Below, piece by piece: positions 1 to 33,850 of a DNA stretch of 33,850 nt; positions within the stretch are counted from its first letter, which is position 1, and each line of letters starts with the position of its first letter. The stretch is from a virus. The notes beneath the pieces are model-generated. The model ran no database searches, was not told where the DNA came from, and was given only the letters and a program-made list of their open reading frames with translations. A program made the position numbers and the translations under genes. Location: positions 1-33,850 of IMG/VR virus record IMGVR_UViG_3300027851_000650. The stretch is one strand, 5' to 3'.

Positions 1-2
1 CC

Positions 3-2030
3 ATGACCGCCCTGCCATCCCGCGCGCTGGATATCCCGCGCAAGCAAAAAGCCATGCTGCGGGCAGACCTGGTGCGACATTACGCGGCATCCGTTGCCCG
101 CGCATCCAACAAGGCCTACGCGCGGGATGGCTTCATCCAGGCCTACCACGCCGGGGCGTACCCGGACCTGCTGCGCGAGCTGGGCCCAACCTCCTGGAAG
201 ACGATCGAGCGCTGGAAGGTTGCCATGCAGCGCTCGGGGGATGCCTTCACTTTGGCTGATCGGCGCGGGTTGGCTCAGCGCGGCCAGAGTAGTCTGACGG
301 ACGCAATGAAGCAGGCCGTGCTCAGACTGGCCCTACACCCTAACAGGGTGCGGCTATCCACCTGTATCACCATGACTCAGAAAATGCTTCAGGCTCAGGG
401 CGCTGAATATGTGCCTTCAGACGCCACGTTTCGGCGATTTCTGAACACGTTCCAGGAGCGCAACCAGGACGTGTGGGTGTTCTGCAGGGAGGGCCAGAAA
501 GCATGGAATGACAAGGTTGCCATGTTTGTAGATCGAGACCTGAGCGTGCTGCAACCCGGCGACGTCCTGGTGGCCGACGGTCATCGTCTTAATTTTCAGA
601 TTATTCACCCGTTCACAGGGCGTCCGACCAGGATGGCCTTGGTGATGTGGTACGACATGGCCAGTAATTATCCAGCTGGCTGGGAGCTCGCTTTTGAAGA
701 AAACACCGAAGCCCTGGTTGCCGGGTTGCGGAGGGCTCTGCTGCGTCTCGGGAAGCCGGGTCGGGTGGCCTACATGGACAATGGTCGGGCTGAACGCAGT
801 CACTATTTCGTTGGCGACCTGAGCCAGAGCGGCGTGGACGGCCTGTTCAAGCGCCTGGACATGGAAACCACCTTTGCCTGGGCCTACCACGGCCAATCAA
901 AAACAATAGAGCGTTTTTTTCTGTACCTTCGGCAGCTGGAAGAGTTGATGCCCGGCGGCACGGGATCCTGCATCGACCTCAAGCCAGCGTATCAAAAGCG
1001 TGGCGAGTTCGCACATAGGGAAATCTGGGAAGCCAGTGGCAGCCCGGTCATGACCCTTCCGGAAGCACACAAGGCCGTGGCCAGCTGGGTGGACTATTAC
1101 GTGGAACAGCCTCAGCCACGCAGCCACCTGAAGGGTCGCTGCCCACGCGAAGTATTCGACGCCGGCCGCGGCGACGGATTGAGCGAACAGCATCTGTCGT
1201 GCCTCCGGGAGTGCATGCTCACCGCCCGCAAACGGCAGGTGTCGCGGTGTCAGGTGAAGCTGCCGGGCAGCATGATCGGGTCTGACACCGAAATCACCTA
1301 TTTCTCCGAGCGGTTGTATGGCCGCAAGCACGACGTGATCGTGAAGTACGATCCACAGGATCTGTCCAGCGTGGACGTGTACGAAATGACGGGTGAGTTC
1401 CTGGTCACGGCCATGATCAAGGGCAAGGACCATCCTATGGCCAGGCTGCTCGGCTCTGAAGAAGACAAGCAGCGGCTCCAGCTTCACCTGGAGATGCGCA
1501 AGCACGCGGAAAAGATGGCCACGGCCACGGCCAAGGAGTTGCTGACGGGCGAAATCTTGCCGGGCTACACGGCCAGTCTGGACCGCATGGGGCTGTCCTC
1601 ATGCGCCCAAGTAGAGCTCCCGGTCCCAACATCTGCCCGTACTACGAAGGCAAAGTCCACCCAGGTCGCACCAACTCCCACAGACGAAGATTTCGAGGCT
1701 GAACTGGCCGAACTGCATGCCATGAACCGGCCTGTTCCTGATGCGGAAACGGAGCCAGAAGAGCCGGACTTCGAGCCCTACGTCATCAGCCCTGCGGATC
1801 AGTTCTGGACTGATGTGCGCGGCACGTATCCGGAGGAGGACAGGTACGAAATGCTCTTGGAGGCAGAGGCTCAGAGCATGGTCATCCCCGCGGAGTTCAC
1901 GGCCTTCATGCGCTATTTCGAACAGACCGAGAAGTTCGGCCGCATGCGCGATTATTTCGAAGAATTTCGGGTGAAGATGGCCCTGCTGTACGCGGCCCAG
2001 CCGGCCGCGGAAGTCTCGGCCAGACCATAA
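3..2030 (+). CDS. A: MuA-like DDE transposase
   Basis: Transposase that would pair the phage ends and carry out strand transfer during lysogenic integration and replicative transposition. Seen: an integrase-fold core with D192 (VADGHRLNF), D259 (MDNGRAERS) and E303 (GQSKTIERFF). The D-to-D spacing of 67 residues equals that of Mu A (D269 to D336), and the flanking residues resemble the Mu A motifs. The first ~150 residues hold basic, helical DNA-binding sequence, and the C-terminal third is acidic after about residue 560, like the Mu A region that contacts MuB. At 675 aa the length is close to Mu A (663 aa). The ATG at position 3 has no visible ribosome site because the window starts there, so a slightly upstream start is possible. 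It is followed directly by the MuB-like gene. Confidence 0.95.
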   Translation: MTALPSRALDIPRKQKAMLRADLVRHYAASVARASNKAYARDGFIQAYHAGAYPDLLRELGPTSWKTIERWKVAMQRSGDAFTLADRRGLAQRGQSSLTDAMKQAVLRLALHPNRVRLSTCITMTQKMLQAQGAEYVPSDATFRRFLNTFQERNQDVWVFCREGQKAWNDKVAMFVDRDLSVLQPGDVLVADGHRLNFQIIHPFTGRPTRMALVMWYDMASNYPAGWELAFEENTEALVAGLRRALLRLGKPGRVAYMDNGRAERSHYFVGDLSQSGVDGLFKRLDMETTFAWAYHGQSKTIERFFLYLRQLEELMPGGTGSCIDLKPAYQKRGEFAHREIWEASGSPVMTLPEAHKAVASWVDYYVEQPQPRSHLKGRCPREVFDAGRGDGLSEQHLSCLRECMLTARKRQVSRCQVKLPGSMIGSDTEITYFSERLYGRKHDVIVKYDPQDLSSVDVYEMTGEFLVTAMIKGKDHPMARLLGSEEDKQRLQLHLEMRKHAEKMATATAKELLTGEILPGYTASLDRMGLSSCAQVELPVPTSARTTKAKSTQVAPTPTDEDFEAELAELHAMNRPVPDAETEPEEPDFEPYVISPADQFWTDVRGTYPEEDRYEMLLEAEAQSMVIPAEFTAFMRYFEQTEKFGRMRDYFEEFRVKMALLYAAQPAAEVSARP

Positions 2031-2035
2031 AAAAC

Positions 2036-2068
2036 GGCGGTCGCGCTGCTGGAACCATTGCGACCGCC
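2036..2068. terminator. Hairpin between transposase and MuB-like genes
   Basis: A perfect 9-bp inverted repeat, GGCGGTCGC (2036-2044) and GCGACCGCC (2060-2068), with a 15-nt loop. On the + strand it is preceded by an A run (2029-2034) and followed by no T run, so it looks like an intrinsic terminator for transcription on the - strand. On the + strand it could act as an attenuator or RNA-stability element just upstream of the MuB ribosome site. The role is inferred; only the repeat is seen. Confidence 0.45.
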
Positions 2069-2090
2069 ACAACAAGAAGGAGTGCTAAAC

Positions 2091-2801
2091 GTGAAGCTCA
2101 ACCCGTCCTTTGTCAAGACCCGCAACGTGCGCAATTTCGAAGTCCTGATGGACACTCTGGCCCTGGCCGAGGGGGAAGGTAGGTTCGGGCTGGTATTCGG
2201 CCAGGCTGGCCGCGGCAAAACGCGGACCAGCCAGTGGTACTCAGCCCAGAACCAGAGCGTGTATTTGCGCGTGTTGTCCATCTGGAACACCTCTGAGCGG
2301 GATTTTCTGCGGGCGCTGGCGACAGAGCTGGGTGTGCGCGCCATTCCATGGTCCAAGGCCGCGGTATTCAAAGTGGTGATGGACAAACTGGTGGCAGATC
2401 CAAAGCCCGTCATCCTGGATGAAATGGAGAAGATGCCGCCCAAGTTTCTGGGCTTCGTCCGAGACCTTTCAGATCTGTCCGGGGCTCCGGTGGTTTTCGT
2501 CGGCGAGGTCGACCTCCTGACCTACCTGAAAGCGGAGCGCAGAGTCTGGAGCCGCGTGTTCCAGGTCGTGGAATTCGAGCCCATCGGAGCTTCGGACATC
2601 GTGTTTTATGGGGCTGAAGTAGCCGGCCTGCGCTTCGACAAAGCCGCGGCAGCTCTGGCCGCCAAGGATTCCGACGGTGACTTCCGGCAGGTCCGCCGCC
2701 TGGTGGTAGCTCTGGCCAGGATGGCCGAAGGCAAAGGCGCATCGGACGTAAATTCCGAGATGGTCAGCATCGCAGCCAAGCAAGCACTGAAAGGGGCGTA
2801 A
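2091..2801 (+). CDS. B: MuB-like AAA+ transposition target activator
   Basis: ATPase expected to bind target DNA and stimulate the transposase, as Mu B and Tn7 TnsC do. Seen: Walker A GQAGRGKT at residues 37-44, Walker B PVILDE at 106-111, then sensor-like segments (VVFVGE) and a C-terminal helical region ending in DFRQVRRLVVALARM, as in AAA ATPases of this clan. The GTG at 2091 is chosen because AAGGAG (2077-2082) sits 8 nt upstream; an in-frame ATG at 2058 lies inside the hairpin and has no ribosome site. Length 236 aa, somewhat shorter than Mu B (312 aa); it lacks the extended N-terminal HTH region of Mu B. Confidence 0.93.
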   Translation: MKLNPSFVKTRNVRNFEVLMDTLALAEGEGRFGLVFGQAGRGKTRTSQWYSAQNQSVYLRVLSIWNTSERDFLRALATELGVRAIPWSKAAVFKVVMDKLVADPKPVILDEMEKMPPKFLGFVRDLSDLSGAPVVFVGEVDLLTYLKAERRVWSRVFQVVEFEPIGASDIVFYGAEVAGLRFDKAAAALAAKDSDGDFRQVRRLVVALARMAEGKGASDVNSEMVSIAAKQALKGA

Positions 2802-2802
2802 C

Positions 2803-3348
2803 ATGGCAGGAAGAAAAGGAAGTTTCGCTCAGATGTGCAGGGAGCAGTTCGAAGCCAACGGCCAGATGACCGTGTCCGAACTGCGGGCCGCGATGATCAG
2901 GGTCGCGCCCGAGAAGGTAGCCGGCCGCAAGGTGCAGCCCATGATCCAGGCGGTCCTCCGGGACCTGATCAAGAGCGGCGAGGTCACACGGGTGGCTGAG
3001 AGGACCTACCGCTGGGCGGCCCGCAAGGAGCCGGTGCAGCTGCGACAGAAGATGTGGTCCATCCTGCGGGCCCGCCGCACCGTCAGTATCGAGGACCTGA
3101 TGGAGCTGACCGGCGCGAGCCGCAATTACGCCCGCGCATGGACCACGATGTTGGAGGGCCACGAGGTCGTCCGGCGTCTGGAAGACGGGCGCGTGCAGCT
3201 GGTGAGCGATCCGGTGGTGATGCCTTCGGATACGACCAAGGCCGAAAAGCTGAAGGCAATCCGCGTGCGAAACGCTTTGGCCGCAGTGCGGGAGCGCATT
3301 GAGCAGGTAACCGTTGCGGTGAAGGAGCTTGAGGAGGCTGTCTCATGA
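2803..3348 (+). CDS. Winged-helix-like early phage protein, unknown function
   Basis: 181-aa protein beginning one base after the MuB stop, so probably translationally coupled. Two winged-helix-like segments can be read: residues ~20-70 (MTVSELRAAMIRVAP, then LRDLIKSGEVTRVAERTYRW) and ~83-130 (MWSILRARRTVSIEDLMELTG, then MLEGHEVVRRLEDGRVQLV). A charged helical tail (ERIEQVTVAVKELEEAV) could be a coiled coil. This points to DNA binding, perhaps in early gene control or with the transposition proteins next door. No specific family is recognised. Confidence 0.8.
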   Translation: MAGRKGSFAQMCREQFEANGQMTVSELRAAMIRVAPEKVAGRKVQPMIQAVLRDLIKSGEVTRVAERTYRWAARKEPVQLRQKMWSILRARRTVSIEDLMELTGASRNYARAWTTMLEGHEVVRRLEDGRVQLVSDPVVMPSDTTKAEKLKAIRVRNALAAVRERIEQVTVAVKELEEAVS

Positions 3349-3422
3349 ATTGGGTAGCTGGGTTGTGCATATTGATGTTCGTGGTCGGGCTTGCGCTCGG
3401 TTGGGCGATCTGGGGTAGATAA
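3345..3422 (+). CDS. Putative 25-aa membrane microprotein
   Basis: A 25-codon reading frame whose ATG overlaps the stop of the previous gene (ATGA), giving MNWVAGLCILMFVVGLALGW followed by AIWGR and a stop. It is essentially one transmembrane helix with a basic C-terminus. Support is the overlap-coupled start and its coherent hydrophobicity; against it is the very small size. Function unknown. Confidence 0.5.
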   Translation: MNWVAGLCILMFVVGLALGWAIWGR

Positions 3423-3442
3423 TTTAACTATTGGAGGGTGCT

Positions 3443-3670
3443 ATGGTCAGTCAGGAAATACGGAACTGCGGGATCGCGCTGGGCGCGCTCATGCACCAGG
3501 TGACCGAGGAACAGGCGGCGATGATCCGGCTCATCAAGGGGAACCTGATCGCGGCGGCGGACATGGCGAAGGAGATGGAGCGAGGGCTGGTGGTGCCGAC
3601 ACTTTTCAAGATCAACTGCGATGGCGACTGCAGAATCTGCGCCGCCGGACCCAACAATTTCAAGAGATAG
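3443..3670 (+). CDS. Small Cys-containing hypothetical protein
   Basis: 75-aa protein. The ATG at 3443 follows GGAGG (3433-3437) by 5 nt and is preferred over an in-frame TTG upstream. The body is helical and amphipathic (residues 5-50); the C-terminus carries C59, C63 and C66 in CDGDCRIC, which could bind metal. It lies in the early operon between the 25-aa membrane frame and the DUF3164 gene. No family recognised. Confidence 0.7.
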   Translation: MVSQEIRNCGIALGALMHQVTEEQAAMIRLIKGNLIAAADMAKEMERGLVVPTLFKINCDGDCRICAAGPNNFKR

Positions 3671-3680
3671 GAGAGAGAGC

Positions 3681-4280
3681 ATGGACGGCTACAAGAAAAA
3701 CGCCATGGGCCACCTGGTCCCCGTCGAGCAGATCCAGCCCATCGACTTGGCGCGTGACGAGCTGGTGATGGAGAAGGCGGCCAAAATCAAGGCCGCGCAG
3801 GAGCAGCTGCGCCAGCTCAAGGCTGAGATCATGGGCGACATCGAGGCCTTCGTGTCGCTGGCTGCCGAGAAGTACGATGCCCAGGTTGGGGGGCAGAAAG
3901 GCAATGTGACCCTGATGTCCTTTGATGGCCGTTTCAAGCTGCGTCGGCAGATCTCCGAGAACCTGAGCTTCGACGAGCGCCTGCAGGCGGCCAAGAGCTT
4001 GATTGACGAATGCATCCGGGAATGGACCCAGGGCAGCCGTACCGAGCTGCAGGCCCTGATCAACGATGCTTTCCAGGTCGACAAGGAAGGCCGCATCAAC
4101 ACCGGCCGCATCCTCGGCCTTCGCCGGCTGAACATCGATGACGACCGCTGGCACAGGGCCATGGAGGCCATCAGCGACAGCCTGCAGGTGACGGGCACGA
4201 CAGCGTATTTCCGGCTCTATGAACGCGTCGGCAACGGCGACCGCTACGTGAGCGTGCCTCTCGATATGGCGTCGGTCTGA
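3681..4280 (+). CDS. DUF3164-like phage protein
   Basis: 199-aa protein. The start at 3681 follows a GGAGAGAG ribosome site. The opening residues (MDGYKKNAMGHLVPVEQI, then PIDLARDELV) are characteristic of DUF3164, a family of unknown function found in early regions of Mu-like phages. Residues ~30-65 form a charged helix, then a mixed region with ISENLSFDERLQAAKSLIDE and a C-terminal segment that reads like a folded domain (DDRWHRAMEAISDSLQV). In related phages the gene sits near transposition and end-protection genes; its role is not known. Confidence 0.82.
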   Translation: MDGYKKNAMGHLVPVEQIQPIDLARDELVMEKAAKIKAAQEQLRQLKAEIMGDIEAFVSLAAEKYDAQVGGQKGNVTLMSFDGRFKLRRQISENLSFDERLQAAKSLIDECIREWTQGSRTELQALINDAFQVDKEGRINTGRILGLRRLNIDDDRWHRAMEAISDSLQVTGTTAYFRLYERVGNGDRYVSVPLDMASV

Positions 4281-4289
4281 CCCTGCGAA

Positions 4290-4328
4290 ACGGCCCTGCG
4301 GGGCCGTCGTCCCGGCGTGGTTGCCGGG
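4290..4328. repeat. Two tandem short hairpins between genes
   Basis: In the 77-bp gap after the DUF3164 gene: ACGGCCC (4290-4296) pairs with GGGCCGT (4301-4307), and CCCGGC (4311-4316) pairs with GCCGGG (4323-4328). Neither is followed by a T run, so termination is unlikely. They may be RNA-processing or stability structures, or partial attenuators. Confidence 0.4.
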
Positions 4329-4357
4329 GCCTGACGAGCAGCCAGGAGGTCATCCAA

Positions 4358-4537
4358 ATGCAGATCATATGCGGGATTTGCGGGCATCGAGACGACGCGG
4401 ACAAGTTCGTGCCGCGGAAGCCGGACCCATACGGGCCGGACTGGGTCTGCCCGAAGTGTGAGTGCGGCGTGTACGTGCCGGCGACGCTTACCGCCGATGA
4501 TCTTGTCGCCCTGGGAGGGAAGGATGCTTCAGCATGA
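4358..4537 (+). CDS. Small zinc-ribbon-like protein (59 aa)
   Basis: 59-aa reading frame with a strong ribosome site, AGGAGGT (4344-4350), 7 nt before the ATG. Cysteines C5 and C8 (CGIC) and C31, C34, C36 (CPKCEC) form a CxxC-CxxC zinc-ribbon pattern of the kind seen in small phage nucleic-acid-binding proteins. It overlaps the start of the next reading frame. No named family is recognised, but the ribosome site and Cys pairs make it a credible gene. Confidence 0.72.
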   Translation: MQIICGICGHRDDADKFVPRKPDPYGPDWVCPKCECGVYVPATLTADDLVALGGKDASA

Positions 4538-4817
4538 TGGAGCCGGTCCTGGTGCGGCAGAGGATGTTCGTGGACGGGATCGAGTGCACGGTGACGGAAC
4601 TGATGCCGACCTACCCCTTATTGACGACGTACCGCGGGCCTTTTGCAAGAATCATTGCCTTGCCTGGACAGAGCGCAAGCTCAGAAACAAGCAGGACGCC
4701 AGCTACTGCGCCCGGATCGTGTGGCCGCCAGATGATGACGGGAAGCGGCGCTGCCGGTGGGAATGGAAACGCATCAAGGAGAGGATGAGCCTATGTGCGA
4801 AGCTGAAGAAGTCCTGA
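4524..4817 (+). CDS. Small Cys protein, apparent frame switch within it
   Basis: The C-terminal half (from about 4611) reads convincingly as protein: FCKNHCLAWTERKLRNKQ, a second Cys at SYC, then a basic tail ending at 4817. Its first half in this frame is poor, with low GC3 and Gly/Asp-rich sequence. The overlapping frame starting at ATG 4534 has very high GC3 and sensible sequence (VLVRQRMFVDGIECTVTELM) up to about 4617, then degrades. The simplest reading is one gene from 4534 to 4817 that changes frame by -1 around 4606-4640, either by a mutation or indel (pseudogene) or by ribosomal frameshifting; no classic slippery heptamer is visible. Coordinates given follow the frame holding the C-terminal half, from ATG 4524 after GGAGGGAAGG. 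Confidence 0.55.
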   Translation: MLQHDGAGPGAAEDVRGRDRVHGDGTDADLPLIDDVPRAFCKNHCLAWTERKLRNKQDASYCARIVWPPDDDGKRRCRWEWKRIKERMSLCAKLKKS

Positions 4818-5014
4818 ATTGGCTGCTCGAAGAAATTGAGCAGAAGTCGAAAGATGTCACCGCATGTGGAGACGACTTATACTGGGCGGTCGAGCTTGGA
4901 AGGGACTGCGGCGACGCTATGGGCCAACTAGACGAGCTTATGATTGAGTTCAAGGAACTAGCCAGAGAAGCCAAGCAGCGCCTGAAGGAAGCCAGGCAGC
5001 AGGTGGCGGCATGA
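4793..5014 (+). CDS. Small acidic coiled-coil protein, unknown
   Basis: 73-aa protein; the ATG at 4793 follows AAGGAGAGG by 8 nt and overlaps the end of the preceding gene. It is mainly helical and charged: residues 1-20 acidic (CEAEEVLNWLLEEIEQKSKD) and 45-70 a likely coiled coil (LDELMIEFKELAREAKQRL). It overlaps the next gene by ATGA. No family recognised. Confidence 0.7.
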   Translation: MCEAEEVLNWLLEEIEQKSKDVTACGDDLYWAVELGRDCGDAMGQLDELMIEFKELAREAKQRLKEARQQVAA

Positions 5015-5418
5015 AGCGCGAAGACTGGACGAATTTAGAGGCTTATTTGCGATTTCCGTGCGCAGCATCGGCGATACTCGTGGATGGCCGGAAGGTGATG
5101 CTTCAGGTGCGGACAGAGGGCATGCAGATGGTCATTTTCGTATTCGTTGACGGAGCGATGAGGGGAGCGTGGCTCGACCCAACAAGGCCTTGCCCGGAGC
5201 AGGCGTTCATGCGGCGAATCGAGTCCTACCTGTGGTCGAAAAAAGAAAGGGATGGCGCAGCAAAGTTCGCAAAGCGCTTCGGAAAGCGAGAAGCAAAGAA
5301 GTATCTTGGGGATATGAACAAGAAATACGTGCATTTTTCTCCGTATTTTCCGTCAGTGCGGGCCATTCGGGCCCAGTACGAGAAGACCTTCAAATCAATC
5401 GAGCTGATTGAAGTATGA
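5011..5418 (+). CDS. Hypothetical protein, 135 aa
   Basis: Start ATG overlaps the preceding stop (ATGA). The first ~55 residues form a strand-rich segment (AILVDGRKVMLQVRTEGMQM, then IFVFVDGAMRGAWL), followed by a strongly basic helical C-terminus (KKERDGAAKFAKRFGKREAK) that could bind nucleic acid. Base composition is lower in GC than the neighbours, which could mean later acquisition. No family recognised. Confidence 0.72.
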   Translation: MKREDWTNLEAYLRFPCAASAILVDGRKVMLQVRTEGMQMVIFVFVDGAMRGAWLDPTRPCPEQAFMRRIESYLWSKKERDGAAKFAKRFGKREAKKYLGDMNKKYVHFSPYFPSVRAIRAQYEKTFKSIELIEV

Positions 5419-5993
5419 AAGCCACCTGCCCCCACTGCGGTACCTACGGCCCCGTCGAAATTTTCCTCACGGACGGCGACGCCAAGAGCGTGCAGCTGGC
5501 CGTGGCCGCCCTGCCCGGCGAGCTGCCGCGCCTGACCTGGTCGTACCTCGGCTTGTTCCGCAAGCCGGGCAGCTCCAGGGTGCTGACCTGGGAGCGCGCC
5601 GGCCGGATCGTAGCCGAGCTGGCCGCCCTGGTGGCCGAGCCGGATACGCAGTGGAAAGGCGGCCGGGTGGTGCAGAACCGCCCCGAATTTTGGGCCCAGG
5701 CCATCAAGCTCGTCCTGGACCGCGATGCCCAGGGCAAGCTGGAACGCCCCTTGGACGGGCACAACTACCTTCGGGCCGTGGCCTATGAGCTGGCCGAGAA
5801 GGCTTGGTATCAGGGCAATGTACGGCGCGAGGAAGAGGCCAAACACAGGCCGCAGGAACCCCAGCCGCAACGTCGGCGGGATCCGGAGCGAGACGAACAC
5901 ATCGTGCCTTTGGCCGAGGGCCTCAGAGATTGGCGGAAGAGGCTGGGCGTAACCAAGGGTGCAGGAGGCGATGATGGCGAAAATGGTCGTTGA
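5415..5993 (+). CDS. Hypothetical protein with N-terminal CxxC
   Basis: 192 aa, overlapping the previous gene by ATGA. Opens with CPHCGTYGPVE, one half of a zinc-knuckle pattern; no second CxxC is seen. The middle (WSYLGLFRKPGSS, then AGRIVAELAALVAEP) and residues 85-135 look like a compact helical domain. The C-terminus is Arg/Glu/Pro-rich and probably disordered. Seen in style in other Mu-like phages of GC-rich hosts, but no function can be given. Confidence 0.78.
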   Translation: MKATCPHCGTYGPVEIFLTDGDAKSVQLAVAALPGELPRLTWSYLGLFRKPGSSRVLTWERAGRIVAELAALVAEPDTQWKGGRVVQNRPEFWAQAIKLVLDRDAQGKLERPLDGHNYLRAVAYELAEKAWYQGNVRREEEAKHRPQEPQPQRRRDPERDEHIVPLAEGLRDWRKRLGVTKGAGGDDGENGR

Positions 5994-6192
5994 TGTTGAA
6001 ATTTCGCTGGTTGGTGATGACGGCGAGCATCTCAGCGGGTCCGGGTACTACGAAATGCAATTGCCCGACGGCGAACCCACGGCCTCAGAAGGATTTTTCT
6101 GGGGGGCAATCGGGGCGCTGAAAGAGGCCTCGGCTGAGCTTGAGTGCGAGATCGAGGCGGAAGAAGAACGGCAGAAACGGGAGGAATTATGA
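5974..6192 (+). CDS. Small acidic hypothetical protein
   Basis: 72 aa. Start ATG 5974 is chosen because AGGAGG (5963-5968) lies 5 nt upstream; ATG 5971 and a GTG at 5959 are too close to or ahead of that site. The sequence is an acidic beta-like N-terminus (VVDVEISLVGDDGEHLSG) followed by a highly acidic helix (ASAELECEIEAEEERQKREE). It overlaps the end of the previous gene and the start of the next. Confidence 0.7.
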   Translation: MAKMVVDVEISLVGDDGEHLSGSGYYEMQLPDGEPTASEGFFWGAIGALKEASAELECEIEAEEERQKREEL

Positions 6193-6620
6193 CCACCCCT
6201 GACATGATCAACCTGATCCGGGCCAACACCCAGCCGTTGAGTCAAAAGACCCTCCAGGCCATCGCCGACCGTCTCGAAGAGCAGCACGCCTACCTGCGCA
6301 GCTGCCTGTGTACGATCGACGTGCAGGAAGAGCAGCTGCGTGGCATCGGCGGCGAGCTGGCCGAGAGCGAGCGCCACCGGCAGATCCTGACGGAGCAGAA
6401 CAAGGAGCTGCTGGGTGTGCGCAAGACGATGGAAGCATTGGAAGCGGCTCTGGCCCCACTCTTGGCATGGGACGATGCTGAGCGCCGGGCTTCAATCATA
6501 ATGGGGCCAGCTGAGATCATGCTTGAAAGCCTTGGCTGCACTGTGGTGGCAGAAGACTTTGACCGCATCAGGCAGGCCCTTTCGCACTGTCGCGACGCGG
6601 AGGCCCGGAGTCATGACTGA
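6189..6620 (+). CDS. Coiled-coil hypothetical protein
   Basis: 143 aa, ATG 6189 overlapping the previous stop, after GGGAGGA. Residues 20-90 form a long charged helix with heptad character (LEEQHAYLRSCLCTIDVQEE, then ELAESERHRQILTEQNKELL), ending in a small C-terminal segment (SLGCTVVAEDFDRIRQAL). This pattern is common among accessory phage proteins; no function can be assigned. Confidence 0.75.
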   Translation: MTTPDMINLIRANTQPLSQKTLQAIADRLEEQHAYLRSCLCTIDVQEEQLRGIGGELAESERHRQILTEQNKELLGVRKTMEALEAALAPLLAWDDAERRASIIMGPAEIMLESLGCTVVAEDFDRIRQALSHCRDAEARSHD

Positions 6621-7044
6621 AGAATGGCGCCCAGTGCCCGGCCATCCGCGCTATGAACTGAGCAACCTTGGCCGCCTGCGCGGGCCCAGGCAGCACGTGA
6701 GCCCGCGGCTCCGCCACTCGCACCGCCCGGCATCAGCCATGTACCCGGTGCCCGTGGGCAACTCCAAGTGCGTGGCGCTGATGATCCGGAACGCCATGCG
6801 GGACATATGGGGCATCGCCTTCGAACCGACCGAAGAATGGGTCGAGCGGATCCGCGCCGAAGTCGTCCAGATGCGCGCTGGCAAGCGGGCGGCCGTCAAG
6901 GCTTCGCAGGTCGCAGAGCGCGAGGAAAAGGCCCGGCCTACGGGGCCGAAGCGCCTGTGCAGGGACTGCGGGGCGACACTCTCCCACGGCTATTGGTGGC
7001 GGTGCCCGGCATGCTGGGACGAGCTGCGGAAATCAGAGTTTTGA
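6613..7044 (+). CDS. NUMOD4-motif protein with C-terminal zinc ribbon
   Basis: 143 aa, start ATG 6613 overlapping the previous gene by 8 nt. Residues 3-24 (EEWRPVPGHPRYELSNLGRL) match the NUMOD4 motif that usually precedes an HNH homing-endonuclease domain and helps bind DNA. No HNH catalytic motif follows; instead there is a basic helical region and a zinc ribbon with CRDC (116-119) and CPAC (131-134). It is therefore probably a DNA-binding protein derived from, or related to, NUMOD4/HNH endonucleases rather than an active nuclease. Confidence 0.8.
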   Translation: MTEEWRPVPGHPRYELSNLGRLRGPRQHVSPRLRHSHRPASAMYPVPVGNSKCVALMIRNAMRDIWGIAFEPTEEWVERIRAEVVQMRAGKRAAVKASQVAEREEKARPTGPKRLCRDCGATLSHGYWWRCPACWDELRKSEF

Positions 7045-7052
7045 CGGAGCAG

Positions 7053-7493
7053 ATGGTGGATAAACGCAAATTTTCAGGCTCATTTAGTGTCAGAATCGAC
7101 ACGCACCGCGCCCGCTTCGAGCTGTCGCCGGCGGAGATCCACGGCGGCCCCGAGGGCTCGTTCCGGGTCAGGATCGACCGCAAGTGGCACGACGGGCCAG
7201 ACGGCAAGCCCTTGTTTTTCGACCGCGCAAACCTAGCCGACCTGGTTGTCGGTGCGGCCCTGGCCGGTCTGCCCGCAACGCCTCAGCGGCCGCAGATCCA
7301 GCGCAGCGAGCGCGTCAGCGTCCGCTTTGAAAAGGACGGCGTCAGGCGTGTCGAGGGCGGCTTTGTGGCCGCTCCGCCCATCCTCGGCCACGATGGCCGC
7401 TGGTGGGTGCCTGTGACCATGTACGGCGGGACAAGATACGTCCCGACGGATGACATCATCGCCAAGGAGGACAGCCGTGGCCGCACCAAATAG
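7053..7493 (+). CDS. Hypothetical beta-rich protein, 146 aa
   Basis: Start ATG 7053 follows a weak CGGAG site. Two similar strand motifs occur, GSFSVRIDTHR near residue 9 and GSFRVRIDRKW near residue 36, then a segment with SVRFEKDGVRRVEGGF. It ends 16 nt past the start of the gemA-like gene. It belongs to the early operon; no family recognised. Confidence 0.72.
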   Translation: MVDKRKFSGSFSVRIDTHRARFELSPAEIHGGPEGSFRVRIDRKWHDGPDGKPLFFDRANLADLVVGAALAGLPATPQRPQIQRSERVSVRFEKDGVRRVEGGFVAAPPILGHDGRWWVPVTMYGGTRYVPTDDIIAKEDSRGRTK

Positions 7494-8118
7494 GCAGCCC
7501 CTGTACGCCAAGATCGCCATTGCCAGGAAGCAGCTCGTCGACATGGACGAAGACGCCTACCGCGCCCTGCTCGAAAACAAGTTCGGGGTGCGCAGCGCGT
7601 CGAAGCTGAGCTTCGTGCAGCTCTCCGCCCTCGTGCAGCTCCTGGCCGAGATGGGGGCCGTCTACACCCAGCCCGGGCAGCGCCTGAGCAACACCAAGGT
7701 GACGTCCAAGGCCCGGCCTGACTGGATCGAGGTCAAGGATGGCGATCCGCACGTCGACCAGAAGCGGGCCATCTTGGCCATCTGGAAGAAGTTCGGCTAC
7801 TCCATGAGCAGCCTGGAAACCCGGGTGAAACGCGGGTTCGGCGTCGAGTCCTTTGCCTGGCTGCGCAACGAGAAGATGATTTCGGCCCTGCTGTCGGACC
7901 TGCAGCAGCGCGAAGTGACCTTCGACAAGAAGGCGATCTTGGTGCTCTGGGAGGAGCGCGGCTACCCCAGGGAGAGCCTGGACTCGCTGGTGCTCCGTTG
8001 GTTCGGCGTCGGATCTTTCGCGCTGCTGCGCGATGGGTCGCTGGTCTCCATGCTGCTTTCGGAGCTGGAGTACCGCGGCCCGGCCTTTGACCCGAACAAG
8101 GCGGCCCTGAATGGGTGA
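7477..8118 (+). CDS. gemA: GemA-like (DUF1018) protein with extra module
   Basis: 213 aa; GTG 7477 with AAGGAGG (7464-7470) 6 nt upstream. Mu GemA (gp16) modulates host gene expression and DNA gyrase. Seen: the typical N-terminal unit (IAIARKQL, then DEDAYRALLENKFGV, residues ~12-60) and the C-terminal unit (KRAILAIWKKFGY ... VKRGFGVESFAWL, ~96-145). Unusually, the C-terminal unit is repeated at ~151-199 (KKAILVLWEERGY ... LVLRWFGVGSFALL), so the protein carries one more module than the usual family member. FGV lies at 36-38, 121-123 and 176-178. Sits upstream of two HTH genes, the place of mor in Mu. Confidence 0.88.
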   Translation: MAAPNRQPLYAKIAIARKQLVDMDEDAYRALLENKFGVRSASKLSFVQLSALVQLLAEMGAVYTQPGQRLSNTKVTSKARPDWIEVKDGDPHVDQKRAILAIWKKFGYSMSSLETRVKRGFGVESFAWLRNEKMISALLSDLQQREVTFDKKAILVLWEERGYPRESLDSLVLRWFGVGSFALLRDGSLVSMLLSELEYRGPAFDPNKAALNG

Positions 8119-8473
8119 CACGCCAGGACACGCCCTTCGCCAGGCCGTCGTGGCCCGGCACGGATCCGTTCACGCGTTCCTGAAGCGCCACCCGGAGCTG
8201 ACCAGGTCGACGGTCTATCAGGTCCTGGGCGACCGCTACCCGGGCAACATGGTCCGACAGATGACGACCATCCGCCAGGCCTTGGAAGGCGTGCCCGGAG
8301 ATGACGCGCAGGCAGGCTGGCAGCTGCCGGACGCCGAGGAGCTGGTTGAGGTCATCCTGGCGGCCCGCTGCGCCAAGTGCCGACGGCCGGACCGCCGCGG
8401 GTGCAGGGGCTGCCGAATCCAGACGGGCCGTGAAGCCCAAGCCGTTCAGGAGTTTCTCGCGAAAAAGAGGTGA
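8111..8473 (+). CDS. HTH and zinc-finger protein, possible regulator
   Basis: 120 aa; ATG overlaps the end of gemA by 8 nt. Residues ~18-60 read as a helix-turn-helix (SVHAFLKRHPELTRSTVYQV), and residues 87-101 hold a compact C-x2-C-x7-C-x2-C zinc site (C87, C90, C98, C101). In Mu this position carries mor, the activator of the middle promoter; this protein is not recognisably Mor/C, but its position and DNA-binding features make it a candidate for activating the late promoters. The role is inference. Confidence 0.78.
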   Translation: MGDTPGHALRQAVVARHGSVHAFLKRHPELTRSTVYQVLGDRYPGNMVRQMTTIRQALEGVPGDDAQAGWQLPDAEELVEVILAARCAKCRRPDRRGCRGCRIQTGREAQAVQEFLAKKR

Positions 8474-8476
8474 GCT

Positions 8477-8923
8477 ATGAGGAGTCTGATCAAGCAGGTG
8501 GCAAAGCTGGTGCAGGAAGGGTGGCGCCCGTACGACGCCAAGCCCAAGCCGGAAGTCTACGAACGGCTGGCGTGCCCGAACATCGAGGCCAAGCTGCACA
8601 AGCGCCCCTACTGGTTCGTACGGGGCGACATTTTTTGCTGCATCGCCTGCGAGCGGGCCTGCAGCCTCGTCCGGCCCAGCGGCTTCCCGCCGATCCTGCC
8701 GATCAACTACCCCCAGACGTCGGAGCCTTTCCAGCTCTCGCCCCAGGAGCTCGTGGCCCGCAAGCACACCTTGCGCGTCGACGAGGCGGCATACTGTCTG
8801 AATATCTCCGAGCGGCAGGTCTACAACATGATCTACGAGGGCAAGCTCGTGGCCCTGCGGGATAAGCCGGTCCGGGTGCGGGCGTCCGATGTCGCGGCGG
8901 CCATGGAGGATTTTGACGAATGA
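8477..8923 (+). CDS. HTH (excisionase/MerR-like) DNA-binding protein
   Basis: 148 aa, start ATG 8477 after GAGGTGAG. The N-terminal ~65 residues carry several cysteines (C33, C54, C55, C58, C62), possibly metal-binding. The C-terminus (98-146) matches a helix-turn-helix of the HTH_17/excisionase kind: LRVDEAAYCLNISERQVYN, then the wing and VRVRASDVAAAMEDF. It lies just ahead of the early-operon terminator and the late control region, so a regulatory role is plausible but unproven. Confidence 0.8.
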   Translation: MRSLIKQVAKLVQEGWRPYDAKPKPEVYERLACPNIEAKLHKRPYWFVRGDIFCCIACERACSLVRPSGFPPILPINYPQTSEPFQLSPQELVARKHTLRVDEAAYCLNISERQVYNMIYEGKLVALRDKPVRVRASDVAAAMEDFDE

Positions 8924-9156
8924 TCGGATCTCGCGTGCGTGTAGTCGTTCCGGCTGGGTGCAAGGATCCATGGATCGCGCCAAAGGATGGGTGGGAAGGC
9001 CGGGTTGTGGCGCCTGCCACGGATCTTGATGGCCACTACCTGGTGATGTTCCTGCTGCCCTGGTGCCCGCTCAAGATCACCAGGGTCATGCCTGAGAGCG
9101 TTCTGCGCGAGGCGAAGGTCGTGAAGACTGCGGCGCAGATGAGGCTGCCGTTCTGA
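8920..9156 (+). CDS. Small hypothetical protein ending early operon
   Basis: 78 aa, overlapping the previous stop by ATGA. A beta-rich sequence (RVRVVVPAGCKDPWIAPKDG, then HYLVMFLLPWCPLKITRVMP) that resembles small SH3-like or KOW-like folds in its strand pattern, though no family is recognised. It is the last gene before the 9203-9230 terminator. Confidence 0.7.
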   Translation: MIGSRVRVVVPAGCKDPWIAPKDGWEGRVVAPATDLDGHYLVMFLLPWCPLKITRVMPESVLREAKVVKTAAQMRLPF

Positions 9157-9202
9157 GGGCCCGGAACGAGGCCGTAATTTAGACCGCACCAGATGCCATC
9201 GC

Positions 9203-9230
9203 AGCCCCGCCATCGCGGGGCTTTCTTTTT
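9203..9230 (+). terminator. Rho-independent terminator
   Basis: AGCCCCGC (9203-9210), CATC loop, GCGGGGCT (9215-9222), then a T-rich tail (TTTCTTTTT to 9230). A textbook intrinsic terminator closing the early/middle operon 47 nt after its last stop codon. Confidence 0.9.
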
Positions 9231-9410
9231 CCCCGCCTACCAACGTCCAAACTAGTCTAAAAAACCTTCGAACTCTACGCATGTCCCGCTGAAAATCACG
9301 CATACCACGCATATCGTGCCTCCACTTGGTCGAACAGCCACCGACCACCTCCCAAACAAAGCCCCGCCGGAGAATGGGCCCGGCGGGGCAACTATCAACC
9401 AGGAGGCAGT
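9231..9410 (+). promoter_or_regulatory. Late (lysis) operon control region and leader
   Basis: 180 bp between the terminator and the holin-like gene; no gene is seen. It holds AAACTAGTCTAA (9249-9260), which recurs in inverted orientation at 16739-16750; three copies of ACGCAT at 9277, 9298 and 9307; and a perfect 10-bp hairpin, GCCCCGCCGG (9361-9370) with CCGGCGGGGC (9380-9389), in the leader. AGGAGG (9401-9406) is the ribosome site for the next gene. By position this corresponds to the Plys late promoter of Mu. No convincing sigma70 -35 box is seen, consistent with an activator-dependent promoter (inference). Confidence 0.6.
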
Positions 9411-9803
9411 ATGTTCCATCGTATCTTGGGTGTCGCCGTCAAGGTCTTCGAGGCGTTTCTCGGCAGCACGAAGCTGCAGATCGTCTACTGCTTCCTTGCC
9501 GTGGCCATTCTCTTCATCGCGCTGTGGGCACATAGCCCGCAGCAGACCCCTGTCGTGGTCTACAAGCTCCTGCTGGCGCCGCTTGGCGGCCTCGCCGGCT
9601 GTTGCGTCTGGCTCGCCCTAGTGCCCTACGCCAACCCCTCGCGCTACCTGGTCAAGGACTGGCGCAGCGATCCGGACGCCGACGTCGACGGCAAGGCCGA
9701 CTTCGAGGTCGCTGTCGGCTACGAGGGCGTCTTTTGCACGTGCCTGATCTGTGCGGCCCTGGCGTACATCCTGGGCATGCTGACCGTAGGGATTGGCCTG
9801 TGA
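9411..9803 (+). CDS. Putative holin-like membrane protein
   Basis: 130 aa, with AGGAGG 4 nt upstream. Three hydrophobic segments are seen at about 22-40, 48-72 and 106-128, separated by a charged loop (YLVKDWRSDPDADVDGKADF). First gene of the late operon and immediately upstream of the endolysin and spanins, the usual position of a holin. It resembles putative holins of B3-like transposable phages. Function is inferred from topology and position. Confidence 0.75.
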   Translation: MFHRILGVAVKVFEAFLGSTKLQIVYCFLAVAILFIALWAHSPQQTPVVVYKLLLAPLGGLAGCCVWLALVPYANPSRYLVKDWRSDPDADVDGKADFEVAVGYEGVFCTCLICAALAYILGMLTVGIGL

Positions 9804-10432
9804 CGCTCCGCCAGGCGCTGATCATCCTTGCCGCGCTTGCAGTCCTGCTGCTCGCCGCCACCTGGGCGACGTGCGGCCCCATCATTCCGTCCCAGGCCCA
9901 CCAACACCGTTCGCTCCTGACCCGGGAAGCCCGCATGGTCTGGGGCCTCGACGCGCCTATCGCCACCTTCGCCGGCCAGATCCACCAGGAATCACGCTGG
10001 GACGAACGGGCCGTCTCCAGGGCCGGGGCCCAGGGCTTGGCTCAGTTCATGCCCGCGACCGCGAAGTGGCTGCCCCAGGTCGCCCCCGAAACCGGAGAGC
10101 CGCTGCCCTTCAGCCCGTCCTGGTCGATCCGCGCGATGATCTCCTATGACCGCTGGCTCTGGAAGCGGGTCAAGGCCGCGTCGGACTGCGACCGCTGGCA
10201 CATGGTGCTGAGCGCCTACAACGGCGGCCTGGGGTGGCTCGAACGCGACCAAACGCAGACCAGGATGGCCCACATGAACCCGCTCCTATGGAGCCACGTA
10301 GCCCTGCACAACGCCGGCAGATCCGCCGCGAACATCAGGGAAAACCGGGCCTACCCGACCAGGATCCTGGGCAGGTGGACAGAACTATATCGGGAGGCTG
10401 GGTGGGGCACGGGAGGATGCGATGTTGAGTAG
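9800..10432 (+). CDS. Membrane-anchored SLT transglycosylase endolysin
   Basis: 210 aa, start GTG 9800 overlapping the preceding stop (GTGA). Residues ~5-24 form a hydrophobic N-terminal segment rich in Ala/Leu that may be a signal-anchor-release (SAR) domain. The catalytic domain is a lysozyme-like SLT fold: IHQESRWDERAVSRAGAQGL with catalytic Glu64, then AQFMPATAKW and the LSAYNGG motif. It would cleave the murein glycan strand. Flanked by holin-like and spanin genes. Confidence 0.9.
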   Translation: MTLRQALIILAALAVLLLAATWATCGPIIPSQAHQHRSLLTREARMVWGLDAPIATFAGQIHQESRWDERAVSRAGAQGLAQFMPATAKWLPQVAPETGEPLPFSPSWSIRAMISYDRWLWKRVKAASDCDRWHMVLSAYNGGLGWLERDQTQTRMAHMNPLLWSHVALHNAGRSAANIRENRAYPTRILGRWTELYREAGWGTGGCDVE

Positions 10433-10862
10433 CATCCTGAAGCTCATCACCGGCCAGCGGGGCGTCATCCCGCTGGCCGTCATGGCAGCCATGCTCCTGG
10501 CCGCCCTCGCCTGGATCTACGTCCAGGGCCTGCGCTTCGACGCTGTCCGGGCGGACGCCGCCAGGCAGCTCCAGGCCGAGCGAGTGGCCCATGACGAAAC
10601 CAGGCTGCGGCTGGCCGCCGCCGGCCATGAGATCGTGAGGCTGGAGTCGGCCTTGGATATGGCCAGAAGCTCGACCGCGGCTGTGCAAGAGAGCCTGCGC
10701 CAAGCCCTGGGGCGCGAGGCCGAGGCCGCCGGCGCAGCTGCCGCGCGCAAGCGGATCCTGGACCAGATGCGCACGCGCACTCTGACCGAAGCAGAAACCA
10801 CGGAGGTGATCGACGATGCGACGCGTACTGCCGTTGTTGGTCGGATCAATCGTCCTCTGTAG
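10422..10862 (+). CDS. Rz: Rz-like inner-membrane spanin
   Basis: 146 aa; GGGAGG (10411-10416) lies 5 nt before ATG 10422, and the start overlaps the endolysin end by 11 nt. One N-terminal transmembrane segment (residues ~14-35) is followed by a long Ala/Arg/Glu-rich periplasmic coiled coil (~40-125). This is the usual i-spanin design for fusing inner and outer membranes at lysis. The rz1 lipoprotein gene starts inside it in another frame, which strengthens the call. Confidence 0.88.
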   Translation: MLSSILKLITGQRGVIPLAVMAAMLLAALAWIYVQGLRFDAVRADAARQLQAERVAHDETRLRLAAAGHEIVRLESALDMARSSTAAVQESLRQALGREAEAAGAAAARKRILDQMRTRTLTEAETTEVIDDATRTAVVGRINRPL

Positions 10863-11079
10863 CTGCGCTGCGGCCACGCCGCCGGTCGCGGTCACCGTGC
10901 CGGTCGTCGAATGTCCGGCGCCGCCGCGCCCGGAGCTGCCGGGGCTGGATCCGACAAGCCCTCTCGACAGCCCGACGAACATCGAGGCGATCATGCTTCG
11001 CGACGACATCCTACGCGGCTACATCCGCGGGCTAGAGAGCTGCGTGGAGTGCTACCGGGCCCAGATAGGCCGGCCATGA
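10816..11079 (+). CDS. Rz1: Rz1-like outer-membrane spanin lipoprotein
   Basis: 87 aa, starting 47 nt inside Rz in a different frame; GGAGGTGAT (10802-10810) precedes ATG 10816. Signal peptide with lipobox L14-C15-S16-C17, so Cys17 is the expected lipidated residue. A Pro-rich segment follows (PPVAVTVPVVECPAPPRPEL), typical of o-spanins. It is longer than lambda Rz1 (60 aa) and has an extra C-terminal helix with C-x2-C (SCVEC). Confidence 0.88.
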   Translation: MRRVLPLLVGSIVLCSCAAATPPVAVTVPVVECPAPPRPELPGLDPTSPLDSPTNIEAIMLRDDILRGYIRGLESCVECYRAQIGRP

Positions 11080-11378
11080 CTGATTTTTCGAAGCGCCTGA
11101 CCGCAGTGCCGCCCAAGATCCTGGAGATGGCCCGGGCCACGACCTGGCCCAACGCACCGTTGTCCGAGGTGCTGGATACGGCGGAGATGCTGATGCGTCG
11201 CCTGGCGGGTGAGAAGCCCGGCGAAGACCGCCAGTTCTTCCAGCCGTTCCTCACGGAACGGGAGACGCGGGTCATCCGGGACGCCCTGGTTGGGCATGAG
11301 ACCGTGATTGAAGATGACGTGGCTACACTGCGCAAGCTGCAAGGATGGTTCAAGGGGGCGCTCGATGGACGAGGTTGA
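11076..11378 (+). CDS. Hypothetical protein, 100 aa
   Basis: Start ATG 11076 overlaps the Rz1 stop (ATGA). A mostly helical small protein (ILEMARATTWPNAPLSEVLD, then TERETRVIRDALVGHETVIE). It lies between lysis and packaging genes. No family recognised. Confidence 0.72.
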   Translation: MTDFSKRLTAVPPKILEMARATTWPNAPLSEVLDTAEMLMRRLAGEKPGEDRQFFQPFLTERETRVIRDALVGHETVIEDDVATLRKLQGWFKGALDGRG

Positions 11379-11580
11379 CGACTCCCAGAAAGCGGAGAGC
11401 CTCTACCTCCTAGAGGCCTTGGCCGCCAACCGTCCGGTGGGGAACCCGGGCTTCGTGAGCTTCACCAGGTGCGCCGAGTGCGACGAGGAAATTCCGGAGC
11501 GCAGACGCAAGGCCATCCCGGGCTGCAGGCTGTGCGCCGCGTGCCAGGCCGAGCAGGACCGCAATTCTCATTTTTCGTGA
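11365..11580 (+). CDS. DksA/TraR-family zinc-finger protein
   Basis: 71 aa, ATG 11365 after AAGGGGG. It contains C36, C39, C57 and C60 in the C-x2-C-x17-C-x2-C pattern of the DksA/TraR zinc finger, with the family signature IPERRRKAIPGCRLCAACQ. TraR-type proteins bind the RNA polymerase secondary channel and mimic DksA plus ppGpp; whether this one does is inference. The last codons and stop (11563-11584) coincide with a transposase-end-like repeat, reported separately. Confidence 0.88.
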   Translation: MDEVDDSQKAESLYLLEALAANRPVGNPGFVSFTRCAECDEEIPERRRKAIPGCRLCAACQAEQDRNSHFS

Positions 11581-11584
11581 ACAA
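11563..11584 (+). repeat. Internal copy of the right-end repeat
   Basis: AATTCTCATTTTTCGTGAA (11563-11581) matches the right-end repeat at 33796-33814 at 16 of 19 positions, in the same orientation, and is AT-rich in GC-rich surroundings. It overlaps the last codons and stop of the DksA/TraR-like gene. It may be an internal transposase-binding site or a relic phage end. Confidence 0.6.
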
Positions 11585-11593
11585 GGAGCGTGA

Positions 11594-12031
11594 ATGAACC
11601 CCCAAGAAATCCAGACATTGATCAGCGCCATGCAGACCATCGCCGCCGTTCTTTCCGGCCTGGGTGTGCCTGGCCTTATTGCCCTGGCCCTGGCCGCTCC
11701 GGCCTTGGTGCTTGTGACCGTGCTTGTCCTCGACCACATCCGGAACACGCGCATGGCGGTGATGCAGCAAGAGTTCCGCGTCGACACCACCCGCATTTTG
11801 GATGCGTACCGGAACAACACGAGCAAGATCCTGGAGGCGTACCGCGTGGACACCCAGTCCGTTTGCAAGGAACTGGGTAAGGAACACGCCGAGGCCGTGA
11901 GGTTCTACAACGACAACGTGGAACTGGTGAAGGATTACGAGCGGATGGCTGACGCACTGCAGACCTTGGTTGTCAATAACACGAGGGCCGTTGAACGGCT
12001 CATCACAATCGTGGAGGCGCGAGCGAAATGA
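11594..12031 (+). CDS. Membrane-anchored coiled-coil protein, unknown
   Basis: 145 aa with AAGGAG upstream. One transmembrane segment at ~24-48 (GLIALALAAPALVLVTVLVL), followed by a charged helical domain with a short repeat (RVDTTRILDAYRNNTSKILE, then AYRVDTQSVCKEL). Similar membrane plus coiled-coil proteins are found between lysis and terminase genes of Mu-like phages; role unknown. Confidence 0.75.
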   Translation: MNPQEIQTLISAMQTIAAVLSGLGVPGLIALALAAPALVLVTVLVLDHIRNTRMAVMQQEFRVDTTRILDAYRNNTSKILEAYRVDTQSVCKELGKEHAEAVRFYNDNVELVKDYERMADALQTLVVNNTRAVERLITIVEARAK

Positions 12032-12270
12032 GCGAACGACGCGAGAACATCGGGCACCGGGAAGATCTGCGCTCCAGGCGCAAGCAGGTGGCCGCGGAAG
12101 TCCAGGCCCTGCGGGATTCCATCCGCGCGGCTCTGCCCCTGGCCGGCGAAGTGCACGAGATCGACGGTGAGCATGTCCTGAGCCTGAGCCTGTCCATGAA
12201 GGAAAAGGCCGACGAACTGGCCGGCCTGGACCGCAAGATCGCCATCCTCACGCGCGAACTGGACGGGTAG
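12028..12270 (+). CDS. Small coiled-coil protein, unknown
   Basis: 80 aa, overlapping the previous stop by ATGA. Mostly helical and highly charged, with a loop (GEVHEIDGEHVLSLSLSM) between two helices. Directly upstream of the terminase small subunit. No family recognised. Confidence 0.72.
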   Translation: MSERRENIGHREDLRSRRKQVAAEVQALRDSIRAALPLAGEVHEIDGEHVLSLSLSMKEKADELAGLDRKIAILTRELDG

Positions 12271-12274
12271 GCGT

Positions 12275-12907
12275 ATGGGCTGGGAACATCCACCCGAAAC
12301 CGTGTGGAAGGCGCAGGAACTTTACTGCGTTGACCGCCTATCTTTTGACCGTGTGGCCGAACTTACCGGAGTTTCGGCCACGACGCTTAAGGCGTGGGCG
12401 GACAAGTACGACTGGCGGGATAAGCGTGAAGAGATAGCCAAGGCTGAAAGCGACATCCGGTACGGCACCATTCTGGGTCGCCAGAAGGTCTTGGAGCGCC
12501 TGATCGCCGCCACGAGCGGGATGGAGGCGTCGCAGCTGTCCTTCGCCGTCTCGGCCCTGGAGAACCTCGCGCTCAAGCGGCAGGAGATGGCCGCCTCCGG
12601 GAAGATCCCGAACGTGGCCGCCGAAAAGCCCCCGACCATCGCCACCCGGGCCGATGCCGTGACTGTCCTCCGTACGGCCATTGAGAACAAGCTCGGCCAG
12701 GCGCTCGCGGATCCGGGCCTCATCACCAGCGCTACGGTCAAGGATGTGACCCAGTGCCTGGCTCTGATCGACGAACTGGAGGCCGGACTGCCCAAGGGCG
12801 AGGCGGTGGTCAAAGCCGTTGACCAGGCCGCGGACGGAGCGAGCGAGCCCATGACCGCGGCCCAGATGAAGGAACGCATGCTGGCCGTCTACAGGGGCGA
12901 GGCATGA
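12275..12907 (+). CDS. Terminase small subunit-like HTH protein
   Basis: 210 aa. N-terminal helix-turn-helix (AQELYCVDRLSFDRVAELTG, then SATTLKAWADKYDWRDKREE, residues ~12-52), followed by a helical oligomerisation-type region and a C-terminal tail ending AAQMKERMLAVYRGEA. It overlaps the large subunit start by ATGA. The HTH plus position gives the role: DNA recognition for headful packaging from the integrated phage end. Confidence 0.85.
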   Translation: MGWEHPPETVWKAQELYCVDRLSFDRVAELTGVSATTLKAWADKYDWRDKREEIAKAESDIRYGTILGRQKVLERLIAATSGMEASQLSFAVSALENLALKRQEMAASGKIPNVAAEKPPTIATRADAVTVLRTAIENKLGQALADPGLITSATVKDVTQCLALIDELEAGLPKGEAVVKAVDQAADGASEPMTAAQMKERMLAVYRGEA

Positions 12908-14214
12908 GCGGCCTGCTCTATCCGTACCAGCAGCGCTGGCTGGAGGATGACAGCCGGTTCAAGATCGGCATGTTCGCCCGCCAGACCGGCAAGACTTTTA
13001 CCACAACGCTTGAGATCGCCCAGGACGTGGCCTTCGCCGAACTGGAGAAGCGGCGCGTGCGCTGGGTCATCCTGTCTCGCGGTGAACGCCAGGCCAAGGA
13101 GGCCATGGACGAGGGCGTGAAGCTGCACCTCCGGGCCCTGAACGCCGGGTTTGAATCCATGGAGACGGACTTCCGCCTGTCGGACAAGACGACGGTCAGG
13201 GCTTTGGAGGTGGCTACGGCCAATGGGTCCAAGATCACGGCCTTGCCGGCGAACCCTGACACCGCCCGCGGCTTTTCGGCCAACGTCTTCCTGGACGAAT
13301 TCGCTTTCCACAAGGACAGCCATGCCATCTGGCGGGCGCTCTTCCCGGTCGTGTCCAAGCCGGGGCTGAAGCTGCGGGTGACCAGTACCCCCAACGGCAA
13401 GGGGAACAAGTTTTACGAGCTGATGACCGGAGAAGCGGACATCTGGTCCAGGCATGTTGTCGACATCTACAGGGCCGTGGAAGACGGCCTCTCCCGGGAC
13501 ATCGCTGCCCTGAAAGAGGCCCTGAACGACGATGACGCCTGGAGGCAGGAGTACGAACTGGAGTGGCTGGATGAGGCCAGCGCCTGGTTGCCCTGGGAGT
13601 TGATCAACGGCGTCGAGCACGACCAGGCCGGCGATCCGAGTCTGTACGCAGGCGGGCCCTGCTATGTCGGCATTGACATCGGCCGGCGCAAGGATCTGTT
13701 CGTGATCTGGGTCTTTGAGCTCGTCGGCGACGTGCTCTGGACGCGGCAGGTGATTGAGCGTCGTGGCGCGTCCTTTGCCGAACAGGACCAGCTGCTGGAC
13801 GAAGTCTTCAGCCGCTTCCGCGTCATGCGCTGCTGCATGGACCAGACGGGCATGGGTGAAAAGCCGGTCGAGGACGCGCAGCGCCGGCACGGGTCGACCA
13901 GGGTCGAGGGTGTGCTCTTCACCAGCCCCAACAAGTTGACCCTGGCCACGGTCGGCAAGCAGCGCTTCGAAGACAAGGGCTTGCGTATACCCATGGGGAA
14001 CCAGGCCCTGCGCGCGGATCTGCATAAGCTGCAGAAGGTCGCCGGTCCGACCGGAGCGCCGCGCTTCGTGGCTGAGTCCGACGCCGGCGGCCACGCAGAC
14101 CGTGCCTGGGCGTGCTTTCTCGCCTGCAATGCCGCAGAAACCGGCCCAGTCGAATACGCCTACCACCCCGTGTCCCCCAAGAATTCCATGCGCGGCAATA
14201 GGAGATCGTTATGA
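12904..14214 (+). CDS. Terminase large subunit (Mu gp28-like)
   Basis: 436 aa packaging motor. ATPase: Walker A-like FARQTGKT (24-31), Walker B VFLDEF with D131 and E132, and coupling motif TSTPNG (160-165). RuvC-type nuclease: YVGIDIGRRKD with D258, and the second acidic CMDQTGMGE with D313. It would pump phage DNA into the prohead and cut it. Preceded by the small subunit and followed by the portal, the usual Mu-like order. Confidence 0.95.
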   Translation: MSGLLYPYQQRWLEDDSRFKIGMFARQTGKTFTTTLEIAQDVAFAELEKRRVRWVILSRGERQAKEAMDEGVKLHLRALNAGFESMETDFRLSDKTTVRALEVATANGSKITALPANPDTARGFSANVFLDEFAFHKDSHAIWRALFPVVSKPGLKLRVTSTPNGKGNKFYELMTGEADIWSRHVVDIYRAVEDGLSRDIAALKEALNDDDAWRQEYELEWLDEASAWLPWELINGVEHDQAGDPSLYAGGPCYVGIDIGRRKDLFVIWVFELVGDVLWTRQVIERRGASFAEQDQLLDEVFSRFRVMRCCMDQTGMGEKPVEDAQRRHGSTRVEGVLFTSPNKLTLATVGKQRFEDKGLRIPMGNQALRADLHKLQKVAGPTGAPRFVAESDAGGHADRAWACFLACNAAETGPVEYAYHPVSPKNSMRGNRRSL

Positions 14215-15794
14215 CCCAGATGACCCAGATCTTGGACCAGCACGGCCGACCGGTGCGGCGGCAAGTGCTCGACAAGCAGATCGCTGCACCGTCCCTGACC
14301 GGCCTGCGCAGCCTCTGGAATTTCACAGAGGTCACCAACGGGCTGACTCCGATCGGACTGGCGCGGGTGTTACGTTCCGCCGCAGAAGGCGATCACGAGG
14401 CTTATCTGACCCTGGCCGAAGAGATGGAAGAGCGCGATCCGCATTACGCGAGCGTCCTGGGCACCCGCAAGCGTGCCGTCAGTGGTCTGCCCGTGGTGGT
14501 GGAGGCGGCGAGCGACGATCCCGGTGACGTGAAGCTGGCCGATGCAGTGCGCCTACTGTTCAAACGGCGCGGCATCAGGGCTCTGCTGCAGGATCTCATG
14601 GACAGCGTGGGCAAGGGGTATTCGGTCGTCGAGATCATGTGGGACCGCAAGGCGTCGCCCTGGTCCCCAGCCGGCTACGAGTGGCGCGACCCGCGCTTTT
14701 TCCAGTTCGACCAGGCCACCAGGCGCGAAGTGCGTCTGCGCGATGAGAGCGACATGCTCAATGGCCTGGCCCTGGAGCCGTACAAGTTCATGGTCCACAA
14801 CCCGCGGCTGAAGTCCGGCATCCCGATCCGTGGCGGCCTGGCCAGACTGGCGGCCTGGTCGTGGATGCTCAAGAGCTTCGGGATCAAGGACTGGATGGCC
14901 TTTGCCGAGATATTCGGCATGCCGCTGCGGATCGGCAAGTATCCGGCTGGCGAGAAGCCGGAGAATGTCGACATCCTTCGCATGGCCGTTGCCAACCTGG
15001 GCACTGACGCCAGCGCGGTCATCCCCGAGAGCATGAAGATCGAGTTCGAGGAGCTGGCCAATGTAGCCGGAGGCGCCGAGCTCTTCGAGCGCATGGCCAA
15101 GTTTTTCGACGCACAGATCAGCAAGGCCGTGCTCGGCCAGACCATGACCACGGACGACGGCAGCAGCCGCAGTCAGGCGGAGGTGCACAACGAGGTCCGC
15201 AAGGATCTGCGCGACGCCGACGCCGACCAGCTGGAAGAGACGCTGGAGCGCGACCTGGTCATCCCGTTCATCGTCCTGAACTGGGGCCCGCAGAAGAACT
15301 ACCCGTCCGTCCATCTCCGCGAACCGGAAAGCGCGGACGTGAAGTTGCTGACCGAAGCCCTGGCCGTCTTGGTGCCGCTTGGCCTGCGCGTCGAGACAAG
15401 CGAGGTGCGGGACAAGCTGGGCTTCAGCGATCCGGCTCCGGACGCGGAATGCCTGAAACCGGAGTCTGCGGTTGCACCGGCCCCAGCGCCCCAGGCCGCC
15501 GTGAAGGATCAGGCCATGAACCGGGAGGCCGCGCCGCGCTTCTCCGCCGACCAGCAGGCCCTGGAAGGGCTGATCGCGGGCGTCATGCCGGACGCTGTGA
15601 ATATCGCGGACGCCATGGGCCGGGAAATCGATGGGATGATCCGCAAGGCCAAGTCCTTCGAGGAGCTGCAGGCGCTGCTCGCCGCGTACCTGGATGAGGC
15701 CGGCGAAGATCCGTTGCAGGATGTCCTGCAGCGCGCCCTGGTCGCCGCCGACATGCACGGCCGTGACGTGATCGGAGGCGGCGATGACGACTGA
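14211..15794 (+). CDS. Portal protein (DUF935, Mu gp29-like)
   Basis: 527 aa, ATG 14211 overlapping the terminase stop, with AGGAGA upstream. Portal-like features include SLTGLRSLWNFTEVTNGLTP near the N-terminus, the region GIKDWMAFAEIFGMPLRIGK, and the segment LGQTMTTDDGSSRSQAEVHN near 305-325, which are characteristic of DUF935 portal proteins. Forms the dodecameric vertex through which DNA enters. The last ~100 residues are an extension rich in Ala/Pro, then helical. It overlaps the next gene by 11 nt. Confidence 0.93.
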   Translation: MTQMTQILDQHGRPVRRQVLDKQIAAPSLTGLRSLWNFTEVTNGLTPIGLARVLRSAAEGDHEAYLTLAEEMEERDPHYASVLGTRKRAVSGLPVVVEAASDDPGDVKLADAVRLLFKRRGIRALLQDLMDSVGKGYSVVEIMWDRKASPWSPAGYEWRDPRFFQFDQATRREVRLRDESDMLNGLALEPYKFMVHNPRLKSGIPIRGGLARLAAWSWMLKSFGIKDWMAFAEIFGMPLRIGKYPAGEKPENVDILRMAVANLGTDASAVIPESMKIEFEELANVAGGAELFERMAKFFDAQISKAVLGQTMTTDDGSSRSQAEVHNEVRKDLRDADADQLEETLERDLVIPFIVLNWGPQKNYPSVHLREPESADVKLLTEALAVLVPLGLRVETSEVRDKLGFSDPAPDAECLKPESAVAPAPAPQAAVKDQAMNREAAPRFSADQQALEGLIAGVMPDAVNIADAMGREIDGMIRKAKSFEELQALLAAYLDEAGEDPLQDVLQRALVAADMHGRDVIGGGDDD

Positions 15795-16524
15795 GCTCAA
15801 GGCCCTGCCGATGGCCGAGGCCCTGGAGTATTGGCTCTCCAAGGTCAAGTTGTCGCCCAGGGAGTTCTACGCGCTGGCCGAGCAGTACCGCGTGCTGGCG
15901 TTCACGGTCAGCCGCTTGGCCCGGGCCGACATGCTGGCCGAGATCTTCGAGGCCCTGTACCGGGCCATCCAGGACGGAACAAGCTTCGAGACATGGTCCA
16001 AGGACCTGGAGCACATCTGGGTGGAGAATGGTTGGGTCGGCCTCCAGGCCTGGCGCATCGACACCATCTTTAGAACCAACATCCAGACAGCGTACAACGT
16101 CGGGCGCTACAAGCAGATGATGCTCGTCTCCGACGCGAGGCCGTTCTGGCAGTACTCGGCCGTCAACGACTCCCGCACGCGCCCGACGCACCGGGCCCTC
16201 CATGGCCGGGTCTATCGGTTCGACAGCCCGTTCTGGGACGTGTGGTACCCGCCGAACGGCCACCGGTGCAGGTGCAAGGTCAAGACCCTGAGCGACCGCC
16301 AGGTGCGTGATCGCGGTCTCGATGTCATGGAAGGCAATGGCCTGGGTGAGCTGATCGAGCCGATCGGCCCGAATGGCCCGATGCCGGCACGGCCGCTGAT
16401 GCCGGACAAGGGGTTCGAGGGCAACCCGGGCAAGGAAGCCTGGTCTCCGGACGTAAGCAAATACCCCAAGGTCCTGCAGGAGAAGCTCACGCGGATGCTC
16501 CCAGGGCCAGAGCCTTCAAAATAA
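15784..16524 (+). CDS. F: Mu gpF-like head morphogenesis protein
   Basis: 246 aa. The Phage_Mu_F domain is clear: RTNIQTAYNVGRYKQM (97-112), DSRTRPTHRALHG (129-141) and WYPPNGHRCRCKV (154-166) with its conserved His/Cys. This minor head protein acts with the portal early in capsid assembly. At 246 aa it is shorter than Mu gp30 (about 420 aa), lacking the long C-terminal extension. Confidence 0.92.
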   Translation: MTTELKALPMAEALEYWLSKVKLSPREFYALAEQYRVLAFTVSRLARADMLAEIFEALYRAIQDGTSFETWSKDLEHIWVENGWVGLQAWRIDTIFRTNIQTAYNVGRYKQMMLVSDARPFWQYSAVNDSRTRPTHRALHGRVYRFDSPFWDVWYPPNGHRCRCKVKTLSDRQVRDRGLDVMEGNGLGELIEPIGPNGPMPARPLMPDKGFEGNPGKEAWSPDVSKYPKVLQEKLTRMLPGPEPSK

Positions 16525-16850
16525 GGGCGGTCCGGCCCGTCTTGGGCCGCCCGAAAGTTGTCCGCACCACACGCCCTACCTTCAGAAATCCGCCTGAAAT
16601 CGCGGCATTGTCGCGTTTATGAAGGCGATCCGAACCACTGAGTGCAGCTCCCAAACTCCCGAAAAATCGAATTTGGCTCAAATTCGCCTTCTAAGGCGTC
16701 CGGCAATTTGACCCGGACGCTGGGTAGGGTCGAGGGGCTTAGACTAGTTTTGCACTAGTGCAATTCGCGAAATTCGACCGGTCTGGGTGGCGTATCGGAC
16801 GTCACCGGCGAGCCGGCAACGATCGGGCCCGTCCAGGGCATGGAGGTCAG
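16525..16850 (+). promoter_or_regulatory. Second late control region (gap with dyads)
   Basis: 326 bp with no gene seen. It begins with an imperfect GC hairpin (GGGCGG 16525-16530 with CCGCCC 16547-16552), which could weakly terminate. Then come CGAATTT-GGCTC-AAATTCG (16668-16686), CGCCTT-CT-AAGGCG (16685-16698), TTAGACTAGTTT (16739-16750, the inverse of 9249-9260), a 14-bp perfect palindrome TTGCACTAGTGCAA (16750-16763), and TTCGCGAA (16764-16771). The two ACTAGT cores are 11 bp apart, one helical turn. By position this matches the PI late promoter of Mu. The GGAGG near 16842 serves the HU-like gene. Confidence 0.6.
16750..16763. promoter_or_regulatory. 14-bp perfect palindrome, candidate operator
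   Basis: TTGCACTAGTGCAA reads the same on both strands and sits next to the shared TTAGACTAGTTT motif, overlapping it by one base. Perfect dyads of this size upstream of an operon commonly bind dimeric regulators. The protein that binds it is unknown; the HTH proteins at 8111-8923 are candidates. Confidence 0.5.
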
Positions 16851-17129
16851 ATGAAGAAAAAAGAACTGGTTGAGGCCCTGTCCGCAGGCTCCAAGGAGAG
16901 CCGGGCGGCATGCGAGCGGGTTCTGGATGCCTTGGCCGCCGTCGCCCAGGGCGCACTCCGCGACGGCAAGAGCCTGAACCTCCCCGGGATCGGGAAGCTC
17001 AAGCTCAAGCAGCTGGCGGCCCGGTCCATTCAGACTCCGCGCGGGGTGTCCATGGATGTGCCGGCCAGGACGGCGGTCAAATTCCGCGCGGCCCAGGCGC
17101 TCAAGGACATGCTGGAGGACGAGGCGTGA
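16851..17129 (+). CDS. HU-family DNA-binding protein
   Basis: 92 aa, ATG 16851 after GGAGGTCAG. Full HU/IHF-length protein: N-terminal helices (KELVEALSAGSKESRAACER), the PGIGKLKL turn, beta-arm region (ARSIQTPRGVSMDVPARTAV) and the C-terminal KFRAAQALKDML. It would bend or compact DNA. Mu needs host HU and IHF for transposition; here an HU-like gene is carried by the phage, at the head of the capsid operon. It overlaps the protease start (GTGA). Confidence 0.88.
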   Translation: MKKKELVEALSAGSKESRAACERVLDALAAVAQGALRDGKSLNLPGIGKLKLKQLAARSIQTPRGVSMDVPARTAVKFRAAQALKDMLEDEA

Positions 17130-18160
17130 ACAGCCCCGTGGTGCTCGTCGTCGATGACGGCCGTCTCGGCTCCGGGGTGCTCAAGGCGCTGAACTCCGCG
17201 GCCATGGCCCTGACCGCCGTGGGCGTCAACTCCCAGGCCCTGGACGTTTCCGGCCAGGCTCCGGAGTGGATCCCGTTGGTCCCGGCCGGCCAGGTCGTCG
17301 GCCGCGATGGCCGGGAGTGGGTCAACGACAACCCGCAGCTCGTGCTGGATGCGTTCGCCGCCGGCGCCGCTGACCTCCCCTTGGATCTGGAACACGCCAC
17401 GGAAAAGAAAGCGCCCCAGGGAGATCCGGCGCCGGCCGTCGGCTGGATCAAGGAGCTACAGGTCCGGGATGGCCAGGTCTGGGGCCGTGTCGAATGGACC
17501 GAGACAGGGCGCAACGCGGTGGAGTCCAAGTCCTATCGGTACGTCAGCCCCGTGTTTATTTACGAACGGGCGTCCAGGCGGGTTGTGGCGCTCACGTCGG
17601 CGGCCCTGACCAACCGCCCGAATCTCTTTTTACAGGCCCTGAACGGGCAGGAGGAACGTATGACTTTGGAAGAACTGCTGGCCGCACTCGGGTTGCCGAA
17701 GGGCACCACATTCGAGGCAGCGCTGGCCCATATCGGCAAGCTCAAGGGCGACCTGGTCACGGCGACCAATGCCGCCGCCAGCCCGTCCCTGGACAAGTTC
17801 GTGCCCCGCGCGGACTTCGACGCGGCCCTGGCCAGGGCGACGAACGCCGAAGCGTCCCTGACGGCTCTGAACCAGCAGGCCAAGGACAAGGACATCACGG
17901 CCGCCATCGAGAAGGCCCTGGCCGAGGGCAAGATCACCCCGGCCACCGTCGACTATCACAAGGCGCAGTGCGCCCTGGAGGGCGGGCTGGAGCGCTTCGC
18001 CGAGTACTGCAAGGCCGCTCCGGTGATCGCCGACCCGTCCACGATGGACAAGAAACAGCCCGACGGGGGCGCGCCCATCGACGATGTCCAGCGGGCGGTG
18101 AACGCGATGATGGGCATCGATGACGAGACCTTCAAAAAGTACAACCCCAAATCCAAATAG
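17126..18160 (+). CDS. I: Prohead protease/scaffold (Mu I-like)
   Basis: 344 aa from GTG 17126, overlapping the HU-like stop. The N-terminal half matches Mu-like I protein proteases (PLDLEHATEKK, then GWIKELQVRDGQVWGRVEWT and YRYVSPVFIYE), and the C-terminal half is Ala/Lys/Asp-rich and helical, as in scaffolds. Expected to shape and then process the prohead. An internal start at 17660 probably yields the scaffold alone, as in Mu (I and Z); it is listed separately. Confidence 0.9.
   Translation: MNSPVVLVVDDGRLGSGVLKALNSAAMALTAVGVNSQALDVSGQAPEWIPLVPAGQVVGRDGREWVNDNPQLVLDAFAAGAADLPLDLEHATEKKAPQGDPAPAVGWIKELQVRDGQVWGRVEWTETGRNAVESKSYRYVSPVFIYERASRRVVALTSAALTNRPNLFLQALNGQEERMTLEELLAALGLPKGTTFEAALAHIGKLKGDLVTATNAAASPSLDKFVPRADFDAALARATNAEASLTALNQQAKDKDITAAIEKALAEGKITPATVDYHKAQCALEGGLERFAEYCKAAPVIADPSTMDKKQPDGGAPIDDVQRAVNAMMGIDDETFKKYNPKSK
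17660..18160 (+). CDS. Z: Scaffold protein from internal start (Mu Z-like)
   Basis: In-frame internal ATG at 17660 preceded by a perfect AGGAGG (17649-17654) 5 nt upstream, inside the protease gene. It encodes 166 residues starting MTLEELLAALGLPKGTTFEA, i.e. exactly the helical scaffold half after the protease domain. In Mu the scaffold Z is made from the 3' part of I in the same way. That the site is used here is inferred from its strong ribosome site and position at the domain boundary. Confidence 0.75.
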   Translation: MTLEELLAALGLPKGTTFEAALAHIGKLKGDLVTATNAAASPSLDKFVPRADFDAALARATNAEASLTALNQQAKDKDITAAIEKALAEGKITPATVDYHKAQCALEGGLERFAEYCKAAPVIADPSTMDKKQPDGGAPIDDVQRAVNAMMGIDDETFKKYNPKSK

Positions 18161-18185
18161 CCCGACCGGCAAGGAAGAATGAACC

Positions 18186-19064
18186 ATGACAGCTTTAGCA
18201 GCGGACAAGCGGCTCGAATACACCGAGGGCGTCGAGCTCGCCTTCCCCATCGATGACGGCGATGTCATCTACGGTGGCGCCTTCGTGTGCGTCAACGCGG
18301 GCGGGTTCGCCGTCCCCGGGTCGGATACGGCCGGCCTCATCTTCCAGGGCGTGTCCATCCACCACGTCGACAACTCCCTGGGCCAGGATGGCGACAAGCA
18401 GGTCGTCCTGCGCCGACGCGGCCTGATCAAGGCAACCCTCGGACACACCATCTCCCAGGCGAATGTCGGCGACAGCGTGTTCCTGGTCGACGACCAGACC
18501 GTGGACCTGGTCGCGAACGTGACCAACGCCATCTTCTGCGGCGTGATCGCGGGATTCATCGGCGCGAATCAGGCCTGGATCGACATCGAGCCGGCCGTAC
18601 GCCAGGCCGACGTGGCCACCCACATCGCAGACACCAGCGCCGCGCACGCCGCCTCGGCCATCAGCGTCGCCGACGCCGGAGCGTACACGGCCGAAGCCAC
18701 CGTCGAAGCCGCCCTGCAGGAACTCTACGGCAAGACTCCCTTGCCCGTGGCCGACCCCGGCAACGGCCAGGCACTGCCAGCGGCCAGATCCGCCGCCGTG
18801 TCTTTGACCACTGGCGCGACCGGACAAACCAGGACCCTGGCCGCCCCGGCCGCAGCCGGCCTGATGCTGACCCTGTGCCTGGGCGTCGACGGGGGCGGTG
18901 ATTGTGTCGTGACCGTGGCCTCGGCCATCAATCAGACCGGGAACAACACCATCACCCTGGGCGACGCCGGAGACACCGTCGTGCTCACGTCGGTGGTGAT
19001 CGGGGCGGCCAAGGCGTGGCGTCTGGTCGTCAATGACGGCTGCAGCCTGACCACGGTCGGTTAA
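18186..19064 (+). CDS. Capsid decoration-like protein (DUF2190-like)
   Basis: 292 aa, ATG 18186. N-terminal ~130 residues are Gly/Ala-rich beta sequence (GDVIYGGAFVCVNAGGFAVP) of the DUF2190 head-decoration kind. The C-terminal ~110 residues (LPAARSAAVSLTTGATGQTR, then DGGGDCVVTVASAINQTG) form a repetitive beta domain seen attached to decoration or head-fibre proteins. Located between scaffold and major capsid, the normal place for a decoration protein. Confidence 0.78.
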   Translation: MTALAADKRLEYTEGVELAFPIDDGDVIYGGAFVCVNAGGFAVPGSDTAGLIFQGVSIHHVDNSLGQDGDKQVVLRRRGLIKATLGHTISQANVGDSVFLVDDQTVDLVANVTNAIFCGVIAGFIGANQAWIDIEPAVRQADVATHIADTSAAHAASAISVADAGAYTAEATVEAALQELYGKTPLPVADPGNGQALPAARSAAVSLTTGATGQTRTLAAPAAAGLMLTLCLGVDGGGDCVVTVASAINQTGNNTITLGDAGDTVVLTSVVIGAAKAWRLVVNDGCSLTTVG

Positions 19065-19091
19065 CCATCAAGCATGGAGAGGAACCATACA

Positions 19092-20153
19092 ATGAGCAAA
19101 ATGATCAAGACCCTGTGCGTCTGGGCGGTGCTGGTCGCCGCCGTGCTGTTCGCGGTGCCCGTGTCCGGCATGGCTGCCGACGTTCGGACCATGGACCTGG
19201 CTGGCTTCGGCATCGGGATGGCCGGCCTGCTGGTCAACAAGGCGACGCTCGACGCGCTGTTCACCAGCCTGAAGACGACCTTCAACAACGCCTTCGCCGG
19301 AGCGCCCAGCCAGTGGGAACTGACGGCCATGAAGGTCCCGAGCGGGTCCGGCCGGAACGACTACGGGTGGCTGTCCGCCTTCCCCCGCATGAAAAAGTGG
19401 ATCGGAGACAAGGCCGTCAAGGCGTTGGAAGCCTTCAAGTACTCCATCGTCAACGATGACTTCGAGGCGACCGTCGAGGTGGACCGCAACGACATCGAGG
19501 ACGACAACCTTGGGATCTACGCCCCGCAGGCGCAGATGGCTGGCTTCAGCGCCAAGCAGCTCCCGGACGAGATCGTGGCCGACCTGAAGAACAACGCCTT
19601 CGTCAGCAAGTGCTACGACGACCAGTACTTCTACGACACGGACCACCCGGTGACCGATCCAGCCACCGGCGATGTCGCTTCGGTCAGCAACAAGTCGACC
19701 GTGGCTCTGTCCGGCGCGACCAACGCCGCGGCCGTCGCCAGCTACGGAGCAGCTCGGACCGCCATCATGAGCTTCAAGGACGAAGAAGGCCGGCCGCTTG
19801 GCTTGATCCCTGACGTCCTGGAAGTCCCGCCCGCCCTTGAGACCGAAGGCCGCCGCCTGCTGGAGATGGACAAGCTGGCCGACGACAAACCGAACCCCTT
19901 CAAAGGCACCGCCAAGCTGGTGGTCAACCCGCGCCTTACCTCGACCACTGCCTGGTTTCTGCACGTCACCTCGATGCCGGTGAAGCCCTTCGTCTACCAG
20001 GAGCGCAAGGCCCCGGTGTTCGTCGAGCAGACCGATCCCCAGGCGGACAACGTGTTCATGCGCAAGAAGTACCGCTTCGGCGCCGAAGCCCGCGCCGCCG
20101 GCGGCTATGCCTTCTGGCAGATGTCCTACGGCAGCACCGGCACCGGCGAGTAA
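19092..20153 (+). CDS. T: Major capsid protein (Mu gpT-like)
   Basis: 353 aa. The core matches Mu gpT: NNAFAGAPSQWELTAMKVPS, NDYGWLSAFPRMKKWIGDKA, EDDNLGIYAPQAQMAGFSAK, YDTDHPV and AGGYAFWQMSYGSTG. ATG 19092 is chosen over ATG 19074 because GAGAGGA precedes it. Unusually, the protein starts with about 30 residues that look like a Sec signal peptide: basic start (MSKMIK), hydrophobic core (LCVWAVLVAAVLFAVPV) and a small-residue cleavage-like site near A28/A29. Mu gpT starts near what is residue ~50 here, so the leader is an addition. Confidence 0.92.
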   Translation: MSKMIKTLCVWAVLVAAVLFAVPVSGMAADVRTMDLAGFGIGMAGLLVNKATLDALFTSLKTTFNNAFAGAPSQWELTAMKVPSGSGRNDYGWLSAFPRMKKWIGDKAVKALEAFKYSIVNDDFEATVEVDRNDIEDDNLGIYAPQAQMAGFSAKQLPDEIVADLKNNAFVSKCYDDQYFYDTDHPVTDPATGDVASVSNKSTVALSGATNAAAVASYGAARTAIMSFKDEEGRPLGLIPDVLEVPPALETEGRRLLEMDKLADDKPNPFKGTAKLVVNPRLTSTTAWFLHVTSMPVKPFVYQERKAPVFVEQTDPQADNVFMRKKYRFGAEARAAGGYAFWQMSYGSTGTGE

Positions 20154-20164
20154 CGGCAAACCCA

Positions 20165-20188
20165 GGGGCCGGGAATGATCCCGGCCCC
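20165..20188. repeat. Strong hairpin after the major capsid gene
   Basis: GGGGCCGGGA (20165-20174), ATGA loop, TCCCGGCCCC (20179-20188): a perfect 10-bp stem with a tetraloop and no T run. Twelve bases after the capsid stop, it could protect the abundant capsid mRNA 3' end or partly attenuate downstream transcription. Confidence 0.55.
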
Positions 20189-20208
20189 ATGAACACGGAG
20201 CAAGGAAC

Positions 20209-20520
20209 ATGATCATCATCACCGCGAAGAAAGACGGCTTCCGCCGCTGCGGGATGGCCCACAGCGCCAAGCCGGTCCAGCACAATGACGACGCATTCAG
20301 CCCGGAGCAGCTGAAGCAGCTGCAGGCCGAACCCATGCTTGTCGTGGAGCTGGTCGCCGACGAGCCCAAAGAGCCGGGCCAGATCGGCCCCCTCAAAGAG
20401 GACGTCGACGTGGATCCGGCCGTGGCGGAGGCCGAGAGCCAGTGTCCTGAAGAGCCCATGGCCGAACAACAGGCCGCACCGGCCGCGAAAAAGGGCGGCA
20501 AAAAGGCGTCCAAGGAATAG
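20209..20520 (+). CDS. Mu gp35-like head protein
   Basis: 103 aa, ATG 20209 after CAAGGAAC. The N-terminus (MIIITAKKDGFRRCGMAHSA, then FSPEQLKQLQAEPMLVVEL) matches the FluMu gp35 type small protein found directly after the gpT capsid gene in Mu-like phages; the C-terminus is acidic then Lys/Ala-rich and likely disordered. Function unknown. Confidence 0.82.
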   Translation: MIIITAKKDGFRRCGMAHSAKPVQHNDDAFSPEQLKQLQAEPMLVVELVADEPKEPGQIGPLKEDVDVDPAVAEAESQCPEEPMAEQQAAPAAKKGGKKASKE

Positions 20521-20523
20521 CCC

Positions 20524-20955
20524 ATGTACAGCACCGTCGCCGCCCTTCTGAAGCTGCTTCCGGAGTCCATCGTCCTGCAGCTCGCCGATGACGAGGAAGC
20601 GGGCTTGCTCTCGGATCCTGCGGTCACTGCCGTCCTGGAAGAGGCCATCGAGCAGGCCGACCGGGAGATCGACGCCTATGTCGGCACCGTCAAGCCTGTG
20701 CCCCTGGCGGTGGTGCCGGCGCTCATCGAGAACCTGTCCACCAAGTTGGCGGTTCACCAGCTCTGGTTGCGCCGACCAGGTGTGGACGAGCCGGAAACGT
20801 GGCAGCGGGAGACGGCCAGGTGCATGCGCCTGCTGGAAGCCATCGCCACCGGCAAGATGGCCCTGGGCGCGGAGATCGGCGGAGCTGCCGAGCCGAGCCA
20901 GGGCACGGCATCGTTCACGGCCAGCCAACGGCTCATGTCGCGGAGGACGCTGTGA
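20524..20955 (+). CDS. Mu gp36-like head-tail protein (DUF1320)
   Basis: 143 aa. DUF1320 features: an N-terminal LLKLLPESIVLQLADDEEAG, EEAIEQADREIDAYVGT, and a helical C-terminus with NLSTKLAVHQLWLRR. This family is the head-tail connector (adaptor-like) of Mu-like phages. Follows gp35-like and overlaps the gpG-like start. Confidence 0.88.
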   Translation: MYSTVAALLKLLPESIVLQLADDEEAGLLSDPAVTAVLEEAIEQADREIDAYVGTVKPVPLAVVPALIENLSTKLAVHQLWLRRPGVDEPETWQRETARCMRLLEAIATGKMALGAEIGGAAEPSQGTASFTASQRLMSRRTL

Positions 20956-21416
20956 GCGGCGTGACCATTGAGGTCGACACCAAGCCTGTCCTGCACATGC
21001 TTCAGCGTGTCGCGGAGCGCCTTGGTGACATGACGCCGGTCATGCGCGCCATCGGGGCCGTGGTCATGAACCAGACGGACGAAGCCTTCGAGCAGGGGCA
21101 GTCGCCGGCAGGCAAGCCCTGGAAGCCGTCCGCGAGGGTCAGAGAAAAAGGCGGCCAGACCCTGGTCAACACATCGAGACTTCAGACCTCGTTCACGTCC
21201 GAGGCTTCGGCCAAACAGGTCGAGGTGAGCACCAATGTCGAATACGCGGCCATCCATCAATTCGGCGGGGTGATCCGTCCGAAGACCAAGAAGGCCCTGG
21301 CATTTGGCGGCATCGTGCGGAAATCGGTGACCATGCCGGCCCGGCCGTTCCTGCCCGATGACGCATCGGTCGACTGGGAAGAGATCCAGCACACCATCTG
21401 GGGGTATCTGAAATGA
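20952..21416 (+). CDS. G: Virion morphogenesis protein (Mu gpG-like)
   Basis: 154 aa from GTG 20952, overlapping the preceding stop (GTGA). Phage_tail_S/virion morphogenesis signature: QTDEAFEQGQSPAGKPWKPS, TLVNTSRLQTSFTS, EYAAIHQFGGVIRPKTKKAL and PARPFLPDD. Expected to act in tail completion or head-tail joining. Confidence 0.9.
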   Translation: MSGVTIEVDTKPVLHMLQRVAERLGDMTPVMRAIGAVVMNQTDEAFEQGQSPAGKPWKPSARVREKGGQTLVNTSRLQTSFTSEASAKQVEVSTNVEYAAIHQFGGVIRPKTKKALAFGGIVRKSVTMPARPFLPDDASVDWEEIQHTIWGYLK

Positions 21417-21844
21417 GCAGGCAGACCGCTGAAGACGCGATCCTTGACCTGTTGCGCGACGGGCTCCCAGCCGCCGTGAAGGTCGGGTCCATGCCCCTGG
21501 GGCTGGATGAAGACGAAGTCTACGGGTTCCCGGGCGAGGCGGTTTGGGTGGTCTACGCCGCGGGCGCATCGAAGGAAAACACCATGATGGGCGCTCATGT
21601 GCAGCCCGAAACGTGGGCCTGGGCCGTGTATGCGCTGTCCAAGCGCTACCGCTCTTCCCAGGAGCGGAAGAAGGGAGCGCTTGCACTCCTGGAGCAGGTG
21701 GAGGGCATCCTTGCCGGGAAAATGGTCTTGGACGCCCCACTGGCAAAAGGTCGCGACCAGGTCGCGCCGGTCCCGCCCGGCAAGGGCGTGTTCGGTTACG
21801 AGATTATCTTCACCCTGGAACAAGAACTGCGGAGGATCCCATGA
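21413..21844 (+). CDS. Mu gp37-like tail terminator-type protein
   Basis: 143 aa, overlapping the previous stop by ATGA. The Mu gp37 family pattern is seen: a helical start (AEDAILDLLRDGLPAAVKVG), strands (VWVVYAAGASKENTMMGAHV, then WAWAVYALSKRY), and a C-terminal VFGYEIIFTLEQEL. By position between gpG-like and tail-tube genes it is likely the tail terminator or tail-completion protein (inference). Confidence 0.83.
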   Translation: MSRQTAEDAILDLLRDGLPAAVKVGSMPLGLDEDEVYGFPGEAVWVVYAAGASKENTMMGAHVQPETWAWAVYALSKRYRSSQERKKGALALLEQVEGILAGKMVLDAPLAKGRDQVAPVPPGKGVFGYEIIFTLEQELRRIP

Positions 21845-22005
21845 GTAACCCGTTACCCCAGTCCGGCGGCAGCTACTACGCCTTGAAGGATGGCACGCTG
21901 CAAAAAGCCGAACGGGCGCAGGCGCAGCAAGCCAATGTCGAGAAGACGCCGGCGCAGCCTGCCGAAAAACTGAACGAGAACAAGGAGGCCGGCAATGGCA
22001 AATAG
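21841..22005 (+). CDS. Small hydrophilic protein, unknown
   Basis: 54 aa, ATG 21841 overlapping the previous stop (ATGA) and ending 11 nt inside the tail-tube gene. Short N-terminus (MSNPLPQSGGSYYALKDGTL) and a Gln/Ala/Lys-rich disordered tail. It takes the place of Mu gp38, but no similarity to it is visible. Confidence 0.62.
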   Translation: MSNPLPQSGGSYYALKDGTLQKAERAQAQQANVEKTPAQPAEKLNENKEAGNGK

Positions 22006-22960
22006 ATATTTCCGCAACATGGTCATCCTGGCCAAAATTCAGGAAGACGTCGGTACGTACGAGGCCCCGGCCGCGGCCACGGACGCCTTGCTCATCAGCA
22101 ACGCGTCCATCGGCTATGACGACCAGGTCGTGGAGCGCGACTACCTGCGCGAGTTTTTCGGCTCGGCCGAGCAGCTCATCGGCGACAGCCCGGTCAATAT
22201 CGAGTTCGAGGTCGAGTTGGCCGGATCTGGTGCCGCCGGGACGGCGCCCGCCTGGGGCAAGCTGCTCCGGGCCTGCGCGTTCGCCGAAACGGTCTCTGCC
22301 GGCGCGCACGTGATCTACAACCCCATCACCACCGCCCAGGAGTCGCTGTCCATCCTCTACGCCGTGGACGGCGTCACGCACCGGGTCAAGGACGCCCGCG
22401 GCACGGCCACCCTGTCCATCGCCCCGGGCAGCAAGCCGTCCCTCAAGTTCAAGTTCATCGGCATCGAGCAGGCCGATCCCGAGGCCCTGGCCAACCCGTC
22501 CGGCGTGGTCATGACGGCCTGGAAGGCCCCGCTGCCTGTGGCTGCGGACAATACCGGGCACATCCTGATCGGCGGCACATACGCTGCCGGCGTGGTGACC
22601 GGCGGGACCGCATTGCCGTCCATCGGCGTGGATCTGGATCTGGGCGGGTCGGTTGAGTTCATGGCCCTCATGGGATCGTCCGAGGTCGACATCACCGGCC
22701 GCGAAATCAAGGGCACGGCCAAGATGCGCCTGGAAGCGGCCGCCGAGGTCACGATGTTCACCGACGCCAAGACCGTGACCACCAAGTCCGTGGCCTTCAA
22801 GCACGGCGTCGGCGCCGGGAAGATCGTGCAGTGCTACGCGCCGGCGTGCCAGTTCGGGCGCCCCAAGTACGAGAACGCCCAGGGCCGCCTGGCCGTGTCC
22901 GTGGACATGCGTCTGTGCCCCGTGGCCGGGAACGACGAACTGCTCATCATCGTGAAATAG
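21995..22960 (+). CDS. Tail tube protein (lambda-like siphovirus)
   Basis: 321 aa, strong AAGGAGG upstream at the end of the small preceding gene. Typical tail-tube opening (AILAKIQEDVGTYEAPAAAT is close to its residues ~10-29) and a long beta-rich body with a subdomain near 110-175. There is no contractile sheath gene before it, so the tail is non-contractile as in B3/D3112-type transposable phages. Forms the hexameric rings of the tail tube. Confidence 0.85.
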   Translation: MANRYFRNMVILAKIQEDVGTYEAPAAATDALLISNASIGYDDQVVERDYLREFFGSAEQLIGDSPVNIEFEVELAGSGAAGTAPAWGKLLRACAFAETVSAGAHVIYNPITTAQESLSILYAVDGVTHRVKDARGTATLSIAPGSKPSLKFKFIGIEQADPEALANPSGVVMTAWKAPLPVAADNTGHILIGGTYAAGVVTGGTALPSIGVDLDLGGSVEFMALMGSSEVDITGREIKGTAKMRLEAAAEVTMFTDAKTVTTKSVAFKHGVGAGKIVQCYAPACQFGRPKYENAQGRLAVSVDMRLCPVAGNDELLIIVK

Positions 22961-22969
22961 GGGGCCTGG

Positions 22970-23296
22970 ATGCTGAAAATCGGACAGTCTGAAGCGTTTT
23001 GGTACCCGGTAGCAGTCAAAATCCTGGACGAGAACGGCAACGAGGTGCCGTACGAGTTCAAGGCGCGATTTCGCCGTCTTTCCCGCGAGAAAATGGTCGA
23101 GGTCCAGAGCAAGAAGGACCTTGAGTTGATGCGCGAGAATCTGCTCGGCTGGAGCGGCGTCGTTGACGAAGCGGAGAACCCTCTCCCGTTCACGGAGGAA
23201 AACAGGGAGCTGGTCTTCAGCCTCTGGCCTGTTTTGCCGGCCATGGCTCGGGCGTTCGTCGAAGCCCATAGCCCCGAGGGCAGGGCAAAAAACTGA
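22970..23296 (+). CDS. Tail assembly chaperone (lambda G-like)
   Basis: 108 aa, ATG 22970 10 nt after the tube stop. A small protein with strand-rich N-terminus and helical C-terminus in the slot of lambda gpG, between tube and tape measure. The last codons are GCA AAA AAC TGA and contain the slip heptamer A AAA AAC (23287-23293), so a fraction of ribosomes likely shift -1 into the next frame to make a G-T fusion. Confidence 0.82.
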   Translation: MLKIGQSEAFWYPVAVKILDENGNEVPYEFKARFRRLSREKMVEVQSKKDLELMRENLLGWSGVVDEAENPLPFTEENRELVFSLWPVLPAMARAFVEAHSPEGRAKN

Positions 23297-23619
23297 TCGG
23301 GGCCGTCCGTCATCTGCTGGGCGCAGGCGACATGACCCAGGCCAAGGACAGCGCCCTTGCCCTGGGTATCCTCCTGGTGACGGACGAGCCCGACGATTTC
23401 GAGGTTTGGTCGGAGTGTCTTGAGAGCGTCGACCTTTTCATGGCCTTGCGAACCCAATGGCACTTCGGCGGCCTTGGTGGCCGCGCACCTGGTCTGGATT
23501 ACCAGGCCCTGAACGCGGCGATGGAGATGATGGGCGTCCTGGATCGCCCCCAGGCCTTCAGGGATATCCGGGTCATGGAGGGCGAGGCTCTCAAGATCTG
23601 GCAGGAGCGGTCTAGATGA
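22970..23619 (+). CDS. Frameshift fusion chaperone (lambda GT-like)
   Basis: Predicted 216-aa product: 108 residues of the G-like protein, -1 shift at 23287-23293 (re-reading base 23293), then 108 residues of the T-like part: LIGAVRHLLGAGDMTQAKDS ... LESVDLFMALRTQWHFGGLG. The T-like part (DUF1799-like, from 23293) has no good start codon at its open-frame beginning; an ATG at 23332 lacks a ribosome site. In lambda-like phages this fusion is a chaperone for the tape measure and is made by this same mechanism. Confidence 0.75.
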
Positions 23620-23755
23620 CGCCTTTCAGCCCCGCAAAAAAGACGGCCCCGAACAAGGCCGGGAAGATCCAAGCCCCGGTAACGCCGCAGAGCAAGGCCC
23701 CCACGACAACGGCGCCGGCGTAGCACAGCAACTGAAAGACCAGGCGGGAAAGCAT
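23612..23755 (-). CDS. Possible antisense 47-aa membrane protein
   Basis: On the - strand a 47-codon frame starts at 23755 with GGAGG (23765-23761) 5 nt upstream. The product MLSRLVFQLLCYAGAVVVGA then LLCGVTGAWIFPALFGAVFF and a short basic end would have two transmembrane helices. It is divergently overlapped by the tape-measure start (ATG 23754) and lies opposite the 35-aa + frame. Wobble positions of the two frames coincide, so GC3 does not decide between them. No clear - strand promoter is seen; the coherent hydrophobicity and ribosome site are the support. Confidence 0.42.
   Translation of the reverse strand: MLSRLVFQLLCYAGAVVVGALLCGVTGAWIFPALFGAVFFAGLKGVI
23616..23723 (+). CDS. Possible 35-aa peptide, competing with antisense frame
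   Basis: Short frame whose ATG overlaps the T-like stop (ATGA), with AGGAG (23603-23607) 8 nt upstream. The product is Lys/Pro/Thr/Ala-rich and low in complexity (MTPFSPAKKTAPNKAGKIQA). The start context is good but the sequence is not convincing as a folded protein. It overlaps the - strand frame at 23612-23755; at most one need be real. Confidence 0.35.
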   Translation: MTPFSPAKKTAPNKAGKIQAPVTPQSKAPTTTAPA

Positions 23756-26700
23756 GTCTACCTCCAAAGATCTGAAAATCAGGATAACAGCGCAGGACCA
23801 GGCAAGTCCAGCGCTGGGAAAGGCCAAGGCGGGCATCGAGTCGATCTCCCGCCAGCTGGACAGCATGCGTTCCAGCGCCCTGGCCGCCTTCGGGGTGTGG
23901 ACGTCGGCAAGCTCCGCGCGGGACCTGGCCAACCTCGCGGACTCGGTTCAGGGGCTCAACTCCAGGCTGCTCATCGCCGTCGGCGGCGCAGAAGCGTTCA
24001 GTGCGGCCCAGGCGCGCGGCTATGAGATCTCCGCCAAAACGGGCGCCGGGTACGAGGCGACCGCGACGCTGCTGGCGCGGCTCAGCCAGGTCGGCCAGGG
24101 CTATGGCCTGACTCAGGAGCAGATCGCGACCACGACACAGGTCACTGCGCGGTCGCTGCAGCTTTCCGGCGCGGCGGCCGCCGAATCTTCGGCTGTCATC
24201 CGCCAACTTTCCCAGGCTCTGGGCTCCGGCGTGCTCCGCGGCGAAGAATTCAATTCCGTCATGGAGAATGGCCCGAGGCTGGCAAAGGCCCTGGCCGACG
24301 GCCTGGGGCTGCCCATCGGCAAGCTCCGTGGCCTGGCCGAACAGGGTCTCCTGACGACGGACATCGTAGTTGCGGCCCTGGAGTCGCAGGCTGGCGTGCT
24401 GGAGGCGGAGGCCGCCAACTATCAGCGGACCATGGGCCAAGCCGCAACGCGTGTGACGGACGAGTTCGGCCGCATGGTTGATGCCGCGAACCAGTGGACG
24501 GGCGCTGGCCAGAGCGTTGTGTCCACCTTCGATTTTGTGGCCGACCACATGCAGGAGATGCTGGGCGGCGTGGCCGTCGCCGCAGTGTCCGGCCTGACCT
24601 TGGCCATGGTCAAAGGCGGAGCGGCGGCCGTCGCCTGGGCGGCGCAAACCATCCCCGCGCAAAACGCCGCCGCGGCCAGCTCCATCGCCCTGCATCGGGC
24701 CACGGTCGCCGAAGCCGAGGCCGCCGTGGCAGCTGCGACCGCGCACCGTGCTGCCGTGAAGGACTACTGGGCCCAGGTCGCCGCCGACGTCGCGCTGCAG
24801 CGGGCCAAGACGAATTTGACCACGGCCACAAGCGCCCTCGCTGCCGCCCAGACGAGCGCCTCCGTGGTGTCTCGCGGCCTGTCCACGGTAGTCACCGCCC
24901 TGGGCGGTCCCATCGGCATCATCACCACTTTGCTGACCGCCGGCGCCACGGCATGGATGATCTGGGGCGACAAGGCGGAGAATGCCGCGAACAAGGCCAA
25001 GACAGCAGCTGAAGAGGCGGAGCAGGCCATTCGGCGCATGCGCACCGCCCAGGCCTTTGGTGAAGACGCTCTCTCGCCATTCCGCCAGGACATCGCCCAA
25101 GCAGAGGCCATGCTGGCCGAAGCCAGGAAGGTCAGGAGCGGCTATAGCGTCAACCCGTCCGGCGACGTCGAGTTTTTCACCTACGTGGATGACAAAGCCA
25201 TCGCCGCAGCGGAGGCAAAGGTTACCGCCGCCTATGCGCGCTTGCACGAGGCCGCGCGGATCCAGCGCAAGAAGGTCGAATCCGAGCAGACCAAAGCTCT
25301 TTCGCCAGCCTTCAATATCATGGGGCAATCTTTCGACACGTGGCTCGACAAATTCCGGGACAGGATCGACCCGGTTGGCGGCGCCCTCAAGGAGCTGGCG
25401 GCCAAGGCCAAGGAAGCGGGCATCGCCGTCGACTCTCAGCAGTACAAGGACGCCGAGGCTCTGGTCCGCAAGGCCTACGCGAAGAAGTCCACGGCGGCCG
25501 GGAAGTCTCTGGATCTGGACGACTACGGGGCGAGCGCCCTGGCTGCGCTGCAGGCCCAGTCCCGTCGTGAGCTGGACATCCTTAAGGCCAAGCTGGCCGG
25601 TGAGCTGAGCCTGGCCCAGCGCGGTTTTGAAGCCGGAACGACCAGCCTGGAGGCCTACTATACAGAACGTCGGCGCGTCATCGAGACGGAATCGGCGGCT
25701 GAAATTGCCGTGCAGGAAAAGGCCATCGCCAAGGCGCGGGCCGAGCAGGAGCGGCTCAGGCAAATGAGCCCCGGTGGCACTCGCGGCCAGGAGCAGATCT
25801 CCGATCAGCTGCGCGCCCTCGACGAGAAGATCGCCGACGCACAGACCCGCGTGGATGTCCTGAAGACGCAGACCGCGACGACAGTTGCGGAACTAGCCGC
25901 AGAACAGGCCAAGGCGGCCAAAGAGCGCATCGACAAGGTCATGAACGACGCCCAGGCCATCATCAGCGCCAAGGAGCAATCTCTTCAGTCCAGGGTGGTC
26001 ACCGGCATGGAAACCGAGGCCACAGCCCGGGCGAAGCTCAAGGCCGTCATCGGCGAGCAAGCCCAGGCTTTGCAGTCCGAGCTGGTCCCGCAAATCGAAC
26101 GGCTGATGCTCGTTGCTTCGAACCCGCTCGCCCGGGCGGAGCTTCAGGCGATCATGGACAAGATCCGCGAGATGCAGGCAACGGCCAGAAACCAGACGTG
26201 GGTTGACGGCATCAAGCAGGGCGTCGCTGATTACGGGGCCACGGCCAAGGACGCTTTCCAGACAGCCCGTGACGCGGCGACGGAGGCATTCCAGACCGCC
26301 GAAGACGCGGTGGTGCAATTCGCGAAGACCGGAAAGGTCGAAGTCGCCGACATGGTGACGAGCATCAACGCCGAGATCGCGCGCCTGGCTTTCCGCTCGC
26401 TGGTTTCGCAGTCCTATGATTGGCTTGGTGGTTTGCTGAAGACTGGTTTGTCTGCAGCTTCTGCGTATTTCGGCGGCGGATCTGCGGCAGCGGGATCCGC
26501 CAGCGGCGGTTTCAATTACGCCGGCGAGCTGTCGAGCTATTTCTCGCGTAACGCCAAGGGCAACGCCTACCAGAGCCCGTCCCTTTCCGCATATTCCAAC
26601 GGGATTTACAATTCTCCGCAGCTCTTCGCTTTTGCCCAGGGCGCAGGTGTGTTCGCCGAGGCCGGCTGGGAAGGCATCTTCCCGCTGCGGCGTACGGCCA

Positions 26701-26930
26701 CGGGAGACCTCGGTGTCCAGGCCGTTGGCGGTGGATCCGATGCGGAGACAAAGTCCTTGCTGCGAGAGCTGATCGCCGCCACCCGGGCGCAGAAGGCGCA
26801 GAAGAACATCTTCGCCTTTGACCGCCGGACCGTGGCCAATGAACTGAGCGGGGCCGAGGGTGAGCAGATGACCCTGGCCCACGTCAGGCGCAACGCCAGC
26901 GCGATTCGGCGCATCCTGGGGCAGGGATGA
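23754..26930 (+). CDS. Tape measure protein
   Basis: 1058 aa, the longest gene here. N-terminal tape_meas_nterm features: AGIESISRQLDSMRSSALAA, then EEFNSVMENGPRLAKALADG near 163-182 and LRGLAEQGLLTTDIVVAALE. Two hydrophobic segments at about 270-300 and 382-402 probably insert into the membrane during DNA ejection. The rest is mostly coiled coil. It sets tail length; at about 1.5 angstrom per residue the tail would be near 150 nm (rough rule, inference). The ribosome site is weak, so translation may be coupled to the upstream frame. Confidence 0.93.
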   Translation: MSTSKDLKIRITAQDQASPALGKAKAGIESISRQLDSMRSSALAAFGVWTSASSARDLANLADSVQGLNSRLLIAVGGAEAFSAAQARGYEISAKTGAGYEATATLLARLSQVGQGYGLTQEQIATTTQVTARSLQLSGAAAAESSAVIRQLSQALGSGVLRGEEFNSVMENGPRLAKALADGLGLPIGKLRGLAEQGLLTTDIVVAALESQAGVLEAEAANYQRTMGQAATRVTDEFGRMVDAANQWTGAGQSVVSTFDFVADHMQEMLGGVAVAAVSGLTLAMVKGGAAAVAWAAQTIPAQNAAAASSIALHRATVAEAEAAVAAATAHRAAVKDYWAQVAADVALQRAKTNLTTATSALAAAQTSASVVSRGLSTVVTALGGPIGIITTLLTAGATAWMIWGDKAENAANKAKTAAEEAEQAIRRMRTAQAFGEDALSPFRQDIAQAEAMLAEARKVRSGYSVNPSGDVEFFTYVDDKAIAAAEAKVTAAYARLHEAARIQRKKVESEQTKALSPAFNIMGQSFDTWLDKFRDRIDPVGGALKELAAKAKEAGIAVDSQQYKDAEALVRKAYAKKSTAAGKSLDLDDYGASALAALQAQSRRELDILKAKLAGELSLAQRGFEAGTTSLEAYYTERRRVIETESAAEIAVQEKAIAKARAEQERLRQMSPGGTRGQEQISDQLRALDEKIADAQTRVDVLKTQTATTVAELAAEQAKAAKERIDKVMNDAQAIISAKEQSLQSRVVTGMETEATARAKLKAVIGEQAQALQSELVPQIERLMLVASNPLARAELQAIMDKIREMQATARNQTWVDGIKQGVADYGATAKDAFQTARDAATEAFQTAEDAVVQFAKTGKVEVADMVTSINAEIARLAFRSLVSQSYDWLGGLLKTGLSAASAYFGGGSAAAGSASGGFNYAGELSSYFSRNAKGNAYQSPSLSAYSNGIYNSPQLFAFAQGAGVFAEAGWEGIFPLRRTATGDLGVQAVGGGSDAETKSLLRELIAATRAQKAQKNIFAFDRRTVANELSGAEGEQMTLAHVRRNASAIRRILGQG

Positions 26931-28087
26931 GCTACATCGTTTGGCCATGGCACCCTGAACGCGGGATCATCGAGTCTTTGGAATGGTTGACGAATGCCAT
27001 CGAGGCCAAGGACGGAACGGAGCAGCGCATCCAGGTCCGTCAGGAGCCAAGGCAGTCGTTCGAGGCGCAGATCTTGGTCGACGACGAGGCTGAACTTTCA
27101 CGGCTGCGGGTTAGCATCGCCGGGTGGCAGCACCGGCTCTGGGGCTGGCCATGCTGGCACGAAGCCGCTCGCCTGTCCGCCGATCTTCCGGTGGCTTCGT
27201 CGTCTATCGCCATCGACGCGACCGCATCGGACTTCCGTGATGGGGGGCTCGCGGTCGTGTACACCTCGCCGGAGTTCTATGACGTCGTCACGGTCGAATC
27301 GGTTGGGCCATCGAGTCTGGACCTGGCCGGCGCCGTGGCGCACGGGCACGCTGCCGGAGCTCTGGTCATGCCCTTGCGCATGACGCGGATGTCCTGTCCT
27401 GCCAGGTGCGACGACTACTCCTTCAAAGCCTCGCGCTACACGGTGACGATGCAGGTCCAGGACAACACGGCGCTTACGACCGATGCCGCGACAATGCAGT
27501 ATCTCGGCTATGACGTGCTTTCTGACAACCTGTTGATGCCAGGTGAAACGATGCCGCGTCAGATCGACCGTGCCATTGACGTCCTGGACCCGAGAATGGG
27601 CGCATGGGCGACATCGGCGCGCACGGACTATCCTCTCATCACCACGGATCTCAAGTGGAGACTGCGCACGCCTGTCCAGGCATGGGCCTTTCGAAAGTGG
27701 CTGCACCGTCGTGCCGGGATGCTTAACCCTGTATGGGTCCCGAGCAGACGGCATGACCTGGTGCTGGCCGTCCAGCCCACTGCCGTGGCCACTACGCTTC
27801 AGATTCGCGACGTCAACTATCGCACCCTGGGGCTGAACCGCCCTGGCATGACGCACATCGCTGCGTTCTCCTCCAATGGCGCGTTCGTCTGCAGGAAGAT
27901 CACCAACGCCGTGGCCGGCAGCGCAGGGCGTGAGAATTTGACGATTTCCTCGGCCCTCGGCTTCACGGACGTGGCCAGAATTTCCTTCCTCTGCCTGCAT
28001 CGCTTCGCGGCTGACCGCATCGTGTTGAATTGGGATCGTGTTGGCGTGGCAACGTGTACGGCTGCGATGGTGGGTATTGACGTATGA
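26927..28087 (+). CDS. Tail protein following tape measure (distal tail-like)
   Basis: 386 aa, overlapping the tape-measure stop by ATGA. The protein starts YIVWPWHPERGIIESLEWLT and is strand-rich, with a conserved-looking middle (FKASRYTVTMQVQDNTALTT) and WAFRKWLHRRAGMLNPVWVP. The position directly after the tape measure and ahead of the hub gene is that of distal-tail/lambda M-like proteins, and such genes occur at this place in B3/D3112-like phages. No catalytic motif seen; function by position. Confidence 0.75.
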   Translation: MSYIVWPWHPERGIIESLEWLTNAIEAKDGTEQRIQVRQEPRQSFEAQILVDDEAELSRLRVSIAGWQHRLWGWPCWHEAARLSADLPVASSSIAIDATASDFRDGGLAVVYTSPEFYDVVTVESVGPSSLDLAGAVAHGHAAGALVMPLRMTRMSCPARCDDYSFKASRYTVTMQVQDNTALTTDAATMQYLGYDVLSDNLLMPGETMPRQIDRAIDVLDPRMGAWATSARTDYPLITTDLKWRLRTPVQAWAFRKWLHRRAGMLNPVWVPSRRHDLVLAVQPTAVATTLQIRDVNYRTLGLNRPGMTHIAAFSSNGAFVCRKITNAVAGSAGRENLTISSALGFTDVARISFLCLHRFAADRIVLNWDRVGVATCTAAMVGIDV

Positions 28088-28893
28088 GCACATATTCAGA
28101 ACTCGAAGTATCCGTCCACGGTGGCCGTCCGGTTGAGTTGTTCCGATTCGTCCATGGGCCGACCGTCTGGACCTACTCCAGTGGGCCGGAGATTGACTAC
28201 AACGGCGAAACCTATGTCGCGTTTCCGATTGGGCGCGACGATATGCAGCAGACAAAGGAATTGCACAAGTCGCCCCTGGAGGTGCTGATCCCAAGAACGA
28301 GCGAACTTTCCCTGCTCTATTTGGCCGGGAACCCCGAGCACATCATCACCCTGACCGTGTTCCGGGTTCACGTCGGGGCCAGTGACGGCCCTGTCGTCTA
28401 CTGGAAGGGGCGCATCGTGAGCGCGGACTGGCCCGACAACGTGACGGCGAGCCTCAAGTGCGAGTCCGTGTTCACGTCGCTGAAGCGCCCGGGCCTTCGG
28501 GCGCGGTATCAGCGGCCGTGCCGCCGCGCCCTCTATGAGACCGGGTGCAACGTGGACAAGGCGGCCTACGCCGTGGCCGGGACCGTGTCGGCAATCAACG
28601 CAGCAAAGACCGTGCTGACCGTGGCCGCAGCCGACGCCCTGGCTGACGGCTGGTATTCAGGCGGGATGGTCGAGACGCCCACGGGCGGGTTCCTTTTTGT
28701 GACCAGCCACTCCGGTTCGTCGCTCACGCTGGCGAATCCCTGCTCGCTGGCCGTGTCGGACGCCGTCACGATCTATCCTGGCTGTGCCCGCAACCGCGAA
28801 ACGTGCAAGAACAAGTTTAACAACATTCTCAACTTCGGCGGCTGGCCCTGGATTCCGTCCCGCAACCCGTTTGACGGAAGGAGCCTCGTGTAA
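28084..28893 (+). CDS. Tail hub protein, Cys4 (DUF2163/BR0599; lambda L-like)
   Basis: 269 aa, overlapping the previous stop. DUF2163-type N-terminus (IDYNGETYVAFPIGRDDMQQ) and BR0599-type C-terminus (CKNKFNNILNFGGWPWIPSR, NPF). Four cysteines C146, C155, C234, C241 form C-x8-C and C-x6-C pairs, the same spacing as in lambda gpL, which binds a [4Fe-4S] cluster. The gap between the pairs is 78 residues here, holding a small beta domain (KTVLTVAAADALADGWYSGG ...). Expected in the baseplate hub at the tail tip. Confidence 0.85.
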   Translation: MSTYSELEVSVHGGRPVELFRFVHGPTVWTYSSGPEIDYNGETYVAFPIGRDDMQQTKELHKSPLEVLIPRTSELSLLYLAGNPEHIITLTVFRVHVGASDGPVVYWKGRIVSADWPDNVTASLKCESVFTSLKRPGLRARYQRPCRRALYETGCNVDKAAYAVAGTVSAINAAKTVLTVAAADALADGWYSGGMVETPTGGFLFVTSHSGSSLTLANPCSLAVSDAVTIYPGCARNRETCKNKFNNILNFGGWPWIPSRNPFDGRSLV

Positions 28894-29123
28894 TGTGGGT
28901 CGAACTCGGTTTTATCGTCTCCAGCCTGGTCATCGGCTACATTTTCCGGCCCAAGGTCAAATACGACTCGCCGAGGCCTGGGACAATCGAGGCCAAGGCC
29001 ATCGCCACGGCCGGGGCAGAAATCCCAGTGTTGTTCGGGTCCAGGGAAATCACCGGCCAGAACATCGTTTGGTGGGGCGACACAAAGACCAAGGCCATCA
29101 AAAAGTCAGGCGGTAAAAAATGA
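28893..29123 (+). CDS. Small tail-tip protein with N-terminal hydrophobic segment
   Basis: 76 aa. One hydrophobic N-terminal segment (WVELGFIVSSLVIGYIF), then EAKAIATAGAEIPVLFGSRE and NIVWWGDTKTK, a motif usually found near the start of large tail-tip/J-like proteins of this phage group. Basic C-terminus, overlapping the next gene. Probably a small tip-assembly factor; role unknown. Confidence 0.75.
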   Translation: MWVELGFIVSSLVIGYIFRPKVKYDSPRPGTIEAKAIATAGAEIPVLFGSREITGQNIVWWGDTKTKAIKKSGGKK

Positions 29124-29317
29124 CCGAGATCAGGGCGACCATGAAACACATCCGCCAGTGCAAAATGTGCTCACGCGGGACGCGGGCTTTTTTCGCCAAG
29201 CACGGTCTGGACTGGTCCGAGTTCCTGCGCGCTGGCGTGCCCGTCGAGGCCCTGGAGCAAACCGGCGATGCCATGGCCATACAGGTCGCACAGGCCGCAC
29301 GAGCGGAGCAGGAGTAG
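29120..29317 (+). CDS. Small conserved phage protein (CxxC)
   Basis: 65 aa, overlapping the previous stop by ATGA. Pattern RQCKMCSRGTRAFFAKHGLD then WSEFLRAGVPVEALEQTGD, a small protein often seen just upstream of J-like genes in transposable siphophages. The CxxC and basic N-terminus could bind metal or nucleic acid. Function unknown. Confidence 0.75.
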   Translation: MTEIRATMKHIRQCKMCSRGTRAFFAKHGLDWSEFLRAGVPVEALEQTGDAMAIQVAQAARAEQE

Positions 29318-29320
29318 CGC

Positions 29321-32089
29321 ATGGGCGGAAGTAGCAAGAAGGTCACGGTCGGCTACAAATACTACGTCGGCATGCACATGGCGCTGTGTCACGGGCCGGT
29401 GGATCACCTGGTGCGAATTAATGTCGGTGGAAAACGGGCATGGGTCGGCAAGCACACAGGCGGAGCGTTGACTGTCGATAAGCCTGACCTGTTCGGCGGC
29501 GAAAAGCGCGAGGGCGGCGTCAGCGGTCAGATCGACATTGAAATGGGCGCACCAGACCAGGGCCAAAACTCCTACCTGGCTGCCAAACTCGGGTCGTCTC
29601 TGCTTCCCGCTTTTCGCGGCGTGTGTTGTGCAGTCTTGCGCCAAGTCTACGTCGGGCTGAATCCGTACTTGAAAGATTGGGGATGGCTGATGCAGCGCAT
29701 CCACACGCGGATGAATGGAGAGGCCCAGTGGTACGACGAAAAGGCCCAGATAGGGTCATATTACGAAGATGAATTTATTCCAGCCGTCCCTCTAGAATAT
29801 AAGATGCTTGTCCCAGTCCAGTCACCCGGGTGGCGTTATCGATCGTTGCCGCAAGACGATACGGGTAACTGGTCAGGGACTTGCGCGTTGACCGGGACGG
29901 CGCACTTCTGGGGCGGCCGTCCCGACCACCCGTACATAGGCGATCCATTTTTAGACACTGGCGGCACACAGGTCGATCTCGTGGCCACGACATGGATGGA
30001 GCGAGACATCGGGTTGACCGATCTTCGCCCCGTCAAAATTGTCGTCGCCTCTGATAATGACCAGACTGTGTGTATCAATGGCGTTGCAATCGACTTTAAC
30101 GGCCAGCCGCGCGAGTTCACGCCCTACGGCGTGTTTGTTCAAACCTACACCTATCAGCCCACATCGTTGAGCTTTTTGTTGTCCATCCGCATCGGCGAGG
30201 CTGAGACTAATCCGACATCGGCCGCACTGAAGTACGGCGATGCCTATGTGTACCAAGAGGCCGCCGAAAACCCGAGCCAGTATTATCTAGGCACCTATGG
30301 CGACATGAACCCGGCCCACATCATCCGCGAGTGCCTGACGGACACGAACTGGGGCATGGGCTATCCCGAAGCGGACATGGGTGATTCGTTTGTTTCTGCT
30401 GCAGACACGCTGTTTGCCGAGCAGATGGGTATTTCTATCCTCTGGAGCCAGCAGACAAGCATCGAAGACTTTGTCGAAGAAATCGTGCGCCATATCGACG
30501 CCGCGCTCTACGTTGACCGCACGACAGGAAAGTTCAAACTAAAACTGATCCGTGATGACTACGACGAATCGTCGCTGCTCGTCCTTGATCAATCGAACAT
30601 CAGCCGCGTCGAAGGGTATTCCAAGCAAACCCTGGCCGAACTCGTCAATGAGATCACCGTCACCTACAACTCCAACGAAACGGGCCAGACGGAAACGGTG
30701 ACGCTGCAGAATTTGGCGATGATTCAGCAGCAGGGGGCGATCATCCCGGCCACTGTTGATTATCCAGGATTCGCAAACCAGCGCATCGCTGCGAAGGCCG
30801 CTGCCCGTGACCTGAAGGCTATGAGCACTCCGCTCGTGACGGCCACGATCTACGCCAACCGCGAGGCTGCGGTCCTCAATTCCGGCAGCGTGTTCAGGTG
30901 GAACTGGACCGAGACAGACGAGGACGGCAACGGGATTGCGACCTCGTACATCATGCGCGTCACCGAAATCGCTTTCGGGGATGGCGTGGACAACACCGTC
31001 CGCATCCAGTGCGCTCAGGACGTGTTTGCCCTGCCGGACGTCGTGTACGTCGAAGCCGAGCCGACCGAGTGGACTGACCCGTCAGTAGCGCCGCTCCCGG
31101 CAACGCCCCGCCTGATCATGGAAACGCCCCACTACGAGATTGTGCGCCAACTCGGAGAAGTGGACGCCGCCGCGAAGCTGACCAGCCTGCCTGAACTCGG
31201 CTACATTATGGTTGCCGCAGGACGTCCAGCCGCAGAGATCAATGCCGAACTGCAGGTTGATGCAGGTGCAGGGTACGTCGAAGGCGGGACGCTGGATTTC
31301 TGCCCATGTGCGGCCCTGGACGGCGGAATCGGCCACCTAGACACGACAGCCGCGCTGGAGGATGGCGTTGATCTGGACGAGTTTGTGGCCGGCAGCCTGG
31401 CCCAGATTGGCGACGAGATCATTGTCGTCGAGTCCATCACTGACGGCGTGGCAACGATCAGGCGCGGGTGCCTCGACACCATTCCGGCGCCTCACGCCGA
31501 CGGGACCGCCGTGATCATTTGGGACGGCTACACGGCCAGCGACGATGTTGAGTATGTCGCCAGCGACGAGTTGGACGTGAAAGTCCTGACGATCACCGGG
31601 CAGGGGCCGCTTGCCATTGCGGACGCGCCGGTTGATTCGGTGACAATGGATCAACGGGCCTTGCGTCCGTATCCTCCCGCAGATGTGAAGATCGGCGGCT
31701 CCTACTACCCGGCCCTGATCGTGGCCGACGACCTCGTCGGCATTGTCGTCGCATGGTCGCACAGGGATCGCCTGCAGCAGACCGGCGGCACGGTCCTGGG
31801 GTGGACTGACGCGAGTGTCGGGCCCGAGTCTGGCGTGACGTATTCGGCCAGGCTGGTACGCACCGACACCGAGGCGGAATTGCACTCATCCACGGCGATC
31901 AGCGGAGCGACTGTCACATTCGCGCCGACATATCGCGGCGAAGTGCGGCTGGAGGTTTGGTCAGTGCGTAGCGGATTGGCGAGTATGCAGATTTTCGAGC
32001 ACACATTTATGTATATGGACCAAGCGCCTGTCTACCACGGCACGACGCAGGTCTATCACGGAGCAAACGAGGTATATTATGAGCTTTGA
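29321..32089 (+). CDS. Large tail tip attachment protein (J-like)
   Basis: 922 aa; AGGAG lies ~6 nt before ATG 29321. N-terminal and central parts match the Phage-tail_3 type tip proteins (FAEQMGISILWSQQTSIEDF, VRHIDAALYVDRTTGKFKLK, LVNEITVTYNSNETGQTETV). C-terminal ~300 residues are beta-rich, with a terminal tandem VYHGTTQVYHGANEVYYEL. Would close the tail tip and contact the host receptor, alone or through the fibre proteins that follow. Confidence 0.9.
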   Translation: MGGSSKKVTVGYKYYVGMHMALCHGPVDHLVRINVGGKRAWVGKHTGGALTVDKPDLFGGEKREGGVSGQIDIEMGAPDQGQNSYLAAKLGSSLLPAFRGVCCAVLRQVYVGLNPYLKDWGWLMQRIHTRMNGEAQWYDEKAQIGSYYEDEFIPAVPLEYKMLVPVQSPGWRYRSLPQDDTGNWSGTCALTGTAHFWGGRPDHPYIGDPFLDTGGTQVDLVATTWMERDIGLTDLRPVKIVVASDNDQTVCINGVAIDFNGQPREFTPYGVFVQTYTYQPTSLSFLLSIRIGEAETNPTSAALKYGDAYVYQEAAENPSQYYLGTYGDMNPAHIIRECLTDTNWGMGYPEADMGDSFVSAADTLFAEQMGISILWSQQTSIEDFVEEIVRHIDAALYVDRTTGKFKLKLIRDDYDESSLLVLDQSNISRVEGYSKQTLAELVNEITVTYNSNETGQTETVTLQNLAMIQQQGAIIPATVDYPGFANQRIAAKAAARDLKAMSTPLVTATIYANREAAVLNSGSVFRWNWTETDEDGNGIATSYIMRVTEIAFGDGVDNTVRIQCAQDVFALPDVVYVEAEPTEWTDPSVAPLPATPRLIMETPHYEIVRQLGEVDAAAKLTSLPELGYIMVAAGRPAAEINAELQVDAGAGYVEGGTLDFCPCAALDGGIGHLDTTAALEDGVDLDEFVAGSLAQIGDEIIVVESITDGVATIRRGCLDTIPAPHADGTAVIIWDGYTASDDVEYVASDELDVKVLTITGQGPLAIADAPVDSVTMDQRALRPYPPADVKIGGSYYPALIVADDLVGIVVAWSHRDRLQQTGGTVLGWTDASVGPESGVTYSARLVRTDTEAELHSSTAISGATVTFAPTYRGEVRLEVWSVRSGLASMQIFEHTFMYMDQAPVYHGTTQVYHGANEVYYEL

Positions 32090-32441
32090 ACCATTGCTTG
32101 ATGGACCCGGCGGCACACAGTTTGCCGTCGCGCCCGATTCCATCGCCATGACCGAGGAAGTCTATGCCCTGACCGGGACGGCTCCAAGCCTCGACCCTGA
32201 CATCGGCACTATCCAGACATGGACGCTGACCGGCAACTCCGCGCCCGTTGACGCGCTCACGGATGGCCAGTCCATGACCCTGATGATTGATGACGGCAGC
32301 GCGTACAGCGTCACATGGCCGACAATGAACTGGGCAGGCGGCACGGCTCCCACGCTTGAGACGAGCGGGTACACGGTGATCGTGCTCTGGAAAATAGGCA
32401 CGACATTGCGCGGTGCGCGGCTTCCGGGGGCCGTCGTATGA
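32079..32441 (+). CDS. Tail-fibre associated protein, 120 aa
   Basis: Overlaps the J-like end by 11 nt and the next gene by ATGA. A beta-rich sequence (IQTWTLTGNSAPVDALTDGQ, then MTLMIDDGSAYSVTWPTMNW, TSGYTVIVLWKIGTTLRGAR) of the sort found in receptor-binding tip proteins. Probably a small fibre or adaptor domain carried as a separate gene. Confidence 0.72.
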   Translation: MSFEPLLDGPGGTQFAVAPDSIAMTEEVYALTGTAPSLDPDIGTIQTWTLTGNSAPVDALTDGQSMTLMIDDGSAYSVTWPTMNWAGGTAPTLETSGYTVIVLWKIGTTLRGARLPGAVV

Positions 32442-33211
32442 AGCTGGCAAAGCGATTGATAATGCGAAGCGGTGGATTTTCTTTTTCGGAGCTATCGGCT
32501 GCGGCATGGTATGACGCATCTGACGCGGGCACGGTTACAAATGTTTCCGGATATTGCAGTCAAATATTGGACAAGTCTGGAAACGCACGGCACATTACCC
32601 AAGAGACAGCGCAAAATAGGCCCGCAGTTTCCGGCGGCAAGCTGTTGTTTAATGGCAGTCAGGATATGTCTTATGTGCCGCCGACGCCTATTTTCGGATC
32701 ATATGTGCTTATTGCACAGATATTTGATGTGTCAGTCCTCACCACTTATGTCAGACCGCCTCTCACGATTGGAAACGCAACCAATGGGGGTGCCCCCGTT
32801 GACCGCTACAACGCCACGCTGGTCGTCAACGCAGAAGGATACGACGGCATGGCAGGCTTGAGGGTTATCAACGCGCCTAGAATACTGATCACGACGCTCA
32901 AAAAGGATGGGGGTGGGGCGGGCATCCATCGTATCATCGAAAGACTGAATGGCACTCAGGTCGCATCGGCAACTATCTCGACCACATGGACAACGACGGG
33001 GCAGCGTTTTTGTCTTGGCCGTCGCGGAGACACTCTTACGAATTTGAACGGATGGATGGGAGAAGTAGTGGCCTTGGATTCTGAGCCAGCGACTTCCGTG
33101 ATCGAAAAGATTGAAGGAAAATTGGCCCACAAGTGGGACGGGCTACTTGGCGTTTCGACGCTCAAAAATGCACTTCCATCCAACCACCCGTACAAAACAT
33201 CAGCCCCTTGA
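32438..33211 (+). CDS. LamG/lectin-fold receptor-binding protein
   Basis: 257 aa. A concanavalin/LamG-like beta sandwich is suggested by AAWYDASDAGTVTNVSG near the start, LNGWMGEVVALDSEP, and the C-terminal IEKIEGKLAHKWDG then LPSNHPYK, an ending common in phage receptor-binding proteins. The coding DNA is clearly lower in GC than its neighbours, which suggests a swapped host-range module. Likely binds a surface glycan or protein. Confidence 0.75.
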   Translation: MKLAKRLIMRSGGFSFSELSAAAWYDASDAGTVTNVSGYCSQILDKSGNARHITQETAQNRPAVSGGKLLFNGSQDMSYVPPTPIFGSYVLIAQIFDVSVLTTYVRPPLTIGNATNGGAPVDRYNATLVVNAEGYDGMAGLRVINAPRILITTLKKDGGGAGIHRIIERLNGTQVASATISTTWTTTGQRFCLGRRGDTLTNLNGWMGEVVALDSEPATSVIEKIEGKLAHKWDGLLGVSTLKNALPSNHPYKTSAP

Positions 33212-33219
33212 GGTGACAC

Positions 33220-33723
33220 ATGGTACACAAATTTTTAGACGGCAAACCAGTCCCGGCCAACCTGAGGGCCGGCTTCCCGAACACATCATTCCCGGCGGAC
33301 CTATCCGTAGCCGTCCTGCCCGATGGCTACGTCTGGGTCGCGCCGACCACGCCACCGGAGTGCGGCCAGTTTGAGCGCGCCGTGCCCGCTGATCCTGCGC
33401 AGATCGACGGCATGTGGGTGCAGGGTTGGCAGGCTGTCCCGTGGACGTCGGAGGAAATCCAGGCCCACCTCGTCGTCGTTATCCAGCAGCACCTCGACTC
33501 AACGGCGCAGTCCAGGGCTTATGACGGCATCCTGTCGCTCTGCACCTACGCGACAAGCCCGTCACCGCGCTTTGCGGCGGAAGGCCAGGCCGGCGTTGAG
33601 TGGCGGGATTCGTGCTGGACGGCAGGGTATCAGATTCTCGCGGAGTGTCAGGCCGGGACGCGAGAGATCCCGACGCCGGAAGAATTGATCGCGGAGCTTC
33701 CGGTCATGGTCTGGCCGGAGTAA
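33220..33723 (+). CDS. Tail fibre assembly-like protein
   Basis: 167 aa, start ATG 33220 after GAGGTGAC. The order fits a fibre chaperone after a fibre gene. Features: an N-terminal beta region (YVWVAPTTPPECGQFERAVP), a helical middle (SEEIQAHLVVVIQQHLDSTA) with YDGILSLCTYATSP and a C-terminal AGTREIPTPEELIAELPVMV, resembling DUF4376-type tail proteins. Last gene of the phage, ending 39 nt before the right-end repeats. Confidence 0.75.
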   Translation: MVHKFLDGKPVPANLRAGFPNTSFPADLSVAVLPDGYVWVAPTTPPECGQFERAVPADPAQIDGMWVQGWQAVPWTSEEIQAHLVVVIQQHLDSTAQSRAYDGILSLCTYATSPSPRFAAEGQAGVEWRDSCWTAGYQILAECQAGTREIPTPEELIAELPVMVWPE

Positions 33724-33762
33724 TTGAGCATGCAGTTTTTGCCGGACTATCCGCTGGTGTTT

Positions 33763-33781
33763 GTCACGAGAAGTGAGAAAT
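33763..33781 (-). repeat. Right-end repeat, inverted copy
   Basis: GTCACGAGAAGTGAGAAAT is the reverse complement of the repeat at 33796-33814 with one mismatch in 19, separated by 14 nt. Likely a third transposase-binding site at the right end; it can also form an RNA hairpin at the end of the tail operon. Confidence 0.7.
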
Positions 33782-33795
33782 CCCAGACGCCCCGC

Positions 33796-33844
33796 ATTTC
33801 TCATTTCTCGTGACATAAATTCTCATTTTGCGCGACCGCTCACA
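33796..33844 (+). other. Phage right end (attR): R2-R1-like transposase sites
   Basis: Two direct repeats, ATTTCTCATTTCTCGTGAC (33796-33814) and AATTCTCATTTTGCGCGAC (33818-33836), start 22 bp apart and agree at 15 of 19 positions. This is the spacing of the adjoining 22-bp R2 and R1 sites of Mu, and the sequence resembles Mu (TTTCGCATTTATCGTGAA). Mu ends 4 nt after R1 with CA; the same geometry puts the phage end at CACA, position 33844. The last six bases, GTGGGG, would be host DNA. Confidence 0.8.
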
Positions 33845-33850
33845 GTGGGG

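Follow-up and report, generated by a model that had tools for sequence, protein, structure and literature searches.

The window, by which we mean the whole 33,850-nucleotide stretch of viral DNA analysed (IMG/VR record IMGVR_UViG_3300027851_000650), carries the capsid gene of a Mu-like phage at 19092-20153 on the plus strand. The product is a major capsid protein of family PF10124 with an HK97 fold; it matched the PF10124 profile with 303.5 bits against a curated cut-off of 20.1. An AlphaFold2 model built on 102 sequences (mean pLDDT 88.9) comprised a helix at residues 2-21, disorder at residues 22-49, and then the N-arm helix and the HK97 fold, and its best structural match was the JBD30 procapsid 8rkx (Z 15.6, 216 residues at 3.0 A, model residues 47-353). 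Upstream on the same strand lie a prohead protease-scaffold gene of the Mu gpI type (PF10123, 17123-18160, start provisional) and a gene for a decoration-type virion protein (phrog_1731, 18186-19064), which has no membrane segment in this phage. A 526-codon open frame on the minus strand (19068-20648) lies opposite the capsid gene and is most likely a by-product of high G+C content. Within the capsid core, two C-terminal gpT-profile segments (19734-20141) are swapped relative to Mu and JBD30, with profile positions 222-288 preceding 152-218. This order appears to be a permutation inside the HK97-fold family, and D3112-type proteins, which align end to end with that of the window, seem to share it.

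The capsid protein is longer at its N-terminus than its solved relatives. The Pfam gpT match begins only at residue 53, and the relatives of known structure (Mu, 9jod; JBD30, 8rkc and 8rkx) align from residue 47-48, so residues 1-45 form an extra leader. The original prediction had put this extension at about 30 residues; in leaderless relatives the starting Met aligns exactly with residue 46. The leader begins with a net-positive n-region, MSKMIKT (19092-19112), followed by a hydrophobic h-region of 17 residues (residues 8-24; 19113-19163), the basic start and the hydrophobic core being just as predicted. The c-region, SGMAA (19164-19178), contains candidate sites for signal peptidase I, after residue 26 and after residue 28. 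A site near residue 28 had been proposed and is plausible (GMA followed by A), but it is not unique, as SG followed by M after residue 26 and FA followed by V after residue 21 are candidates too. Next come a linker, DVRTMD (19179-19196), disordered in the model and containing one Arg, and a glycine-rich hydrophobic junction, LAGFGIGMAG (19197-19226), with the family pattern hydrophobic-[GA]-hydrophobic-[GA]-G. The gpT-type HK97-fold core (19227-20153) begins at the Met position of the leaderless relatives. All of these elements are on the plus strand.

Translation opens at the ATG at 19092 (MSKMIKTLCVWAVLVAAVLFAVPVSGMAADVRTMDLAGFGIGMAG-LLVNK...), and a Shine-Dalgarno-like GGAGAGG (19076-19082, plus strand) precedes it with a gap of 9 nt, in agreement with the ribosome site first proposed. 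The motif overlaps another ATG further upstream, at 19074, for which there is no ribosome site. A start near 19191 or later had been named as the result that would speak against the leader. The in-frame ATGs at 19191 and 19218 were rejected as starts, both for want of a usable ribosome site and because the codons upstream of them are under protein-level selection, and translation from 19092 was supported instead. Comparison with the 95% identical phage L004 showed, over codons 2-34, 29 identical codons, 3 synonymous changes and 1 replacement; over the whole leader pS was 0.26 and pN 0.02. In this pair, constraint on the leader equals that on the core. Pooled over 21 pairs of close relatives, dN/dS was 0.46 for leaders and 0.08 for cores. 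Judged by these substitution patterns, the leader is translated and under purifying selection.

Scans of viral and genome collections yielded 225 distinct capsid cores, of which 81 had a leader, 143 had none and one was cut off. The presence of a leader in 81 of 224 usable relatives makes it more than a chance feature; the corresponding share of 36% is not an estimate of prevalence, since three queries were used to find the relatives, most of which are metagenomic contigs. The two architectures were cleanly separated among distinct relatives. Leaderless genes have a strong ribosome site directly before M[LI]VN, and leader genes have theirs before the leader Met; only half of the leader members have Met at core position 0, and it lacks a ribosome site there. 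A hidden leader upstream of the leaderless genes was rejected, the upstream frame being short and not hydrophobic. All named phages inspected were leaderless, including D3112, JBD30, B23, Fc22 and, as originally stated, Mu. Hosts recorded for the leader form include Geomonas, Nitrosomonas, Nitrosovibrio, Herbaspirillum, Methylophaga, Gallionella and Nitrospiria. The Methylophaga thiooxydans DMS010 draft genome contains the same leader-bearing capsid gene about a dozen times (L132-L142, L156), with nearly every copy on a separate contig, as if the genome carried this transposable prophage in many copies.

The hydrophobic segment is conserved in character in close relatives, and poorly in sequence; its absence from them was the other outcome named as adverse to the leader. 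Among 68 non-redundant leaders, the n-region was net positive in all 68 and the h-region had a median KD value of 2.80. Lys and Arg made up 5 of 1395 linker residues as against 10.6% of core residues (P 1e-59), a depletion compatible with export and typical of the early mature part behind a Sec signal peptide, and the same linkers held 108 Asp or Glu residues. With the site picked by rule, Ala occupied -1 in 64 of 68 leaders and Ala or Val occupied -3 in 65 of 68. Real c-regions outscored shuffled ones in 53 of 68, a count to be read with the sites rule-picked and the window's own site ambiguous. In the ten residues before the core, G stood at -1 in 97% and G or A at -2 in 85%. By a simple signal-peptide score, the median was 13.6 for leaders and 13.9 for 20 E. 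coli signal peptides written from textbook knowledge; 35 non-secreted E. coli proteins scored -0.6 and shuffled leaders 5.2. The second hydrophobic segment is too weak for a normal transmembrane helix (crude dG +1.7). A 'sig_peptide' feature annotated on the gpT of a Salinibacter phage (L165) was rejected as an example; it spans the whole gene and looks spurious, as the protein has no hydrophobic N-terminus. In another Salinibacter phage (L208), a 'sig_peptide' feature covers the entire protease gene.

Leader and leaderless forms alternate on trees of the capsid core. Well-supported branches forced at least 9 changes on a mixture-model tree of 134 rows and at least 16 on a simpler tree of 224 rows. 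A single leader clade was rejected, with a log-likelihood 550 worse (p-AU 3.5e-5). As read from these trees, leaders have been gained or lost many times. The phages L157 and L268 share 91% identity in the leader and 77% in the core, and a leader can therefore be moved or replaced independently of its core; the pattern points to exchange at the 5' end of the capsid gene. Between the window and L305, leader identity is 60%, against the 33% usual for cores this far apart. The window's core is closest to those of leaderless phages and lies nearer to leaderless L006 than to L305 all along. Recombination with an L305-like core was rejected on the ground that only the leader resembles L305.

Most phages carry a leader on neither the capsid nor the decoration protein. 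In nine close relatives with a leaderless capsid protein, however, the decoration protein has an N-terminal membrane segment. Eight of the nine (L005, L006, L007, L011, L014, L016, L020, L028) share one design, namely MKRFIN..., a hydrophobic run, an acidic turn, a PLIYFG-like patch and the core, which is similar in its sequence grammar to the capsid leader. The ninth, L044, has a different membrane segment followed by basic residues, and L107, outside the window's clade, has a decoration protein with two full segments, so that the designs, all unlike, number at least three. The positive-inside rule predicts a cytoplasmic location for the decoration cores of L044 and L107. Mutual exclusion of capsid and decoration leaders was suggestive in the window's clade, where the sample is too small, and was not upheld as a rule, since L107 has both. 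No leader was found on a third head protein in the 3-kb flanks of sister phages with neither leader. Across 21 phage records, with crude gene calling, head-module order was the same, both tail types occurred, and no gene always travelled with the leader. In one leaderless phage (L192-L193, G018), two proteins of 569 and 158 aa with signal-peptide-like starts (oriented 19153-20862 and 21706-22182) sit between the early head genes and are probably inserted cargo.

Tailed-phage capsid assembly is usually pictured as cytoplasmic, driven by scaffold and portal. We tentatively favour, at somewhat less than even odds, the reading that the leader is a signal-peptide-type membrane-targeting segment, a cleavable hairpin like that of a procoat, which would hold the capsid protein at the inner membrane. 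Three roles had been offered originally, namely an inner-membrane anchor for prohead assembly, a segment removed by the phage protease, and an internal delta-like scaffold. Taken together these proposals are partly supported, and the putative anchor is the best supported of the three, given the signal-peptide anatomy, the linker almost free of Lys and Arg, and the decoration membrane segments in sister phages. Removal by the phage protease is possible, and cutting at the conserved [GA]-G junction would yield the same N-terminus as in leaderless relatives; the candidate AxA site would point to host signal peptidase I at least as well as to the phage protease. A delta-like scaffold is less likely.

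The nascent N-terminus would insert into the inner membrane as a hairpin, with the basic start inside, a short acidic loop outside, and then a weak second hydrophobic segment with the basic core side inside. The capsid core would stay cytoplasmic but concentrated on the cytoplasmic face of the membrane. Signal peptidase I may then cut the loop, perhaps accompanied by another cleavage at the [GA]-G junction, and loop cleavage would remove the strong anchor and release the subunit or prohead. In sister phages, similar contact with the membrane may come from the membrane segment of the decoration protein.

The layout resembles that of the M13 procoat (pVIII), a major coat protein with a cleavable signal peptide, a short acidic loop and a second hydrophobic segment. 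The likeness extends to the basic start, the hydrophobic run, the cleavage-type site, some 20 acidic residues without Lys or Arg, and a weak second hydrophobic patch with a basic residue on the core side. The M13 coat protein, in contrast, is small, sits in the membrane and is extruded through the envelope, whereas here a 308-residue HK97-fold domain belongs to a tailed phage, and the second segment of the capsid leader is short and weak. The closest known systems by homology are Mu gpT, JBD30 and D3112 (PF10124; PDB 9jod, 8rkc, 8rkx), which share the core and a similar head-gene neighbourhood but whose capsid proteins begin at the core. T4 and SPN3US build their proheads on the inner membrane, from which these detach after proteolysis (PMC9026906), and the head assembly proposed here would be alike in both respects; unlike T4, where portal and YidC provide the anchor, the anchor would here be on the shell protein. 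In the open-access full-text literature, our search turned up no account of a tailed-phage capsid protein with a signal-peptide leader; this does not prove that none exists.

The strongest rival, which we consider unlikely though a serious contender, is a delta-like propeptide, whose hydrophobic helices would cluster under the capsomers until the phage protease cut the [GA]-G junction after assembly. In HK97, residues N-terminal to the N-arm face the prohead interior, which argues against a closed shell tethered by its own N-termini and leaves room for the delta-like reading. By the AlphaFold2 model and the structure match, the leader sits N-terminal to the capsid N-arm, the position of the delta domain in HK97 gp5. 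The junction cut would restore exactly the leaderless N-terminus, and a prohead protease gene is present. Unlike the delta domain, however, the leader is 45 residues long and showed no folded helical scaffold domain in the AlphaFold2 model, only a single helix of 20 residues and a disordered linker, and the phage also encodes a protease-scaffold, whose gene is present with or without a capsid leader. Nor does a delta-like role account for the basic start, the AxA site or the linker poor in Lys and Arg, and an internal location would be unexpected for decoration proteins that bear membrane segments.

Three further readings are each improbable. Sec-dependent export of the capsid protein, in whole or in part, to the periplasm, for a role other than assembly such as translocon clogging or action on the envelope, would fit the textbook signal peptides of many members and their export-compatible early mature region. 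It would send the phage's only capsid protein gene product away from the DNA, however, and there is no conserved second start for a cytoplasmic form. No more promising, for all that signal peptides slow the folding of the mature part, is a leader that delays folding or recruits a chaperone and so prevents early assembly, with membrane contact incidental, as neither the charge bias of the linker nor the decoration anchors are predicted by it. Retention of the leader as a hydrophobic N-terminal virion arm, serving capsid stability or sticking to membranes or vesicles, is likewise doubtful: JBD30 N-terminal arms do extend over the neighbouring subunit (PMC11445458) and decoration proteins lie outside, but exposed signal-like helices should aggregate, and the AxA sites and acidic linker would be unexplained.

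To return to the membrane-hairpin reading, the leaders shared among these phages suggest that heads are built touching the host inner membrane rather than free in the cytoplasm. The leader is not essential in general, as 143 of 224 relatives lack it on the capsid protein and most of these lack a decoration leader too. Extending this reading to a large group of tailed phages, in which the HK97-fold capsid protein would be a cleavable membrane preprotein and proheads would assemble at the membrane through the shell or decoration protein and not the portal, is more speculative still, a conceivable outcome to which we give about one chance in three. Export signals on the shell protein would explain capsid proteins flagged as secreted by annotation pipelines, and their occurrence in many separate lineages, with related leaderless phages as natural controls, would allow a direct test of whether heads form at membranes and for what reason.
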